Assembly: GCF_019334305.1 (NCBI RefSeq)
Contig: NZ_JAHWGH010000014.1
Coordinates: 1-64,000 of the forward strand
Direction of reading: 5' to 3'
Origin: Rossellomorea orangium
GTDB lineage: Bacteria; Bacillota; Bacilli; Bacillales; Bacillaceae_B
DNA: 64,000 nucleotides
In this document: one piece after another, positions 1-64,000 of the stretch
Numbering within the stretch: position 1 is the stretch's first letter
Layout: each line of letters begins with the position of its first letter
Program-made: the position numbers and the translations under genes
The notes under the pieces: model-generated
What the model saw: the letters and a program-made list of their open reading frames with translations, nothing else
What the model was told of the DNA's origin: nothing
Databases searched by the model: none

Positions 1-41
1 CGCCCGAGGAAAGCGAAGTCTTGCACGGAAATCAACAGCGG
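1..41 (-). repeat. Partial copy of structured dispersed repeat (family B)
   Basis: The first 41 bases resemble the reverse complement of the start of the repeat at 21127-21252: both share a GGAAAGCGA block and a GGAAATCAAC block at matching spacing. The rest of the element lies outside the window. This is comparison by eye to one copy. Confidence 0.55.
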
Positions 42-83
42 TGTAACACGTAATCTCATTGTTCGTCTTTAGAGTGTATAGAT

Positions 84-1022
84 TTAGTTATGTCCCAGCC
101 TCTTTCGTTCAACGTACCTTTTTTGTTTCTTTCTCGTCACCAGCTCTTCCAGAGTACCGGAACCGCACACGACGCCAAGTACAATGAACACCAATCCGAT
201 CAGATGATAATATGTCACGGTTTCCCCCAGGAAGATAGATGCTCCAACCAGGGAGAAAAAAGTATTGAGATTAAGGAAAATCGATGTTTCCGCAGCCCCG
301 ATTTTCCCAATTGAATGGTTGTAAATCATATGTCCCACAGCTGTCGCCAAGATGGCCGATGCAAAGAATAATACCCATATCGAGGCAGAAGCATCCCCTA
401 ATTGTCTCAATCCCCCCGGCTCTGTGAACAGACTGATGATAAACAGGACGACGGAACCGAATACGAGCATATAACCCGTCAGCAAACGTGGGTCCAGCGT
501 TTTGGCAGCATGGCTTATGATGATGAAGCTCAATGCCTGAGAAAAAATGGAGATGAAGATGAACAGATCGCCCATTTTCAGTCCTCCGATTCCCTCCCCT
601 CCCGATAATACGATGATCGTCACGCCGACACTCCCGGAAAGAAACCCGATTACCTTAATTACAGTCGGCCTGTTCCGAAGAATGATCGTCGCCATCAAAG
701 CAGTCAAGAGTGGACCCGTTCCGAGGATCAGCCCACCGTTAGTAGACGAAGTACCCGTTAACCCGACTGATAAAAAATAATGGTGACTGACCACATTCAA
801 CAGACCACCGCTAGTGATGAACAGAAGTTCTTTGGCTGTCGGCTTCCTGACCTTCCCCATTAAACCAAGAATGATGAATACCGTAATACCTGCCGTAAAA
901 ATCCGGAGTGAAGTGATCGTCACAGGTGTAAATTCACTTACCAACGTTTTTAATGCCGGGACATTAAATCCCCATATCAACATAATGAATACAAGAATCA
1001 AATAGGTTTGCCATTTTTTCAA
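84..1022 (-). CDS. EamA/DMT-family transporter
   Basis: This 312-residue membrane protein has ten hydrophobic segments arranged as two EamA repeats (roughly residues 5-140 and 150-290), the usual size and layout of drug/metabolite exporters (RhaT/YdcZ-like). The N-terminus with a WGFNVPALK stretch is typical of the family. It would sit in the cytoplasmic membrane; the substrate cannot be read from sequence. The start is a TTG at 1022, preceded by AAGAAGGCG about ten bases upstream. It is divergent from the ASCH gene at 1161, with a 138-base shared promoter region between them. Confidence 0.85.
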   Translation of the reverse strand: MKKWQTYLILVFIMLIWGFNVPALKTLVSEFTPVTITSLRIFTAGITVFIILGLMGKVRKPTAKELLFITSGGLLNVVSHHYFLSVGLTGTSSTNGGLILGTGPLLTALMATIILRNRPTVIKVIGFLSGSVGVTIIVLSGGEGIGGLKMGDLFIFISIFSQALSFIIISHAAKTLDPRLLTGYMLVFGSVVLFIISLFTEPGGLRQLGDASASIWVLFFASAILATAVGHMIYNHSIGKIGAAETSIFLNLNTFFSLVGASIFLGETVTYYHLIGLVFIVLGVVCGSGTLEELVTRKKQKRYVERKRLGHN

Positions 1023-1160
1023 AACTTACGGCGCCTTCTTTCTATTTCGGATATTTCATCCAATCATAGCACCCAAAAACCTTCTCTGCCAGAGAATAAA
1101 TCCATATTCTTATCACTCATGGACTATGCTATAGTTAAAGTCGAAAGGGGTTTTCTAAAA

Positions 1161-1499
1161 ATGACAAATCAACAACTGCCACCAAAGACATGTACCATCG
1201 AACGTCTTGTCACAAAATCTGAGGATGTCCAAAAGGTTCTTCAAGGAACGAAAACGGCGACACGCCGCAATGGAAGATACGCGGATATCGGGGAAATCAT
1301 GGAGCTAAAAGGAAAGAAATACATAGTGAACAGTGTCTATTCACAATCGCTAGGTGAACTGACGGATGATCATGCAAAGCAGGAAGGGTTTCAAACGGTG
1401 GAGGAATATAAAAATACCATTCTCTCCTATCACCCGGGAATGCCTTGGCACCCCGACATGAAAGTATGGGTCCATGAGTTCAGCTTAGTGACAGAATAA
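1161..1499 (+). CDS. ASCH domain-containing protein
   Basis: A small soluble protein of 112 residues. The stretch around residues 25-75 (KTATRRNGRYADIGEIMEL, then a GKKYIVNSVYSQ strand) fits the ASCH fold, a PUA-like beta-barrel thought to bind RNA. Function in the cell is not known. The ATG at 1161 is chosen because AAAGGGG lies about ten bases upstream and the homologous part begins there; a longer in-frame reading back to 1008 lacks support. The stop is 10 bases before the next gene, so the two are probably cotranscribed. Confidence 0.75.
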   Translation: MTNQQLPPKTCTIERLVTKSEDVQKVLQGTKTATRRNGRYADIGEIMELKGKKYIVNSVYSQSLGELTDDHAKQEGFQTVEEYKNTILSYHPGMPWHPDMKVWVHEFSLVTE

Positions 1500-1509
1500 G
1501 GTCCTATAT

Positions 1510-1956
1510 ATGGAACAACTTCTATACAGAACACTGATTTACCTTCATGTCATTAGTGTCGTAGCTTCAATTGGGCCTTTCTTCATTCTATTGCCGATGA
1601 TGAAGAAACTGCGTTCCGCCTCTGAGACCGTCCTTCCTTCTTACTTGGAGACGTTCCGTTTCACTGTACAGCTTTCAAAGCATTCAGGGCACGTCCTTGT
1701 AGGAACGGGCATTCTCCTGGTTCTGCTTGGACCATGGACATGGACGACGCCGTGGATCATTATGACCCTCGTCATCCTGTTCTGTTCCCTTTTCTTTCTC
1801 GCACGGGCATTTTCACCGACCTTGCGGAAATTCAGGGAAGATGATGCGAACAGGGAAAAGCTGGTCGGAAAGTTGCACCGGACCGTCTGGATATATCTCA
1901 TTCTCTTACTGGCAATGCTGTGGTTTATGGTTGTAAAGCCGGAAATGTGGGCTTAA
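1510..1956 (+). CDS. Small integral membrane protein (DUF2269-like)
   Basis: This 148-residue protein has about four membrane helices (near residues 8-28, 55-75, 80-100 and 125-142) joined by a basic cytoplasmic loop. The early YLHVISVVASIGPFF helix resembles small DUF2269/CopD-type membrane proteins, but the match is only by eye and no function is assigned. It starts 10 bases after the ASCH gene and is followed by a terminator, so the two form a short operon. Confidence 0.6.
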   Translation: MEQLLYRTLIYLHVISVVASIGPFFILLPMMKKLRSASETVLPSYLETFRFTVQLSKHSGHVLVGTGILLVLLGPWTWTTPWIIMTLVILFCSLFFLARAFSPTLRKFREDDANREKLVGKLHRTVWIYLILLLAMLWFMVVKPEMWA

Positions 1957-1961
1957 AGAGT

Positions 1962-2007
1962 GTGTGCCAGGTACAATTTTGGTTGATTGTGCCTGGTACA
2001 CGCTTTT
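1962..2007 (+). terminator. Rho-independent terminator
   Basis: The arms GTGTGCCAGGTAC (1962-1974) and GTGCCTGGTACAC (1989-2001) pair over 13 positions with two G-U wobbles and are followed by GCTTTTT. It ends the ASCH/membrane-protein operon. The gtgccaggtac-type stem is a sequence often repeated at Bacillus terminators. Confidence 0.75.
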
Positions 2008-2094
2008 TCGTATGACTGAGCTTTTTTATAGCGACAATCTTCACATACCCACACCTATATTAATGTTATTAATCAGCTTTTGTTGTGCCACTAT

Positions 2095-2118
2095 AACAAA
2101 ACTTGGCCAAGTTTTGTT
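2095..2118 (-). terminator. 24-bp perfect palindrome after the ion-channel gene
   Basis: AACAAAACTTGG followed directly by its reverse complement gives a 12+12 perfect palindrome, 16 bases past the stop of the ion-channel gene on the minus strand. It may act as a terminator although the T-run is weak (TTTTGTTATAG); a protein-binding site is also possible. Confidence 0.4.
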
Positions 2119-2134
2119 TGGAAGTAAAAACACC

Positions 2135-2542
2135 CTATTCATTCCCCTTATTACCCTTCGAATCCAACACTTTAATAAAATAGGCAGTCGGTAGTAACAA
2201 CCCGATAGCTGCTTCCAACAAAGCAAAGAACCTGAGATACCCGGTGGGGATATAATCACCGTACCCAACTGACAGGATCGTCACGCCGCTATAATAAAGG
2301 TAATTAGAAAATGTATGCTCTACGGGCTTTCCACCAGGCGAGCTTACCCGTAGCATAGGATTATCGAAGGACAATGCATAATAAAGTACAGCAAATGCAA
2401 TCATGATACCAAAAAGGACAAAGAACAGTTTATAAAATAGCGCGGTGCTGAAATAGCTATACTTGAAATGCTTATCTTTTAAAAAATAGATTAGGTTTAC
2501 CAAAATAAATAGAAGGGCCCCTAATGTAACGATGGTTGCCAA
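2135..2542 (-). CDS. Two-TM potassium channel family protein
   Basis: A 135-residue protein with hydrophobic helices near residues 3-22, 40-60 and 98-118. A pore segment contains SVGYGDYIPTG (about residues 93-103), the potassium selectivity filter of the ion-channel family (Pfam Ion_trans_2). It has no RCK/TrkA regulatory domain, so it would be a simple tetrameric pore. The start is a TTG at 2542 with AGGAGGA about eleven bases upstream; this spacing is slightly long, so the start is the least certain part. Confidence 0.8.
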   Translation of the reverse strand: MATIVTLGALLFILVNLIYFLKDKHFKYSYFSTALFYKLFFVLFGIMIAFAVLYYALSFDNPMLRVSSPGGKPVEHTFSNYLYYSGVTILSVGYGDYIPTGYLRFFALLEAAIGLLLPTAYFIKVLDSKGNKGNE

Positions 2543-2692
2543 AACGTTGTGAATCCTCCTCTTACTATAGACTATGTTTCATATACCACGTGCTGTATGA
2601 TTAAAACCGATGATTTCAAATTCGTATTCCTCTTCACCCAAACCCACATATGATATAACAACTCCTCTTAGTTGAGAAAGGTGAGAAAACCA

Positions 2693-2977
2693 TTGAATAT
2701 GTATAGACCCGCTCATGGCGGTGGAGGGCATGCAAGTTGGGGAAATGGACACGGACACGCAAGTTGGGGACACGGAACAACCTGGAACCAGGGAGGGAAC
2801 TGGAATCACGGAGGAAATTGGAATCACGGCTGGGGATACCCTGGTTTTGCTGCCGGGACAGTGACAGGATTAGCCGTTGGTGCTGCTGTATCACCTGGAC
2901 CTTACCCGGTACCCGCGCCTGCTTATCCATATCCGTATCCGTACCCTTATCCCTATCCACCACCGTACCCACAATAA
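2693..2977 (+). CDS. Small low-complexity Gly/His/Asn- and Tyr/Pro-rich protein
   Basis: The 94-residue product begins with a Gly/His/Trp/Asn-rich part containing degenerate repeats of GHGHASWGHG and NWNHGG type (residues 8-45). A short hydrophobic segment with TVTGLAVGAAV follows, and the tail alternates Pro and Tyr as PYPYPYPYP. This composition resembles small surface, spore-coat or metal-binding proteins, but no family is recognised. The start TTG at 2693 is preferred because AAAGGTGA lies eight bases upstream; ATG at 2699 is the alternative. A terminator follows directly. Confidence 0.6.
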   Translation: MNMYRPAHGGGGHASWGNGHGHASWGHGTTWNQGGNWNHGGNWNHGWGYPGFAAGTVTGLAVGAAVSPGPYPVPAPAYPYPYPYPYPYPPPYPQ

Positions 2978-2992
2978 ATATAGAAACGAGGC

Positions 2993-3030
2993 AAATCCCC
3001 GATTCCTGAATGGAGTCGGGGATTTCTTTA
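2993..3030 (+). terminator. Terminator after the Gly/His-rich gene
   Basis: AAATCCCCGA (2993-3002) pairs with TCGGGGATTT (3016-3025), with extra pairing TTCC/GGA inside, followed by CTTTA. The T-run is short but position and stem strength suit a terminator. Confidence 0.65.
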
Positions 3031-3142
3031 CGGTTGCATTATTTAATCAAACGTCGGCTACTATGGTTTATGTCATGTTTCTTTTTCAACCATGAAATTC
3101 CTCCCATGGAATGGAGATTCCCTCTTTATTATAATGACGAAC

Positions 3143-3171
3143 GTTTTTCTATTAATAAAATGTGGTATAAT
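3143..3171 (+). promoter_or_regulatory. Extended -10 promoter of the TerC gene
   Basis: TATAAT at 3166-3171 is preceded by TGG, giving an extended -10 box; the -35 region (about 3143-3148) is poor. It lies 53 bases before the TerC start. No manganese (yybP-ykoY) riboswitch was seen between them. Confidence 0.5.
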
Positions 3172-3223
3172 AGATTAGTTGGTAATTTATTTCATAGATT
3201 CGTATACACAAGGAGGAAGCAAT

Positions 3224-3946
3224 ATGGATTTCCTATTTCCACTTGGACTAGCCATCTCTACCGGTGCAATCATTGCCCTTTTAAAAATCATTGCCATCGA
3301 TATCATTCTGTCTGGCGATAATGCCATTGTCATAGCCATGGCAACAAGGCGATTACCAAAAGACCTTCAAAATAAAGCGATATTCTGGGGAACGGCCGGT
3401 GCCGTCATCCTCCGTATTTTCTTTGCAGCGATCATCGTCTATTTACTTCAGATTCCTTATGTGCATCTCATCGGTGGCGTTCTGCTGCTATGGATTGCCT
3501 ATCAGGTACTTGTCGAGGATGAAGAAGAAGCCAATATCAAATCGCATACAGGGCTTAGACAGGCCATTACGACCATCATCATTGCCGATGCCGCGATGAG
3601 TCTAGATAACGTCGTTGCTGTAGCAGGTGCTGCTCACGGACATATCGGTATGATCGCCCTTGGCGTCTTCATTTCGATCCCGATTATGATCTTTGGCTCG
3701 AAAGCGATCGTGAAAATTTTGGAAAGATACCGCTGGATCGCCTACCTTGGAGCAGGGATCCTTGCCTACACAGCAGGGGAAATGATCGTGTCAGATGAGA
3801 AGTTCTTACACCTTATCAATATTGAGCATGGAGCGATTACGACCATTATTACAATCGTTCTGACTGCCGCCATTCTTCTTGGTGGTCTCCTGGCAAATAA
3901 GCGTACTCAATCTGATCATAAAAATGTTCAACAATATAATGCATAA
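3224..3946 (+). CDS. TerC family integral membrane protein
   Basis: A 240-residue protein with seven predicted membrane helices. It carries the TerC signature twice: DIILSGDNAIVIAMA near residues 27-41 and a MSLDNVVAVAG segment near 123-133, whose acidic residues are conserved. Members such as YjbE/YkoY of Bacillus have been linked to manganese export during secretion of metalloproteins; this is family knowledge, not shown here. The ATG at 3224 has AAGGAGGAA six bases upstream and replaces a longer reading from 3179. A terminator follows. Confidence 0.88.
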   Translation: MDFLFPLGLAISTGAIIALLKIIAIDIILSGDNAIVIAMATRRLPKDLQNKAIFWGTAGAVILRIFFAAIIVYLLQIPYVHLIGGVLLLWIAYQVLVEDEEEANIKSHTGLRQAITTIIIADAAMSLDNVVAVAGAAHGHIGMIALGVFISIPIMIFGSKAIVKILERYRWIAYLGAGILAYTAGEMIVSDEKFLHLINIEHGAITTIITIVLTAAILLGGLLANKRTQSDHKNVQQYNA

Positions 3947-3950
3947 ACAA

Positions 3951-3981
3951 AAAGATGCCTGCACGCGTAGGCATCTTTTTT
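3951..3981 (+). terminator. Terminator after terC-like gene
   Basis: AGATGCCT (3953-3960) and AGGCATCT (3969-3976) form the stem, followed by a run of T. Confidence 0.85.
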
Positions 3982-4044
3982 GTTTTGTGAAAGACCTTTT
4001 TGGAAAGACTAATTGCCAGTCAATTAAGGAGGAGGACGTTTGTA

Positions 4045-4749
4045 TTGGATTTCTTCATGAGCCAGCATTCACTGACTGCTATGGAATGGATTTTCCGTGC
4101 GGCTATAGGATTCATCTTTTTACTTGTCATAACCAAGTTAATGGGACAACGGTCCATCTCTCAACTGCGATTCCTTGATTTTGTTATGGCCCTCCTCATA
4201 GGGAATATCATGGCTCACCCCTTGTCAGACGAAGGGTTAGGAATGAAAGGATCTATGCTCACTATGGGTACATTGGTCTTTCTCTATCTCATAGGGGTCT
4301 ACCTCAGTCTTCATTCAACCATCATACGGAAAATACTGGACCCGTCCCCTATCTCCATCATATATAATGGTGACATCTTATATAAAAATCTAAAGAAAGC
4401 AAGGATTCCTTTAGAAAGCCTGTTATCTGAATTAAGGAAGCAACAAATCGAAGAAGTTCACAAAGTGGCAATAGCCATGTGGGAGCCGGGAGGAGAAATT
4501 TCATTCTTCCTCAAACCACAATATCAGCCAGTGACACATCAGGATGTTGCGCTTCCTTTTCAAGCATTTGACCTCCCCATACCGATTATTGAGGATGGCA
4601 GAATCAATCTATCTGAATTACTGAACCTGAATAAAGACGTATCCTGGCTGCACGATCAATTGAGAAGCTCTTATGATGCAACAGTTCATGATGTCTTGCT
4701 GGCAACGATAGATAAGCAGGATCAAATAAAAATCTATCTGTATAAATGA
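4045..4749 (+). CDS. DUF421 (YetF-like) membrane protein
   Basis: The 234-residue product has three N-terminal membrane helices (to about residue 100) and a soluble C-terminal part with the family pattern KNLKKARIPLESLLSELRKQ and later SWLHDQL. This matches DUF421/YetF proteins, which occur as several paralogues in Bacillus and act at the membrane in spores and vegetative cells by an unclear mechanism. The TTG at 4045 is chosen since AAGGAGGAGG sits eight bases upstream; ATG at 4057 is the alternative. It is monocistronic, with terminators on both sides. Confidence 0.82.
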   Translation: MDFFMSQHSLTAMEWIFRAAIGFIFLLVITKLMGQRSISQLRFLDFVMALLIGNIMAHPLSDEGLGMKGSMLTMGTLVFLYLIGVYLSLHSTIIRKILDPSPISIIYNGDILYKNLKKARIPLESLLSELRKQQIEEVHKVAIAMWEPGGEISFFLKPQYQPVTHQDVALPFQAFDLPIPIIEDGRINLSELLNLNKDVSWLHDQLRSSYDATVHDVLLATIDKQDQIKIYLYK

Positions 4750-4750
4750 G

Positions 4751-4778
4751 AACCCCTTCCACACGCGGAGGGGGTTTT
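4751..4778. terminator. Terminator between convergent genes
   Basis: ACCCCTTCC pairs with GGAGGGGGT around an ACACGC loop and is followed by TTTT. It separates the convergent DUF421 and reductase genes. Confidence 0.7.
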
Positions 4779-4781
4779 AGA

Positions 4782-5831
4782 TTATGATTTCATCATCTGT
4801 TTAACCAGTTCTTTGTTCCTTTTCTTGAATACTTCGTTATGGGATGATACCATGGCAAATTCATTTGCGTCAGGCTGAATGAATTGCTTGGCTTTATTGA
4901 CTGCGTTTGCAGCATCTTGGAAAGCACCCGCAATCAGATTCACCTTTCCTTCATGTTTCAGGATATCTCCTGCCGCATATAGTCCATCTATGGAGGATTC
5001 GCTCGTTGTCGAACCTGCTATATAATATTCATCGATCATGGCGATATCGAGTGAACTATCTTTAAGTAAGGATGTATCGATTTCATAACCGTGATTGATA
5101 ATCACCTCATCGATTGACAGATAGGACACTTCCTTTGTCTGGTGATTGGTCAACTCGACCCTCTCAATGGAATCGTGATTGGCTCCTGCAAGCAATTTGG
5201 ATATAGACGTATTCAGTAAACAAGTCGCCGAGCTGTTCATGAGCTGTGCGCATTGTGCCTCGTGTCCTTTTAGAGCATCTTTTCGATAGGCGATATACAC
5301 CTTCTTAGCCACAGGCTCCAGTTCATTTGCCCAATCGATTGCGGAATTCCCTCCTCCAGAAATGATGACCGTCTTTCCTTTAAAGCGTTTTAATGACTTC
5401 ACAGTGTAGTTTAAATTGGAGACTTCAAATCGTTCTGCCCCTTCAATGTCAAGCTTTTGAGGATTGATGATCCCGCTACCCACTGCGACGATGACCGTTT
5501 TTGAATAATGCTTTTCACCGGAGGAACCCTCTAAAATAAAGATTCCATCTTCGTTCCTTGTAATCGATTCCACTTTTTCATTCAGGACGACAGTCGGGTT
5601 GAACGTTAACCCTTGTTGAACAAGTTGCTCGATCAATTTTGCCCCCGGTACTGGCGTAAGTCCCCCTACATCCCAGATCATTTTCTCAGGATATACGTGT
5701 ATCTTTCCACCTAAGGTTGATTGAAATTCAATGATCTTTGTTTTCATTTCTCTTAATCCGCTGTAAAAGGCTGAGTAAAGTCCAGCAGGCCCTCCGCCAA
5801 TGACGGTTACGTCGAATATTTCTTTTATCAT
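4782..5831 (-). CDS. NAD(P)/FAD-dependent oxidoreductase (ferredoxin/flavodoxin-NADP reductase type 2, YcgT/YumC-like)
   Basis: A 349-residue thioredoxin-reductase-like flavoprotein. The FAD-binding GGGPAGLYSAF lies near residues 12-22, the NAD(P) motif GGGNSAIDWA near 159-168, and the FAD-closing YAAGDILKHEGK near 286-297. No redox-active CxxC pair is visible between the two nucleotide motifs, which separates it from true thioredoxin reductase and places it with YumC/YcgT ferredoxin-NADP reductases. It is divergent from the siderophore transporter and has its own Fur box upstream. A role in reductive iron release from siderophores is therefore a reasonable inference. Confidence 0.85.
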   Translation of the reverse strand: MIKEIFDVTVIGGGPAGLYSAFYSGLREMKTKIIEFQSTLGGKIHVYPEKMIWDVGGLTPVPGAKLIEQLVQQGLTFNPTVVLNEKVESITRNEDGIFILEGSSGEKHYSKTVIVAVGSGIINPQKLDIEGAERFEVSNLNYTVKSLKRFKGKTVIISGGGNSAIDWANELEPVAKKVYIAYRKDALKGHEAQCAQLMNSSATCLLNTSISKLLAGANHDSIERVELTNHQTKEVSYLSIDEVIINHGYEIDTSLLKDSSLDIAMIDEYYIAGSTTSESSIDGLYAAGDILKHEGKVNLIAGAFQDAANAVNKAKQFIQPDANEFAMVSSHNEVFKKRNKELVKQMMKS

Positions 5832-5863
5832 ATCCGTTCACTCCTTGGTAATCAGAACGCAAC

Positions 5864-5878
5864 TGATTATCATTCTCA
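5864..5878 (-). promoter_or_regulatory. Fur box for the reductase gene
   Basis: TGATTATCATTCTCA matches the 7-1-7 Fur consensus TGATAATNATTATCA at 12 of 14 informative positions. It lies 33 bases upstream of the reductase start. Confidence 0.7.
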
Positions 5879-5924
5879 ACTACATCCTACAACTTTTTTT
5901 CTTCCATGACAATAAAAATTTCTA

Positions 5925-5953
5925 TTGACATTAGGAAAAATGAATTATAGTAT
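5925..5953 (+). promoter_or_regulatory. SigmaA promoter of the siderophore transporter operon
   Basis: TTGACA at 5925-5930 is spaced by 17 bases from TAGTAT at 5948-5953. A Fur box begins 17 bases after the -10 element, where bound Fur would block transcription. Confidence 0.75.
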
Positions 5954-5969
5954 GGAAATTGTTCGAGAC

Positions 5970-5984
5970 TGATAATCATTATCA
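5970..5984 (+). promoter_or_regulatory. Perfect Fur box
   Basis: TGATAATCATTATCA is an exact 7-1-7 Fur inverted repeat, placed between the promoter and the first gene of the ferric-siderophore operon. Confidence 0.9.
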
Positions 5985-6024
5985 CTTAGATATTCACTCA
6001 CAATACTTTTTGGGAGGTTATAAA

Positions 6025-6870
6025 ATGGCACGCCTCTATACGGAGGATTTAAACATTGGCTATGGTGAGCGCTTAATCGTTAAGAATCTTAATGTCGTAA
6101 TCCCCGACAAGAAAATCACGACAATTATCGGCTCCAATGGATGTGGAAAGTCCACTTTACTGAAAGCGATTACCCGGATCATTTCCCATCAAACCGGGAA
6201 CGTGGTGTTGGATGGTGAAAATATTTCAAAAGGTGATACGAAGGAATTAGCTAAAAAGATGGCGATTCTTCCTCAGACACCAGAAAGTGCAAGTGGACTC
6301 TCGGTTGGTGAATTGGTGTCTTACGGACGTTTCCCCCACCAAAAAGGAATGGGTCGGCTGAAGAAGAAAGATTATGATGTGATTAATTGGGCCCTTGAAG
6401 TAACAGGAACACTCCAATTTAAGTACAGAGAAGTCGATGCATTATCAGGTGGTCAACGACAACGGGTATGGATCGCCATGGCGCTTGCCCAGGAAACGGA
6501 CATCATCTTCCTCGATGAACCTACTACATACTTAGACATGGCCCACCAGCTTGAAGTCCTTGAGCTGTTACAAAAGCTCAATCAGGAACAGGAACGCACC
6601 ATTGTGATGGTCTTGCACGATTTAAACCAGGCAGCCCGTTTTGCCGATTATATCGTAGCCTTAAAAGAAGGTGAGATTGTTAAATCGGGAAGTTGCGAAG
6701 AAGTCATCACACACGACGTATTGAAGAAGGTTTTTCAGATTGATGCCGAAATCGGGAGAGATCCTAGAACAAATAAACCAATGTGTATCACATATAACTT
6801 ACTCAAAGGAGAAGATCAACATGAAAAAATGGGTCATTCCATTCACTCTGCTGTTAGTGTTACTGGTTAG
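6025..6870 (+). CDS. Iron-siderophore ABC transporter ATP-binding protein (FecE/YusV-like)
   Basis: A 281-residue ABC ATPase. Walker A GSNGCGKST is near residues 37-45, the signature LSGGQRQR near 141-148, Walker B IIFLDEPT near 161-168 and the H-loop histidine in VLHDLNQ near 196-202. These are standard for the FepC/FecE class that powers uptake of ferric siderophores, heme or cobalamin; the Fur box upstream favours iron. The ATG at 6025 has GGGAGG nine bases upstream. Its last 50 bases overlap the start of the binding-protein gene in another frame, suggesting translational coupling. Confidence 0.9.
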   Translation: MARLYTEDLNIGYGERLIVKNLNVVIPDKKITTIIGSNGCGKSTLLKAITRIISHQTGNVVLDGENISKGDTKELAKKMAILPQTPESASGLSVGELVSYGRFPHQKGMGRLKKKDYDVINWALEVTGTLQFKYREVDALSGGQRQRVWIAMALAQETDIIFLDEPTTYLDMAHQLEVLELLQKLNQEQERTIVMVLHDLNQAARFADYIVALKEGEIVKSGSCEEVITHDVLKKVFQIDAEIGRDPRTNKPMCITYNLLKGEDQHEKMGHSIHSAVSVTG

Positions 6871-7747
6871 CGCCTGCAGCAACGGTTCATCAAAAGAAGA
6901 AGGTTCAGATGCAAAGGAAAAGGAAAGTAAATCAGATACCATCACATATCAGTCAGAAAATGGTCCCGTTGAAGTGCCGGCAGATCCACAGCGTGTCGTC
7001 GTTCTATCTTCATTTGCAGGAAATGTAATGGCACTTGATGTGGATCTCGTTGGTGTAGATTCCTGGTCCAAAATGAATCCTCGTTAGGAAAAAAAGCTCG
7101 AAGGTGTTGAAGAAGTTACCGACGAAAATCTTGAGAAGATTATTGAACTTGATCCGGATCTGATCATCGGTTTATCCAATATTAAAAATGTGGATAAATT
7201 AAATGAAATCGCTCCTACTGTTACATACACTTACGGAAAAGTAGACTATTTAACTCAGCACATTGAAATTGGAAAACTATTAAACAAAGAAAAAGAAGCT
7301 CAGCAATGGGTCGATGACTTTAAAGAGCGCGCACAAACTGCCGGTGAGGATATCAAAGCAAAAATCGGCGAAGATGCAACCGTTTCCGTCATTGAAAGCT
7401 TCAATAAGCAATTATACGTATACGGGAACAATTGGGGTCGCGGGACAGAGATCCTTTATCAGGAAATGGATTTGAAGATGCCTGAAAAAGTAAAAGAACA
7501 AGCGTTGGAACCTGGGTACTTTGCCCTTTCCACTGAGGTGATGCCTGAGTTTGCGGGAGATTATCTGATTATAAGTAAGGACCCTAAAGCAGATAACTCG
7601 TTTATGGAAACCGAAACATACAAGAACATTCCTGCAGTGAAGAACAACCAGGTATTTGAAGTGAATATGATGGAATTTTACTTTAATGATCCTCTTACTC
7701 TGGATTATCAGCTGGATTTCTTCAAAGAGAAATTTCTAGGCAATTAA
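6821..7747 (+). pseudogene. Iron-siderophore substrate-binding lipoprotein, interrupted by an in-frame TAG
   Basis: Read through, this encodes a 308-residue FepB/YfiY-type binding lipoprotein with lipobox LVSAC (Cys19) and two alpha/beta lobes. At codon 89 (7085-7087) the frame holds TAG between the residues MNPR and EKKLEG. Both sides are in the same frame and the downstream part stays open to 7747, so it is a single nonsense change and not a frameshift. Unless read through, suppressed or a sequencing error, the product is cut to 88 residues. RBS AAAGGAGA precedes the ATG at 6821. The neighbouring permease and ATPase genes are intact. Confidence 0.85.
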
Positions 7748-7755
7748 GTGGTATT

Positions 7756-7790
7756 GGGGAATTCTTATGATGAGAATTCCCCATTTTCTA
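7756..7790 (+). terminator. Hairpin between binding-protein and permease genes
   Basis: GGGGAATTCT (7756-7765) pairs perfectly with AGAATTCCCC (7773-7782), followed by ATTTTCTAT. Inside an operon, this likely attenuates transcription or stabilises the upstream mRNA, as is common after binding-protein genes. Confidence 0.6.
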
Positions 7791-7814
7791 TACTCTAAAA
7801 AGAAAAGATGATTG

Positions 7815-8825
7815 ATGATGACCATTCAAAATCAACAAATTCCTTTTATTTATAAATTGATCGGTGCGACCCTTCTTTTTGTAGCTGCCTTTTTGGTATC
7901 TGTTACTTTTGGAGCTGCCGAGACAACGGTGAAGGATGTCTTTCATGCCCTCACGTTCTCGGCTGAGGGAGACAAGATCACTATTCTCCAGGAGATCCGC
8001 TTCCCCCGGGAAGTCGCCGCCATCGTGGTCGGGGCATCCCTTGCCGTATCAGGTGCCATCATGCAGGGCATGACACGTAATCCCCTGGCAGATCCCGGTT
8101 TACTTGGCCTGACAGCCGGAGCGAATGCTTCCCTGGCAATCGCTCTCGCATTCATCCCTTCCATCAGCTATTACGGGATCATGATTGCCTGCTTTATTGG
8201 TTCTGCAGCCGGTGCCCTAATGGTGTTCGGGATCAGCTCCATGAAAAGAGGAGGCTTTTCCCCTTTTAGAATCGTACTGGCGGGTGCTGCCGTATCTGCC
8301 TTTTTATTTGCCATAGCTGAAGGAGTCGGCTTGTTTTTCAAGTTGTCGAAAGATGTTTCCATGTGGACGGCAGGTGGAATGATCGGTACTACCTGGTCTC
8401 AGCTTCAGGTGATCGTTCCATTTATTGTGATCGGTATTCTCGTAGCTTTATTTTTCTCCAGACAACTGACGATCTTGAGCTTGAATGAAGAGGTGGCGGT
8501 TGGGCTGGGACAGCGTACGGTCTTTGTCAAAGGTGTTCTATTCATCGTGATCGTCCTTCTCGCAGGGGCTGCCGTTGCACTTGTAGGGAATATGGTATTC
8601 ATTGGGTTGATGATTCCCCATATGGTCCGTGCAGTCGTTGGAACAGATTATCGTTTCATCATTCCCATCTCCTCCCTGTTTGGCGCATCATTCATGCTTC
8701 TTGCCGACACACTTGGACGTACGATCAACTCGCCATTTGAAACACCTGTGGCCGCGATCGTTGCGATGATGGGGCTTCCCTTCTTCCTGTTCATCGTTCA
8801 TAAAGGAGGGAAAGGCTTCTCATGA
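7815..8825 (+). CDS. Iron-siderophore ABC transporter permease (FecCD family), first subunit
   Basis: A roughly 336-residue protein with nine to ten membrane helices and FecCD family motifs: RFPREVAAIVVGASLAVSG near residues 63-81, GLTAGANASLA, and GLMIPHMVRAVVG near 270-282, which contacts the ATPase. It pairs with the next permease to form the membrane channel for ferric siderophores. The start lies in a cluster of TTG-ATG-ATG (7812/7815/7818) behind an A/G-rich weak RBS, so the exact codon is uncertain. Its TGA overlaps the next ATG. Confidence 0.9.
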   Translation: MMTIQNQQIPFIYKLIGATLLFVAAFLVSVTFGAAETTVKDVFHALTFSAEGDKITILQEIRFPREVAAIVVGASLAVSGAIMQGMTRNPLADPGLLGLTAGANASLAIALAFIPSISYYGIMIACFIGSAAGALMVFGISSMKRGGFSPFRIVLAGAAVSAFLFAIAEGVGLFFKLSKDVSMWTAGGMIGTTWSQLQVIVPFIVIGILVALFFSRQLTILSLNEEVAVGLGQRTVFVKGVLFIVIVLLAGAAVALVGNMVFIGLMIPHMVRAVVGTDYRFIIPISSLFGASFMLLADTLGRTINSPFETPVAAIVAMMGLPFFLFIVHKGGKGFS

Positions 8826-9829
8826 TACATCCGGACTTGATCAAAAAACAGCGCATGCTCCTTATCGCTCTACTCATACTTATCGGGGCAACCGCCTTTG
8901 TCAGCATTGGAATGGGCTATTCTTCTGTATCATATAACAGGCTCGTCCCCACTTTGTTGGGGGAAGGATCATTTAAAGAAGAGTTCATCCTCTTTTCCAT
9001 CCGCTTGCCGAGGATCATCATCACCATTCTTGCAGGAATGGCCCTTGCCTTATCCGGTTCCATCCTTCAGGGGGTGACCCGGAACGACCTGGCTGACCCC
9101 GGGATCATCGGGATCAACTCGGGGGCAGGTGTAGCGATTGCCATCTTCTTTTTGTTCTTCCCTATCGATGCGGGTTCCTTTGCTTATATGCTTCCGATTG
9201 TGGCATTCGCCGGGGCACTCCTTACAGCCTGCTTGATTTACATATTTTCTTACAGCAGGCGGAATGGAATCCAGCCAGTACGCCTTGTCCTGGTGGGAGT
9301 CGGATTCTCCATGGCCTTATCAGGGCTGATGATCATCCTGATATCCAGTGCGGAAAGGGCAAAGGTTGACTTTATTGCCAAGTGGCTCGCGGGTAATATA
9401 TGGGGGACCGATTGGCCGTTTATCTGGGCCATCCTTCCATGGTTGGTCATTTTGATTCCTTTTGCTCTGTATAAATCCCAAATGCTTAATCTACTGGGAT
9501 TGAGTGAACCTGTTTCCATAGGAGTAGGGGTCTCCATAAACCGTGAGCGCTTCATGATGCTGATGGTAGCCGTCGCCTTAGCCGCATCGGCCGTCTCCGT
9601 CACTGGCGGGATTGCCTTTATCGGCCTGATGGCCCCACATATGGCGAAGGCCCTGGTCGGACCACGCAGCCAAATGTTCATGCCCATCGCCATCCTACTC
9701 GGGGGCTGGCTCCTGCTCCTCGCAGACACCATAGGCCGGAACATCCTCCAACCCGACGGAATCCCTGCCGGCATCATGATCGCCCTCATCGGCGCCCCCT
9801 ACTTCATGTACCTGCTACTAAGGAAGTAG
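8822..9829 (+). CDS. Iron-siderophore ABC transporter permease (FecCD family), second subunit
   Basis: A 335-residue polytopic FecCD permease with RLPRIIITILAGMALALSG near residues 60-78, LADPGIIGINSGAG near 90-103 and GLMAPHMAKALVG near 270-282. It starts in a four-base ATGA overlap with the first permease, so the two are translationally coupled subunits of a heterodimeric channel. It is the last gene of the Fur-controlled operon. A member of the TTGAGGGACGGACCT repeat family starts three bases after the stop. Confidence 0.9.
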   Translation: MIHPDLIKKQRMLLIALLILIGATAFVSIGMGYSSVSYNRLVPTLLGEGSFKEEFILFSIRLPRIIITILAGMALALSGSILQGVTRNDLADPGIIGINSGAGVAIAIFFLFFPIDAGSFAYMLPIVAFAGALLTACLIYIFSYSRRNGIQPVRLVLVGVGFSMALSGLMIILISSAERAKVDFIAKWLAGNIWGTDWPFIWAILPWLVILIPFALYKSQMLNLLGLSEPVSIGVGVSINRERFMMLMVAVALAASAVSVTGGIAFIGLMAPHMAKALVGPRSQMFMPIAILLGGWLLLLADTIGRNILQPDGIPAGIMIALIGAPYFMYLLLRK

Positions 9830-9831
9830 GC

Positions 9832-9912
9832 TTGAGGGACGGACCTCTAATTTAACGAAGGATTGCTATAATGACGGGATATGTGGCTTGATTTAGTAGG
9901 TCCGTCCCTCAA
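9832..9912. repeat. 81-bp element with 15-bp perfect terminal inverted repeats (family A, copy 1)
   Basis: TTGAGGGACGGACCT (9832-9846) and its exact reverse complement (9898-9912) bound a 51-base interior that contains TATAATGACGGGAT. The right end directly abuts the T-run of the terminator of the PH-domain gene. A second copy of exactly the same length is at 12923-13003. Confidence 0.85.
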
Positions 9913-9956
9913 AAAAATGCTGATCTCCACCTGTAGGTGGGGATCAGCATTTTTTC
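9911..9956. terminator. Bidirectional terminator
   Basis: ATGCTGATC-CCACC and GGTGG-GATCAGCAT form a long stem with a TGTA loop, flanked by A7 on one side and T6 on the other. It can end the siderophore operon and the PH-domain gene. Confidence 0.85.
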
Positions 9957-9960
9957 TTTC

Positions 9961-10326
9961 TTATAGGATATGAGTGGCAATTAATCGGTCTAGTTTACGG
10001 ATGTCCACTTTTTTATTCAGGCTTAGTTTCATCTTTCCGACTTTTGTCCAAAGTTCGAGTTCGGCGTCGATGTCTAGTGCTCCCCCGTTTTCGCTGGAAT
10101 AGAGAATGATTGATCTGAATGGAATCGTATATACTTCGATTTTTTCTCCCGTAATACCCTGGCGGTCTGCAATCATGATTCTTTTATTCGTGACAACCGC
10201 TACATCCCTGACCGTTTTATATGCGACTTCCGCTCTTTCTCCTTCAATCAGCATCGTATATAACTCCTGGGGTACTTCCACTTCCTCGAAAAATGTGAAC
10301 CTCATCGTTTTCTTTACTTCCACCAT
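9961..10326 (-). CDS. PH domain-containing protein
   Basis: A 121-residue soluble protein with alternating beta-strands and one C-terminal helix. The middle part (VVTNKRIMIADRQGITGEKIEVYTI near residues 44-68, then FRSI) is the pattern of bacterial PH domains (bPH_1/YvbH-like). Such proteins occur widely in Bacillus and their function is not settled. GGGAGGCG lies seven bases before the ATG. The gene stands alone with its own terminator. Confidence 0.8.
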   Translation of the reverse strand: MVEVKKTMRFTFFEEVEVPQELYTMLIEGERAEVAYKTVRDVAVVTNKRIMIADRQGITGEKIEVYTIPFRSIILYSSENGGALDIDAELELWTKVGKMKLSLNKKVDIRKLDRLIATHIL

Positions 10327-10438
10327 ATTTACGCCTCCCTGGTAAACTTACATCTTACATTCTAGTATAGCAGAAGCGTTATCCATTTTTAGGTAATAGA
10401 CATTTCATCTTTTAGGATTCCGACTGATCCCATCCTTG

Positions 10439-11419
10439 CTATCTCACCGTCGGACTGACGTCAGCGCTTCTATATTCCTCCTCAACTTCGACTGCCACGG
10501 GCTTCTTACTCCAAAACGTAGCGAGGATCGGACCTGAAATATTATGCCATACAGCTGCAATGACGCTCGGCAGGGCCGCAAGTGGACCGAAATGGGCACT
10601 GGCAAGAGCAACACCCAGACCGGAATTCTGCATTCCCACTTCAATGGAGATGGCCCGTCTTGTTCCCTCATCCAGCTTCATGAGGACACCTGTCCCATAG
10701 CCGAGACCGAGCCCAAATAGATTATGCAGTATGACCGCCGTGAAAATGATAGCGCCGGAAGCAGCAATATTTTCAACATTTGCCGAAACGACGGCTGAAA
10801 CGATGATGATGATTGCCAGTACTGAAATGAGCGGAATGACATTCAAACTTTTTTCCACAACAACCGGGAATAATTTACGGATCACGAGCCCCACTGTGAT
10901 CGGAAGGATGATCACCTGAACGATTGAAAGGAACATGGCAACGGGATTGACCGGCAGCCACTGCCCCGCCAGCCCCAGAAGGATCAGTGGAGTAGCAATA
11001 GGTGCAAGGAGCGTCGACAGTGACGTCATGGCAACGGATAATGCCAGATTGCCTTTTGCCAGATACACCATGACGTTCGATGCCGTCCCACCTGGAACAG
11101 ACCCCAATAATACCAAACCGGCAGCCAGTTCAGCCGGTAGGCCAAGTATGTAAGCAATCAAAAAGGCACCAAGAGGCATAATGAGAAACTGTGCCAGAAC
11201 CCCCGTGATGACAGGAAGTGGCTTTTTCAGTACCAGTTGAAAATCAACGGGCTTCAAGGTTAGACCCATCCCAAACATCACGACTCCTAATAGAATCGTA
11301 ATATAGGCACCCAATGGCAGAAATGGTGCAGGAACAAAGTAAGCGACAGCCGCTACGAGGATGACCCAGACGGCAAAGTACTTCCCTGCCAGATTGCTGA
11401 TGGTTTCAAGTAGTTTCAT
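10439..11419 (-). CDS. Bile acid:sodium symporter (BASS) family protein
   Basis: A 326-residue transporter with about ten membrane helices. GSVPGGTASNVMVYLAKGN near residues 106-124 and EVGMQNSGLGVALA near 257-270 are the two crossover regions that bind sodium and substrate in this family. Bacterial members carry organic acids such as pantothenate, 2-oxoacids or sulfonates rather than bile acids. Its ATG overlaps the TGA of the preceding FAD-linked oxidase by four bases. The pair probably imports and oxidises a 2-hydroxy acid; the substrate is an inference. Confidence 0.87.
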   Translation of the reverse strand: MKLLETISNLAGKYFAVWVILVAAVAYFVPAPFLPLGAYITILLGVVMFGMGLTLKPVDFQLVLKKPLPVITGVLAQFLIMPLGAFLIAYILGLPAELAAGLVLLGSVPGGTASNVMVYLAKGNLALSVAMTSLSTLLAPIATPLILLGLAGQWLPVNPVAMFLSIVQVIILPITVGLVIRKLFPVVVEKSLNVIPLISVLAIIIIVSAVVSANVENIAASGAIIFTAVILHNLFGLGLGYGTGVLMKLDEGTRRAISIEVGMQNSGLGVALASAHFGPLAALPSVIAAVWHNISGPILATFWSKKPVAVEVEEEYRSADVSPTVR

Positions 11420-12813
11420 TTTTTGTCCTCCTCCTTTTTATGTACAAGTTTATGAGGGTTGAAGATTTCAAGTGGATCAAGTGCATGTTTGATTTTCTCC
11501 ATTACACTTAAAGCTCCACCGTGCTCCCGCTCCTGATACTTCATCTTCCCGACTCCTACTCCATGTTCTCCCGTGCATGTGCCGTTCCGTTCAAGGGCGT
11601 ATTCAACAATCAGTTCATTATATATACCGGCCCTTTTCACCTCGCCGGGATCATTCAAGTCAATCATGAGTGAGGTATGATAATTCCCATCTCCGACGTG
11701 TCCCAGAATCCCTCCGATTAGCTCTAATTCCTCCAGTTTCTTTCTTGCGTGCTGAATGGCTCCTGATAATTCCGAAATGGGCAAGCAAACATCCGTCACC
11801 ATGAGTTTCCTTCCCGGATGCCCATGCACATAAGCATAGGCAAGGTTATGCCTTGCTTCCCACAGTTTATTGCGGGCTGCGGTGTCCTCTTCAAAGACAA
11901 TGTCTTCACATTGATGATCTTGTACGATTTCTTTCGTGAATTCTACATCTTGATTCAGACCCGCCTCATTTCCATGAAACTCAAGGAAAAGGGTAGGTTT
12001 TTCTTTATAATCCGTGTCACTGAATCGGTTCACTTGTACCATGGAGGGTTCATCCACGAGTTCACACCTGGCAATCGGAATCCCCGCCTGTAATATGGAG
12101 ACGACCGCTTCCACCGCATCATTCACAGTATGGAATGATGCCCGTGCCGCCACGATATGTTCAGGGATCCCATATACGCGGAGGGTCAATTCCGTAATAC
12201 ATCCGAGCGTTCCCTCAGACCCTACGAATAAACTATTTAAGTGGTAACCGGAGGAGGATTTCTGCGCCATGTTCCCAGTATGGATCACTTCCCCGGCGGG
12301 AAGCACCACTTCGAGATCACGCACCTGATCACGCATCACACCATATTTAACCGAAGTCGTACCACTTGCATTGGTTGCAGCCATACCGCCGAGTGTCGCA
12401 TCCGCTCCCGGATCCACTGAGAAAAAGAGGCCAGATTTCTTTAATTCTTTATTCAGCTGAGTGCGCGTCACCCCGGGTTGAACCTTTACGAGGAAATCCT
12501 TCTCCCTCACCTCAAGGATTTTATTCATCTGGGAAAAGTCGATCGTGATCCCCTTATCATAAGGAATCACATGTCCCTCGAGACTTGTACCAAGCCCGAA
12601 AGGAATGATGGGTATAGTATGAGTCGAAGCGACTTTCACAATCGCACTCACTTCCTCACTGCTCCTCGGGAACACCACCACATCCGGCGGGCTTGGAGAA
12701 TGGTAGGATTCATCCTTTCCGTGCTGATCCAAAACCGTTTCATTCACCGTCACCTGGCCATTGCCTACAACCTCCCTTAACTCGTCCAACAAACGACTAA
12801 CCTTCACACTCAT
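11416..12813 (-). CDS. FAD-binding oxidase, GlcD/D-lactate dehydrogenase type
   Basis: A 465-residue flavoenzyme with an N-terminal FAD_binding_4 domain (about residues 40-215, with PFGLGTSLEGH and GGMAATNASGT contacting FAD) and a C-terminal FAD-oxidase domain (about 220-455). The latter includes GHVGDGNYHTS and CTGEHGVGVGKMKY, hallmarks of glycolate oxidase subunit GlcD and D-lactate dehydrogenase. It oxidises a D-2-hydroxy acid to the 2-oxo acid and passes electrons on. No separate GlcE/GlcF subunits are present here. GGGGAGAGTGTC lies upstream of the ATG. Confidence 0.87.
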   Translation of the reverse strand: MSVKVSRLLDELREVVGNGQVTVNETVLDQHGKDESYHSPSPPDVVVFPRSSEEVSAIVKVASTHTIPIIPFGLGTSLEGHVIPYDKGITIDFSQMNKILEVREKDFLVKVQPGVTRTQLNKELKKSGLFFSVDPGADATLGGMAATNASGTTSVKYGVMRDQVRDLEVVLPAGEVIHTGNMAQKSSSGYHLNSLFVGSEGTLGCITELTLRVYGIPEHIVAARASFHTVNDAVEAVVSILQAGIPIARCELVDEPSMVQVNRFSDTDYKEKPTLFLEFHGNEAGLNQDVEFTKEIVQDHQCEDIVFEEDTAARNKLWEARHNLAYAYVHGHPGRKLMVTDVCLPISELSGAIQHARKKLEELELIGGILGHVGDGNYHTSLMIDLNDPGEVKRAGIYNELIVEYALERNGTCTGEHGVGVGKMKYQEREHGGALSVMEKIKHALDPLEIFNPHKLVHKKEEDKK

Positions 12814-12922
12814 ACGACACTCTCCCCTTCAAAAAATGTATAATGTATCGAATTATACCCAATAATCAGAATATTTCAATAGTAAATTGGGATTCTTTTG
12901 ATGTAACCATTTGGGTGGTCAT

Positions 12923-13003
12923 TTGAGGGACGGACCTCTAAAACGGGCATTTTTAGACGTGAATCCTCATCATACCGGGATTCAGATAAGGTCCGTCCCT
13001 CAA
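12923..13003. repeat. 81-bp element with 15-bp perfect terminal inverted repeats (family A, copy 2)
   Basis: TTGAGGGACGGACCT (12923-12937) and its exact reverse complement (12989-13003) enclose 51 bases that share little with copy 1 beyond a CGGGAT block. The right end runs straight into the A7/T7 tract of the following terminator, the same arrangement as copy 1. Confidence 0.85.
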
Positions 13004-13036
13004 AAAAAGTGGTATCGGCGGATGGCCGATACCACT
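13002..13036 (-). terminator. Terminator of the PLP lyase gene
   Basis: AGTGGTATCGGC (13008-13019) pairs perfectly with GCCGATACCACT (13025-13036). On the minus strand it is followed by seven T and then repeat family A. Confidence 0.85.
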
Positions 13037-13046
13037 GGTTTCTAGG

Positions 13047-14135
13047 TTATGTTATTGTGAGCTTTTTGTTTAGCAGGGTAAATGTTGCTTGGAGTTTTTC
13101 TTTTGGGATGGTTTGGTATTGGTCTCCTATGCTTACTTCATAGGCACATTCGTTTTCAGTGATTTCTTTCACGTATCCGGTTAAACCGACACCGGTTTCT
13201 TCGTACACGTCGATCAGGATGGATTCGATTTGTTTTTGAGGATAGTGAAAGATAACGTGAAACATGTTTGAAACAGGCTTTAGCGGCAAGGTGGAAATCC
13301 CCTCACAGTCATTGAAGTGGGCAGCCAGTTCCTTCGCATCTTCATAATACTGATCCATTTTCCCGACACGCTGATCGAAATAGTAGTCTGCACTGATAAT
13401 GTAAGGGTACAGACTGATCAAATCACCGCCGTGCCGACGCTTCCATACTTTGGACTCTTCCGTGAATGCCTCGCTTCCCGCCAGGATTGCCCCAGCTATC
13501 CCGCCGAACCCCTTATAAAATGAAATATAGACACTATCAAACAAATCACATATTTCTGAGGCCGTCTTCCCGTAATGAGGGAGCACCTCAAAGAGCCTGG
13601 CTCCATCCAAATGAAGCTTGATTCCTTTCTCACGGCAGAATCGTGAGATGGCTTCAAGGGTTTGATACTCCGGCAGCTGCCCTCCAATTTCCCGTTGTGG
13701 CAGTTCCAATAATAAGCATGCAATATCCTCATCCAGACCGGTAACGTCCTCAAGGTCAATCACACGTTCCTTATCTGCCAATAAAATGGGTTCAATCCCA
13801 TGTAATTTCTTCAATCCATCCTCTTCATGTATTTCCAGGTGGCATAAAGGATGATATGCCACTTTCGGAACCTCTTTTTCGTCACACCAAATACGGAGGG
13901 CGATCTGCTGGGCCATCGTTCCACTCGGAAAGAACACTGCACGTTCTTTCCCAAGCTGATCCGCCATCTTCTCCTGAAAATCTTCTATTATCTTACCGGA
14001 TCCATAAATATCGCTTTCCAAATCACCATCCAGCCTATCTAGTGCCTCTTTCATAACATCAAGATTCCTTTTTCCATGCCCTGATACAGAATATGGAGCA
14101 CTTCTATACGCCTCAAATAACCTTTTTTCTCCCAT
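13047..14135 (-). CDS. Beta-eliminating lyase / low-specificity threonine aldolase family protein
   Basis: A 362-residue PLP enzyme of fold type I (Pfam Beta_elim_lyase). FFPSGTMAQQIALR near residues 86-99 binds the cofactor phosphate, HLDGARLFE near 174-182 holds the aspartate to the pyridine nitrogen, and the lysine in SFYKGFGG near 207-214 is the expected Schiff-base residue. The family splits threonine to glycine and acetaldehyde, or eliminates from tryptophan-like substrates. The ATG at 14135 is preferred since AAGGGGTG lies eight bases upstream; the ATG at 14141 would be too close to it. Confidence 0.83.
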   Translation of the reverse strand: MGEKRLFEAYRSAPYSVSGHGKRNLDVMKEALDRLDGDLESDIYGSGKIIEDFQEKMADQLGKERAVFFPSGTMAQQIALRIWCDEKEVPKVAYHPLCHLEIHEEDGLKKLHGIEPILLADKERVIDLEDVTGLDEDIACLLLELPQREIGGQLPEYQTLEAISRFCREKGIKLHLDGARLFEVLPHYGKTASEICDLFDSVYISFYKGFGGIAGAILAGSEAFTEESKVWKRRHGGDLISLYPYIISADYYFDQRVGKMDQYYEDAKELAAHFNDCEGISTLPLKPVSNMFHVIFHYPQKQIESILIDVYEETGVGLTGYVKEITENECAYEVSIGDQYQTIPKEKLQATFTLLNKKLTIT

Positions 14136-14150
14136 CACCATTCACCCCTT

Positions 14151-15113
14151 CTATAATTTCATCGCCTCTGCAATGAACCCCTTGATCCGCTTTTTGTATT
14201 CCTCTTCTTGCACTGTGAAGCCTTCCGTGTGACCTGCACCAGGAACGATCCATAATTCCTTCACACCGCCTGCTGCCTTATACAAGCGATTGGCCATCTC
14301 TGTCGGGACGAGCTCATCCTTATCACCGTGAATGATGAAGAGCGGCAAGCGGTTCTTCTTCACCTGCTCCAGTGCAGATGCTTCTTTAAATGAATAACCT
14401 GCCCTCACCTTGGTCACCACACCCGTGATATCCATAATCGGAAACGCAGGCAGGCGATAAAGGTATTTCAACTGATGGGCAAGCTCCTCGTCGACAGAGG
14501 TATATCCACTATCCGCAATGATTCCCTTTACTTCTTCCGGAAGCTCCTCCCCGCTCGTCATCAACACGGTTGCGGCTCCCATGGAAAAACCATGGAGGAA
14601 GATGGTGTCCTGTCCTTTTTCATCAACCAGGAATCCAATCCACTTTTTCACATCCAGCCGGTCGTCCCAGCCATAGCCGATATAATCCCCTTCACTCTTA
14701 CCATGTCCACGGGCATCGGGTTTAAGAATATTGTATCCCTCTTCATAATAGAATCTAGTAATTTCAGGCATCTGCTCGCTGTTTCCCTTATACCCATGGG
14801 CAAGGATCACCGTCTTCCCGTTCGGTGACTCGTTCTCGAGGTATTGGGCTCTGAGGGTCAATCCATCATCCGACTTCACCTCCACCTCCTGAAAATCCCG
14901 TTTACTTGTCCAGTTTTGCAACTCTTCTAATTTCTCCTGTTCCTCCTCCAAAGCGCTGACCGCTTCCACCGCTTCTTCTGTGCCTCCGTATAGTTCAACC
15001 GCTTCATTGCTGCGGTTAATGGCCACATCATAAAAGTAGTTTCCGGCAACGATCAAACCAAGGAGGGACAACACCAGCAAACTGCTCACAATCCACACAA
15101 TTTTCTTCTTCAT
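14151..15113 (-). CDS. Alpha/beta hydrolase with N-terminal membrane anchor (YqkD-like)
   Basis: A 320-residue protein with an N-terminal hydrophobic anchor (residues 4-28) and an alpha/beta-hydrolase domain outside the membrane. The nucleophile elbow GFSMGAATV is near residues 175-183, the acid in IHGDKDELVP near 268-277 and the catalytic histidine in GAGHTEGF near 295-302. The substrate is unknown; it resembles YqkD-type membrane esterases. It lies 15 bases before the PLP lyase, so the two may be cotranscribed. Confidence 0.82.
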   Translation of the reverse strand: MKKKIVWIVSSLLVLSLLGLIVAGNYFYDVAINRSNEAVELYGGTEEAVEAVSALEEEQEKLEELQNWTSKRDFQEVEVKSDDGLTLRAQYLENESPNGKTVILAHGYKGNSEQMPEITRFYYEEGYNILKPDARGHGKSEGDYIGYGWDDRLDVKKWIGFLVDEKGQDTIFLHGFSMGAATVLMTSGEELPEEVKGIIADSGYTSVDEELAHQLKYLYRLPAFPIMDITGVVTKVRAGYSFKEASALEQVKKNRLPLFIIHGDKDELVPTEMANRLYKAAGGVKELWIVPGAGHTEGFTVQEEEYKKRIKGFIAEAMKL

Positions 15114-15195
15114 GGCATGGTCTCCTTCGTACAGATAAGTTACTTATATTTTACCGTAATAAGTTATCAGATTCATAGAAAAAGACACGTATGAA

Positions 15196-15224
15196 AAACG
15201 CTCAGGCATCCCTGAGCGCTTTAA
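15196..15224. terminator. Terminator of the YunD-like gene
   Basis: CGCTCAGG (15199-15206) pairs with CCTGAGCG (15211-15218) around a CATC loop; the minus strand continues with TTTTTC. Confidence 0.8.
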
Positions 15225-15230
15225 CACGAT

Positions 15231-16619
15231 TTAAACCGTTATACTACTACTCTCTTTCCATCTATTAACTTGCGCTCTTTTAATGAAATCTTCACGTCCT
15301 CCATATATCCTGATGACATCCCGTATTTCCTCAGGCAGATATTTTTCATTCCGGGCATGACCAAGTGAATCATATCCAGAACCCCTCTGTAAATAATCGG
15401 AGGAGGCAACAGAATACCATTTCTCATCCTCTAACGGCTCGCTTCCTATTAGAATGCTAAAGATCTCTTGCCCATTGTGACTAATTTCAGCACCGGAAAC
15501 ATGCAGCCTCCCGACGAACTTACCCCTGAATCCCGGTCCTTTTCCATCTGCCAGACAAATCTCCACATCCAGGGACTCTTCGATTGCTTTCCTTATATGC
15601 TTCCCCTGTATGTCAAAAGAAGTCGGGTTCAGTGGGGATGGGCAGATTTCTATGAGCTTTTTATGATTGATCATTTGAAAGGCCCCGGCGTTCACGACTC
15701 CACTGTTGATCATACCGAGATCACATTTCAACATGTCCTGCAAACCATCAGCAATCAAATTGGTCATCGGATTCTCTTCCAGCACATCATGCCAAAGGGA
15801 TTGATCTATTGTATAAAGAGGTTTGCTCAACACCTCGATCGCAATCTCTTTGTTTTTCTTAAGAATGGCTTTGACTTCACGATCCACAGGGGACGAATCA
15901 GTCGCTAACGTTTCTCCCCGTATCAGTTCCACCCCATCACTTGTCACGTCCAATTCGAGCACTCCGATGTATTCCCCGTAGCAGCCAGCGCTGTTCATCA
16001 CAGTCCCACTGACAACCTTTGCCTCTGTAAAGAGTTGATGATCATGTGCGGAAAGAATGATGTCCACATCGTCCAGTTCATTAGCCAGTTCCTCATCGGC
16101 CACTGTCCCTACATGATTGAGGAGGATACAAAGGTCGTATGCCCCCCGGTTGCGTTCCAGCTCCTCCCTGATGGCTTCTTTATAATCCGTTATATGTACA
16201 CCAAGACCATCATTGAAACCCTGAAGATCAGGAGAGGAACCCGTGATGAGAATCCTGATACCATTCTTCTCAAGAATCACGCTTGACTTCACTCCGTTGA
16301 CGCTCGCTTTGTCTTTTCTGTAAAGATTATTACTGATAAAAGGGATGGGACTGTTATCTGCCATATGTTCAAGGGTGTCGAAGCCGTTGAACATCTCGTT
16401 GTTCCCGATCGTCAACGCATCGTATCCGACAGATTGAAGAAGTTCAATCGCCGCCATCCCTTTCGTCCCCTGAAGTTCGATGCTCTTGAAATCAGCAAAA
16501 TCCCCTCCATCGAGAACAATGGTAGACTCGTCCTTCAATTCCTTAATCAGAGATGCCGCTCTCCCAAATGCGTCAAAATGGCTGTGCATATCATTTGTAT
16601 GTATGATTTTTAAATTCAT
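15231..16619 (-). CDS. yunD: Metallophosphoesterase / 5'-nucleotidase family protein (YunD-like)
   Basis: A 462-residue two-domain enzyme. The N-terminal calcineurin-like domain shows the metal ligands HTNDMHSHFD (residues 6-15), DGGDFADF near 38-45, GNNEMF near 67-72 and NHVG and AHDHQ in the middle; the C-terminal 5'-nucleotidase domain covers about residues 270-450. There is no signal peptide, so unlike secreted YfkN-type nucleotidases it acts in the cytoplasm. The family removes phosphate from nucleotides or related esters. The N-terminus matches B. subtilis YunD in organisation, hence the symbol. Confidence 0.85.
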   Translation of the reverse strand: MNLKIIHTNDMHSHFDAFGRAASLIKELKDESTIVLDGGDFADFKSIELQGTKGMAAIELLQSVGYDALTIGNNEMFNGFDTLEHMADNSPIPFISNNLYRKDKASVNGVKSSVILEKNGIRILITGSSPDLQGFNDGLGVHITDYKEAIREELERNRGAYDLCILLNHVGTVADEELANELDDVDIILSAHDHQLFTEAKVVSGTVMNSAGCYGEYIGVLELDVTSDGVELIRGETLATDSSPVDREVKAILKKNKEIAIEVLSKPLYTIDQSLWHDVLEENPMTNLIADGLQDMLKCDLGMINSGVVNAGAFQMINHKKLIEICPSPLNPTSFDIQGKHIRKAIEESLDVEICLADGKGPGFRGKFVGRLHVSGAEISHNGQEIFSILIGSEPLEDEKWYSVASSDYLQRGSGYDSLGHARNEKYLPEEIRDVIRIYGGREDFIKRAQVNRWKESSSITV

Positions 16620-16703
16620 CTTTACCTCCGCTACTTTTTTTATCAGAAAACTCTCTCTATTAATAGTATCGGAAATTAAGTTCGTGTAAAGGCTTTTTAT
16701 GGA

Positions 16704-16746
16704 AAAAAATAGAGCTTACCTTCCACGAAATGGGAGTTAAGCTCTA
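16704..16746 (-). terminator. Terminator of the vanished sortase gene
   Basis: AGAGCTTA (16711-16718) pairs with TAAGCTCT (16738-16745) with further pairing inside; the minus strand then reads ATTTTTTT. It directly follows the sortase remnant, three bases past its stop. Confidence 0.75.
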
Positions 16747-16748
16747 GA

Positions 16749-17027
16749 TCAAGATTCATCTATCAGTTCTGTATAAATGACTAAACGTTCTACGTAATTA
16801 TGAATATCATGATCAAAATATCCTGTGCACGTAATCAGGTTCAGCATCCTTTTATCGCTTGGTCCGAAAATCTTCCTAAGTGGAGCGTCATCTTTTTCAT
16901 AAGCGACTTTTTCCCTTACTTCGAATGTAAAAGTCTTTCCCTGTTCATCTTGCAGAACGACCTGATCTCCTGGTTCAAGTTTTTTCAGTTCAAAAAAAAC
17001 GGAATGTATAATTAATAGAAATAGATT
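16749..17027 (-). pseudogene. C-terminal fragment of a class D-type sortase
   Basis: The minus strand is open for about 90 codons and ends in TGA at 16749-16751. The predicted peptide contains LEPGDQVVLQDEQGKTF, then KIFGPSDKRMLNLITCTGYF and ERLVIYTEL. LNLITCTG is the TLxTC active-site motif of sortases and the order of motifs is that of the C-terminal third. The catalytic histidine part and the N-terminal anchor are missing and an in-frame stop precedes it. There is no start codon with an RBS. It is a decayed remnant, with its terminator preserved. Confidence 0.7.
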
Positions 17028-17074
17028 TCAAGATTTAACCTGTCACAACAGCACATTCAACTCTTCACTCGAGA

Positions 17075-17200
17075 TTATTCAAACAGTCGGACCTTTGGAT
17101 CCTTATCACAACAGTGGACAAGCATCGCGTGAAGCTGCCCGCGATAATGATAAAGATGATCTGTGATTTTCACCAGCCATTCAAACCGGGTATATGTCAT
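17075..17200 (-). pseudogene. C-terminal remnant of a DinB-family protein
   Basis: A minus-strand frame of 41 codons, bounded by TAG upstream and TAA at 17075-17077, encodes RFEWLVKITDHLYHYRGQLHAML followed by a short tail. The HLxHYRGQLHAML helix is the last metal-binding helix of DinB/YfiT four-helix proteins (histidines near the end). The other three helices are absent. No RBS is evident. It lies right upstream of the sortase remnant, suggesting that this stretch is a deletion scar. Confidence 0.55.
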
Positions 17201-17305
17201 CTACCAATAGCAGTCGGCTTATACAAGGAGATTACCATTGACACATTCCAATCGATGCATATAAAATGTGAAATAATCATTTTTGAATAAATAAAATGTT
17301 CAACA

Positions 17306-17376
17306 AACTCGTATAATATTGGAAATATGGTCCAAAAGTTTCTACCAAACTACCGTAAATGGTTTGACTACGAGAG
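17306..17376 (+). ncRNA. Purine riboswitch aptamer, guanine class
   Basis: P1 is CTCGTA (17308-17313) with TACGAG (17369-17374). Between them are the conserved TATAAT, GAAATATGG, GTTTCTACC, CCGTAAAT and GACTAC blocks of the xpt-type purine aptamer. The base equivalent to position 74, in GACTAC, is C, which pairs with guanine/hypoxanthine; the adenine class has T here. It sits about 95 bases before adenine deaminase and is followed by a terminator. Confidence 0.93.
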
Positions 17377-17415
17377 AAAAAGAGTGGCAGGAGTCCCTCC
17401 ACTTCTCTCTATGTC

Positions 17416-17447
17416 AAACCCCGGGTGCATTCATTCCGGGGTTTTTT
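17416..17447 (+). terminator. Riboswitch-controlled terminator before adenine deaminase
   Basis: AAACCCCGG pairs with CCGGGGTTT and is followed by six T. A competing hairpin (GAGAGAA...GTGG with CCACTTCTCTC, about 17371-17409) between aptamer and terminator may serve in the switch. Confidence 0.85.
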
Positions 17448-17470
17448 CTATTCGATAAGGAGAGGATCAC

Positions 17471-19216
17471 ATGAGTAAACAGAAAGAAACACTTAAAAAA
17501 CGGATTGCAGCGGCCAATAAAGATATCCCTGCAGACATGGTCATAAAAAACGCGAAGATCATCGATGTCTTCAACCTGGAAATCACAGAAGGTGATGTGG
17601 CGATTTCAGATGGGATGTTCATAGGGATCGGACATTACGAAGGTAGACAAGTGATCGATTCGAAAGGCAAATACATTTGTCCGTCCTTTATCGATGCCCA
17701 TGTTCATATCGAATCCTCCATGGTCACCCCTTCAGAATTCGCCAAAGTCGTTCTTCCACACGGTGTTACCACTGTCATCACGGATCCACATGAAATTGGC
17801 AATGTGTCGGGAAAAGAAGGACTAAGGTTTATGCTGGATGATTCTGAGCACATCCCCCTGGACGTGTTTACCATGCTCCCTTCCTGCGTCCCGGCCACCC
17901 CTTTCGAAAATGCAGGAGCGACACTGACCGCCAATGAGCTGGAACCTTTCTATCAACATGAACGTGTCCTCGGACTTGCTGAAGTGATGGACTATCCCTC
18001 CCTTCGAAGAGGGGAAGATTCCTTGTTGGATAAAATCACGGCTACCAACCCGTACACGCACAATATGGACGGACATCTGGCTGGCCTTGAAACGAACGCA
18101 ATCAATGTATATAGAGCAGCCGGCATCCGGACCGATCATGAGTGCACCACCGTTCAAGAAGCAAAGGACCGCTTACAGAGAGGGATGTATGTGCTGATTC
18201 GGGAAGGAAGCGTTGCAAAGGACCTGCAATCCCTCATCCCTGTGGTGAATGAACGTAATGCACGCAGATGCCTTTTCTGTACAGACGACAAGCATCTCGA
18301 TGATTTAATCGAAGAAGGAAGCATCGATCATAATGTTCGGCTCGCCATAAGCGTTGGTCTAGATCCCCTCATAGCGATTTCCATGGCCTCACTCAACGCT
18401 GCCGAATGCTACGGGCTTGATAAAAAAGGCGCGATCGCACCGGGCTATGAAGCAGATTTCATCTTGCTTGATAACCTTGAAGGTATAGGAATATCCAGCG
18501 TGTACAAGGGAGGGAAACCGGTAGCTGAAATGGGGAAGTATTTTGGAAACCCGATTGCCAAAAAAGGCGCGGAATCATCACTGACTTCAACTGTTCATAT
18601 TCCTGACCTCAAGGATAAAGATCTGCAAATCAAGATCGGTGATACAAAAAAAGCTCATATCATCGAGATTAATCCCAATCAGCTCAGAACGAATAAAGTG
18701 ATTGAATCGGTTCAGTCAGCAAACGGTGTCTTTATCCCTTCCATTTCAGATGACCAACTTAAGATGGTCGTGGTGGAAAGGCATCACCACACAGGAAATA
18801 TAGGCTTAGGAATCGTAAAAGGTTTAAGCCTGAAGGAAGGAGCCATCGCCACGACCATTGCCCATGATTCACACAATATTGTGGCAGCGGGCACAAATGA
18901 CGGGGATATCCTGAAAGCCGTAGAGGCACTGGGTGAAATGAACGGCGGCCTTGTCATGGTGAAGGACGGAAAGGTCATCGCCTCCCTTCCATTAGCCATT
19001 GCCGGTTTAATGTCTGATGGTGGCTATAAAGATGTTGCCGAGGGACTCATACAGTTGAAGGATGCATTTGTACAGCTGGGATTCACCGGGGACTTCAATC
19101 CATTCCTCACCCTTTCTTTCCTGACCCTGCCTGTGATTCCGGAACTGAAGCTGACCGATTTAGGATTGTTTGATGTCAGGGATTGCCGGCATATTGAGGT
19201 TGGGGTAAGGGATTGA
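17471..19216 (+). CDS. ade: Adenine deaminase
   Basis: A 581-residue amidohydrolase converting adenine to hypoxanthine and ammonia in purine salvage. The metal site DAHVHIESS is near residues 75-83, with HEIGNVSG near 107-114, TDDKH near 275-279, and the long C-terminal domain (about 400-580, with the conserved ERHHHTGNIGLG and THDSHN-like IAHDSHNI) that marks AdeC rather than eukaryote-type adenosine deaminases. AAGGAGAGG precedes the ATG by seven bases. It is single and preceded by a guanine-class riboswitch, so it is probably shut off when guanine or its own product hypoxanthine is plentiful. Confidence 0.93.
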   Translation: MSKQKETLKKRIAAANKDIPADMVIKNAKIIDVFNLEITEGDVAISDGMFIGIGHYEGRQVIDSKGKYICPSFIDAHVHIESSMVTPSEFAKVVLPHGVTTVITDPHEIGNVSGKEGLRFMLDDSEHIPLDVFTMLPSCVPATPFENAGATLTANELEPFYQHERVLGLAEVMDYPSLRRGEDSLLDKITATNPYTHNMDGHLAGLETNAINVYRAAGIRTDHECTTVQEAKDRLQRGMYVLIREGSVAKDLQSLIPVVNERNARRCLFCTDDKHLDDLIEEGSIDHNVRLAISVGLDPLIAISMASLNAAECYGLDKKGAIAPGYEADFILLDNLEGIGISSVYKGGKPVAEMGKYFGNPIAKKGAESSLTSTVHIPDLKDKDLQIKIGDTKKAHIIEINPNQLRTNKVIESVQSANGVFIPSISDDQLKMVVVERHHHTGNIGLGIVKGLSLKEGAIATTIAHDSHNIVAAGTNDGDILKAVEALGEMNGGLVMVKDGKVIASLPLAIAGLMSDGGYKDVAEGLIQLKDAFVQLGFTGDFNPFLTLSFLTLPVIPELKLTDLGLFDVRDCRHIEVGVRD

Positions 19217-19380
19217 GGTTTTAGGGAATGGGGTTAGCAGGTGAAGTTTGGGTGGTTTCAGCTGTTGATTTTCTTCATGATTTCAGCAGCTGATTTCCGC
19301 TGTTTTTTCAGCAGCTGAATCCACCTTAAACAAGGCACAGAACAACCTTTTCCACACTGCACCGATTTCATAATTAAAGA

Positions 19381-19412
19381 AGAGATGCTTCCTCCCGGAA
19401 ACATCTCTCTTT
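19381..19412. terminator. Bidirectional terminator between ade and floT
   Basis: AGAGATG-TTCC and GGAA-CATCTCT form the stem around TCCC, with T-rich sequence on the plus side and AATTATG on the other. The 200 bases between ade and this hairpin hold only degenerate TTTCAGCAGCTGA direct repeats (about 19280-19316) and no gene. Confidence 0.7.
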
Positions 19413-19421
19413 ACTTATTTC

Positions 19422-20936
19422 CTATTTATTTCCCTTGCCGGCTTCCTCTAACTCTTTTTCCTCCACTTCATTGGAGGCTGCCACTTCCTTATCTGCAGAT
19501 TCGGAAATTGCAGGCTGATAATGCACAGGCTGGGTTCTGTTGGCATAAGACTTCAGTAGCTCGCCTACATCAATGCCGGTCATTTCACGGAGTGGTTCCT
19601 GCATGTCAAGCATCGTTCTCGTGATGCTCTTACCAAAGGATGGAACCCCTTGACCATTGCCTGAATCGATGATCTTGACCGAATCGATATTGTTCAGAGG
19701 CTGAGCGATCTTCTCTGCAAATATCGGAAGCATTTCAATGAGTTTCTCGGTGATGATGACATCTCCGTGTTTCTCCATAGCTTCTGCAAGAAGTTTACGG
19801 GATTCAGCTTCGGCTTTACCACGTTCACGGATGACATCTGCTTCTGCAGACCCTTCTTCCCTGCGGATCTTGGCTTTCGCTTCCCCGTCGATTTCCGATT
19901 TCCGTGCTTCGGCTTCTGCTTTACGAGTTGTTTCGTAATAATCTGCATCGGCTTTTGTTTTACGGACCTTGGATTCTTCCGCTTCGAGTTTAACCGCACG
20001 TTCACGTTCAAGGAATTGAAGGGTCAGCTCTTCTTCTTTCACTTCCTTGGCCAGTTTGGCTTTTTCAAGCTCGTATGACTGCTCGGATTTCGCTCTTGCA
20101 CGCTCTGTTTCTTCTTTGAATGCAGCATCTTTGATGTCTTTTTCTTTCTTCGATTGAGCAATCGTAATTTGACGCTTGTACTCTTCTTCTTTCGCTTCCT
20201 GGTCGGTCTGTGCACGGTGAATGCGTGTTTCACGCTCTGTGTTCGCTTCTGCGATTTCCGCTTGCTTACGCACCTCTGCGATACGAGGACGACCAAGGTT
20301 TTTCAAATATCCGTTTTCTTCATCGGCATCCCGTATGTCCGTCAATCCGAGTGACGTGATTTTAAAGCCCATCAGATCAAGCTGTTTCTGGGCGATTTCC
20401 GATACATCGGCGTTGAATTTTTCACGGTTGCTGTTAATGTCTTCAACGGTCATTTTTGAAAGGATGGCACGAAGATTACTACCCAATACTTCGATGATTT
20501 CATCTTCAATTTCCTTTTGATCCTTCCCGAGGAACTGCTCGGCATAGTTGGCGATCCCGTTCAGGGTGTCGGCCACTTTCACCATGGCCACTGCATCGGC
20601 GACAATCGGAACTCCTCCGTTTGTATACACTCGTGGAGTGGAAAGCTTCAATTGGAAAGATGTAAGGTTAACAGGCGTGCTTGTTTGGAAACGTCTTAAT
20701 CTGTATCCTCCACCACGGATGATTTTCATGGAACGGCCTTCCTGGTCGGTGAAAATATTCGATTCCTTTTCAGGATCCCCCAGTTTTGGTCCGGTAATGA
20801 TCAATGCCTGATTGGATCTTGCGGTACGATAACGAAACCTCATCCAGAAATAATAAGCGATCCCTACAATTGCCGCAATGACCAGTACAGGAATCAAGAA
20901 AACGAAAAATCCAATAACACTCAATGATCCTAGCAT
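19422..20936 (-). CDS. floT: Flotillin-like protein FloT
   Basis: A 504-residue membrane scaffold protein. A hydrophobic hairpin (residues 5-27) anchors it on the cytoplasmic side; the PHB/SPFH domain spans about 35-200, followed by a long charged coiled coil rich in KAEAEARKSE-type repeats (about 220-400) that drives oligomerisation. FloT organises functional membrane microdomains in Bacillus. The ATG at 20936 is chosen because GAGGGG lies eight bases upstream; the ATG seven codons earlier has no RBS. In B. subtilis the NfeD gene yuaF precedes floT; here no NfeD gene is adjacent, only repeats. Confidence 0.92.
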   Translation of the reverse strand: MLGSLSVIGFFVFLIPVLVIAAIVGIAYYFWMRFRYRTARSNQALIITGPKLGDPEKESNIFTDQEGRSMKIIRGGGYRLRRFQTSTPVNLTSFQLKLSTPRVYTNGGVPIVADAVAMVKVADTLNGIANYAEQFLGKDQKEIEDEIIEVLGSNLRAILSKMTVEDINSNREKFNADVSEIAQKQLDLMGFKITSLGLTDIRDADEENGYLKNLGRPRIAEVRKQAEIAEANTERETRIHRAQTDQEAKEEEYKRQITIAQSKKEKDIKDAAFKEETERARAKSEQSYELEKAKLAKEVKEEELTLQFLERERAVKLEAEESKVRKTKADADYYETTRKAEAEARKSEIDGEAKAKIRREEGSAEADVIRERGKAEAESRKLLAEAMEKHGDVIITEKLIEMLPIFAEKIAQPLNNIDSVKIIDSGNGQGVPSFGKSITRTMLDMQEPLREMTGIDVGELLKSYANRTQPVHYQPAISESADKEVAASNEVEEKELEEAGKGNK

Positions 20937-21126
20937 TCTGACAACCCCTCTCGACATTTTGTTTAAACCAGCATTCTGTCTGATTTAATTTTTAAATAAA
21001 AGTGCTAGCTACACTACTATATACGGATGCCACGATGAAAAAGTTTCAAAAAATTAGGCTATTCTCCTATTTTTATATAAATGCTGTTTTCATATACCTT
21101 GTTGCTTTTGGATGTAGCGAGTGGCG

Positions 21127-21252
21127 GTTGATTTCCGCTACAGGTGCTCGCTTTCCGCTGGGCGTGAGTTGAGCCTCCTCGGACTTTGCCCTGTGGGGTC
21201 TCAACTTTCACGCTTTTCCCGCAGGAGTCGAGCACCTGCAGCGAGAATCAAC
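21127..21252 (+). repeat. Structured dispersed repeat (family B), copy with long hairpin
   Basis: The left end GGTTGATTTCCGCTACAGG with GTGCTCG is mirrored by CGAGCACCTG-CAGCG-AATCAAC at the right end, so the whole element can fold into one hairpin of about 126 bases. Inside are GTTGAGCCTCCTCGG and GGGGTCTCAAC, also mutually complementary. Sequences of this kind are scattered through many Bacillus genomes. Confidence 0.75.
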
Positions 21253-21411
21253 TGACGAAAAGTTTGACTATCACATAGGAAATGTGGAGACTTCTTATGC
21301 CACTGCTTTTTCACTCTTTGCTGTGACTGATTTTATTTTAAAGTCCTTTAGTTTTTTTAAACTGATGGCCACAAACCATTTTGCTCTGTCAACTACTGAC
21401 TACTTTAGAGG

Positions 21412-21525
21412 GTGAAGGGAACTGCATAGACTCCTACGGAAAACGGGCGTGCCGAGACCCCGGAAGCGGTTTTTGCTGAGGAGGCTCGGCCGAACGTCCG
21501 TGGAAAGAGGGACTGTTCCCTTCAC
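21412..21525 (-). repeat. Structured dispersed repeat (family B), inverted copy
   Basis: GTGAAGGGAAC (21412-21422) and GTTCCCTTCAC (21515-21525) are perfect ends. The interior GACTCCTACGG, GAGACCCCGG and GAGGAGGCTCGGC correspond to the reverse complement of the conserved blocks of the 21127 copy, but the ends differ. The two copies lie 160 bases apart in opposite orientation. The sequence between them holds no gene. Confidence 0.65.
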
Positions 21526-21640
21526 TCTCCTGCACCACACCCTGAATGACAGAGCATTCGCAAATCTTAGTTTATATATAAACTTTGCGAAAACAGCTTA
21601 TATAAAAAAGCCTGAACCTGTAAAAGTTCAAGCTTTCATC

Positions 21641-22009
21641 CTATAAAAACCAGCCATGTAATGCACCAAGCAAAGTAAAAATGATGAGATGATCACCAAT
21701 GGCAATCAGGAACATCCTTTTGGTCATGAGTCCAAAAAGTGCATTTTTTAAATAAACAATGGAAACCAAAATCCCAACGATTCCTCCTACCAACGCTCCT
21801 GAAGCTAAACCACTGGATTCCGTCCCTTGAACGAGAACTCCTACCAGGGCAGAACTAATGAATGCGACCAGGACAGCCACCACATATTTCACCGGGCCTG
21901 CTCCATCCTGATCTTTCTTCCCAAGAAGGATTGAATAATAAATCCCGCCGTATATCATATACAACACGGCCCCCGCTAAAAACGCGAACATATTCAAATC
22001 TGCTGTCAT
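21641..22009 (-). CDS. Small integral membrane protein (DUF1761-like)
   Basis: A 122-residue protein with four membrane helices. The first helix ends in YGGIYYSILLGKK, and the last two carry IAIGDHLIIFTLLGALHGWFL; this arrangement resembles DUF1761 proteins, whose function is unknown. The ATG at 22009 is preferred because GGAGGAATAGGG lies directly upstream with seven-base spacing. It begins inside the last bases of the AraC regulator's downstream region, 13 bases past its stop, and is thus likely cotranscribed and possibly functionally linked. Confidence 0.6.
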   Translation of the reverse strand: MTADLNMFAFLAGAVLYMIYGGIYYSILLGKKDQDGAGPVKYVVAVLVAFISSALVGVLVQGTESSGLASGALVGGIVGILVSIVYLKNALFGLMTKRMFLIAIGDHLIIFTLLGALHGWFL

Positions 22010-22022
22010 CCCTATTCCTCCA

Positions 22023-22955
22023 TTAATTCGGTTCAATGGCCAGAGCGATCGCCTTTATACCACATCTTATCTCAAGCGACCCTTGTATACCCTTTACCTC
22101 AACAAGTTCAACCGGATTCCCCAAATACCTAAAGCCGCTTTGTGGCAGCCAATAACTATAAAGCTCCGAGTAACATTCAATCAGCATGCCCCTTTCCTCA
22201 TAATCGACTGGCTCAGGAAACTCATATATCACATGCTTCCCTCCGGAGAAATGATTGGTGTCCTCCCCGGGGATACTGCGCCCCTTAACGCCCAACCGGC
22301 ATTCATACCTGTTTTTTTCAGCTGGGGTGATGTACGGGTTACTCTTAGGTACACCGAATAACAACGGGCTGTCCTCCAATAGATCCCTTGCATTCCCCCA
22401 ATGATAAAGATCCCGCCACACTGCAGGAATCCCTTTGACGTAGGATCCTGTATGGTATCGGTTGACAGTGGAGCATCCTGGTAAATGTGCGACTTTCACT
22501 TTGGAAAGGTCCAGCCATTTAAACTCATTATAAGTCTCTCTATCCCGGGATGCTTTCGGATTTGTGCTGGAAAGTTTAGATTTCTTGCTATTAATATATT
22601 CCCTTGGAAATCGTTCTAAATAAGCACCTTCCCTCCAGCTTTTCGGATTGGTGTTGAAATAGGTATTGAACGAATAGGTGAAATAAGATAAAGAAGAAAA
22701 TCCACATTTCAAGGCAACTTCAGTCACAGGAACCCTTGGCTCATAAATCAGCATATGTGCTGCATTTTCCAATCGAATCCTTTTCACATAACCTGCAGGG
22801 GTCTCACCTATGAACCCTTTAAACAATCGTAGGAAGTGATAAGGTGAATAGGTAGAGACTTTGGCGAGATGCTCTAATGATAAGTCTTCTGTAAGATGTT
22901 GATCTATGTATTGAATTACTCTATGAATCTGCGTCTGTTGATCACTATATGTCAT
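22023..22955 (-). CDS. AraC-family regulator with GyrI-like effector domain
   Basis: A 310-residue regulator. Residues 8-105 form the two helix-turn-helix AraC DNA-binding domain (EHLAKVSTYSPYHFLRLFKG, then EVALKCGFSSLSYFTYSF). Residues 150-305 form a GyrI/SbmC-like domain used in Rob/BmrR-type proteins to sense small hydrophobic compounds. The DNA-binding domain is at the N-terminus, as in Rob. It probably regulates the small membrane protein behind it; the inducer is unknown. GTGAGGAA lies upstream of the ATG. Confidence 0.87.
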   Translation of the reverse strand: MTYSDQQTQIHRVIQYIDQHLTEDLSLEHLAKVSTYSPYHFLRLFKGFIGETPAGYVKRIRLENAAHMLIYEPRVPVTEVALKCGFSSLSYFTYSFNTYFNTNPKSWREGAYLERFPREYINSKKSKLSSTNPKASRDRETYNEFKWLDLSKVKVAHLPGCSTVNRYHTGSYVKGIPAVWRDLYHWGNARDLLEDSPLLFGVPKSNPYITPAEKNRYECRLGVKGRSIPGEDTNHFSGGKHVIYEFPEPVDYEERGMLIECYSELYSYWLPQSGFRYLGNPVELVEVKGIQGSLEIRCGIKAIALAIEPN

Positions 22956-22987
22956 TTCGATTCCTCACATGCATTCAATGAATCTCC

Positions 22988-23242
22988 CTATTTCCATCGT
23001 TCAAGCTTGTGGATATTCCTCACAAACATACCTGATAAAAATGCCGGGACCCCCATTTCAATGCATTTGTTTTTCACAAAAAGCTTCATTTCGTCCATCG
23101 TAATATCCTTTTGAGTGAATTCTCCTTGCTGGTAACAGTGCTTACAATACATGACACTTTCCTCTGAATTTTTTTCCGTCCCCCGATCTTCTGCCTTCTT
23201 CAGCGGCATGGCACAACTTTGACATTTATTGAATTTCTTCAC
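22988..23242 (-). CDS. Putative zinc-ribbon protein
   Basis: An 84-residue protein with CQSCAMPL near residues 7-14 and CKHCYQQGEF near 34-43, i.e. two CxxC pairs that would hold one zinc ion, followed by a helical tail. This is the zf-ribbon_2 type small protein often found next to AraC/GyrI regulators; its role is unknown. A GTG start at 23242 is preferred because AAGGGGAT lies about nine bases upstream; ATG at 23266 is the alternative. It is 32 bases upstream of the AraC gene on the same strand. Confidence 0.65.
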   Translation of the reverse strand: MKKFNKCQSCAMPLKKAEDRGTEKNSEESVMYCKHCYQQGEFTQKDITMDEMKLFVKNKCIEMGVPAFLSGMFVRNIHKLERWK

Positions 23243-23344
23243 AATATCCCATCCCCTTTTCTTCATTTTACCATAGAGGGTGCTCATTCTATGAAAGTCT
23301 ATGATAAAATAAAACCGTTCACAATTTAATCATTGCTCATCGGT

Positions 23345-23600
23345 GAAAATGATATGTTCATTTTCTTAAAAGGGAAGTTGGTGAAAATCCAACGCGGTCC
23401 CGCCACTGTAAGGCTGAGATTCCATATGGATCCACTGTTTCGCATCGAAATGGGAAGGAATATGGAATCGGAGACGCTGAGCCAGGAGACCTGCCAAGCT
23501 GAGAAGAACACGAAAGTTCCTACGGGAGATAGGAGGGTGTTGCGCATATGAAACGTCATACAGGGAACCAAGGGATCCTGGACGCTCGTTTGGAGTAACT
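23345..23600 (+). ncRNA. Cobalamin riboswitch
   Basis: The conserved cobalamin aptamer blocks appear in order: AAGGGAAGTTGGTGAAAATCC (about 23370-23390), CGGTCCCGCCACTGTAA (about 23394-23411), and the B12-box part GAGCCAGGAGACCTGCC (23479-23495). These are the hallmark of the class that binds adenosyl- or methylcobalamin. A terminator follows at 23601. The next gene is an acyl-CoA thioesterase, not a corrinoid gene, which is unusual. Confidence 0.93.
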
Positions 23601-23633
23601 GCATCTTCTTTTCACAAAGGAAGATGTTTTTTT
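23601..23633 (+). terminator. Terminator of the cobalamin riboswitch
   Basis: CATCTTC-TTTT (23602-23612) pairs with AAAG-GAAGATG (23616-23626), followed by seven T. It lies between aptamer and coding region, so ligand binding would stop transcription before the thioesterase gene. Confidence 0.88.
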
Positions 23634-23667
23634 GTTTCGCCATAATACAATCAGGGAGATGACAAGA

Positions 23668-24141
23668 ATGGAACAAGCTTATTCTGTTGAGCGTTCACGA
23701 ACCGTACAAACCAGATTGGTACTGCCACCGGATACCAATCATATGCAAACAATCTTCGGGGGAAAGGTATTAGCATTTATCGATGAAATTGCTGCGCTGT
23801 CAGCGATGAAGCATTCGAGCTCTGTGGTAGTCACGGCTTCGATCGATTCGGTCGATTTTCTGTCATCCGCAACTGTCGGAGACGCACTCAGCCTCGAGTC
23901 GATTGTAACTTCCACGGGAAGGACTTCAATGGAGGTGTACGTAAAAGTTTTCTCTTCGAATCTATTGACAGGTATCAAAACCTTGACGACGGAATCATTC
24001 CTTACCATGGTTGCGGTGGATGAAAACGGTAAGCCGAAACCGGTGCCGAAAGTGATCCCGGAAACAGAAGAGGAGAAGAGATTGTTCAACTCAGCTGTTC
24101 TGAGGAAGGAACATCGGAAGAACCGGGCATTGATAAAATAA
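23668..24141 (+). CDS. Acyl-CoA thioesterase (hotdog fold, YkhA-like)
   Basis: A 157-residue hotdog-fold protein that hydrolyses acyl-CoA to free acid and CoA. LPPDTNHMQTIFGGKVLAFID (about residues 17-37) is the central helix with the catalytic acid region of the BfiT/YciA-type thioesterases, and VDFLSSATVGDALSLE gives the conserved strand. It is cytoplasmic and usually hexameric. The ATG at 23668 has AGGGAGATGA just upstream. It lies directly behind a cobalamin riboswitch with terminator and is single, ended by a terminator at 24148. Confidence 0.88.
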   Translation: MEQAYSVERSRTVQTRLVLPPDTNHMQTIFGGKVLAFIDEIAALSAMKHSSSVVVTASIDSVDFLSSATVGDALSLESIVTSTGRTSMEVYVKVFSSNLLTGIKTLTTESFLTMVAVDENGKPKPVPKVIPETEEEKRLFNSAVLRKEHRKNRALIK

Positions 24142-24147
24142 GTTTTT

Positions 24148-24184
24148 GGGTATGGACAGCACGCTGTTCATACCCTTTTTTAAT
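24148..24184. terminator. Terminator between convergent thioesterase and permease genes
   Basis: GGGTATG-CAG pairs with CTG-CATACCC around CACG, followed by T6 on the plus side. Confidence 0.82.
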
Positions 24185-24197
24185 ACTAAATATTGTC

Positions 24198-25559
24198 TTA
24201 CCAGTAAAAGAACACCGAGCAGATGATGACGGCGATCCATGCTGTGGATGACCAAATTCCCGCCCGCATTAAATCCTTGTCGGTAAAATAACCGTACGAG
24301 TAGCTGATCAGATGAACCGGGGACTGGGTGACGAGGAAAAATCCCGGGACGCATGCCAGGAACACCGGCATGGCAATTTGCATGGGTGATAAATCCGGGA
24401 TTGTGTGCCCGATCGTGATGCTGAGAGGGAGCATGATGGTCAAAAACCCCAGGATATTGACGAATACGATCCGAATAATACTCGTACATAAGATGAGGAG
24501 CAGGATGATCACCCAGGATTGGTGGCCAGTAAGTATAGAATTCAACCCTTCTGCCATCCATTCAATCGTCCCTGTCTCGACCAGCATCCCCGATACCATC
24601 AGAGTGGAGGCAAAAAAGAGCATCAGATCCCAATCAATCGATTCCCGCGCTTCTTCCCACTTCCATACTCCTGCAAAAGGAATGACGGTCATACATGCGC
24701 CCAGAAGGCCAACTTGAGGAATGGAATATCCATGCAGAGGCTGTGCAATCCACAGGATCAACGTTCCCCCGATGATACACATGATTTTCTTTTCATTGAT
24801 GCCGACCGGCCCAAGCTCACTGATTCTTTTTTCGATCAATGCCAATAACAGCTTTCGGTCAATCTTCTCAGGGGGAAAGATCATTAAGAATATCCCCCAC
24901 AATATCACGATAAAAAGCAGCACCGGTATTCCAAAAATCAGGAACCATCTTATATAATTCAGATCGCCCGAAACGTCGCTCAGGATTCCGAAAGCGTAGA
25001 TAGTGGAACTGGCCCCAGTCGCGACAAACGATCCTGAAATGGCAGCCAGATAGGCAACCCCTATAAATAGTGACTTGCCCAGATAATGGACATCCGCTAT
25101 TTTCCGCAGACTTTTCATCAGGCTGTCGAGTACCGATGATAACAGGCTGCCCTTCCCTACATTCGACGGTATCAGGACAGACAGGACAGTCATGAGCAGA
25201 AACGAAATGAAAATCAACGCTTTCCCCGACCCTCCAGACAGCTTTAACATATAGAGCGATACCCTGCTTGCCAGACCGGTTTTGATGAATGCAGTTGAGA
25301 TAATGAATGTGGAAAACAAGAGCCAAACAATACCCGAACTAAAATAACTCAAAGTCTGTTCATAACTGAAAAAATGAAACGATATCAGCAATATAAGCAG
25401 CAGCGAACTGAACGCAAGAGGAAATACTTTGCCGATCCACAGGATTTGTATGATGCTGAGTGCAGCGATAGCCTTCCATGTTTCATCCCACTCAAAAAAT
25501 GGTAGAAAGAATAAGGCATATAATAGAAACGTGATAACCAGTAACAGTTGTTTTTTCAT
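24198..25559 (-). CDS. SLC13/DASS-family anion permease
   Basis: A 453-residue membrane protein with about eleven helices. The two family motifs are visible: LIPSNVGKGSLLSSVLDSL near residues 130-148 with TGASSTIYAFG later, and the second half with FVNILGFLTIMLPLSI. DASS transporters move di- and tricarboxylates or sulfate with sodium. It lies downstream of the tricarballylate module but behind a terminator, so it is likely expressed partly with it. The ATG at 25559 has GGGAGT six bases upstream. Confidence 0.8.
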   Translation of the reverse strand: MKKQLLLVITFLLYALFFLPFFEWDETWKAIAALSIIQILWIGKVFPLAFSSLLLILLISFHFFSYEQTLSYFSSGIVWLLFSTFIISTAFIKTGLASRVSLYMLKLSGGSGKALIFISFLLMTVLSVLIPSNVGKGSLLSSVLDSLMKSLRKIADVHYLGKSLFIGVAYLAAISGSFVATGASSTIYAFGILSDVSGDLNYIRWFLIFGIPVLLFIVILWGIFLMIFPPEKIDRKLLLALIEKRISELGPVGINEKKIMCIIGGTLILWIAQPLHGYSIPQVGLLGACMTVIPFAGVWKWEEARESIDWDLMLFFASTLMVSGMLVETGTIEWMAEGLNSILTGHQSWVIILLLILCTSIIRIVFVNILGFLTIMLPLSITIGHTIPDLSPMQIAMPVFLACVPGFFLVTQSPVHLISYSYGYFTDKDLMRAGIWSSTAWIAVIICSVFFYW

Positions 25560-25590
25560 AACGATTACTCCCATCTTTCAATCAAAGGAA

Positions 25591-25620
25591 AAAGCCACCG
25601 GCGATGGGGTGACTTTTCCT
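25591..25620 (-). terminator. Terminator after the TcuA-like gene
   Basis: AAAG-CACC pairs with GGTG-CTTT around a GGCGATGG loop; on the minus strand T5 follows. It separates the TctCBA-TcuA operon from the DASS permease gene. Confidence 0.7.
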
Positions 25621-25635
25621 TTTCTTCAATAACTG

Positions 25636-27150
25636 TCAGTGAATGATCGTTGAATCCTGTTTATTGCAGAGGGCATACCGGGCAGCTGAAGAACCTGCTG
25701 TTTTCCCATATACAGCCCCGGACATCAATCCCGACCCTCCAGGATAATTGTGATAAAAAATGCCGCCGACCATTTCTCCAGCAGCGAACAGGCCGGATAG
25801 TGGTTGATCATCTTTTTTTAACACCTCACCTGAAGGATTGACCCGGAGTCCCCCAAATGAAAACGTAATACCGCACGTAACCGGAAATGCATAGAATGGC
25901 CCCTTTTCGATCCTCAATGCCCAGTTCGTCTTTTCTGGTGTAAGCCCTGCTGTTTTCTTGCCGTCTTTTTCCGTAGGATGGTATTCCCCGTCTTGAACGG
26001 CTGCATTATATTCCTCAATCGTATGCAGGAATTGCTTCTTGTTAACGGAAAGCTGATTAACAAGCTCCTCCAGGGTTTCACCGATGTAACAGGTCGCTTC
26101 TTCAAGATCATATTCCTTCCTCAGCAGCGGCCGGACTTGGGAGTCGTAAACCTGATAGGCGACATGACCAGGCTGTTTCAGGATTTCCCTCCCGTACTTT
26201 GCGTACGTATAATTCCGGAAATCCGCACCTTCGTCTACAAATCGTTTTCCATCGTTATTCAGCATGATGCTGAGGGGGTAGGAATGTTTCTTGAAGATGT
26301 CACCGGGTTTTTTAAAGTCACCGACTTTCGGTGCATGATAATCCGTGCCGATTGAATGACAGCCGGAGTATTCACCAAACTTCTGCGCTCCTGCCGCAAC
26401 CGCCATTGTAATCCCGTCCCCTGTGTTATATTCGGTTCCGCGTACGATTGCCGCTTCCCATTCTTCCCCGATATGTTGTTTCCGAAGCTTTTTGTCTGCT
26501 TCAAAACTGCCGCAGGCAAGAATGACACCTGTGGATTCAACGTTGATCCGCTCCTCATCCTTCTGTACAACCACACCGCTTATCTTTCCGCCTTCTTTTA
26601 TAAGCTCCACTGCCGCAGCCTCATACCAAATATCGATACCCATTTCCCCGGCACGGGAAAAAAGCTGCTTCATCAACCCGATGCCTTTGTTTTCCGTCTT
26701 GACCGGAAGACCTCCCCAGAAATGCCGCTTGCCTTCCTTTTCATAAGATTGATTATCATAATTGAGTTCGAATTTCACACCATGCCCCTTCATCCACACG
26801 AGCGTTTCAAACGAGCGGTCCACCAGTTGTCTGGCAAGCTCCGGCTGACTCTCCCCTTCTGTTACACGCATGATATCATCATAATAGTCTTCCTCATTGT
26901 AGTCGGGCATAACGATTGAATCCGCTTCTTCATCAGAGAGATCCGTCACGACATTCCGAATATCTGTGAGATCATGATAGGCCACCCTGATCGCTCCATC
27001 GGTAAAAAAAGAATTTCCACCTCTTTTATGTTCAGGACCTTTTTCAAGGACCAGTACTTCCGCACCTTCTTCACGGGCTGAAATGGCTGCACATAAGGCT
27101 GCATTCCCCGCTCCAACGACAACTACGTCGTATGAGTTCGTTTTTGACAT
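25636..27150 (-). CDS. tcuA: FAD-dependent tricarballylate dehydrogenase (TcuA-like)
   Basis: A 504-residue flavoprotein of the fumarate reductase/succinate dehydrogenase flavoprotein family. VVVVGAGNAALCAAISAREEGA (first residues shown 9 onward) is the FAD-binding Rossmann motif; GGNSFFTDGAIRVAY near residues 44-58 and the C-terminal FSFGGLRVNPSGEV and FAAGEMVGG motifs fit TcuA, which oxidises tricarballylate to cis-aconitate. It is the last gene of the tctCBA cluster, 15 bases from tctA. No TcuB iron-sulfur electron carrier is adjacent, so its electron acceptor is open. Confidence 0.8.
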   Translation of the reverse strand: MSKTNSYDVVVVGAGNAALCAAISAREEGAEVLVLEKGPEHKRGGNSFFTDGAIRVAYHDLTDIRNVVTDLSDEEADSIVMPDYNEEDYYDDIMRVTEGESQPELARQLVDRSFETLVWMKGHGVKFELNYDNQSYEKEGKRHFWGGLPVKTENKGIGLMKQLFSRAGEMGIDIWYEAAAVELIKEGGKISGVVVQKDEERINVESTGVILACGSFEADKKLRKQHIGEEWEAAIVRGTEYNTGDGITMAVAAGAQKFGEYSGCHSIGTDYHAPKVGDFKKPGDIFKKHSYPLSIMLNNDGKRFVDEGADFRNYTYAKYGREILKQPGHVAYQVYDSQVRPLLRKEYDLEEATCYIGETLEELVNQLSVNKKQFLHTIEEYNAAVQDGEYHPTEKDGKKTAGLTPEKTNWALRIEKGPFYAFPVTCGITFSFGGLRVNPSGEVLKKDDQPLSGLFAAGEMVGGIFYHNYPGGSGLMSGAVYGKTAGSSAARYALCNKQDSTIIH

Positions 27151-27165
27151 CGATACTCCTCCTTA

Positions 27166-28680
27166 TTACATGTCTTTTGAGATAGGGTCGATAGGATTCT
27201 TCCCTTTCTTTTGAAACGCTTTGATCAGCAATGGATAAAAGAGTGATAAAAGAGTCAATCCAGCCAATGCGATGGCAATCGGCGTATCAAAGAAGATACC
27301 GAGGCTGCCATTTGACGAAAGCACGGCCATCCTGAAGTTCTGCTCCATATCCGCTCCGACGATCAATGCCAGAACAAGCGGGGCAATTGGGAAATCCATG
27401 ATCTTAAGGAATAACCCGAATATTCCGAAAATCAATAGAAGGAAGAAATCCACTGCACTGTAACTGAGCGTGTAGGTTCCGATAAATGCAAGTATCACAA
27501 TGACCGGATACAACACTTTTGCAGGCGTATCCAGTATTTTCACTAACAGACCGACAAGCAAAATATTAATAATAACAAGGGCTATATTTCCGATGAACAT
27601 ACTATTGATCAGTGTCCACACCGTATTGGGATCATTTTCGAATAAAAGCGGTCCAGGTTTCATGCCAAGCATGACGAGAGCTCCAAGCATGACAGCGGTT
27701 GTACCCGATCCGGGGATCCCCATCGTCAATAGCGGAATCATGGCACCTACTGAAGCAGCATTATTGGCAGATTCAGGAGCTGCAAGCCCTTCTACTGCAC
27801 CCTTTCCGAACTCTTCAGGTTTTTTGGAGATTTGCTTTTCTGTCGAGTAACTGATCATGGATGCGATCGATCCCCCGGCTCCCGGAAGGACACCGATGAC
27901 AAATCCCAGCGGACCGCTCCTGAGAATCGGCCACAATGAACGTTTCCATTGCTTTTTCGTAAACCAGATCTTACCGACTTTCTTTTTCTCTTTTTTCTCC
28001 CGATCGATCGTCAAATAATTGTAAAGGACTTCCCCTACTGCATAAACGCCTATGATCACGATTAGAAAATCGATTCCTTCACTTAGATGGGAACTTCCAA
28101 AAGTGAAGCGATAGACTCCGCTCTGCGTATCAATGCCTACCGTACTGAGCATCAGCCCAAGAAACATGGCAATGAATCCCTTCACCATTTTCCCTACTGA
28201 CAGGGCAACAATCGCCGAAAGAGTCAGCAACATTAATAAAAAGTATTCAGCAGGACCAAATTTCAAGGCAAAGCTTGCAAGCGGCTCGGCAAGGAAGATA
28301 AACCCGATGACGGCCATCATTCCCCCTATGAAAGAGGCGACTGCCGAAATGGCCATGGCCTGTCCTGCCTGACCCTTCTGAGCCATTGGATACCCGTCGA
28401 ATGTGGCGGCAATCGCAGAACCGTCACCCGGAGTATTTAATAGAATCGAACTCCTTGATCCCCCGTACATCGCCCCATAATAGATGGCAGCCATCAGGAT
28501 GATGGCACTGACGGGCTCCATGCCGAATGTAATCGGGATCAACACGGCTACGGCTGTTGCCGGCCCCAGCCCGGGGAGCATCCCGACGATCGTTCCAAGG
28601 AATCCTCCGATGACAACCCACATAATATTGATTGGTTCCAACGCAGTTGTTAACCCCTGCATAAAATTGCTAAAATCCAT
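27166..28680 (-). CDS. tctA: Tripartite tricarboxylate transporter, large permease TctA
   Basis: A 504-residue membrane protein with about twelve helices and the TctA family signatures: GMLPGLGPATAVAVLIP (about residues 33-49), YGGSRSSILLNTPGDGSAIA (about 72-91) and later GVLPGAGGSIASMISY and GIPGSGTTAVMLGAL. It is the main channel of a TTT transporter, driven by the ion gradient and fed by TctC. It starts 12 bases after tctB ends. Confidence 0.93.
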   Translation of the reverse strand: MDFSNFMQGLTTALEPINIMWVVIGGFLGTIVGMLPGLGPATAVAVLIPITFGMEPVSAIILMAAIYYGAMYGGSRSSILLNTPGDGSAIAATFDGYPMAQKGQAGQAMAISAVASFIGGMMAVIGFIFLAEPLASFALKFGPAEYFLLMLLTLSAIVALSVGKMVKGFIAMFLGLMLSTVGIDTQSGVYRFTFGSSHLSEGIDFLIVIIGVYAVGEVLYNYLTIDREKKEKKKVGKIWFTKKQWKRSLWPILRSGPLGFVIGVLPGAGGSIASMISYSTEKQISKKPEEFGKGAVEGLAAPESANNAASVGAMIPLLTMGIPGSGTTAVMLGALVMLGMKPGPLLFENDPNTVWTLINSMFIGNIALVIINILLVGLLVKILDTPAKVLYPVIVILAFIGTYTLSYSAVDFFLLLIFGIFGLFLKIMDFPIAPLVLALIVGADMEQNFRMAVLSSNGSLGIFFDTPIAIALAGLTLLSLFYPLLIKAFQKKGKNPIDPISKDM

Positions 28681-28692
28681 CTAGTGCACCTC

Positions 28693-29139
28693 CTATGGAA
28701 GACTGACTCCTAATAAAATGCTGAATGCATACCATGATAGAAAAGAAAAGCTGACTGCCACTATCACATTCACAACATATTTCTTTCCATTGACCGTAAA
28801 TAACAAAGCACCCAAAAACAAAATAGTAGAAAATAAGAACCCGATCCGTTCAAATATGAACGCATAAACAGCTCCGTATAAAACAGTCAGAGCAATTAAT
28901 TTCGGCGTTCTCCCTTTCAGCAGAAGCTTGATATCTTCATTATGAACATGAAGGCTCTTCCACTCCTGAAATAAATAAACCGCGCTGAATATCAGCATGA
29001 AGACACTCAATCCGACAGGAAAATAGAGCGGCCCATTTGGGTTCCCGAGATTTGCCTTTGGCAAATTGATGGATGCTATTAAAAAAAAGAAGCTTAATAG
29101 AATTAAAAAAATGGGCATCCCGAGTTTGATTGCTCTCAT
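28693..29139 (-). CDS. tctB: Tripartite tricarboxylate transporter, small permease TctB
   Basis: A 148-residue membrane protein with four helices, the normal size and pattern of TctB, the small subunit that partners TctA. Sequence conservation in TctB is low, so the call relies much on position between tctC and tctA. The ATG at 29139 has GAGGAGG nine bases upstream; the in-frame TTG at 29148 touches the RBS and is unlikely. Confidence 0.85.
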   Translation of the reverse strand: MRAIKLGMPIFLILLSFFFLIASINLPKANLGNPNGPLYFPVGLSVFMLIFSAVYLFQEWKSLHVHNEDIKLLLKGRTPKLIALTVLYGAVYAFIFERIGFLFSTILFLGALLFTVNGKKYVVNVIVAVSFSFLSWYAFSILLGVSLP

Positions 29140-29205
29140 ACACGTCAACCTCCTCTAAGAGAGTAAGGCGGGAGACGCTCATCCGTATCCCACCCGTCAC
29201 TTCCA

Positions 29206-30183
29206 TTACTTTTTCAAACCGGAGCTTTCCACTAGATCGGAATATAATTTTTCCTGCTCTTTCATGAATTCCTTTGATTCTTTACTATCTTTATAAAAAT
29301 CATCCCAGTCATTGTTTTCAAGCATCTTCTTCCATTCATCCGTTTTGACCATTTCGCCGATTTTTTCATCCCAATAGGCGATTTCTTCTTCTGTCATATC
29401 CCCAGGGCCCATGATTCCTCTCCAGTGAGGGAACACCATGTCCACTCCTTCTTCCGTCCAGGTTGGAACGTCATCCAGTCCTTCCAGCCTTTTTTCTGAA
29501 GAAACCACAAGAATCTTAAGCTTCCCAGCCAAATGTTGCTCTTTTACTTCTGAAAGGGAAGTCGTCACTGCATCTACATGTCCGCCGAGCAGTGCCGTCA
29601 CGACGTCGCCGCCGCCTTCATAGACAAGAAAGTCGAGTTTAGTAGGATCGATCCCCTTCTCGCTTGCTGCCTGTACAATTGAAAGATGGTCATCGTTTCC
29701 GAGCCCTGGACCTACTCCGATTTTCAGCGACTTCGGATCTTTCTTCATCTGATCCAGCAGTTCAGAAGCGGTTTCATATTTTGAATCAACCGGTACCGCG
29801 AGTGCCTGCCATTCTGTTGCCAATGTTGCAATCGGAGTAAATTGTTCATATGATAGATCGCTTTGACCCAATAATTTATTTGTCAGTACCAGACTTGAAT
29901 TGATTGCAAGGTGGTGGGCGTCCTTCTTCTCGAGATATTTCCATCCCGCTTCACCGCCTCCGCCAGGTTTGTTGATGACATTGATGTTCTTATCCACAAT
30001 GTCGTTATCACGCAAAACCTTCTGGACAGAACGTGCCGTTAAATCCCAGCCTCCACCCGGAGAAGCCGGTGCGATGATTTCAATATTCTTTGACGGAAAT
30101 TCCTTGTCACCCGAAGCAGAGCTTGAACAGGCAGTCATCAAAGCCATTACACAAATGATCAGTACAAAGCCAAACTTTTTCAT
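29206..30183 (-). CDS. tctC: Tripartite tricarboxylate transporter substrate-binding lipoprotein TctC
   Basis: A 325-residue binding protein with lipobox LMTAC (Cys19) anchoring it outside the membrane. The Bug/TctC pattern IEIIAPASPGGGWDLTAR (about residues 35-52), NKPGGGGEAGW and VYEGGGDVVTALLGGHVDA are clear. It delivers a tri- or dicarboxylate to TctAB. The ATG at 30183 has AAGGGGTG upstream and begins the signal peptide, so the longer in-frame reading is rejected. It is the first gene of the operon, behind a promoter with a cre site. Confidence 0.93.
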   Translation of the reverse strand: MKKFGFVLIICVMALMTACSSSASGDKEFPSKNIEIIAPASPGGGWDLTARSVQKVLRDNDIVDKNINVINKPGGGGEAGWKYLEKKDAHHLAINSSLVLTNKLLGQSDLSYEQFTPIATLATEWQALAVPVDSKYETASELLDQMKKDPKSLKIGVGPGLGNDDHLSIVQAASEKGIDPTKLDFLVYEGGGDVVTALLGGHVDAVTTSLSEVKEQHLAGKLKILVVSSEKRLEGLDDVPTWTEEGVDMVFPHWRGIMGPGDMTEEEIAYWDEKIGEMVKTDEWKKMLENNDWDDFYKDSKESKEFMKEQEKLYSDLVESSGLKK

Positions 30184-30259
30184 TATTTCTGCACCCCTTT
30201 TATCTTGTTTGTACTCACCGAAAACATCAACTGTCAAAAAGGTGAAATACGTTAAGTTA

Positions 30260-30288
30260 ATCCTAGTCGGCAAACGAGTCTATGTAAA
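30260..30288 (-). promoter_or_regulatory. SigmaA promoter of the tctCBA operon
   Basis: On the minus strand TTTACA (30288-30283) and TAGGAT (30265-30260) are separated by 17 bases, about 75 bases before tctC. The -35 box is inside the cre site. Confidence 0.55.
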
Positions 30289-30296
30289 CGTTTCCA
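30283..30296 (-). promoter_or_regulatory. cre site (CcpA operator)
   Basis: TGTAAACGTTTCCA (plus strand) fits the cre consensus TGWAANCGNTNWCA at all but one position. It overlaps the -35 element of the tctC promoter, so CcpA binding would repress the operon when preferred carbon sources are present. Confidence 0.75.
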
Positions 30297-30371
30297 AAAT
30301 ATTATGTTTTAAAAAACTTATGTGGATTTTGTTCATTTTGTTCACAGGTTTCTTTCCATTTAACTAAAGAA

Positions 30372-30417
30372 GTCTGCCGCAAGGATTAAAGTGATCACTT
30401 TAATCCTTGCGGCAGAC
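30372..30417. terminator. 46-bp perfect palindrome between regulator and tctC
   Basis: GTCTGCCGCAAGG is at the left end and its reverse complement at the right, and every base between pairs, centred on TGATCA without a loop. It lies 16 bases past the stop of the response regulator on the minus strand and is followed there by TTCTTTAG. A terminator is the simplest reading; an operator is possible. Confidence 0.65.
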
Positions 30418-30433
30418 ACGATAGTTCCGGAAT

Positions 30434-31129
30434 CTATTTCACTGCATTCTCACTGCCCATCCGGTATCTCCTTTCCGGACGTCCGACGATCCCATATACA
30501 TGCTCCACCGTAGCATCTCTTACCCCGACCAGATATTCGAGATATCTCCGTGCCGTTGTCCGGGATGCCCCCATCTTTTCACCGACTCTTTCCGAGGTGA
30601 TGCCTTCTTTCTCCTCTTGCAAGATGGCTGTCACTTTATGAAGAGTCAAATAATCGATGCCCGGCGGAAGATCGTAGCTTTTTTCGGGGGCTTTCTTTTT
30701 TTCCTTCCCAAAGAATCGATCCAGCATCTGTTGATTGACCTCTTCAGCAGAATCAAGCAACACTTTTTTCTGGAGATAAGACGTGATGGCTTCTTGAAAT
30801 TTCTCCAGTGTCACCGGTTTGATCAAATAATGTTCGACACCGTACCGGAGTGCCTTTTCTAAAAAAGCCTTATCTTTCGCAGCTGTGATCATGATGACAT
30901 CAACGGAAGGATAATAAGAGCGGATTTTATGCAGTAATTCAGTACCAAGCTGGTCAGGCATATATACATCAAGTAAAAGCAAATCAACATAATGTGTATC
31001 TAGAATGTTCAATGTTTCCTTCGCATTCATCGCTTTACCGACTAATGTCAGCTGCTCATTTTTCGCAAGAAATTCTTCATGTATCTGTGCAATGCGAAAA
31101 TCATCTTCGGCTATGACAACTTTAATCAT
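30434..31129 (-). CDS. Response regulator of the CitB/DcuR (CitT/DctR) type
   Basis: A 231-residue regulator. The receiver domain (residues 2-120) has the acidic pair near residue 8-9 (AEDD), phospho-acceptor aspartate in LLLLDVYMPD near residue 54 and lysine in LIKPV near 105. The C-terminal HTH (GITSERVGEKMGASRTTARRYLEYL, about 175-199) is that of citrate/malate regulators. It starts two bases after its kinase ends. It very likely controls tctCBA-tcuA in response to external tri/dicarboxylates. Confidence 0.9.
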   Translation of the reverse strand: MIKVVIAEDDFRIAQIHEEFLAKNEQLTLVGKAMNAKETLNILDTHYVDLLLLDVYMPDQLGTELLHKIRSYYPSVDVIMITAAKDKAFLEKALRYGVEHYLIKPVTLEKFQEAITSYLQKKVLLDSAEEVNQQMLDRFFGKEKKKAPEKSYDLPPGIDYLTLHKVTAILQEEKEGITSERVGEKMGASRTTARRYLEYLVGVRDATVEHVYGIVGRPERRYRMGSENAVK

Positions 31130-31131
31130 AC

Positions 31132-32736
31132 CTATTCCCCTTTTGTGTGTGATTTCGGCAGGATGACAGTGAAAACCGTCCCTTTATCCTTTTTGGAATC
31201 CCATTCAATCGTACCCCCAAGCAGGGATAGTTCTTCCTGAACGTTTGAAAGTCCATAACCCCGGTGGGCACCCTTGGATGAGACTCCTTTCTGAAGAATA
31301 CGTCCCTCTTCTTCTTCAGAAATCCCTTTTCCGTTATCTGCGATTTCAAAGATGATATCGTTGCCAATGTCAGTAACGAAAAAAGAAACGACCTTGTTTT
31401 TGGGGTTTTTGTCCATCACCGCTTCGAGTGCATTATCAATCAGATTACCCAATATAACGATAAGGGGTGAAAGACCGATGAATACAGGAAGCGGGGAAAG
31501 CGAACTTTCATCGTCGATTTGGAAATCTATTTTCTTTTCTGATGCTTTAGCAATCTTCCCTAATAGAATGGCCTGAACTTTCTTATCCAGGATACTCTGA
31601 AAGAATATGATCGAATGATACTCCTGCAGATCCGATTCCTCCGTGAGGAATGTGATGGCTTCTTCATATTTATGCAGCTGAAGCAGCCCGAGAAGTACAT
31701 GCAACTTGTTTTTGAATTCGTGCGTTTGTGCCCGTAAGTCCTGCGAGTATTGCTGAACTTCCGAAAGGGCATCCACCATTTGTTTAATTTCTGTCCGGTC
31801 CCTGAAGCTGAACACAGTGCCCGCCTTCTGGTTATTTTCGATGATAGGCTGGGCATTGACGATCATCGTCTTTTCTTTATATTGAAGTTCGATGTTGGAA
31901 ACATGCAAAGAAGAAGCCAACATTTCGGGCATCTTTTGAGAAGAAATGACTTCTGTCACGAATTCACCCTCAACATTTCCCTTAATATCAAGTAACTCAC
32001 GGGCAGATTGATTCATCATCGTAATCACACCTTGTGTGTCGATGGCTAAAATCCCTTCCTTTACAGATTGAAGAACTGCATTTCTTTCCCTGAAGAGCGC
32101 ACTGATCTGATACGGTTCCAAACCGAGTGTATCCCTTCTGATACTCCTGGCCAAAAACAGACTGCCGAACACCCCAAGGATCAGGACTCCCCCGGAAAGA
32201 GCAAGCATGGTACGGATTTCATAGGCAATCTTACTCCGAATAGTTTTCATATCAAACTCAACCGTTACAGTGCCTTCGACTTTTTTGTAGTTGTCATACC
32301 GAATCATGACCGGGACAATCCCCTTTAGCACTTCCTCGTCGCCATCCCCGGTATGTATCAGATTATTACTTCCGAATACCAATGCACGATAACGTTCTTC
32401 GGGATCCCCATCCCCGATTGCTTGTCCGACAAAACTGAATATCTGCCCGTCCCTGTTTTCAATCAGGACAGCAGAAGCATCCACCTGATCGCGGATTTGT
32501 TCCGTGACCGCACTTAAATCTTCTACAGGCTCCTCATTCTTAAAAGAATCCTGAATGACCGGCATATAAGAAAGTGTCTTGGCCGTTTGCATCGCCAAAT
32601 CTTCTGCCTGTTCAACGTCTTCCTTTGATTCCCGGTATGCAAACATCCATGTAAGCAGCCCGATCACGATCAGCAGCAGCGAAATGACCAAGCCCAATAT
32701 CTTGACCTGTAGCGGCACCTTAAGAAGTCTATTCAT
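31132..32736 (-). CDS. Sensor histidine kinase of the CitA/DcuS/DctS type
   Basis: A 534-residue membrane kinase. Helices near residues 12-32 and 178-200 flank an extracellular PAS-like sensor; a cytoplasmic PAS domain spans about 215-330. The phospho-acceptor histidine is in RAQTHEFKNKLHVLLGLL (near residue 345), typical of the SpoB-like dimerisation helix of this group. The ATPase has NLIDNALEAV, DNGKGIS and GYGLSNV. The family binds citrate, malate or similar acids outside the cell. AGGGG precedes the ATG. Confidence 0.9.
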   Translation of the reverse strand: MNRLLKVPLQVKILGLVISLLLIVIGLLTWMFAYRESKEDVEQAEDLAMQTAKTLSYMPVIQDSFKNEEPVEDLSAVTEQIRDQVDASAVLIENRDGQIFSFVGQAIGDGDPEERYRALVFGSNNLIHTGDGDEEVLKGIVPVMIRYDNYKKVEGTVTVEFDMKTIRSKIAYEIRTMLALSGGVLILGVFGSLFLARSIRRDTLGLEPYQISALFRERNAVLQSVKEGILAIDTQGVITMMNQSARELLDIKGNVEGEFVTEVISSQKMPEMLASSLHVSNIELQYKEKTMIVNAQPIIENNQKAGTVFSFRDRTEIKQMVDALSEVQQYSQDLRAQTHEFKNKLHVLLGLLQLHKYEEAITFLTEESDLQEYHSIIFFQSILDKKVQAILLGKIAKASEKKIDFQIDDESSLSPLPVFIGLSPLIVILGNLIDNALEAVMDKNPKNKVVSFFVTDIGNDIIFEIADNGKGISEEEEGRILQKGVSSKGAHRGYGLSNVQEELSLLGGTIEWDSKKDKGTVFTVILPKSHTKGE

Positions 32737-32824
32737 CTAAATACCCCTGATTATACTGAATTTTCTATTATATTAATATATCATACTCATCACAGGATAA
32801 GGAACTTAAAAAAGCCTTAGTTTA

Positions 32825-32857
32825 AACCCCTTCTCTATCAGAAGAAGAGAAGGGGTT
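32825..32857. terminator. Hairpin upstream of the kinase gene
   Basis: AACCCCTTCTCT pairs perfectly with AGAGAAGGGGTT around a ten-base loop. It lacks a clear T-run on either side, so it may be a terminator or an mRNA structure. The rest of the 214 bases between the kinase start and the small membrane gene holds nothing recognisable. Confidence 0.5.
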
Positions 32858-32921
32858 AATGAAGACCGTACCTCTCCGAAAGGATCATAGAAAGAACCGT
32901 GCATCGATATTATAAAAAAAG

Positions 32922-32950
32922 AACACTCAGATATTGTTTCTGAGTGTTTT
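32922..32950 (-). terminator. Terminator after the small membrane protein gene
   Basis: AACACTCAGA (32922-32931) pairs with TCTGAGTGTT (32939-32948); on the minus strand it is followed by CTTTTTTTATA. Confidence 0.8.
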
Positions 32951-33205
32951 CTATATCAGATTCGGAATGACCATGTATAAAAGAGTAGAGACGGCCATCA
33001 GACTAAACCCTATTGTATAGTAAGGACGGCTTTCTTTCTTAGAAATGAATATATTGATTATCATAGTTGCAAGGAATATAAGCGGAAACCATAAGGAACG
33101 ATCTGGGTCGGGTTCAAACCCGGTGTATACGGAAACCACTCCACCAAATATAAAAAATAGGATAGTTACAATCAAAAACATCTTACCACCCTGTTTTTCC
33201 TTCAT
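32951..33205 (-). CDS. Small membrane protein of unknown function
   Basis: An 84-residue protein with three hydrophobic helices (near residues 9-27, 38-52 and 61-80). No family is recognised. GGAGGAAG lies five bases before the ATG and a terminator follows the stop, so it is expressed. It lies 12 bases downstream of the OppC-like permease on the same strand and is probably the last gene of that permease operon. Confidence 0.6.
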   Translation of the reverse strand: MKEKQGGKMFLIVTILFFIFGGVVSVYTGFEPDPDRSLWFPLIFLATMIINIFISKKESRPYYTIGFSLMAVSTLLYMVIPNLI

Positions 33206-33216
33206 CCGACTTCCTC

Positions 33217-34221
33217 CTACTGTTTCAAAGTGAAAAGATCCTTTGATACAGAAATGGTTCTTTCATGACGTTCTTCTTCCGTCTTTTTCGCCATCCTTCC
33301 GCTCTCTCCTTCTATCAAGACCCTCCGTAAAGTGGAACTGATCGAGTTCACACAGAGAATCAACAGAGCGAATAACGCCAGTGGAACCACAACAAGCATC
33401 GGACGCAGGAAGATCTGCTGAATGTTGATGGCAATCGTCGCTGCCCATTCGTTCGTTTCAGAAAAATATACCGGGATACTTTCCATGATGCCGAAGTTGG
33501 CGATTTTCAGTCCTCCAAGACACATATGAAGGATGCCTAGCTGAATGAGAAGGGCAAGCGTCTGGGACACCTGTTCTGAAAATAATACAATCGAATGCCT
33601 TCTGAACTGGGGCAGCAGATGCTGCTTGAATAGATGGAATCTCCCTGCCCCCATCGTACGTGACACTTGAATGAAATCACTCTTCATAAACAGTTTCATC
33701 TCTTCCCCTAAATAAATGCCAAGAGATGGGATCGTCACTGCGGCAATCGCGACTACTTGTATGAAGAAATACCTGTTGGAAGGGAGTATTTCGGAATGGA
33801 AGGCCCCTTCTAGTGGAATCAGTAACGTAAACACAATGATTACGAGGGGGATATATTGAAACGATTCCCCCAGCCCTTTAATGAACCTGCCCAAAAATAC
33901 AGGAAGGAAAGTGTACAGTACTGCAAAGAAAAACCCAAATACCATACGTAATAGTGCTATGGCCAATACCGCAAAGATGGTATATTTCGCTCCGACCAAT
34001 AACAGCAGCAGAAAATTCCTCCCGAGTTTATCACTGCCGAGAGGAGGCATCTCATCAGGGGTGAACGGCGGCGCCGCTATCACTCTTCCATTCTCATCAG
34101 ATAGATAGTCCACCACCTCATCATAGCTGGGATTTATCACCGGAACCAGGAAACTGACGGCAATGAAGGTAATCAGTAAAAAGATGGGAAGTGCCAACCG
34201 TTTGAGCATCCATCTATTCAT
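33217..34221 (-). CDS. Opp/Dpp-type ABC transporter permease (OppC-like), pair 1
   Basis: A 334-residue membrane protein with an N-terminal helix (8-28), a roughly 75-residue extracytoplasmic loop with LGSDKLGRNFLLLLLVGAK, and about five further helices. LGSDxxGR is the OppC N-terminal motif, and SRTMGAGRFHLFKQHLLPQF near residues 183-202 is the EAA loop that docks with the ATPase. It overlaps the upstream OppB-like gene by eight bases. No ATPase or binding protein gene is adjacent. The second pair at 50223-52039 has the same layout. Confidence 0.82.
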   Translation of the reverse strand: MNRWMLKRLALPIFLLITFIAVSFLVPVINPSYDEVVDYLSDENGRVIAAPPFTPDEMPPLGSDKLGRNFLLLLLVGAKYTIFAVLAIALLRMVFGFFFAVLYTFLPVFLGRFIKGLGESFQYIPLVIIVFTLLIPLEGAFHSEILPSNRYFFIQVVAIAAVTIPSLGIYLGEEMKLFMKSDFIQVSRTMGAGRFHLFKQHLLPQFRRHSIVLFSEQVSQTLALLIQLGILHMCLGGLKIANFGIMESIPVYFSETNEWAATIAINIQQIFLRPMLVVVPLALFALLILCVNSISSTLRRVLIEGESGRMAKKTEEERHERTISVSKDLFTLKQ

Positions 34222-35098
34222 TCTGCTCCCCTCCTTTCAGCCACTTTGATAGAATCATTGATCCTATCGTGAACACAATAAAGAACGGCACAAAAATGAG
34301 AAGCATCCCTAGGAAGAATGCAGCAGGAGAACTGGTCGCCGTTCGCAGCAACGCCTGCATGAACCCATTGATGTTAAATAGAAGTTCAATGATTAATAGA
34401 TTGGAAAGCATCAGTAGAAAGATTGGTTTGAGATGAAAGAAGAAGTGGACCCAGACATTCCGGAACAGATGATGCCAAACCGTATAGGCCCTTCTGAATC
34501 CTTTCGAATAAGAAAATTCCACATACGGTTTGCTTTCTTCTTCCTTGAGTTGAAACAAAAACTGTTTTATCAAAAACACTACAGGCAGCACCGATAAGCA
34601 AAGAATAGGTAATAAGTAGATTCGCTCTTCACCGAGGGCATAGATATCAAACACGAGTAGATTCGTCTTTTTGAATAACCAGATGATGAAAAGCTGAAAT
34701 AAAACAACTATGAACACATCCGGAAGCGCGTCCATTACATTGACGATCTTAGTCGAGAATCGATATGCTTTCCTTGGCAATAACATGAGGGCATAACTAA
34801 AGAGTACCGCCAGGCAAATCGCCAGGAAGAATGAGCTAAAAAGAATGAGAAAAGAGTATAAGTACGTATTTGAAAAGACTTCAGTTATACTGTATTGTTT
34901 ATTCCCATCTCCCCAATAAATATAGATGGAGGATGGATGCATGATTTCAACCCAGGTCTGGTGAAGACGGTCACCATAGGCAGCCAGATTGATCATAAGT
35001 TCTGTATCATATGCGAGCAGTGAACCGATTCCGCTAAGTAAATACAACCCCAATACAACTACAAGAAAATGAAAGGGAATTTCCATCACCCTTTTCAT
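34214..35098 (-). CDS. Opp/Dpp-type ABC transporter permease (OppB-like), pair 1
   Basis: A 294-residue membrane protein with six helices. SYSKGFRRAYTVWHHLFRNVW near residues 193-213 is the EAA loop and FNINGFMQALLRTA near 240-253 a conserved OppB end motif. It forms a heterodimeric channel with the OppC-like protein downstream. The ATG at 35098 has GGAGGGG about five bases upstream and starts the first helix; the longer reading to 35176 is not supported. Like its partner, it lacks a neighbouring ATPase and binding protein. Confidence 0.8.
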   Translation of the reverse strand: MKRVMEIPFHFLVVVLGLYLLSGIGSLLAYDTELMINLAAYGDRLHQTWVEIMHPSSIYIYWGDGNKQYSITEVFSNTYLYSFLILFSSFFLAICLAVLFSYALMLLPRKAYRFSTKIVNVMDALPDVFIVVLFQLFIIWLFKKTNLLVFDIYALGEERIYLLPILCLSVLPVVFLIKQFLFQLKEEESKPYVEFSYSKGFRRAYTVWHHLFRNVWVHFFFHLKPIFLLMLSNLLIIELLFNINGFMQALLRTATSSPAAFFLGMLLIFVPFFIVFTIGSMILSKWLKGGEQNE

Positions 35099-35254
35099 AC
35101 AACCCCTCCAAACCATTTCCAAAATGATACATTTTTCTATATTCATGTTACAATAATGTAATATAATTGTAAACAAAATTCAGAAAACAAAGAAATGAAG
35201 GGACTCATTTTTGAAGGCAAAATGGTTATCGAAACAGAAAACTCCATAAATAAT

Positions 35255-35288
35255 AAAAGCTTGAGGAAATGAATCCTCAAGCTTTTTT
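35255..35288. terminator. Bidirectional terminator after the di-heme lipoprotein gene
   Basis: AAAGCTTGAGGA pairs with TCCTCAAGCTTT around AATGAA, with T-runs on both strands. Confidence 0.88.
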
Positions 35289-35295
35289 AACTGGA

Positions 35296-37266
35296 TTAAT
35301 CAAGTGAGCGCACATAATCGGCTATCTTTGACATCTCGATTTGACTAAGCTCTGGTTTTTCTTCATATTGATGACGCTCGATAGTCTCTTCAATCGTCTT
35401 TGCACTTCCATCATGAAGATATGGGCCAGTCGCCCACACACCGATCAGGCTGGGAGTATCAAAGCTCTTCCCATCCCGAGGATTTGTGAAGTCTGCTCTT
35501 GCGTCCCCCTTCGATGGTACATCAGATGGATTGGCCGTGCCGATATCATGGAGATAGTCTGTCATGCTTGTTGACAGCTCTCCATTTTCACCGGATGCTT
35601 TTACACTATCCGTAAATTGACGTCCGCTATGACAGGAAATGCAGGATGCTTTGCCTTCAAAGAGAATCTTCCCATCTTTAGCCGAGCTTGTTAATTCCCC
35701 GTTTTCCTTATAAGGACTCTGAGGTACGGGGAAAGATGCCGGTTCCTTCAGAAAAGCGAATAAGTCATCATACATCTTCTCGACATCTGCCGGCAACTCT
35801 TCGCCTGGCTCATACTTCATCATCCCGCCCATTTCACCTTGAACGGTCAGGAGATAGTCCGTGAAGTCATCCCGGCTGCCATCCCAAAGGAAGAGACCGT
35901 TTTCTGACGTTTGCGTGTTGGTCGGGACATTCCTCTGCCCCTTTCCTGTCATGAGAGTCAGGCCATTGATCTCTCCATCACTGTGACAGGACGCACAGCT
36001 CATCCAGTTGTTTCCGGTAATATCTGCTTCAAATTCCTCGCTGTTGGCGCTGTAAAAAATCGTTTTTCCTTTACGAATTTGCGGGTCCAGCGGATCCTTT
36101 TTAATTAAGGAAATGTTGTCATTAAGCTTTTTCGCCCTGGAATGTACAGATGCACCTCCAGAGTCAATGGTCGCAAGATCGTGACTCATGGCGTTATGGA
36201 CGTAGAGGGTTTCACCATCCTTACTCAACAGGATGCCACGGGGATTGTCCCCTTCGATCCTTCTTAGAATTTGGGTGGCATTACCACCTCGTTTCAGGTC
36301 AAAAACGACTAAATCTTCACTTCCTGACATCACTGCATATGCTTTGGACCCATCCTTCTGAAAACTTACGTCATAAGGGTTTGACACAATCATCGTTTCA
36401 TTTTTTGAATCCAGTACATTGATTTCATCAAACAATTCTTTTCTCTGATCCACTACCTCTTGATCTTTTTCAAGATCAATGACGGAAATGGCAGGAAAGA
36501 TCGTTTCTTCAAACTGTATGGCTGTATCGACATTGGTCACTAAATGCGGGACCCATGCCGTCTTCCCGTCAGGGGCAATGACAAATTGCTCAAGGGTGTT
36601 CGGGATTCCCTGGCTCTTTTTCCGGTCGGAAACATCAGGGGAGTCCGCAAGTTTGATCGTATTGACGACTTTTTTCTTTTCTGTATCCAATACAGATATC
36701 TCTCCGGATAAATAATGAGGGATATACAGCTTCTTCCCATCTGCTGTAAGAGCCATGGTTCTTGGTCGATCGTGAACGGCAAGCGTCTCTGTCACGTCGC
36801 CACTCTTCACATCAACCATCATGATCGTGCTTTCTCGATAATTGGCTACATACAAGGTCTTACCGTCCCTGCTTGTCATGAGACCAAAGGGTTCCGATCC
36901 CACTTCATAGGAATCTATTACTTTCTCTTCTTCCAATGAGACGACATCGATCTTATTATCGTATCGGCACGAAACATAAAGGCGGTCTTCATCCGGTGAC
37001 AACGCTAATTGGACCGGCTCATTTCCGACAGAGATTTCTTTTTGTACCTTCTGTGTCTTTTCATTCACTATGGAAACCGTGTTGGCATCGAGATTGGCGA
37101 TATATAGCTCTGTTCCTTCTTTATTTTGGAGGATGTTATCGCTATTGACTGCTTCTTTTCGAACTGTATCGAAGCTGGGGTCATCTTTGGTTGTCGTGTG
37201 AATTGAACATGCAACAAGCGTTCCTGCTATGAGAAACGCTGCCGCATATCCTATCATCTTCTTCAT
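35296..37266 (-). CDS. Beta-propeller/di-heme cytochrome c lipoprotein
   Basis: A 656-residue surface lipoprotein (lipobox LVACS, Cys20). Residues about 40-375 form a YVTN-type seven-bladed propeller with repeats such as LYIANLDANTVSIV, LYVSCRYDNKIDVV and LYVANYREST. The C-terminal part resembles bacterial di-heme cytochrome c peroxidase/MauG proteins, with heme motifs CASCH (Cys424-His428) and CISCH (Cys542-His546) and a late DTPSLIGVW and YLHDG segment. It would carry electrons or do oxidative chemistry outside the membrane. It is 12 bases downstream of the 687-residue lipoprotein with which it forms an operon. Confidence 0.8.
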   Translation of the reverse strand: MKKMIGYAAAFLIAGTLVACSIHTTTKDDPSFDTVRKEAVNSDNILQNKEGTELYIANLDANTVSIVNEKTQKVQKEISVGNEPVQLALSPDEDRLYVSCRYDNKIDVVSLEEEKVIDSYEVGSEPFGLMTSRDGKTLYVANYRESTIMMVDVKSGDVTETLAVHDRPRTMALTADGKKLYIPHYLSGEISVLDTEKKKVVNTIKLADSPDVSDRKKSQGIPNTLEQFVIAPDGKTAWVPHLVTNVDTAIQFEETIFPAISVIDLEKDQEVVDQRKELFDEINVLDSKNETMIVSNPYDVSFQKDGSKAYAVMSGSEDLVVFDLKRGGNATQILRRIEGDNPRGILLSKDGETLYVHNAMSHDLATIDSGGASVHSRAKKLNDNISLIKKDPLDPQIRKGKTIFYSANSEEFEADITGNNWMSCASCHSDGEINGLTLMTGKGQRNVPTNTQTSENGLFLWDGSRDDFTDYLLTVQGEMGGMMKYEPGEELPADVEKMYDDLFAFLKEPASFPVPQSPYKENGELTSSAKDGKILFEGKASCISCHSGRQFTDSVKASGENGELSTSMTDYLHDIGTANPSDVPSKGDARADFTNPRDGKSFDTPSLIGVWATGPYLHDGSAKTIEETIERHQYEEKPELSQIEMSKIADYVRSLD

Positions 37267-37278
37267 AGGATCCCTTCT

Positions 37279-39342
37279 TTATCGTTTTTCGACCGTGACA
37301 GGAAGCAATACAGGCGCTATCCCGTTTTTGCCATGTCCGGCTTGAACTTGTGGAACATTGTCCCCATCTGTATTCCCAGATGAATCCTTGCTGTCATAAT
37401 AATCCCCTGTATCCCAGAATTCACTCGCCTGCATTCCTTCTTTGAGGGACGGACCATCGATGACCGTGTCGTAGAAATCACTGTAGCGGGCGGTGATACC
37501 ATCGATTTCCAGGCTTTCAGGAGTTTCTGAATCTGATTCCCTGTTGCTTAAATTCTGCAGGGCAACCCTGTATATGGCAGACAATGCGCCTGCTGTATAT
37601 GGGGTATACTCCATTTTTCCTTCTGATGTTTCATAGGCTTTCAATTCATCATCCCAAAGCTTAGAATCCATCGCTTCATAAATGGAGCGGGCTGCTTCAC
37701 GATATTTCACATCATCAGTGGCTAAATAAGCTGCTGTTAATCCTCTGATCGCACCGAGTTGAGCATCTAATGTGACGTCATCATCCGCCCCTTTTTCGAT
37801 ATCAAAGCCTTTTGCTACAAGGCCTGAATCCATGACGAGGTTATCTAGCATGAAGTCTGCCTGCTTTCGGATCATTTCGAGTGCACGTTTCCCTTCAGGT
37901 GTCTTCAATCCTTCAGCTGACTCCCCTGAAGCGTATCCGACAGGAAGCCCATCGATGGCCCGCTTAAAGATCCTCATCGATTCCATTGTGTATCCTGCCT
38001 GGAACGTATCCATATAGGTCCCTTGTTCTTTCCCATCATTTTCTGTTACGAACATTCCTTTATCGTCATTGAAATGCATGGCATCAATATTCTTGAATAC
38101 ATGGAGCATCACATTCTGATTGGCCGTGAAAGGATCTGTTCCGTTCACGTCGTTTTCAGGTGAGTCATCCGTATTTTCTTTAGGTGCAGAAGGATACGGT
38201 GCTCCGTCAAACAGCGCCTGGAATGATGGCGTCTTGTTCGGGTTGCTTTCTCTTTGGTCCGTCATCCCGTAGAATTCCGAACTCGGCCAAAGCATCATCC
38301 ACTGGTCTTCTAGAACACTGTTTGAATCCTTAATAGACAGTGACTTTACGTTTGGTGCCTGTTTACCGTCTTCGGTCACTTCTACACTATGTGGTAAGTA
38401 CACGAATCCTTTGGCAGGATCATACTGGCTTCCCAGGCCCGCAGCCGTCAATTTTCCTGTCGTGCCATCCACAAATAACTCATTCGAAACATAATTTACT
38501 TTATTCCAAATTTCTTCGGTCAGAACCGCTCCCTGGAAACCATCAGCTGAGCTGACCCCCAGCGCAACATTTTGATCATCGTCATCCTTTGACGTTTCTC
38601 CTGCCAATTCTTCATCAGCATCAATCGTATGGAACCCCCCCATGAAGTCCCCGGCCCATAGCGCCTGCTTCAAGAACGTTGCCCCATAAGCGGAAGGAAC
38701 AAGGGTCTTCTCCATTTTCTCACGGTCCCAGCGGAGTGATTCAAAGTTTACTTGATACATAGGCACATAGCTTCCGTCATCATTGGATGCGTATTCACTT
38801 GTATCTACTTCGTTTTTATAATGTGGGTCACCAGCAGAGTATTCGATAAATGTCGGATACATATTTCGGAATATCTCATCCTGTGGATAACCGACAGCAT
38901 CGGCTAATTCATAAAAACGGTTCCCTAATTTTTCATCAGGCGTTTTCCCATTTTGAAGGGTCTCAACCGCAGGGCCATTGATCAGATGCAGTCCCATTCC
39001 GGACTTTTCAACGACTTCATACATGGCTTCCTCTGAGTACTCATAGGATTCAACGCCGGCTGTATAATCAAATTTTGTTGGCTGATCCAACTTGTTGATA
39101 TCCAATATATCTAAATCCAGGCCCAGACTTTCTGCAAGCGGCTCGCCGGATAATTCAAATTCTGCATAAGCAAACATATTACCGGCGGTATCAAAAGTAT
39201 AATCGGATACTTTCACCTTGCTTGCTGCCGTTTTCTTTTCTCCATCTGATTTCGAAACTTCTTCCTTATCACTGACACACCCAGCAAGTAATAGTGAAGA
39301 AGCCAATACAGATGCAGATAATACTTTCCATGGTTTGTTCAT
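37279..39342 (-). CDS. Large lipoprotein of unknown function, Fur-box preceded
   Basis: A 687-residue protein with a lipoprotein signal (LLLAGC, Cys22) and no membrane helix after it. Residues about 60-400 are acidic and not recognised. Residues about 410-610 look helical with spacing like an alpha/alpha-barrel (RGLTAAYLATDDVKYREAARS, YEAMDSKLWDDELKAYET). I do not recognise a family. It is first in an operon with the di-heme lipoprotein, and Fur-like boxes lie 36 and 74 bases upstream. A role in iron acquisition or in maturation of the partner is inference only. GAGGGG precedes the ATG by nine bases. Confidence 0.75.
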   Translation of the reverse strand: MNKPWKVLSASVLASSLLLAGCVSDKEEVSKSDGEKKTAASKVKVSDYTFDTAGNMFAYAEFELSGEPLAESLGLDLDILDINKLDQPTKFDYTAGVESYEYSEEAMYEVVEKSGMGLHLINGPAVETLQNGKTPDEKLGNRFYELADAVGYPQDEIFRNMYPTFIEYSAGDPHYKNEVDTSEYASNDDGSYVPMYQVNFESLRWDREKMEKTLVPSAYGATFLKQALWAGDFMGGFHTIDADEELAGETSKDDDDQNVALGVSSADGFQGAVLTEEIWNKVNYVSNELFVDGTTGKLTAAGLGSQYDPAKGFVYLPHSVEVTEDGKQAPNVKSLSIKDSNSVLEDQWMMLWPSSEFYGMTDQRESNPNKTPSFQALFDGAPYPSAPKENTDDSPENDVNGTDPFTANQNVMLHVFKNIDAMHFNDDKGMFVTENDGKEQGTYMDTFQAGYTMESMRIFKRAIDGLPVGYASGESAEGLKTPEGKRALEMIRKQADFMLDNLVMDSGLVAKGFDIEKGADDDVTLDAQLGAIRGLTAAYLATDDVKYREAARSIYEAMDSKLWDDELKAYETSEGKMEYTPYTAGALSAIYRVALQNLSNRESDSETPESLEIDGITARYSDFYDTVIDGPSLKEGMQASEFWDTGDYYDSKDSSGNTDGDNVPQVQAGHGKNGIAPVLLPVTVEKR
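37442..37455. repeat. Family A repeat core inside a coding region
   Basis: TTGAGGGACGGACC matches 14 of the 15 end bases of repeat family A, but lies within the reading frame of the 687-residue lipoprotein, where it encodes part of DGPSLKEG. No second arm is seen nearby. Confidence 0.5.
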
Positions 39343-39377
39343 TCTATGTAACCCCTCTCAACGATCACGAACCATTC

Positions 39378-39396
39378 GAGAATGATTCTCATTACT
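39378..39396 (-). promoter_or_regulatory. Fur box upstream of the lipoprotein operon
   Basis: GAGAATGATTCTCATTACT fits the 19-base Fur consensus at 14 positions. A second palindrome, TTGAGAAATAATCTCAA (39416-39432), also resembles a Fur half-site pair. Both precede the 687-residue lipoprotein gene. Confidence 0.65.
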
Positions 39397-39553
39397 GTTT
39401 ATCATTATAGTGTAGTTGAGAAATAATCTCAATAAGAATTTCATATTTAAATGAAACGGTTTCACAACCCTATCAGATTACATCCATTTTTTTGAAACTT
39501 TATGATTTTGAAAAACGTAATCTATGTATACAAAAAAAGGAAGAGTGATAAAA

Positions 39554-40216
39554 GTGAAGAAAAATATTGTTCTATTGGATCTGATGATTTATGTTGCGCT
39601 CCCTCTATTTGTTTGGAATATAGTAAGAGATTACACTGGGGATTATTATGCCATGCTTCTATCCTCGGTTCCCGGAATATTGTACACGATCTACCGGTTC
39701 ACTGAAATGAAGAAGATAAATACGTTCGGCCTGTTCATTCTCTTCACATTGATCGTCGGTACACTGATCGACGTTCTGGCTGGTTCGTCTTTACAGCTAC
39801 TTTGGAATAATGTCTTTTACGCTGCCGGGATTAGTTTGTTTTTCTTACTGACCATGATCGTCAGAAGGCCAATCACTTTATACTTTGGTCTTGATTTCGC
39901 AGAGCTGCAAGGCCATGACCGCACGTTTAGTAAGCGACTTTTCTATAAGAAACCTCTGTATACCTTATTTCAGTTGATCACGCTGTGCTTCGCACTGAGG
40001 AGCGGGATCCTCGCCGTTGTGAAAGCTTGGCTTATTATGGAGTATGGTGTGGAGGCGTTTGATAAAGGAATCATTCTGCGCCAGGCATTCAGCTGGATCA
40101 TGACGGGTGTCACGGTCATCGGATTCTTCTATATCGGAAAAATCATCAACGATTCCCCACATTTAGTTAAGGAAGTGCAGGATGAACTTGATAGAGAAAA
40201 TATTAAAGCCATATAG
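39554..40216 (+). CDS. VC0807-like (DUF3159-type) membrane protein
   Basis: A 220-residue protein with six hydrophobic helices in three pairs and the motif IVRRPITLYFGLDFAE (about residues 102-117), which is typical of VC0807-family proteins of unknown function. The GTG at 39554 is chosen since AAAAGGAAGAG lies eight bases upstream; ATG at 39524 is possible. It is monocistronic, and its promoter lies in the shared 200-base region with the Fur-controlled lipoprotein operon. Confidence 0.72.
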   Translation: MKKNIVLLDLMIYVALPLFVWNIVRDYTGDYYAMLLSSVPGILYTIYRFTEMKKINTFGLFILFTLIVGTLIDVLAGSSLQLLWNNVFYAAGISLFFLLTMIVRRPITLYFGLDFAELQGHDRTFSKRLFYKKPLYTLFQLITLCFALRSGILAVVKAWLIMEYGVEAFDKGIILRQAFSWIMTGVTVIGFFYIGKIINDSPHLVKEVQDELDRENIKAI

Positions 40217-40250
40217 CCTTCTGGATGTTTTTGCCTTCAGACCTCCGTCT

Positions 40251-40292
40251 TGTTCCACGTCTATGGAACATTGAGCATATTTTTCCTATAAT
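40251..40292 (+). promoter_or_regulatory. Promoter with overlapping operator-like dyad
   Basis: TGTTCCA (40251-40257) and TGGAACA (40264-40270) form a 7-6-7 dyad. TGGAAC (40264-40269) also serves as a -35 box, 17 bases before a perfect TATAAT (40287-40292). This suggests that the downstream HTH protein or another regulator controls the promoter by blocking the -35 box. Confidence 0.6.
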
Positions 40293-40324
40293 GGATAATA
40301 AATTATTTCACTCCGAGGTGTACT

Positions 40325-41575
40325 ATGATTGAAGGTAAATTGATTAAATTTCATCGTGAAGAGTCAGGTTTGACTCAGGAGCAATTGGCACGGGGAATCT
40401 GTTCCACCACACATTTAAGTAAGATTGAAAGAGGAATCACGGAGTACTCCAGTGAAATTACGGATTTACTTGCTGAACGGCTCGGAGTCGATATGGAAGC
40501 AGAACGTTCCCGCTATCAATCTCTTCAGATTACATTGGCCGAATGGAACGACGCGATCATTATGATCAGGGTACGTGAAATACACCAACTAAAATCAGTG
40601 ATTGAAAATGAACCCTTACGATTCCTAACCGATTTCTTCGTTCAATACCATTTATTATTAGCAAGATATTATCTGTTCCTGGCTGCCCCTCAAAAAGCAA
40701 AAGAAATCTTGAACATGTTGGAGAATAAACATGACACACTTTCCCCATTTGAGCGTAATTTATTGTTGCATGTAAAAGGAATCTATTATTATTCAACGAG
40801 AAAATTTGACTGCTGCATCCAGGCATTGAATCAAATCGATGATGAATATCCCAACGCAGAATATTATTTCCATTTGGCAACAGCATATCATTCCGTTCAT
40901 TCAAACACTTTCGCCTATTATTATGGTCAAAAGGCACTGCAGTTTTTCCAAAAAACATTGAACATCTTAAGAGTCATTGATTCTGAAATCCTCATATTAA
41001 TCCAATTGAATGCCAAAGAGCCATTCGACATGGAACAAACCAAACAACAATACGATAAACTCCTCAGAGTATGTGAATCTGTCAATTCGAAGGAAAGGGC
41101 ACATAAAATCCACAATAATCTGGGATTCGAATATTTCCGCAGAAAACGATTTCCAGAATCGAAAGAATCCTATGAACGAGCACTGGGGCTTACGACAGAG
41201 AAAACGCCACCTTCCTCTTATTTAGTCACACTCAGCGGATATATCCTTGCCTGTCTGAAAGGAAACCTGCTTTCTAAAGAAGAGCTTTATCAATTGGCAA
41301 ACCGGGGACGGAAGATGGCCAAGGACCATCAGGATCCAACCGGGGTATTCTTTGAGATTTACCTGCTCACTCTGAATGATGATGAAGATGAACTATATAC
41401 ATATATTGAGAAGACCGCCCTTCCTCACTTCAAAAACATGGGCAACCATCTAATGAACCAGCATTATGAAAGAATGCTATTCTTGTATTATGTCAAAACC
41501 GGCCAAACGGAAAAAGGGTTCCAGCTGGCATCTGAGAAGATGTCGAATGAAATCAGCTATTATGAATTAGAATGA
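40325..41575 (+). CDS. HTH-TPR transcriptional regulator (RRNPP-like architecture)
   Basis: A 416-residue protein. Residues 4-60 are an XRE-type helix-turn-helix (GLTQEQLARGICSTTHLSKIERG). The rest is helical with TPR-like pairs, clearest in RAHKIHNNLGFEYFRRKRFPESKESYERAL (about residues 258-287). This is the layout of PlcR/NprR/Rap-type regulators that bind small exported peptides, but TPR-HTH proteins also exist without peptide ligands. A dyad over its promoter suggests self-regulation. It ends 86 bases before a 61-residue membrane protein gene on the same strand. Confidence 0.78.
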   Translation: MIEGKLIKFHREESGLTQEQLARGICSTTHLSKIERGITEYSSEITDLLAERLGVDMEAERSRYQSLQITLAEWNDAIIMIRVREIHQLKSVIENEPLRFLTDFFVQYHLLLARYYLFLAAPQKAKEILNMLENKHDTLSPFERNLLLHVKGIYYYSTRKFDCCIQALNQIDDEYPNAEYYFHLATAYHSVHSNTFAYYYGQKALQFFQKTLNILRVIDSEILILIQLNAKEPFDMEQTKQQYDKLLRVCESVNSKERAHKIHNNLGFEYFRRKRFPESKESYERALGLTTEKTPPSSYLVTLSGYILACLKGNLLSKEELYQLANRGRKMAKDHQDPTGVFFEIYLLTLNDDEDELYTYIEKTALPHFKNMGNHLMNQHYERMLFLYYVKTGQTEKGFQLASEKMSNEISYYELE

Positions 41576-41661
41576 TCAAACTTTATACACCCATTAACAA
41601 ATATTGGATTCAACTTCCTGTACCCTCCTTCATATACTATCTCGAGAGGAGGCATCACAGA

Positions 41662-41847
41662 ATGGATCGATTTATTCTTTTATTAGTAGCAGGTATTCTT
41701 TCCGGTTTCGCATTGTTAAAGGTTCCTTTGGCTGGTACATTTTTGGCTAGTGTATCTCCGGTAACGGACATCATCGGTATTTTAGCTATTCTCATATTCT
41801 CACTTTTCTTAATCTATAAAGGGATTATGGCGATACTCGGTAAGTGA
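41662..41847 (+). CDS. 61-residue membrane protein
   Basis: Two hydrophobic helices (residues 3-22 and 33-58) and a GK end; no family is recognised. GAGAGGAGG lies nine bases before the ATG at 41662, strongly supporting this start over the longer reading from 41572 that overlaps the stop of the HTH-TPR gene. A TATACT box about 30 bases upstream could give it its own promoter. A terminator follows. Confidence 0.65.
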   Translation: MDRFILLLVAGILSGFALLKVPLAGTFLASVSPVTDIIGILAILIFSLFLIYKGIMAILGK

Positions 41848-41853
41848 ATGAAG

Positions 41854-41884
41854 AGACCCGGATTTGTTCTCCGGGTCTTTTGTT
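41854..41884 (+). terminator. Terminator after the 61-residue gene
   Basis: AGACCCGG (41854-41861) pairs with CCGGGTCT (41871-41878), followed by TTTTG. Confidence 0.82.
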
Positions 41885-41930
41885 TGTCATTCGATTGGTT
41901 TCATGAGAATCATGGCCATATTGCCACTCA

Positions 41931-42623
41931 TTATTGTTCGAAATTTGCCTGTCTTTCATTTACATAATCCAAGTAAGTTCGAATCTCCAAAAATGCACTC
42001 CGGCTTTCAGGGAGAATATCTTCCACTTTGACACCGTTTGATGGATCTGTACCACTTCGCGAAACAATGGATTCGTACATTATGAGGACATCTATATAAC
42101 GATTGTACTCTTCTTCTGATAACACCTCCTTACTGGAAACCTGATTGTTCAACTCATCAAAAAACGGCTGAATCTGAAAGAGGGTTTCCCTCATGTCCTG
42201 GGCTTCCTCTGGTGGCAACGTCGTATAATCGATGTTGCCATAGGAATCTGCATAGCTCAATTTAGCCTGTGTGATTTTATTCAATAAAACATTGAATTCG
42301 TTGTACTCTTCTTTATCCAACTCGCCTTTTGCCTGCGAAAATTTCGCATCAAGAAGGAAATACCCTTTCATTGTAGCGGTGGAAATATGTTTTTTCAGGT
42401 TTTCATAAGAACCGTAAAGGCTGTCTGCGCCGTAAGACTGGTAAGCGATGGTCGTGGTCGGAACAAAGAATATAGTCAAGAGTGCGCATGTTATCAGTCC
42501 TTTTTTCCATCGTTTATGCCTTTCCGGTAGAGTGTTCATGATCGTTAACTTTAATTGTGGTGGCGGGATGATTCTACTCCCTCTTTCTTGAAGACTGCCT
42601 CTTATTCGATCTTCCATCTTCAC
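41931..42623 (-). CDS. Anti-sigma factor, DUF3600-like
   Basis: A 230-residue protein with one membrane helix (about residues 43-63), a short cytoplasmic N-terminus with RIIPPPQLKLTIMNTL that would hold the sigma factor, and an extracytoplasmic helical domain resembling DUF3600. The GTG start overlaps the TGA stop of the ECF sigma gene in GTGA, the usual coupling for sigma/anti-sigma pairs. The signal that releases sigma is unknown. Confidence 0.75.
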   Translation of the reverse strand: MKMEDRIRGSLQERGSRIIPPPQLKLTIMNTLPERHKRWKKGLITCALLTIFFVPTTTIAYQSYGADSLYGSYENLKKHISTATMKGYFLLDAKFSQAKGELDKEEYNEFNVLLNKITQAKLSYADSYGNIDYTTLPPEEAQDMRETLFQIQPFFDELNNQVSSKEVLSEEEYNRYIDVLIMYESIVSRSGTDPSNGVKVEDILPESRSAFLEIRTYLDYVNERQANFEQ

Positions 42624-43195
42624 GACAAATCCTCCACCCTTCTGATCATGAATTGACCTTGTTGATCATTCACACGTAATTTTTTCAGAGCAGCATGTAT
42701 GCGTGATTTAACTGTACCGATGGGAATCTGCAAAATGGCTGCCACTTCCTCTTGTGAATACTCATTTAAATATCGGAGTATGATGACTTGCTTTAGTTTA
42801 AAAGGGAGGCCTTCAATTGACTGATACAGTTCATCGTTTTCTATGTCCGTAATCATTTCCGTCATTTTTTCCCTGCTTCGCTCATTTTCAGCGACTTTTT
42901 TTGAAATGCGGTCATGCAGCCAATTCTTCCTTCTGAAGGATTTCACTTGATTGACCGCAATCCCAATAAGCCATGGCTTAACTGGCCGGTCACCATGGAA
43001 CTTCCCTATAGAACGATACACTTCAATATAAATATCCTGAACGAGATCATCCACACCCTCTTTATGGGAAAGCAGGAAATAGACATTCTTATACACATCC
43101 CCTATGGTTGCATCATATAACCATTCAAATGCTTCTTTATTACCCGCTTTCACCTCATTAACCAAACTTTTTAATTCTTCTTCTCTGTCGCCCAA
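42620..43195 (-). CDS. ECF-type RNA polymerase sigma factor
   Basis: A 191-residue sigma-70 family protein. Region 2 (about residues 20-90) includes GVDDLVQDIYIEVYRSI and KPWLIGIAVNQVKSFRRK; region 4 (about 125-175) has SQEEVAAILQIPIGTVKSRIHAALKK, the -35-reading HTH. It fits the SigM/SigV/SigW-like group of Bacillus and is held by the membrane anti-sigma encoded right after it. Its target promoters cannot be predicted from this window, and no clear self-regulated ECF promoter was found upstream. Confidence 0.92.
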   Translation of the reverse strand: MGDREEELKSLVNEVKAGNKEAFEWLYDATIGDVYKNVYFLLSHKEGVDDLVQDIYIEVYRSIGKFHGDRPVKPWLIGIAVNQVKSFRRKNWLHDRISKKVAENERSREKMTEMITDIENDELYQSIEGLPFKLKQVIILRYLNEYSQEEVAAILQIPIGTVKSRIHAALKKLRVNDQQGQFMIRRVEDLS

Positions 43196-43357
43196 AGTCC
43201 AACCCCCTTGCGTTTATACTCTATATTGGTGAGTTTTTCCTTTTTCGTTCGATGTTTTTGTTAACGTTTATCCAAAAAATGAAAAAAACACGCTGGTTCG
43301 CGTGCATTAAAGAAAAGTAAAGGTGACACAGAGGGCCATTGTACACCTTATGACTCT

Positions 43358-44311
43358 TTATAACTCAATCCTTAGTTTCTCTGTCTTCGCCCTTGAAACA
43401 CATGTCAAAATCGATCGGTGTTCCCTCTTTTCACTCTCACTCAAGAAAGAATCTCCATGATCGACTTCTCCCTCCAATACGGTTACCTCACAAGTTCCGC
43501 ATCGGCCAACCCTGCAGGAATAAGGTGCTTCGATCCCTGCCTCGTGAAGGGCTTCTAATAACGTCATCTCTTGTGGCACTTTAATGATAGGTCTGCCTTT
43601 TAATTCCACCCAAAAGTCGTGACCCACCATTGACTGACTGGGGGTGAATCGTTCAAAGTGAATGCTTGAGCGCGGATATCCAATTGAAAGGGCACTGGCA
43701 GTCAAGTCATCAATAAAGGAAGGCGGACCGCAAAAATATACGTGGGTCCCGACCTTATGCTCCCAGAGGCTTTCATCTGTCAATCTCTTTTCTTTTGAAA
43801 AATAAAAGTGTGTCTCTTTAGGATACAAGTTCTTTAAATGATAATAGAATGAACACTCTTCCTCGCATTTTGCGGCGTAATGCAGTTCAAAGGAGCGACC
43901 TTCCTTTGTTAGTGCTGCCATCATGGATAGGAAAGGAGTGATACCGATTCCTGCGGCATAGAAAACATGATGTTTCGCTCTAAAGCTCAGTGGGAAATGA
44001 TTCCGTGGATGACTGATGCGAAGGGTATCTCCTACATTCATTCGCTCATGCCAATAACGGGAGCCCCCCTTGGATTGTTCATGGAAACGAATGGCTATGT
44101 GATATGTATTCCTTTCACCAGGTGGGTTCGTAAGGGAATAGGATCGGGCGATCGTCTCACTCCCTGTCTCAATATAAGTGGTGATGTGGGAACCCCCGCT
44201 AAAGTCAGGAAGACGTTCATCCCCTCTGGGAGCGAGTGAGAACCGTTTGACATATGGCGTCTCCTGATGAATCGATTGGACCGTGACGGCTATGGTTTTA
44301 GGTTGATTCAT
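43358..44311 (-). CDS. Ferredoxin-type reductase of the PDR/VanB family (HODM beta-like subunit)
   Basis: A 317-residue electron-transfer protein with a flavin domain (ARSYSLTNPPGE near residues 55-66), an NAD domain (YAAGIGITPFLSMMA near 116-130) and a C-terminal plant-type 2Fe-2S ferredoxin with CRVGRCGTCEV and a last cysteine in ILTC. Such proteins pass electrons from NAD(P)H to a terminal oxygenase. Its ATG overlaps the stop of the small DmmA-like gene in ATGA, so it most likely serves the DUF3445 heme protein of the same operon. Confidence 0.88.
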   Translation of the reverse strand: MNQPKTIAVTVQSIHQETPYVKRFSLAPRGDERLPDFSGGSHITTYIETGSETIARSYSLTNPPGERNTYHIAIRFHEQSKGGSRYWHERMNVGDTLRISHPRNHFPLSFRAKHHVFYAAGIGITPFLSMMAALTKEGRSFELHYAAKCEEECSFYYHLKNLYPKETHFYFSKEKRLTDESLWEHKVGTHVYFCGPPSFIDDLTASALSIGYPRSSIHFERFTPSQSMVGHDFWVELKGRPIIKVPQEMTLLEALHEAGIEAPYSCRVGRCGTCEVTVLEGEVDHGDSFLSESEKREHRSILTCVSRAKTEKLRIEL

Positions 44312-44796
44312 GCGTGATCACTCCCCTTTTCGATTGTAGCCGGATTTCCGAGATAGGAGTCATGTAAGGGAGAATAATGATCAGAAACAGATAATGTCAA
44401 GTGGCAATTAGGACAATCTATAACTTGCTTGATTGACTCTCCACTCACTACCGTTTTCAGATGACATTTATAACAGAATACTTGGATGAACCTTGCCCCG
44501 TGACCGATACATTGTACTTCATCAACGGAAAACCCTTGATCCTCTGCCACTTTTATAAAATGTTTCAGTTTGTTCCATTCCACCGCTATGTAGAGATAAC
44601 TCCCCATTTTCTGATTCTGCAGCCAATGAGAAATATCCTTTCCTTCCTTTTCATCCACCAACAAAAGCTGATAGGAGTGGTTTTCCTTTTGGACTTTTTG
44701 AATGACGGGTGACAGCCGATCCATCCCTTCTTCGTCTCCGTAGAATAAGTACTTTCGTTTGTTTGGTACGAACGAAGGTTGCGATAGTGCCTTCAA
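44308..44796 (-). CDS. DmmA-family small subunit of dimethylamine monooxygenase-type enzyme
   Basis: A 162-residue protein. The C-terminal half has CYKCHLK and CPNCHL, two CxxC pairs likely to bind one zinc or iron. The N-terminal half (KYLFYGDEEGMDRL and LLVDEKEG) resembles the DmmA-family partner of DUF3445 proteins; the assignment leans on position between the heme protein and the reductase. It overlaps both neighbours by four bases (ATGA), so the three are coupled. Confidence 0.72.
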   Translation of the reverse strand: MKALSQPSFVPNKRKYLFYGDEEGMDRLSPVIQKVQKENHSYQLLLVDEKEGKDISHWLQNQKMGSYLYIAVEWNKLKHFIKVAEDQGFSVDEVQCIGHGARFIQVFCYKCHLKTVVSGESIKQVIDCPNCHLTLSVSDHYSPLHDSYLGNPATIEKGSDHA

Positions 44797-45731
44797 ATTC
44801 CCATCCTCTTTTCCTTCAAGTACTCGATGACCACTTCTCTGAATAAGGAGATCCCTTTATAATCGGCAATAAGGTCAGGCAGCTCAAGTAGAATTTGATA
44901 AAACTGATCCGCCCACTCATGATTCCCGGCAAATTCTTCAAGGGAAAGAAGGTGAGTGTGAATCGTAAACAACAGCCCGTTTGAACCCGGCAAACGGAAC
45001 AGCTTCTGCACCTCCACCCTCAAATGAACGTATTCCCCAACATTTTCCCTTGTAACGCTGCTTCGTCCTTCTCCCCACTCATCATACGTTTCCAGAGAGG
45101 TATCCAGGCGATTTCCCGCCATTAAAGACCAGTTCCTCCTCACCCAGGGGTCTCCCGCTTCCATCCTCATTAAAAATGTGAAAATCCGCTGATCCATCCC
45201 GTCTTCTTTAAAGCCGGGGATCGGTCCGTGAATCTCCTTGAAGCTCATCCCGGTATTAAACGTAAGGGACCAGTTGGCAGGGAAACATAACTGGCCGGCA
45301 TCCAGAAACAGATCCCCATCCCGCTCCATCATGAGAATCAGGTCCTCCTGCACATGTCGTCCGATGAAATCAAGTGGCTCCATTGATAATGTAGACTGAT
45401 CACCCGGTATGAAGGAAGTTTGTTCTTTCAATATATGATTGTGGAACGTCCATTCACCGTCATGTACTTCAAAGGAAAACAACTGCGGGTATCGCTGCGT
45501 GAGATGTTGAATGACGAGCTCCGTTATTTCCCATTGAGCCTTCAGGCTATACGGCCGGGATTGAAAGCAGCGGTCGGGATGGTGAGATAACAGCTTCCGT
45601 TTCAGCTTGATTACCTCCTGATAGGAAGAGGTAATCTCTATACAGAACGGCTCCTCCAAAGGGACCGAATTATTCGAATACCGGTACACATCCCCCTTGA
45701 AGGGATAGGGGAACGAATCCACCTTCATCAT
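44793..45731 (-). CDS. DUF3445 heme-dependent oxidative N-demethylase-type protein
   Basis: A 312-residue protein of the DUF3445 family, whose studied members (heme-dependent oxidative N-demethylase alpha subunit, dimethylamine monooxygenase) bind heme in a PAS-like fold and remove a methyl group from dimethylamine. Visible family features are DLFLDAGQLCFPANWSL (about residues 139-155), IHGPIPGF and RRNWSLMAG. AAGGAGTG lies seven bases before the ATG. It is the first of three overlapping genes. The glutamine-amidotransferase/folate subunit of known systems is not here. It follows squalene-hopene cyclase by 60 bases. Confidence 0.82.
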   Translation of the reverse strand: MMKVDSFPYPFKGDVYRYSNNSVPLEEPFCIEITSSYQEVIKLKRKLLSHHPDRCFQSRPYSLKAQWEITELVIQHLTQRYPQLFSFEVHDGEWTFHNHILKEQTSFIPGDQSTLSMEPLDFIGRHVQEDLILMMERDGDLFLDAGQLCFPANWSLTFNTGMSFKEIHGPIPGFKEDGMDQRIFTFLMRMEAGDPWVRRNWSLMAGNRLDTSLETYDEWGEGRSSVTRENVGEYVHLRVEVQKLFRLPGSNGLLFTIHTHLLSLEEFAGNHEWADQFYQILLELPDLIADYKGISLFREVVIEYLKEKRMGI

Positions 45732-45779
45732 ACACTCACTCCTTTTTTTAGAAAATTCTTACTTTTATAGTACCTTATA

Positions 45780-45792
45780 GAGGGACGGACCT
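45780..45792. repeat. Solo arm of repeat family A at the sqhC stop
   Basis: GAGGGACGGACCT is present once, without its inverse partner. Its last base is the first base of the TCA that reads TGA, the stop codon of sqhC, on the minus strand. Confidence 0.75.
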
Positions 45793-47660
45793 CAACCGTA
45801 TTTCTCTTTGTACCTGCTGAGTGTGATGAGTGGCCATATCCATTGGTAGCTGTGGTAATGGATGTAGAAGTTTCCCGGAAGGCCGGCTCCGGTTGGATAT
45901 GTTTTGGCGTTATCTCCTGCCGTTCCATTCATCAATTCGAGAAGAGACATCATCCCAAGATCGATGGCAGGTGTCGGTTTGTCTTCGATACAGATGAGAG
46001 ATTCAAGCGCCCATGCCGTTTGTGAAGGGGTACTGAATGTTAGGGGTACGAAAGTCTTTTCCTGATCGCTGTAACAGGACTCCCCCCAACCCCCGTCTTT
46101 TTGTTGAATGCTTTCCAACCAGACTTTGGCCCTTTGAAGATGTTTATCCGATGGCAGGACCCCCACTGCATTCATTCCCGTGACGGCAGCCCATGTTCCA
46201 TAAATGAAGCAAACACCCCAGCGACCGTACCAGGAACCATCATCTTGTTGCATGAGTTTCAGCCACTCAACACCCTTTTTCACCTTTGGATGGTCCTTTG
46301 ACAATCCTGTCCTGCCCCCGAGAAATTCAAGCGCTCTCCCTGTTAGATCAGGAGTGGAAGGATCGAGGGCCGCTGCCTCTGCCCCATCCATTGGAAAAGA
46401 AGTAAGGATCGTTTTCGTCTTATTTTTTTCAAAAGCAGGCCACCCCCCATCCCGGTTTTGCAACCCAAAAGTCCATTCAACCCCCCGATCCCACGATGGC
46501 CGGATCGAGGGTTTATCTGCAGCGGAATATGTGATGGCCCTGAGAGCAGCTGTCGTATCATCCACATCGGGATGGATACTGTTGCTCTCTGAAAATCCCC
46601 ATCCCCCGGGCATCACTCCACTTTCATATGCCCAGTCTCCATACTTGAAGTGTTGCTTCTTAAGAAGATAATCCACTGATTTTTCAATGGAAGCTTCTCC
46701 TGCCTCCATCCCCGCTTCCTGCAAGGCATAGCTTATCAGGGCTGTATCCCATACGGTCGAAGGAGAATTCTGGATATGAATGCCTTTCTTCGTTTCACAG
46801 GCCATTTCTTTTAATCCCTGTAACGCCTTTACAATGATGGGATCAGTCTTTTTATACCCTGTGGCCAACAGGGCATAAATCATATAGAACGTCGTGCTGA
46901 AGTAGCTGAGATAAGTCCCGTCCCGTTCCGTCCGTTGCAGCATGTACTCCAGGGCAAACTGCCTTGCTTGTTGATGAAGATGGGAGGGGATACTCGCAAG
47001 TGCCTGAATGCCTTCATTAATTTTAGAAAATAGTCTCAACTCACGGTCGTTGTACCTCATTTCGTCAACAGGACGGGAAAGATTCTGTATATACGGCGTG
47101 TTGCTTGTTCTGATAGTGAATCGCTGATCTTTCAGTAACATCATCGGAGCCAGGTGACCACGGGCATAACTGCTTAAATCCCAGAAATTCAGGGGGAATG
47201 TTTTCGGGAGCAGCAGGAATTCAATGGGGATCGGCATGAGGTGCTTCCAGTCATATTGACCATGAACGGCCAGCATGAATTTTGTAATGGAATGAGCCTT
47301 GTGAAATCCCCCTTTTCTCTCTATGAATTGTTCGGCTCTCAGAAGTCTTATATCCTCTTCACTCACCATACCACTGTATCTCAGGGCAAAGTATGCTTCG
47401 ATGGTAGATGACAGATTCCCTTCCTTTTCATCTTCAAAGAGCTTCCATGTCCCCTCCGCTGTCTGCAATTTCCAAAGCCGGTCGACCAGGCGCACGATGA
47501 GTTCATCCTCATCGGTCTCAAGTGAACGGAGAAGGATGATCATATATGCATCGGTCATCACACTATTTTCAAAACAAAAGGACCAGCTTCCTTCTGCACT
47601 TTGCATCTTCAGAAGATGCTGTTTCATATTTCTGATCGTTTTTTCTATGTTTTTTTTCAT
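45792..47660 (-). CDS. sqhC: Squalene-hopene cyclase
   Basis: A 622-residue membrane-associated terpene cyclase turning squalene or, in Bacillus, related C35 polyprenes into hopanoid-like lipids. The catalytic DVDDTTA motif (DxDDTA) is near residue 370 and at least five QW-type repeats are visible (for example GSWSFCFE, GTWKLFED, GGWPAFE, GSWYGRWG, GGWGESC). ATG at 47660 is preferred because GGGAGG is seven bases upstream; 47663 would be too close. Its product may strengthen FloT-type membrane domains, though this is inference. Confidence 0.92.
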   Translation of the reverse strand: MKKNIEKTIRNMKQHLLKMQSAEGSWSFCFENSVMTDAYMIILLRSLETDEDELIVRLVDRLWKLQTAEGTWKLFEDEKEGNLSSTIEAYFALRYSGMVSEEDIRLLRAEQFIERKGGFHKAHSITKFMLAVHGQYDWKHLMPIPIEFLLLPKTFPLNFWDLSSYARGHLAPMMLLKDQRFTIRTSNTPYIQNLSRPVDEMRYNDRELRLFSKINEGIQALASIPSHLHQQARQFALEYMLQRTERDGTYLSYFSTTFYMIYALLATGYKKTDPIIVKALQGLKEMACETKKGIHIQNSPSTVWDTALISYALQEAGMEAGEASIEKSVDYLLKKQHFKYGDWAYESGVMPGGWGFSESNSIHPDVDDTTAALRAITYSAADKPSIRPSWDRGVEWTFGLQNRDGGWPAFEKNKTKTILTSFPMDGAEAAALDPSTPDLTGRALEFLGGRTGLSKDHPKVKKGVEWLKLMQQDDGSWYGRWGVCFIYGTWAAVTGMNAVGVLPSDKHLQRAKVWLESIQQKDGGWGESCYSDQEKTFVPLTFSTPSQTAWALESLICIEDKPTPAIDLGMMSLLELMNGTAGDNAKTYPTGAGLPGNFYIHYHSYQWIWPLITLSRYKEKYG

Positions 47661-47732
47661 CATATGTCCTCCCACATAGCTTCTCTGTTGTTATGTATAT
47701 GAGAAGAACACGGGTACTAGTAGTGAGAAGCA

Positions 47733-47775
47733 AAGAAGAACCTGCCACCCGGTTATCGGGGAGCAGGCTCTTCTT
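47733..47775 (-). terminator. Terminator enclosing the stop codon of the DUF2161 gene
   Basis: AAGAA-CCTGC-CCCGG and CGGGG-GCAGG-TTCTT form a long stem with the loop TTAT. The TAA stop of the DUF2161 gene is in the loop, and TTTG follows on the minus strand. Confidence 0.7.
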
Positions 47776-48487
47776 GAATTTCTTCTATTTTCTGTGAGTA
47801 ATAGCTTACAAGCTCAGGGTAATTCTGAATCTCTTCCCTGCCGGTTTCAGTGATTTGATACACGCCCCTTTTCACCCTCTCGAACCACCTGTAGTAATTC
47901 TTCTGGAGGATGGACGGTGTTTTGTCACCTGTTCCAAGCTTGGCTAAGTTCTTTGGGGACATGGGCCCGTATGTTTCCAGACAGCAGGCGATGTGAATGC
48001 AGCTTTCTTTATAAGCGGTCATGATCTTCGTTTTATTGCTGCCGCCTACATTATAATCCGCACTGCGACCTTCGATTTCTTTCACCAGGGCTGCCCGTTT
48101 ACGCTTACTATTCTTCATGATCTTCTTCCGGTCAAAGGCTTCCGGATGAATGACAAAATCAAGCTTTGGGGTCTTCGTCGTAAATGAAACGGTGATCAGA
48201 CCAAGCTCCAGCCTCCTGACCAAATGGCGTATATCATTCCAGCGCTTTGAACGGGTCCTCTTCGGTTTCGGAATCGCAATGTACACAAGATCCGTCAGCC
48301 GCTGGCGCTTCGTTGCCTGGATCAAAAGCTCGACATTCAAGGAAAGCTTCAATTCAACGATGACCAGCTCCTCTTCTTTCATCGCCGTCAGATCACAGTC
48401 ATTCACTTCACCGTTCACCTGATATCCCTGTTTATGAAAATGGTTCTGGATCGGATGATAAAGATCCGATTCTTTCAGTTTCGTCAT
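47753..48487 (-). CDS. DUF2161 protein, predicted PD-(D/E)XK phosphodiesterase
   Basis: A 244-residue protein. Residues about 15-80 hold the pattern EVNDCDLTAMKEEELVIVELKLSLN, where the D and the ELK match the PD-(D/E)XK nuclease core; the C-terminal part (about 150-235) looks like a winged helix with YRWFERVKRGVYQITETGRE. DUF2161 proteins are annotated as putative phosphodiesterases; no target is known. The gene stands alone, followed by a terminator whose loop contains the stop codon. Confidence 0.78.
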   Translation of the reverse strand: MTKLKESDLYHPIQNHFHKQGYQVNGEVNDCDLTAMKEEELVIVELKLSLNVELLIQATKRQRLTDLVYIAIPKPKRTRSKRWNDIRHLVRRLELGLITVSFTTKTPKLDFVIHPEAFDRKKIMKNSKRKRAALVKEIEGRSADYNVGGSNKTKIMTAYKESCIHIACCLETYGPMSPKNLAKLGTGDKTPSILQKNYYRWFERVKRGVYQITETGREEIQNYPELVSYYSQKIEEIQEEPAPR

Positions 48488-48663
48488 GGGTAAAAACCTT
48501 TCCGGGAATAATTTCTATAAGATAAAGTATAGACCATTTCAGATATTTTTGCAGTTTAAGAGAATGAGAACCCAGCTCCTGAGGGAGGAGAGTGGGCGGG
48601 GAATCGTTTATCTGCCAATCTGCTAAAAACGCCATTTCCCACCGGCCCTCAATAAGAAAAGCC

Positions 48664-50106
48664 TTATCCCCGAATCTTCTCAATCTCATCAGCTACAAAT
48701 TGCACCGAAGTCCCGACAATCACTTGAATGCTATTGTCACCCACCACATGGATGCCCGGAACCCCCGTCGCTTTGATCCGTTCCTGATCCACGGCCTCCA
48801 TGTCCTTCACTTCCACTCTCAATCGGGTAATGCAATTTTCAACAGAGATTACATTTTCATCTCCGCCGAGGCCTGCATAGATTTCCGCTGCCATCACAGC
48901 AAACTTATCTTTTCCTGCGACTATAGGCAACGCATCCCCCTCCTCACCGTCTTCTTCACGACCCGGTGTCATTAAATTGAATTTCGCGATCATAAAACGG
49001 AACAAGAAATAATAGAGAAGAGCAAATACAACACCTTGAATCAACAGCATATACGGAAGGTTTGCCAGTGGCAGTCTTGAACTTAGCACGAAATCAACGA
49101 ATCCTGCACTGAATCCGAAGCCTGCCGTCCAGTGGAAGAAGGAGGCGATGGCAAGGGATAACCCTGTCAGCACGGCATGCGCTACATATAAAGCAGGTGC
49201 CACGAACATGAAGGCGAATTCAAGAGGCTCCGTCACTCCTGTAAAAAAGGAGGCAAAACCAGCCGCAAGCATCAGGGAAGCGACCTGTTTTTTCTTACCT
49301 GGTTTCGCTGCATGATAGATGGCTAGCCCCGCTGCCGGAAGACCAAACATCATCACGGGGAAGAATCCCGCCTGATACATCCCGGTCACACCTTTTTCAC
49401 CCGTGCCAGACCAGAAGTTCCCGATATCATTGATTCCGGCAACATCGAACCAGAACACGGAATTCAATGCATGATGCAACCCCGTAGGAATCAATAATCG
49501 ATTAAAGAAACCGTATAAACCTGCGCCTGTAAACCCGAGCCCGCTGATTTCCTTCCCGAAAGAAACAAGCGCTGTATAGATGACCGGCCAGACAAACAGC
49601 ATCACGCCTGAAACAACGAGCATGGCAATGGCCGACATGATCGGCACCAAACGTTTCCCGCTGAAAAAGGCAAGGGCATCCGGCAGCTTAACAGCACTGA
49701 AGCGATTGTACATACTTGCTGCAACGATCCCTGACAGAATCCCTACGAATTGATTTCCGATCTTATCGAAAGCCGGATTCACGGCCTCTTTATCGATCCC
49801 TTGCAACAAAGAAACGGAATCCGTCGAAAGCAATGTGGTTATGACGAGATACGCGACCAATCCACTAAGTGCCGCAGATCCATCCCGTGCTTTCGCCATC
49901 CCCAGTGCGACCCCGACTGCAAATAGAATCGCCATATTGTCAATGATCGATGCCCCAGCCTTAATCAGGAAAGCGGCAATCGGACTATCCGCTCCCCAGC
50001 CGGACGGGTCGATCCAATATCCGATCCCCATCAAAATCGCCGCAGCCGGTAACACGGCAACAGGAAGCATCAATGAACGACCAATGCGCTGCAAGTATTT
50101 CATCAT
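48664..50106 (-). CDS. nagP: PTS N-acetylglucosamine-type transporter, EIICB
   Basis: A 480-residue fusion of an EIIC membrane domain (about residues 1-385, with LMLPVAVLPAAAILMGIGYW and IPTGLHHALNSVFWFDVAG) and an EIIB domain (about 400-478), with the phosphorylated cysteine in ENCITRLRVEV. The sequence fits the glucose/GlcNAc subfamily, closest in layout to NagP/NagE; no EIIA domain is attached, so a shared one must supply it. It imports and phosphorylates the sugar. AGGGGG lies eight bases before the ATG. It stands alone on this strand. Confidence 0.88.
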   Translation of the reverse strand: MMKYLQRIGRSLMLPVAVLPAAAILMGIGYWIDPSGWGADSPIAAFLIKAGASIIDNMAILFAVGVALGMAKARDGSAALSGLVAYLVITTLLSTDSVSLLQGIDKEAVNPAFDKIGNQFVGILSGIVAASMYNRFSAVKLPDALAFFSGKRLVPIMSAIAMLVVSGVMLFVWPVIYTALVSFGKEISGLGFTGAGLYGFFNRLLIPTGLHHALNSVFWFDVAGINDIGNFWSGTGEKGVTGMYQAGFFPVMMFGLPAAGLAIYHAAKPGKKKQVASLMLAAGFASFFTGVTEPLEFAFMFVAPALYVAHAVLTGLSLAIASFFHWTAGFGFSAGFVDFVLSSRLPLANLPYMLLIQGVVFALLYYFLFRFMIAKFNLMTPGREEDGEEGDALPIVAGKDKFAVMAAEIYAGLGGDENVISVENCITRLRVEVKDMEAVDQERIKATGVPGIHVVGDNSIQVIVGTSVQFVADEIEKIRG

Positions 50107-50185
50107 TTTGTTTTCCCCCTATCAGTCTGCTATTAAAGATGCCTTGTCTCATGAAAGAGGACAAAGCCCTTCTATAAAAAATATT

Positions 50186-50217
50186 CCGGTATTCACTTGT
50201 TTAGAAGTGGATGCCGG
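50186..50217 (-). terminator. Terminator after the OppC-like permease, pair 2
   Basis: CCGGTATTCACTT pairs with AAGTGGATGCCGG (three G-T or T-G wobbles); the minus strand then reads AATATTTTTT. Confidence 0.72.
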
Positions 50218-50222
50218 TGCAT

Positions 50223-51125
50223 TCAGACCTTCTGAGAAGATTTTTCGAGATGCTTGAACGTCATATTGGTCAATAGGATCAATAAGGAATACGCCATGAC
50301 CGGAAAAAACACGATGTATGGTTCCAATAATAACTCTCCGTATCGGCTACCGATCAAACCGGCCCACTCCTTGGTCAAGCTTGCATAGACATTGAATTGG
50401 TCATGCTCCTGTCCCGATGTAATGGTCGTTCCTCCTATAAAAATATGAAAAATAGCGAGATGCAACATAAGGGTGAGGACTTGTACGAGCTGCCTACCTG
50501 ACAAAACGATGAGTCTCGGGAATAGATGGGGGAGAATATGTCTTCTGGCCTGATGGAAGGACGATCCACCCAGCACCCGGGCACTATCCATAAATTCAAA
50601 TGAATGGATATGACGTACGGTTTCCCCGATCATTTTCGCAGTCGCGGGTACCCCCACTGCCGTCATCACCATGATCTGTAGGAATACGGATTCAGCCATG
50701 GTAAAGGGTGGTGCACTTCTTACCTCATATAGCAAGAAAGGGGTCATCCAGATAATGGCTATCAAGGACTGGGGGATGAAGGTGAACGCTTGCAGCAACC
50801 CTTCCCCATATGGCGAAACGAACCAGTTTTTGAGCCACACTCCCATTAATATCGCCAGAAAGATCCTCAACAATGTGATAACGAAAGCAAATAACATTGT
50901 CCACTTTGCTCCCGTCACGAGCATATAAAATAAATCATTGCCTTCCCGGTCCGTTCCCAGCCAGTAAAGACTGGAAGGCGGATAAGGGGTAGTATCCACC
51001 ACTGACCCATCTTCACCATAGAGAAAAGTCTGAACGACAGGCTCCACTGATACCATTGGCCAAATGACGCTCAGTATAAAAATGAAACCTAATAAATACG
51101 GTGATAGCATCCTTATCACGTTCAC
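50223..51125 (-). CDS. Opp/Dpp-type ABC transporter permease (OppC-like), pair 2
   Basis: A 300-residue membrane protein laid out like the 33217 permease: one N-terminal helix, an outer loop with WLGTDREGNDLFYMLVTGAK (LGTDxxG motif), and about five further helices. ARVLGGSSFHQARRHILPHLFPR near residues 180-202 is the EAA loop. The GTG start at 51125 has AAGGGAGA nine bases upstream, five bases after the stop of its partner. No ATPase or binding protein gene is adjacent. Confidence 0.8.
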   Translation of the reverse strand: MNVIRMLSPYLLGFIFILSVIWPMVSVEPVVQTFLYGEDGSVVDTTPYPPSSLYWLGTDREGNDLFYMLVTGAKWTMLFAFVITLLRIFLAILMGVWLKNWFVSPYGEGLLQAFTFIPQSLIAIIWMTPFLLYEVRSAPPFTMAESVFLQIMVMTAVGVPATAKMIGETVRHIHSFEFMDSARVLGGSSFHQARRHILPHLFPRLIVLSGRQLVQVLTLMLHLAIFHIFIGGTTITSGQEHDQFNVYASLTKEWAGLIGSRYGELLLEPYIVFFPVMAYSLLILLTNMTFKHLEKSSQKV

Positions 51126-51130
51126 TCTTT

Positions 51131-52039
51131 TTACTCTCCCTTCGTTTGATAAAATCGCTGCCGATATCGACTTGATCCTTTTATCATAATAAAGAATGGT
51201 GTCATGCTGAGGATGAGCATCAAGGCCCGGGATGATGCAGGCTGATCCCCCATGATAAACCTCATGATCCCGTTGCTGTGAAACAGGTATTCAATAACAA
51301 CGAGGTTTGTGAGCAGGCACAGGATGATGACTGGTAAATGAGCCAGACACTCCATCACCGTATTTTTGAAAAGGTGGTGAAACGAAATAAACGCATCGGA
51401 GAGACCTTTTGATTTCGCAAAAAGTGCATAATCCTTTTTCTCCTCTTCTTTCATTAAAAGAAGCTGCATTTTAAGTAGGTAAATGCCGGGTACGATGCTC
51501 AATGTCAACAGTGGTACTATAATTGCCTGATTATCGATCGTTGAATAAGCGAGGGCCAATTCAACACCTGTCTGCTTGTAAAACCATACAACAAATAATT
51601 GAATACTAAAGATAAAAAACACATCAGGAAGTGATTCGAGTAAGTCTATAGCCGACAAGATCACTTTTTTCAAATAAGAAGGGAACCGAATTATAAACAA
51701 GCCGGCAAGAGAAGCCAACATGATTGCCATCATGAAGCCCCCGATCAGCAGGGACATACTATAAAAATAGGAATCTAGTATAGAGGGAAACAATTCAATC
51801 GCCACCAGCTTCTGATGGAATTCGACCGATCGCGCCTCAGGCATTCGGGAAAAGGAGAGCGTTTCCGAATGTACGTAATAAGAAAGAGTGTCAGGCTGGA
51901 TGATTCCCCGGAGAATCGTCAGTGTGGCTGATGCAAAGCTCTTCGGTCCAAGTATCAGGGCAGGTGAAGCAAGAATGAAAATGATACTTGTGCACGTCAA
52001 TCCAAATTGACCTATCTCTTTCATAAATATTGTTCTCAT
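51131..52039 (-). CDS. Opp/Dpp-type ABC transporter permease (OppB-like), pair 2
   Basis: A 302-residue membrane protein with about six helices. AKSKGLSDAFISFHHLFKNTVME near residues 203-225 is the EAA loop, and EYLFHSNGIMRFIMGD near 245-260 a conserved end motif also seen in the 34214 permease. It starts 12 bases after the ArsR-type regulator ends and probably makes a channel with the next gene. It is similar in layout to pair 1 but clearly diverged. Confidence 0.8.
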   Translation of the reverse strand: MRTIFMKEIGQFGLTCTSIIFILASPALILGPKSFASATLTILRGIIQPDTLSYYVHSETLSFSRMPEARSVEFHQKLVAIELFPSILDSYFYSMSLLIGGFMMAIMLASLAGLFIIRFPSYLKKVILSAIDLLESLPDVFFIFSIQLFVVWFYKQTGVELALAYSTIDNQAIIVPLLTLSIVPGIYLLKMQLLLMKEEEKKDYALFAKSKGLSDAFISFHHLFKNTVMECLAHLPVIILCLLTNLVVIEYLFHSNGIMRFIMGDQPASSRALMLILSMTPFFIMIKGSSRYRQRFYQTKGE

Positions 52040-52051
52040 CTTTTTGGCCCC

Positions 52052-53098
52052 TTATGTAAAATCAGACTCATAAATAAATTGTTCCAGTAATGGGAGTGAG
52101 ATGAATTGACTCAGATCGAATCGCAACGACTCCATCCTATCTCTGTTTCCCGAATAAAAGATGTAATACCCTTTGCGTTCACTCTTAACCAAACCTGCCT
52201 TTTGAAGAGTCTTAATATGACTGGAAATGGTCGCTTCAGAAAAATCATGTTTTTCAGCAAGCTGTTTCGTACTATAAGGATGAAGTAATACGTCCCGCAA
52301 AATCTTCAATCTTGTTGCTTCTCCCAGGGCTTTGAACATGTGCACTAAATCTTCCGGCGGCTCATCTTTCATCTCTTCTGTTTCCGGAACAGCCACGTGC
52401 AACCCAAGGCAAAGCCTACCCGGATATACACCAAGCATGACGTGGGGAGTAATGAATGTGGATGGCTGTAAAGTGATATGGGGATAGTCCGATAAAGGAA
52501 ATCGATAGGTCTCTCCTTTTTGAACTTTAATCGTTTGGTCTTTTAAAGTAACATCGGGGTGTACTTCGTTTAGTGCCCCCGGGAAAGAGTGGTCAAGCTT
52601 CTGTTGGAACGTTGTAACTGCCCTCTTAATCCATGGGCGTATCCGGAATAATTCCGGCTGAAAGATCTTTTCGTTGTAATCGTACAGGAGCTGATGAATG
52701 CGGGCCTTCCACTGCTTAGGGTTGGTTAACAAGTCCTTCTGATGATGGTTCAACGGGGACATCCTGGTGTCCTTCTTCCAGGATAGAAGCATATCCGCAC
52801 TATACTGTTCTCCCAGCATATAAAAAACAAACGTGTCATCTGACATCGAACAAATAAACTCGATTACTTCCTCGGTTGAAGATTCATTCAGCCGATACTC
52901 GTTACGGATATTCATGAAGTACATCCACTCGTACGAGAGCGAACCTAACAGGCGGATTTCTTCGATCATTTCTATTGGGAGTGATCCCTCTACCTCCATC
53001 GCCCACTTCCTGCGATAAGGATGATGCACCGGATTGCACAGCACATGCAAACTGGCCATTAATTCATTAAATGGGGAAAACACAATTTCAACGCCCAC
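52052..53098 (-). CDS. ArsR-family regulator with long N-terminal domain
   Basis: A 348-residue protein. Residues about 250-335 form an ArsR-type winged helix (FKALGEATRLKILRDVLLHPYSTKQLAEKHDFSEATISSHIKTL). The 240 residues before it are not recognised and lack the metal-binding cysteines of classical ArsR/SmtB, so the signal is probably not a metal. It is first in an operon with permease pair 2 and probably regulates it. GTG codons at 53101 and 53098 compete; the second has better RBS spacing (AGGAGGTG). Confidence 0.8.
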   Translation of the reverse strand: MGVEIVFSPFNELMASLHVLCNPVHHPYRRKWAMEVEGSLPIEMIEEIRLLGSLSYEWMYFMNIRNEYRLNESSTEEVIEFICSMSDDTFVFYMLGEQYSADMLLSWKKDTRMSPLNHHQKDLLTNPKQWKARIHQLLYDYNEKIFQPELFRIRPWIKRAVTTFQQKLDHSFPGALNEVHPDVTLKDQTIKVQKGETYRFPLSDYPHITLQPSTFITPHVMLGVYPGRLCLGLHVAVPETEEMKDEPPEDLVHMFKALGEATRLKILRDVLLHPYSTKQLAEKHDFSEATISSHIKTLQKAGLVKSERKGYYIFYSGNRDRMESLRFDLSQFISLPLLEQFIYESDFT

Positions 53099-53122
53099 CA
53101 CAACACCTCCTCAACTGATTCG

Positions 53123-53155
53123 TTATCCACCTAATCAAATTGTTAAATTGGATAA
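53123..53155 (-). promoter_or_regulatory. Operator-like dyad upstream of the ArsR-type gene
   Basis: TTATCCA (53123-53129) and TGGATAA (53149-53155) form an inverted repeat around AATTGTTAAATT, itself partly symmetric. It lies 25 bases before the start, where an autoregulatory site would be expected. Confidence 0.45.
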
Positions 53156-53200
53156 ATTAAACATAAATTACGGCATATTGGTAGTAATGTCAAGAGGGAA

Positions 53201-53215
53201 TTGAGGGACGGACCT
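53201..53215. repeat. Solo arm of repeat family A
   Basis: TTGAGGGACGGACCT is present; the nearest inverse arm is 380 bases away at 53596, so this is not a normal 81-bp copy. Confidence 0.75.
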
Positions 53216-53264
53216 TGGATGGGGGTTGCTAGGGTACGGGGGGGTGTTTTTTCCATAAAATAGA

Positions 53265-53358
53265 AAAAGACGCGATTACTAATTGAAACGACGCAACTTA
53301 GGCAAAAATGACGCAATTCCTTTAATAATGACGCAATCACCTGTAAAAATGATGCAAA
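53265..53358 (+). repeat. Five GACGCAA direct repeats at about 20.5-base period
   Basis: GACGCGA, GACGCAA, GACGCAA, GACGCAA and GATGCAA begin at 53269, 53290, 53310, 53330 and 53351. Spacing is 21, 20, 20 and 21 bases, two helical turns of DNA. The linkers are A/T-rich and differ. The remaining sequence between 53360 and 53590 holds no recognisable gene or signal. Confidence 0.7.
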
Positions 53359-53595
53359 TATCTCTAGAACCTCTTTAGAATGCTTCTACGAGACGATCTA
53401 TAGGAGCATATAGGAAACCTTGTTAGAGCTTCACTCGCATGTTCAAGCAAATATCAAGATGTTTCACCACACTTCCCTTAGTAAGCAGCTACCTCCTCTT
53501 CTTTTCAACGAATTTCAGAAGCACATCCTCGTAAATCTTATACCACCCCACTATGATTTATTGCTTCCATTAAAAAGGTATCCAAATACCTACTG

Positions 53596-53709
53596 AGGTC
53601 CGTCCCTCAAACAAGCAAAACCTCCTTCAGCCACCAACCCCAACAGAGGTCCGTCCCCAAAAAATAAAAACCCCCATCAGGCATCAAGCCCGACGGAGGT
53701 CCGTCCCTC
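53596..53709 (-). repeat. Three tandem repeat-plus-terminator modules after gltD
   Basis: On the minus strand GAGGGACGGACCTC (or a near copy) occurs at 53709-53697, 53660-53647 and 53610-53596, spaced 50 and 51 bases. Each is followed by a hairpin and T-run. The best is CCTCCGTCGGGC with GCCTGATGGGGG and TTTTTATTTTTT. The first two modules align well along their whole length, so they look like a tandem duplication. They lie 18 bases past the gltD stop. Confidence 0.78.
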
Positions 53710-53727
53710 TAAAATGTCTCTCAAAAA

Positions 53728-55215
53728 TTATGGTAGTTCGGTTGTGCCCATGAGGTAGCGGTCGCATTCGCGGGCTGCTTCACGGCCTTCGTTGATGGCC
53801 CAGACGATAAGGCTTTGACCGCGGCGCATGTCTCCGGCAGCAAATACACCTTCGACGCTGGTCATGTAGTTTCCGTACTCTGCTTTTACAGTGGAGTTGC
53901 TGTTTGTTTCGACTTCAAGTTCCTTGATCAGGTCTTGTTCCGGGCCACTGAATCCAATGGCCAGAAGGACTAGATCCGCGGGCCAGACTTTTTCAGTTCC
54001 CGGGATTTCATCACGGATCTTGTTTCCTTCGTCATCATAACGAAGCTTCACATTGACTGTATGGACTTCTTTGATATGGCCATGTTCATCGCCGACAAAT
54101 TTCTTCGTCATGACGGCATAAGCACGAGGATCTTCGCCCAGTACTTCGGCTGCTTCTTTTTGACCGTACTCCACCCGGTGGATGACGGGATACTGCGGCC
54201 ATGGATTGCCGATTTCATCACGCATGGCTCCTTTTTTATCGTAGATATCAAATTGAGTCAGGCTTTTACAATTATGTCTCACAGAAGTGGCGAGGCAGTC
54301 GGTACCCGTATCCCCTCCACCTATGACGATGACATTTTTCCCTTCGGCAGAAATGTAATGACCGTCCTCTAAATTGGAATCCAATAAACTTTTTGTATTG
54401 GCATGCAGGAATTCCATGGCGTAATGCACGCCTTTCAGATCGCGTCCATCCACCTTAATGTCCCGGTGAACCGCGGCTCCTCCGCACAGAATAACGGCGT
54501 CGAAATTTTCACGAAGGTTTTCGACCGTATAGTCTTTTCCCACTTCCGTATTCGTCACAAATTCAATGCCCTCTTCTTCTAAAATATCGACACGGCGCTT
54601 CACGACTGAATATGGAAGCTTCATTTCAGGAATACCATACGTCAAGAGGCCTCCTACTCGATCATTCTTCTCAAAAACAGTGACAAGGTGACCGGCTTTA
54701 TTCAGCTGTGCCGCAGACGCCAATCCTGCCGGACCAGATCCCACTACAGCGACGCGTTTACCGGTGCGGAACGCAGGAGGTTCGGGAATGACCCAGCCCT
54801 CTTCAAAACCTTTTTCGATAATTGAACGTTCCACGGTCCTGATTGCAACGGGCGGCTCGTTGATCCCGAGAACACAAGCCCCTTCACACGGTGCCGGACA
54901 GGCGAAGCCGGTGAATTCGGGGAAGTTGTTCATCTGATGCTCACGCTTCAAAGCCTCTTTCCATTGTCCTTGATAGACGAGATCATTCCACTCTGGTATT
55001 AAGTGATAAACGGGACAACCTGTAGTCGATCCGTTGATTTCCATCCCGGACTGACAAGTGGGAACGCCGCAGTCCATGCAGCGCGCCCCTTGTTTCTTGA
55101 CTTCTTCTTCCGAAAGAGGGGACGTATAATCGTCCCAATCCTTCGTCCGTTCAGCCGGGTGCCGTTCATCCAATGTTCTTCGCTTATATTCCATAAATCC
55201 TGTTGCTTTTCCCAT
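53728..55215 (-). CDS. gltD: Glutamate synthase (NADPH) small subunit
   Basis: A 495-residue flavoprotein that passes electrons from NADPH to GltB. The N-terminal domain has cysteines for 4Fe-4S clusters (CMDCGVPTC near residues 46-54 and CPAPCEGACVLG near 106-117); FAD binding GSGPAGLASAAQLNKAGH is near 158-175 and NADPH binding GGGDTGTDC near 298-306. FAAGDMRRGQSLIVWA closes the FAD site. It begins 17 bases after gltB ends; the two form the ammonia-assimilating enzyme with glutamine synthetase. Confidence 0.95.
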   Translation of the reverse strand: MGKATGFMEYKRRTLDERHPAERTKDWDDYTSPLSEEEVKKQGARCMDCGVPTCQSGMEINGSTTGCPVYHLIPEWNDLVYQGQWKEALKREHQMNNFPEFTGFACPAPCEGACVLGINEPPVAIRTVERSIIEKGFEEGWVIPEPPAFRTGKRVAVVGSGPAGLASAAQLNKAGHLVTVFEKNDRVGGLLTYGIPEMKLPYSVVKRRVDILEEEGIEFVTNTEVGKDYTVENLRENFDAVILCGGAAVHRDIKVDGRDLKGVHYAMEFLHANTKSLLDSNLEDGHYISAEGKNVIVIGGGDTGTDCLATSVRHNCKSLTQFDIYDKKGAMRDEIGNPWPQYPVIHRVEYGQKEAAEVLGEDPRAYAVMTKKFVGDEHGHIKEVHTVNVKLRYDDEGNKIRDEIPGTEKVWPADLVLLAIGFSGPEQDLIKELEVETNSNSTVKAEYGNYMTSVEGVFAAGDMRRGQSLIVWAINEGREAARECDRYLMGTTELP

Positions 55216-55232
55216 GGTATCCCCCTCCCTGA

Positions 55233-58200
55233 TTAATTCGCAGGTTCCAGTACTTTTTTCTCTTCTTTTGTACCTTCTTCAAATGCGGCCATTTCCGCAT
55301 CAAACTTCTCTAATCCACTATTTTCAAGCTCACTGATCCGCTCTCTCATTTTGAGATAAGATTTAGGAATGACACGGACAAATTTGGATACGTATGATTC
55401 CCAATTCGCTAAAATTTTCTTTCCATTGTTACTATTTGTATAATGAACGTATTTCTCGATCATGTTGTACACATCTTTCATCTCATCAGGATCGAACAGG
55501 GGCTGTACGAGGACAAGTTCCTGATTGCATCTTGTACGGAATTGCTCATCTTCATCCAGGACATATGCGACTCCCCCCGACATTCCGGCAGCAAAGTTAC
55601 GCCCCGTCAATCCAAGAACGACCACTTTTCCACCCGTCATATACTCGCAGCCGTGATCCCCGACGCTTTCAACGACAACCTGTGCCCCACTGTTACGGAC
55701 GCAGAAACGTTCGCCTGCCACTCCATAAATATAGGCTTCTCCTCCGGATGCCCCGTAGAAGGAAACGTTACCGATGATCGTATTCCGTTCAGGAATGAAC
55801 GTGGCTGTCGGATCCGGATGAACGATAATCTTACCGCCTGATAATCCTTTTCCTACAAAGTCATTGGAATCCCCGACCAGCCTCAACGTCAGTCCTTTTG
55901 GAATATAGGCACCGAAGCTTTGACCTGCTGAGCCTTTGAAGGTCAAACGGATCGTATCTTCCGGTAAGCCTTCCGCTCCGTATCGTTTAGTGATCTCGCT
56001 TCCAAGCATCGTACCGGTCACGCGGTGAATGTTTCGGATCGCCGTCGTCCATTCAACAGGTACCCCAGTTTCGATCGCATTTCGGCAACGTGGGATCAGC
56101 TCTTGATAATCAAGCGTCTTCTCAAGCTCATGATTCTGCTTACGTGTTGCATACCGGCCAACCTTCTCAGGTACATCCGGCTGATAAAGAAGTGCCGACA
56201 GATCGATTCCTTTTCCTTTCCAATGGTCGATTGCCTCATTGGCTTCTAAAATATCAGTTCTTCCGATCATTTCATTGATCGTCCTGAAACCAAGCTGAGC
56301 CATCAGCTCCCTTGTTTCCTGGGCGACAAAACGCATGAAGTTCGCTACATGCTCAGGGTCACCTGTGTATTTCTTACGTAACTCAGGGTCTTGTGTCGCA
56401 ATTCCGACAGGGCATGTATTCATATGACAGACACGCATCATGACACACCCAAGAACGACTAATGGTGCAGTCGAGAAGCCGTATTCTTCTGCTCCAAGAA
56501 GCGATGCAACAACGACATCCCGGCCTGTCATCATCTTACCATCCGTTTCTACGACGATCCGGTCGCGAAGGCGATTTAACAGTAATGTCTGATGAGCTTC
56601 GGCCAGACCGATTTCCCAAGGCAGTCCTGTATGTTTCAGACTGGTCCTTGGTGCAGCACCGGTCCCACCGTCGTACCCACTGATCAACACGACGTCAGCC
56701 CTGCCTTTTGCCACACCTGCAGCAATCGTCCCGACGCCTACAGCTGATACCAGCTTTACACTGATGCGTGCCTGAGGGTTGGCATTCTTAAGGTTATAAA
56801 TCAGCTCGGCAAGATCTTCAATCGAATAGATATCATGATGAGGCGGTGGCGAGATTAACTCTACTCCAGGCGTCGATCCCCTTACTTCAGCAACCCAAGG
56901 GTATACTTTTTTACCAGGGAGATGTCCTCCTTCACCCGGCTTAGCCCCTTGAGCAACCTTGATTTGAATTTCGTCGGCGTTCACGAGATAGTGGCTTGTG
57001 ACACCAAAGCGACCTGACGCCACTTGCTTGATTGAACTGCGGCGCGAATCTCCATTCTCATCCGGGACAAAACGACTTGGGTGTTCTCCGCCTTCTCCTG
57101 AATTACTCCGTCCACCGATTTTATTCATGGCAATCGCCAATGCTTCATGTGCTTCCTGACTGATGGAACCGAATGACATGGCGCCGGTTTTGAATCGACG
57201 ACAAATTTCTTCAACTGATTCCACCTCATCGATTGGCACAGGCTTTGTTTCTTTAAACGAAAGAAGTCCACGCAGAGATTGCAGATTCTGCTTCTCATCC
57301 GTCAACATAGTGGAATATTTCTTGAATAGCTCATAATTATTCGTACGGCATGCATGCTGGAGTGTATGGATCGTACTTGGATTGTATGCATGATCCTCTC
57401 CATTTCGGCGATATTGGAACTCGTCTCCAGATTCTAATGTACGCTGATTATCTTTTCGTTCATTAAATGCTTTCGTGTGTCTTAACAGTACCTCTTTTTC
57501 AATGATGTCCATTCCGATTCCACCGAGTCTTGAAGCGGTTCGGGTGAAGTATTTATCGATGACATCCTTATGAATGCCGACTGCTTCAAAGATTTGGGCA
57601 CCACGGTAACTTTGAATCGTTGAAATCCCCATTTTGGAAAGGACTTTGATGACACCATCTGTTCCCGATTTTACAAAACTTTTCACCGCTTGTTCATAGG
57701 TCTTGTCTTGAAGCTCACCTTTTTCAATCAAGTCCCGCAGTGTTTCATACGCTAAATATGGATAAATGGCTTCAGCCCCGTATCCAAGAAGAGTTGCAAA
57801 ATGATGGACTTCCCTTGGCTCCCCTGATTCAAGCAGGATGCTGACGGTTGTACGCGTTCCTTTGCGGATCAGATGGTGGTGCAGACCTGAAACGGCAAGA
57901 AGGGCTGGAATCGCTGCCTTCTCCTTCACCACACCACGGTCTGATAAAATAAGGAGTGTCGCACCATCTGCTACGGCCTGATCAGCTTTTTCATAAAGAG
58001 CATCCAGGGTACCTTCAAGTTGGTTTCCTTCATCGGTTACATCAAATAAAATCGGTAGTGTGACGGCTTTAAAGCCTTTTTCATTTTGGTGCCTAAGCTT
58101 TTCAAGTTCTTCTCCAGTCAGGATCGGTGTCTTGAGGTGGATATGCCTGCAGCTTTCCGGCCCCGGGTTCACCAGGTTTCCTTCTGCACCAATCGTGGTT

Positions 58201-59831
58201 CCGACTGAAGTGATAATCTGCTCCCGAATCGCATCGATCGGCGGATTCGTGACTTGTGCAAATAATTGTTTAAAGTAGTTATAAAGAAGTTGGGGCTTTT
58301 TCGATAAAACCGCAAGAGGAGAATCATATCCCATTGAGCCGACCGGATCTTTACCATCCGTCACCATCGGCTTGATGATTTTGTTCAGTTCCTCTGTCGT
58401 GTAGCCGAATGCCTGTTGCTGCAGCAGGACCTCATCAGGATCCATTTGAATCACTTCATGGGTCGTTTCCTGCAGATCTTCCAGTTCAAATTTATTATTA
58501 TCCAGCCAATGTCTGTAAGGCTGTTCGGAAGCAACACGGAGCTTGATCTCTTCATCTGGGATGATTCTTCCTTTTTCCAAATCGACGAGAAGCATCTTTC
58601 CTGGCTGCAGACGATCCTTGTACACGATGTCATCGGCAAAAATATCGAGAGCACCCACTTCGGAACCCAGTACGATCATTCCACCCTTGGTTACATAGTA
58701 CCTGGCAGGTCGAAGTCCGTTACGATCAAGGCACGCACCGATCTGCGTTCCATCCGTGAATACAAGGGCTGCCGGCCCATCCCACGGCTCCATCAAACAG
58801 CTGTGGTATTCGTAGAAATCCTTCTTCTTTGGATGGATCGTGTCATCGTTTTCCCATGGTTCTGGAACCATCATCATGGCCGTGTGTGCAAGGGATCTTC
58901 CTGATAAATGAAGGAATTCAAAGCAGTTATCGAACATGGAGGAATCACTGCCTGTCTCATCGATGACGGGTAGGATTTTTTCCAGGTCTTCGTCTTTGAA
59001 GGCACTAGAGCTGCACAGCTTTTCACGTGCGCGCATCCAGTTCACGTTTCCTCGCAATGTATTAAATTCACCATTATGGATGGTATATCTGTTTGGATGA
59101 GACCGCTGCCAGCTTGGGAAAGTGTTTGTACTAAAGCGGGAATGTACAAGCGCTAAGGCTGAACGGAACTCAGGGTGGTTGAGGTCAATGTAAAAGGAAT
59201 CGAGCTGTTCCGGGATGAGCATCCCTTTGTAGACAATGGTCGTAGAAGACAGACTGCAAAGGTAAACGTCCTCTTGTCCCTCGACTGTCGCTACTTCTTT
59301 TTCAATACGCTTCCGGATCACATATAACTTGCGCTCAAAATCCATCCGTGATTGCATGTCTTCCGATGCCCCTATGAACACTTGACGGATGAACGGTTTT
59401 GACTTCGATGCCACTTTTCCTACAAAGGAATCATTGAGTGGTACAGGTCTCCAACCAAGTGTCTTTTGACCCTCTTCTTCAATGATGCGTTCGAATATTT
59501 CTTTACTCTTCTGGCGCTTGTCATAATTTTCAGGAAGGAAAACCATCCCGATCCCATATTCGCCTTTCCTTGGGAGAATGATGTCTTCTTTTTCACATTG
59601 CTTTTTAAAAAAGTGATGTGGGATTTGGGTAAGGATACCTGCACCGTCCCCGGTACTTGTATCAGCAGATTGTCCTCCGCGGTGCTCTAAGTTACATAGA
59701 ATATTAATGGCATTTTGAACGATGCTGTGACTTTTTGTCCCATCTATATTTGCTATCATTCCAATTCCACATGCTTCATGTTCTTGCGCAGGATCATACA
59801 TGCCTTGCGCTACAGGAAGATTCGTTTTCAT
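55233..59831 (-). CDS. gltB: Glutamate synthase (NADPH) large subunit
   Basis: A 1532-residue enzyme that makes two glutamates from glutamine and 2-oxoglutarate. The N-terminal glutamine amidotransferase domain starts with Cys21 (HEACGIGM) after a 20-residue propeptide to be cleaved. A central domain, the FMN/2-oxoglutarate synthase domain ([38 protein letters not shown]) with a 3Fe-4S cysteine set ([15 protein letters not shown]), and the C-terminal beta-helix (about 1270-1500) follow. In B. subtilis the gene is called gltA. GAGGAGG precedes the ATG. No gltC regulator lies beside it. Confidence 0.96.
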
Positions 59832-59896
59832 CCAATGTCCTCCTCTACTAAACTTGTATATTTTTTGAATAATTAACCGAATGATTAAATTTTCTT

Positions 59897-59940
59897 AATT
59901 TTCGTTAGTATATCATGAAATTTAGAAAAAACGAAAAATT
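59897..59940 (-). promoter_or_regulatory. gltB promoter region with dyad
   Basis: On the minus strand TATACT (59912-59907) is a good -10 box, but the -35 region is poor (TTCGTT), as for activator-dependent promoters. AATTTTCGTT (59897-59906) and AACGAAAAATT (59930-59940) form an inverted repeat around it. The further upstream 240 bases are A/T-rich with no gene. Confidence 0.45.
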
Positions 59941-60180
59941 TTGTTAATGGTACGAGCGCATATTTTCCAAATATATGTGTAAACACAAGGAAGAAGCCTT
60001 ATATATTAATCATCCTTTTGACTTAATATTCAGAATCTTTAAAAGCTTGATACTATCGTAAAGAAATCGCTTACAATATTTCGCGTTCCTAAGCAAATCC
60101 CACCAAAATCCAACATGAATTTTCATGCAAAACAATAACTAAAAAAAATTTTTTTATAAACAAAAAAACATTCTCATTTT

Positions 60181-60193
60181 GAGGGACGGACCT
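60181..60193. repeat. Solo arm of repeat family A
   Basis: GAGGGACGGACCT follows TTTT directly. Its nearest inverse arm is in the palindrome at 60281-60322. Confidence 0.75.
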
Positions 60194-60278
60194 TGCCTTC
60201 TACTGCTGAATCACAGCCCACTTTCATCAGCTGAAACTCTTCTTCTATTCCCACCTCTCCAACTTTCCAAACCATATG

Positions 60279-60324
60279 AAAGAGGGACGGACCTCCGAAA
60301 AATTTCGGAGGTCCGTCCCTCTTT
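60279..60324 (-). terminator. Perfect palindrome built from repeat family A, acting as terminator
   Basis: AGAGGGACGGACCTCCGAAA (60281-60300) is matched exactly by its reverse complement (60303-60322) with two A between, and AA/TT extend it to 22 pairs. Both arms contain the family A end. It lies two bases past the stop of the SRPBCC gene, with a T-run on the minus strand (CTTTCATA) that is short. Confidence 0.75.
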
Positions 60325-60325
60325 C

Positions 60326-60781
60326 TCATGCTTCTTTCAGTGCTTCTGTTTCGACACGGTCCATGAATTCGGTGACGACTTTGTTGTTGTTTTTTTCTCC
60401 ACCTAGTTTGAGGAGGACTTTCCCAAGGAAGTTCAGTCCTTTGTTTTCACCCTGGTAGATGAATTTCGTCTGGTCCTCACCGATTTTATGAAGGGTGAAT
60501 GAAGCCTCTATTTCAAAGGCCTTGGCCAATGTGAAGCCGATCTTGTTATGTTTTTTCAGAGCTGTATTCTCATACTCGAGGTCTTCCACGATATACGTTT
60601 CAATCCTTTTTCCTTCTTTGTATTTCTGTTGGTAGGTCGATCCCACCACGCCTTCTTTCTGTTCAAGGACCTTGTTTTCAACTACGTTGGGCATAATCCG
60701 TTGAATATTCTCGAGCTCAAATAAATGCCAGATCGTTTCGATATTGACAGGTATGATCCGTTCTTCATGCCATTTAATCAT
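60326..60781 (-). CDS. SRPBCC-family protein
   Basis: A 151-residue helix-grip (START/Bet v1-like) protein. The N-terminal strand-helix unit (HEERIIPVNIETIWHLFE) and long C-terminal helix (KNNNKVVTEFMDRVETEALKEA) with strands such as SFTLHKIGEDQTKFIYQGE between fit polyketide-cyclase-like SRPBCC proteins, which hold a hydrophobic ligand. The ligand is unknown. Its first eight bases overlap the end of the MerR gene, so the two are cotranscribed. Confidence 0.78.
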   Translation of the reverse strand: MIKWHEERIIPVNIETIWHLFELENIQRIMPNVVENKVLEQKEGVVGSTYQQKYKEGKRIETYIVEDLEYENTALKKHNKIGFTLAKAFEIEASFTLHKIGEDQTKFIYQGENKGLNFLGKVLLKLGGEKNNNKVVTEFMDRVETEALKEA

Positions 60782-61130
60782 CCATTACATCCTCCATTCC
60801 CATTTCAAAGAAATCATCCATTTCCTGGATCACCGTTTGTATTCGTTCTACTTCCGCTTCGAGCCCCCGCTTTTTCGCCTTGATCAATTCCTCCAGGTTT
60901 TCGAAGGACTCATCATTCACCACGGCCAGCATCTCTTGTATGGTAAAGTTAAATCTTCTTAAGTAAACCAGTAATCGCCCCACAAGATAAGATCCATTAT
61001 CATAATAGCGGTAGTTGTTTGCAGGATCGATATAGACCGGCTCAAGGAGGTTGATCTCTGCATAGTAACGCAGTGTTTCCTTACTCAGGCCGGTCATCTT
61101 GGAAAACTCGCTTACTTTGTACAACCCCAT
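60774..61130 (-). CDS. MerR-family transcriptional regulator
   Basis: A 118-residue regulator with a winged HTH (residues about 3-70: YKVSEFSKMTGLSKETLRYYAEINLLEPVY and RYYDNGSYLVGRLLVYLRRFNF) and a C-terminal dimerisation coiled coil, without a large ligand domain. It overlaps the SRPBCC gene, which may bind the effector or be the regulated function. Its promoter has the long 20-base spacer with dyad used by MerR activators, so it probably controls itself and the SRPBCC gene. Confidence 0.87.
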   Translation of the reverse strand: MGLYKVSEFSKMTGLSKETLRYYAEINLLEPVYIDPANNYRYYDNGSYLVGRLLVYLRRFNFTIQEMLAVVNDESFENLEELIKAKKRGLEAEVERIQTVIQEMDDFFEMGMEDVMDD

Positions 61131-61144
61131 CACCTCACACCTAA

Positions 61145-61176
61145 ATCATAAACCATGTGGTGCACTACACGGTCAA
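61145..61176 (-). promoter_or_regulatory. MerR-type promoter with 20-base spacer and dyad
   Basis: On the minus strand TTGACC (61176-61171) and TATGAT (61150-61145) are 20 bases apart. Between them, ACCATGTGGTG (61152-61162) and CACTACACGGT (61163-61173) form a contiguous 22-base dyad with 9 of 11 matching positions. This is the classical MerR operator position. Confidence 0.78.
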
Positions 61177-61199
61177 TACTTTCCATAAAAGTTTAGTCA

Positions 61200-61238
61200 A
61201 AAAAGAGAGACTTTACCCCATCTTCTGGGGAAAGTCTC
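61200..61238 (-). terminator. Terminator of mnmH
   Basis: GAGACTTT-CCCCA pairs with TGGGG-AAGTCTC around TCTTC; on the minus strand TCTTTTTT follows. The stem begins within the stop codon of mnmH. Confidence 0.85.
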
Positions 61239-62277
61239 ACTGTGCTGAAACGAATGAACTTTTTGCCTGAAGAAGCTTTTGGATCTCTTGATAGGCTTCT
61301 TCCATTGAATTCACTTTCACCGAAATCCTTCGATCTACAGGATATTGATTGGCCATATGCCTGTAACGCGGGTCATAATAGTATTCAAGTAGCAATTCCA
61401 AGATCCGCCCATAATGTCTCTGTTTCAACTCATCCTCGATTTCATTCGCCACGGGACTGTGGATTCTTCTCTTGATTACCCTGAACGCTTCTACAAATTC
61501 TTCATGATGCTCTTGAAGGCGGTACTCTTCCAAAATATGTCCCACTCTTTCTTTCATTGGCATCTCAATGAAGATATGAAACGCATTTTCCTTCTCCTCC
61601 ACTAAAAAGTCAGGTAGAAGAAGCTTTCCAATTCGTTTACTTTCTGCTTCAAACAATAGAAAAGGAGACTCCTGCAGCTTCATCAGTTCTTGAAGGAGCA
61701 GGGAATCGAATGTTTTTTGATTGTTCGAGGTCAGCCCGATTTCTCCAAAGATGGATCCCCGATGGTTTGCCAGTCCTTCAATATCAAGTACTGGATATCC
61801 CTCCCTTTGAAGCCTCTTCAAAATCGCAGTCTTTCCACTGCCTGTCCCGCCGTTCAAAACAAAAGAAGGTGGCTCCATCTTAAATGAGTGAAGGCCGTTC
61901 AACACCCAATGCCGGTAGGCCCTGACCCCGCCAAGAATCCTGTGTGTCTTGATCCCCATCAGGTCAAGGAATGTCGCAGCCGCCTTGCTTCTCATTCCTC
62001 CCCGCCAGCAAAACACGACAATCTCTCCATCCAGCTTTCGAAACTCACGAATAAAGGCAGGAAGTTTCCCTGAAAAAATCTCCAGCCCCCGATCCGTCGC
62101 CACTTCCTTACTCACCTGCTTATACAGCGTCCCGACTTCTGCTCTTTCCCCATCATCAAACACAGGGATGTTCACGCTTCCCGGAATTGTCATTTCCCTG
62201 TATTCAGAAGGAGAACGTACGTCCACGAGTGTATACTTATGTAAATCGCATTGCTCTATGGTTAGATCCCTGAACAT
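61237..62277 (-). CDS. mnmH: tRNA 2-selenouridine synthase / geranyltransferase MnmH
   Basis: A 346-residue protein with an N-terminal rhodanese domain (about residues 5-125; active cysteine in VFCWRGGMRSKAA near residue 90) and a P-loop domain (GGTGSGKTAILKRL near 144-157). MnmH/SelU replaces sulfur by selenium at the wobble 2-thiouridine of tRNAs for Lys, Glu and Gln, through a geranylated intermediate. No selD gene is in this window. The ATG at 62277 has GGGGAG eight bases upstream. It stands alone. Confidence 0.9.
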   Translation of the reverse strand: MFRDLTIEQCDLHKYTLVDVRSPSEYREMTIPGSVNIPVFDDGERAEVGTLYKQVSKEVATDRGLEIFSGKLPAFIREFRKLDGEIVVFCWRGGMRSKAAATFLDLMGIKTHRILGGVRAYRHWVLNGLHSFKMEPPSFVLNGGTGSGKTAILKRLQREGYPVLDIEGLANHRGSIFGEIGLTSNNQKTFDSLLLQELMKLQESPFLLFEAESKRIGKLLLPDFLVEEKENAFHIFIEMPMKERVGHILEEYRLQEHHEEFVEAFRVIKRRIHSPVANEIEDELKQRHYGRILELLLEYYYDPRYRHMANQYPVDRRISVKVNSMEEAYQEIQKLLQAKSSFVSAQ

Positions 62278-62508
62278 AACGAACACTCCCCTCACGGTCT
62301 CTATGTCCTATTCTACACTAATTATTCTCTCCGTTTTGATTCTATTTTAGAACGTTTCAACTAGTCCTTTCATCCTGTTTGTGTATTGAATATTCAGATT
62401 TTTTACCTCATTGGTACTATATACCATCCATTCAACTCCCACTATAATGGAATTAGAAATAATATTTCATGTTTTCTGGTCATTTTTTGAAGTATTATTT
62501 CAATAAAA

Positions 62509-62522
62509 TGAAAACGGTTTCT
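62509..62522 (+). promoter_or_regulatory. cre-like site upstream of the GH10-like gene
   Basis: TGAAAACGGTTTCT fits the cre consensus TGWAANCGNTNWCA except at its last base. It lies 27 bases before the start codon, where CcpA could repress the gene. Confidence 0.6.
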
Positions 62523-62549
62523 TATAAACCGAAGGAGAGGAGTTTGTTC

Positions 62550-64000
62550 ATGAAAGCAGTTAAGTACATGATCATCGCCGTGATGATGTTCTCGCTGGCT
62601 CTTCCTTTTACCGGGAAAGTTAAAGCAGCAGAGACAAGTGCTCCAAAGCACGAAATGCGGGCTGCGTGGATTGCAACCGTCACGAATATCGACATGGCAG
62701 CCGGAATGGATCAGCAGGAATTTACGGACTGGGTGATGAGCACCCTGGATGAGTTAAAAAAATTAAACTTCAATACGGTGATCTATCAAGTCAAACCGAC
62801 CGCTGATGCCTTGTATCCCTCTGAACTCGCTCCATGGTCCCAGTACATCACCGGGGACAAGCAGGGAACCGACCCAGGCTATGACCCACTTGCCATCATG
62901 TTAGACGAATCGCATAAGCGCGGGATCGAAGTCCACGCCTGGGTGAATCCTTACCGCATCACGATGCCGAATCAAACCATTGAATCACTGGCAGAGAATA
63001 ACGTTGCCAAGCTTCACCCTGAATGGGTCCTGAAGTATGGTAAACAGTATTATCTCAACCCCGGTATTCCCGAAGTACAACAATACCTGATTGATACAGT
63101 AAAAGAACTGGTAAACAACTACGACATAGAAGCCGTTCATATGGATGATTATTTCTACCCTTATAAAATTGCAGGAGAAAGCTTCCCAGATCAAGATACA
63201 TACGAGAAATATGGCAGTGCTTTCGACAATATCGACGACTGGAGACGCAACAACGTCGATGAACTCGTTGCAGATATCAACAATGAAATCAAAGAAATCA
63301 AAGACTATGTCCAATTCGGGATTTCCCCTTTTGGAGTATGGAGAAACATTGCTGATGATCCTACAGGAAGTGCGACACAGGCAGGACAAACGAATTTCGA
63401 CGACCTGTATGCCGACACCCGTCAGTGGATCAAGGATGGCAGCATAGACTATATCACCCCGCAAATCTATTGGTCTAGGAAACTCGCTGTCGCCAACTAC
63501 TCTGTCCTCCTTGACTGGTGGAGCCGGGAAGTGAATGAGTATTCGTATGAGCACCCGGTCAATCTGTACATCGGGATGGCCGATTATAAGGTCGGGGACA
63601 ATTTTGACCAGGAATGGTTCAATCCTTACGAGCTGCCTGAGCAGATCATGGACAACCGTGATAACGGAACGGCCCTTGGGCAGATGCACTTCTCCCTCCG
63701 ACAAATTTTCGAGAACCCGCTTGGATACGCAGATATTTTAAGAAATGAAGTATACACTGAGAAAGCATTGACTCCTGCCACTCCATGGAATAACGATCAC
63801 CTTCCGAAGAAGCCGAACAAGGTGAAAGCGGATAAGCAGGAAGACGGAATCAAATTGACCATCGATGATAAGAAGCACTCTGACGCACGAAAGTATGTCA
63901 TCTACCGTTTTGATGGAGTGAAAGAAGGAGATTACGAGAATCCAGCGAATATCGTGGATGTCGTGTATTCCAGAGAAAGTCTCACAACCTATGAAGATAC
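62550..64000 (+). CDS. Secreted GH10-like glycosyl hydrolase (DUF187/GHL10), 3' end outside window
   Basis: At least 483 residues, running off the end of the window. Residues 1-26 are a signal peptide (cleavage after VKA), residues about 34-345 are the GHL10/DUF187 TIM-barrel domain (HEMRAAWIATVTNID, RGIEVHAWVNPYR, HMDDYFYP, ITPQIYW), and residues from about 425 begin a fibronectin III-like unit. Members such as YngK are thought to act on cell-wall or other polysaccharides, but the activity is mostly unproven. AAGGAGAGG lies seven bases before the ATG; a cre-like site suggests carbon control. Confidence 0.87.
   Translation, partial: MKAVKYMIIAVMMFSLALPFTGKVKAAETSAPKHEMRAAWIATVTNIDMAAGMDQQEFTDWVMSTLDELKKLNFNTVIYQVKPTADALYPSELAPWSQYITGDKQGTDPGYDPLAIMLDESHKRGIEVHAWVNPYRITMPNQTIESLAENNVAKLHPEWVLKYGKQYYLNPGIPEVQQYLIDTVKELVNNYDIEAVHMDDYFYPYKIAGESFPDQDTYEKYGSAFDNIDDWRRNNVDELVADINNEIKEIKDYVQFGISPFGVWRNIADDPTGSATQAGQTNFDDLYADTRQWIKDGSIDYITPQIYWSRKLAVANYSVLLDWWSREVNEYSYEHPVNLYIGMADYKVGDNFDQEWFNPYELPEQIMDNRDNGTALGQMHFSLRQIFENPLGYADILRNEVYTEKALTPATPWNNDHLPKKPNKVKADKQEDGIKLTIDDKKHSDARKYVIYRFDGVKEGDYENPANIVDVVYSRESLTTYED

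Follow-up and report, generated by a model that had tools for sequence, protein, structure and literature searches.

A conserved, probably iron-repressed pair of lipoprotein genes in bacilli as a candidate accessory of an FTR1-type iron importer

Within the window, a stretch of 64,000 nucleotides from Rossellomorea orangium (contig NZ_JAHWGH010000014.1), we found two genes for large lipoproteins that are consecutive on the minus strand with 12 bases between them. The first, here called gene A (37279..39342), encodes a 687-aa protein, and the second, gene B (35296..37266), a 656-aa protein in which a YVTN-type propeller (approximately residues 43-390) is fused to a di-heme part resembling CCP and MauG proteins (approximately residues 395-655). 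This layout had been put forward in the original prediction, and the two open reading frames (39342 to 37279 and 37266 to 35296, minus strand) confirmed it. Both proteins have an N-terminal signal peptide together with a motif that we take to be a lipobox, LLLAGC in gene A and TLVAC in gene B. The putative lipobox cysteine of gene A (Cys22, 39277..39279, minus strand) was invariant in 32/32 aligned relatives, and that of gene B (Cys20, 37207..37209, minus strand) was kept in 28 of 29 aligned sequences.

Gene A represents a highly conserved protein family whose member in the window reached no Pfam or NCBIfam family, in line with the earlier statement that the 687-residue protein belongs to no recognised family. 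The Pfam search gave zero families at E-values up to 1 and no match to imelysin, and a sequence search against the PDB gave no convincing match. Because none of these searches was convincing, membership of gene A in a curated family was dropped, and the lead came from the fold alone: the structure model predicted an (alpha/alpha)6 toroid (pTM 0.88), a fold known from sugar epimerases and glycosidases. Conservation was pronounced, with 174 alignment columns invariant across 32 sequences, 132 of which were also kept in a homologue from Aeromonas. Six tryptophans (Trp205, 229, 279, 348, 352 and 643) were kept in all 32 aligned sequences; Trp279 was substituted in the Aeromonas protein. Given the predicted fold, A could bind or process glycans as an (alpha/alpha)6 enzyme. 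Its target would be a surface glycan or glycolipid under iron control, B would act on the same polymer by oxidising it, and the regulatory signal would be all that the pair has in common with iron import. We consider this unlikely, as a toroid fold by itself shows no activity and as the sole curated glycosidase family reached was GH88, matched by only 1 of 32 family members (E 1.9e-6). C5-epim_C was matched by 11 of the 32 (best E 0.0015).

More distant homologues of gene A were sought across the phylum with two candidates scored per genome; 2 of 398 genomes were matched, that of the window itself and another from its order. At L089 (G200:C16:14577-14792), a 459-aa frame contains a second, weak match to residues 5-80 of gene A (42%, E 6.5e-5). 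A viral origin of gene A was considered and rejected after zero matches among 50,697 phage records.

For gene B, Pfam recovered the lactonase/YVTN propeller (E 2.8e-16), CCP_MauG (E 3.3e-9, 38 bits and thus above the cut-off of 25.6) and a trace of DHOR (E 0.037), which agrees with the predicted fusion of a propeller to a di-heme part. The two heme motifs, CASCH (residues 424-428, 35983..35997, minus strand) and CISCH (residues 542-546, 35629..35643, minus strand), were present as CxxCH in 29/29 aligned sequences. Trp461 (35884..35886, minus strand) and Glu478 (35833..35835, minus strand) were likewise invariant in 29/29. Trp461 corresponded in the alignment to the tryptophan of the WDG motif in bacterial peroxidases, from which we assume an inter-heme role, and Glu478, placed by hand alignment, is presumably a candidate distal acid. 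A tyrosine serves as the distal ligand of the second heme in MauG and MbnH enzymes; the position hand-aligned to it, beside gaps, at about residue 632 of gene B held His in 14/29 sequences and was variable in the others. The heme part of the structure model was poor, with 10-residue mean pLDDT values of 41-81, mostly below 65. Gene B missed the NCBIfam cut-offs for MbnH (64.2 vs 362.85 bits) and MauG (51.2 vs 443.85 bits). It also stayed far under the curated cut-offs of the hydrazine synthase beta and gamma subunits, HzsB (102.8 vs 560) and HzsC (39.5 vs 625) and of their fused form (109.5 vs 1250 bits).

Upstream of gene A lies a sigma-A-like promoter, TTGAGA-17 bases-TATAAT (39404..39432, minus strand), named from its match to what we take as the sigma-A consensus. 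A Fur-like 7-1-7 box, TGAGAATCATTCTCG (39377..39391, minus strand), is located just downstream of the -10 element. A second palindrome, TTGAGATTATTTCTCAA (39416..39432, minus strand), overlaps the -35 element and the spacer. The original prediction had named one Fur-like box and a second palindrome, and both are present; the palindrome alone makes a poor Fur box (10/14 by hand count). It was largely kept in all eight near relatives aligned, of which L002-L005, L007 and L051 carried a box identical to TGAGAATCATTCTCG and L006 and L008 a different Fur-like form.

To 60 named relatives we applied a score for the best 7-1-7 match (maximum 14) in the 300 bases upstream of A, with mononucleotide shuffles of the same upstream stretches as control. 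The mean score was 12.0 vs 9.1 in shuffles, whose per-locus maxima ranged from 10 to 13, and the score was at least 12/14 in 40 and at least 11/14 in 50 of the 60 loci. Ten upstream regions scored 10 or less: seven loci of Geobacillus/Anoxybacillus type scored 10, and L011, L035 and L045 scored 8-9, which is chance level. As the box of the window itself scores only 11/14 and some loci are at chance, the evidence for Fur lies in the conservation across genera and not in any single site. Within the 4.57-Mb genome the exact 15-mer TGAGAATCATTCTCG occurred in two places, and with one mismatch there were 7 matches per strand vs 1 and 3 for a reversed-pattern control. Related boxes in this genome were found upstream of an IucA/IucC siderophore synthetase gene and of a gene for a siderophore-type binding protein (Peripla_BP_2), and beside an ABC ATPase gene; others were in or beside genes not obviously linked to iron (COX1, DUF997 and ICMT). 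Taken together, these sequence features suggest that the putative A-B operon is probably iron-repressed through Fur. Elsewhere in the window (5864-6870), two Fur-like boxes (at 5864 and 5970) lie in the interval that separates the gene of a pyridine-nucleotide reductase from that of an ABC ATPase.

Co-occurrence of A with the di-heme protein across genomes, a point raised at the outset, was strict among the bacilli. A contig scan for gene A by six short peptide patterns, which recovers near relatives only, returned 60 loci (54-94% identity), all of them from Bacillota, judged by genus or record title. B lay directly downstream of A in 60/60 of these named loci, being split into two frames in one of them (L016). 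Among 299 genomes of the order, 28 encoded A, and these 28 and no others encoded full-length B; the other B matches, among the matches listed, covered the propeller only, except for two C-terminal remnants. In one of these, G131 from the window's own genus, an internal deletion (L122:4950-5277) left both flanks intact, and A residues 1-22 abut B residues 568-656, the two pieces being in different frames by arithmetic. In the other, G055, a decayed tail of B alone (L123:4837-5052) lies between genes resembling, by eye, DUF2325 and ZnuA. The two remnants indicate that A and B were lost together in these genomes. Pairwise distances of A and B were correlated (r 0.89; 406 pairs from 29 rows), with A less diverged than B in 359 of the 406 pairs.

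A larger conserved operon was rejected because the flanking genes vary between lineages. Neighbours were counted in 55 of the 60 loci (L039, L040, L047, L057 and L060 were left out, having no clean ORF call), and one member of each neighbour cluster was searched. Upstream of the pair we found a DUF2325 gene in a cluster of 14 loci and a gene for an unnamed 181-aa protein in 12 (for both, L016:9055-9903 and relatives serve as example), and a ZnuA-type gene was located nearby downstream in 10. Directly upstream of A, 6/55 loci encoded a DoxX/MauE-like membrane protein (e.g. L011:9345-9875), for which Pfam scores were below cut-off in the one member searched. The literature, covered by titles and abstract openings with most subscription journals outside coverage, returned no report of the A-B pair or of FTR1 having a di-heme partner.

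Strict adjacency of a di-heme enzyme gene to that of a surface partner, together with a heme part of CCP/MauG type, is shared with MbnH-MbnP, CorB-CorA and MauG. By this analogy, which was drawn in the original prediction, A may possibly serve B as a substrate or carry metal. In such a maturation pair, comparable to MbnH-MbnP, CorB-CorA or MauG-MADH, peroxide-activated B would oxidise a conserved Trp or Tyr of A and thereby create a metal-binding or redox site. MbnP and CorA are small proteins, unlike the large A with its predicted enzyme-like toroid fold; moreover, B scored with the MbnH, MauG and CCP families yet far under the MbnH and MauG cut-offs, and the pair is linked to iron and not to copper. 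The invariant Trp461 and Glu478 of B and the six tryptophans of A would fit maturation, Trp279 being replaced in the Aeromonas protein would not, and on balance we regard it as doubtful despite the CorA-CorB precedent (PMC3912023, excerpt).

The genome search with the gene A box also led to a gene, P0001, for a 395-aa lipoprotein with two Fur-like boxes. P0001 weakly matched the 'FEA1-related lipoprotein' family NF038033 (E 9.5e-8; 31.1 bits, which misses the cut-off of 250) and had no imelysin match in Pfam. It opens a locus outside the window (G000:C3:306245-313500; L147, L188) with the order P0001, epimerase, LPG-synthase-TM, phosphodiesterase, the glycosyltransferase GT2, a secreted AYSY protein, FTR1 and a membrane protein, of which the AYSY and membrane proteins are unnamed. 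Fur-like boxes precede P0001 and the AYSY gene. Five other P0001/FTR1 loci showed much the same gene order, with the epimerase missing from L190. P0001-type genes were preceded by a Fur-like box scoring 12/14 or more in 18 of the 21 loci read. Judged by its gene content, the FTR1 importer is tied to glycan genes at this locus.

P0001 matches were present in 80/299 genomes, comprising 28/28 genomes with the A-B pair vs 52/271 others (Fisher 1.6e-18, uncorrected for ancestry; within-family product 2e-5, for genomes among the matches listed). In 13 of the 28 pair genomes the match was only about 30-40% identical, and in two (G040 and G291) P0001 looks broken. An FTR1 form that we call short, by our own selection among FTR1 matches, was found in 77/299 genomes, every one of which had a P0001 match, at most 10 kb away in 72. 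Short FTR1 occurred in 28/28 pair genomes vs 49/271 others, each pair genome having one FTR1 match, and longer or other FTR1 forms, known from 50 genomes, occurred in 0/28 with the pair vs 50/271 (p 0.007). Pair and FTR1 were unlinked in 28/28, on another contig or more than 200 kb apart by eye, and no match to P0001 was found beside A-B in loci L001-L089. DyP peroxidase of the EfeB type had no match in 28/28 pair genomes and was found in only 4 of the 77 short-FTR1 genomes, each time close to a second, longer FTR1. As DyP is absent from 73/77, its absence is a trait of this FTR1 type and not specific to the pair (p 0.29). Since 49 of the 77 short-FTR1 genomes are without the pair, FTR1 does not need it. 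Because the pair was found, in the bacilli examined, only in genomes with one FTR1 type, it is probably an accessory of that importer; the weaker within-family test cautions that the nesting may partly reflect shared ancestry. What can be read directly from these genomes is the layout, the heme motifs, the Fur-like boxes, the fact that A and B are strictly paired in the bacilli covered, and the nesting of the pair in FTR1-positive genomes.

Homologues of gene A were also found on three Aeromonas plasmid records. No di-heme gene lay beside A on the two of these plasmids whose annotation was read, which counts against A as a strict substrate of B, and the one plasmid searched whole had no B match; the search covered plasmid records only, with the host chromosomes outside it. 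The neighbours of A on two of the plasmids are glgC and IS elements. In Aeromonas caviae KAM479, a chromosome-sized record, a distance of 1 kb separates the A homologue from a divergently oriented group of siderophore-type genes (L181:1947-11935); one small ORF lies in between by eye, and glgC lies beyond A. This group consists of a chorismate-binding enzyme, an AMP ligase and an NRPS (Pfam) as well as an isochorismatase-like gene (by eye), and a perfect Fur box at the locus precedes the chorismate-binding gene. The A-glgC block of L181 is also carried by IS-rich Aeromonas plasmids.

The single B match of KAM479 is located about 81 kb from the A homologue. It is a 989-aa protein (L183:6368-10176) with 29% identity over B residues 53-546 only, followed by a multiheme part, and the end of its reading frame overlaps the beginning of an FTR1 gene. 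This FTR1 is 35% identical to that of the window's genome, and two more products of the cluster match proteins of the Bacillota FTR1 locus, one the AYSY protein (E 6e-15), the other its membrane protein (E 2e-17). P0001 had no match in A. caviae, in a search run without positive control. Searched against the plasmid collection, the propeller of the KAM479 B homologue matched, at an E-value threshold of 1e-20, only its own record and the B of an Anoxybacillus pair. The overlap in A. caviae is the strongest link between B and FTR1, though it concerns one genome only.

This overlap also bears on a simpler explanation, in which B would be a surface peroxidase that shields iron-starved cells from peroxide and its co-occurrence with FTR1 would reflect lifestyle or ancestry. 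Starvation for iron often goes hand in hand with peroxide stress, and the di-heme part of B resembles CCP peroxidases. As peroxide defence leaves unexplained both the fixed partner A and the fact that in A. caviae the gene for the B homologue overlaps FTR1, we find it decidedly improbable.

The reading that we tentatively prefer, at a little under an even chance, is that A and B form a lipid-anchored, Fur-repressed redox module assisting an FTR1 importer that lacks EfeB and is encoded elsewhere in the genome, with B oxidising Fe(II) and A as its dedicated partner. The two genes would be co-transcribed as one operon in which Fur binding confers the response to iron, and both products would be lipid-anchored outside the cytoplasm. 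B would supply the redox step: at the cell surface it would transfer electrons from Fe(II) to peroxide or oxygen, and the resulting Fe(III) would pass from B to the FEA1-like lipoprotein and on to the FTR1 permease. B would thus take the place of EfeB (a DyP) or Fet3 of known systems, and A may dock B on, or act on, an iron-holding surface glycan or ligand. By analogy with those systems we infer the Fe(II)-oxidising step for B and the partner role for A.

According to excerpts of PMC9174327 and PMC7676907, yeast Ftr1p takes up iron oxidised by Fet3p, and in EfeUOB the redox chemistry falls to the heme peroxidase EfeB, whose exact role is unsettled. FTR1-family systems are often iron-regulated operons (PMC3577903, excerpt). 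FEA1 relatives are described as binding or concentrating iron at algal surfaces, the role of FEA1 itself being debated (PMC4855317 and PMC7676907, excerpts). The likeness to EfeUOB (YwbLMN) and Fet3-Ftr1 lies in the combination of an FTR1-family permease with an extracytoplasmic redox enzyme (PMC9174327, excerpt); unlike those systems, the 28 pair genomes had no DyP match, and their candidate redox enzyme, a lipoprotein with propeller and di-heme parts, is encoded away from FTR1. All 28 pair genomes resemble the algal FEA1/FTR1/ferroxidase theme in having FTR1 and a match to an FEA1-like lipoprotein, although the FEA1 match is weak (P0001 alone tested) and the candidate oxidase is di-heme and not multicopper. 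The Fur-regulated imelysin and di-heme peroxidase operons PA4370-PA4373 likewise combine a di-heme peroxidase-like protein with a neighbouring extracytoplasmic partner linked to Fur, as far as the excerpt of PMC3143127 shows; here, A has no imelysin match and a toroid model, and B has a YVTN propeller and a trace of DHOR. The pair appears to be the FTR1/peroxidase theme in a new form with a partner from an unnamed family, which is real and conserved and probably iron-repressed. Of the proposed extracellular iron- or metal-handling redox system of Gram-positive bacteria, the iron part gained from the FTR1 link and the probable Fur control, and the restriction to Gram-positives proved too narrow given the Aeromonas homologues.

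If B were the redox partner of the short-FTR1 importer, di-heme relatives of MauG and CCP would gain a role in iron import. A bolder version, which we think quite unlikely, would make B a new ferroxidase class: a lipid-anchored di-heme propeller that stands in for Fet3 or EfeB and supplies Fe(III) via a phytotransferrin-like FEA1 lipoprotein to an FTR1 with a surface-glycan-building locus, the toroid lipoprotein A being matured by B or binding the glycan. This would amount to heme-driven, glycan-linked iron capture in Bacillota and Aeromonas. As the pair genes occur in culturable bacilli that are not known as pathogens, the proposed role of B in iron import is directly testable.

Apart from the pair, the window contains at 45792-47675 an ORF that by eye reads like a squalene-hopene-cyclase-type protein.
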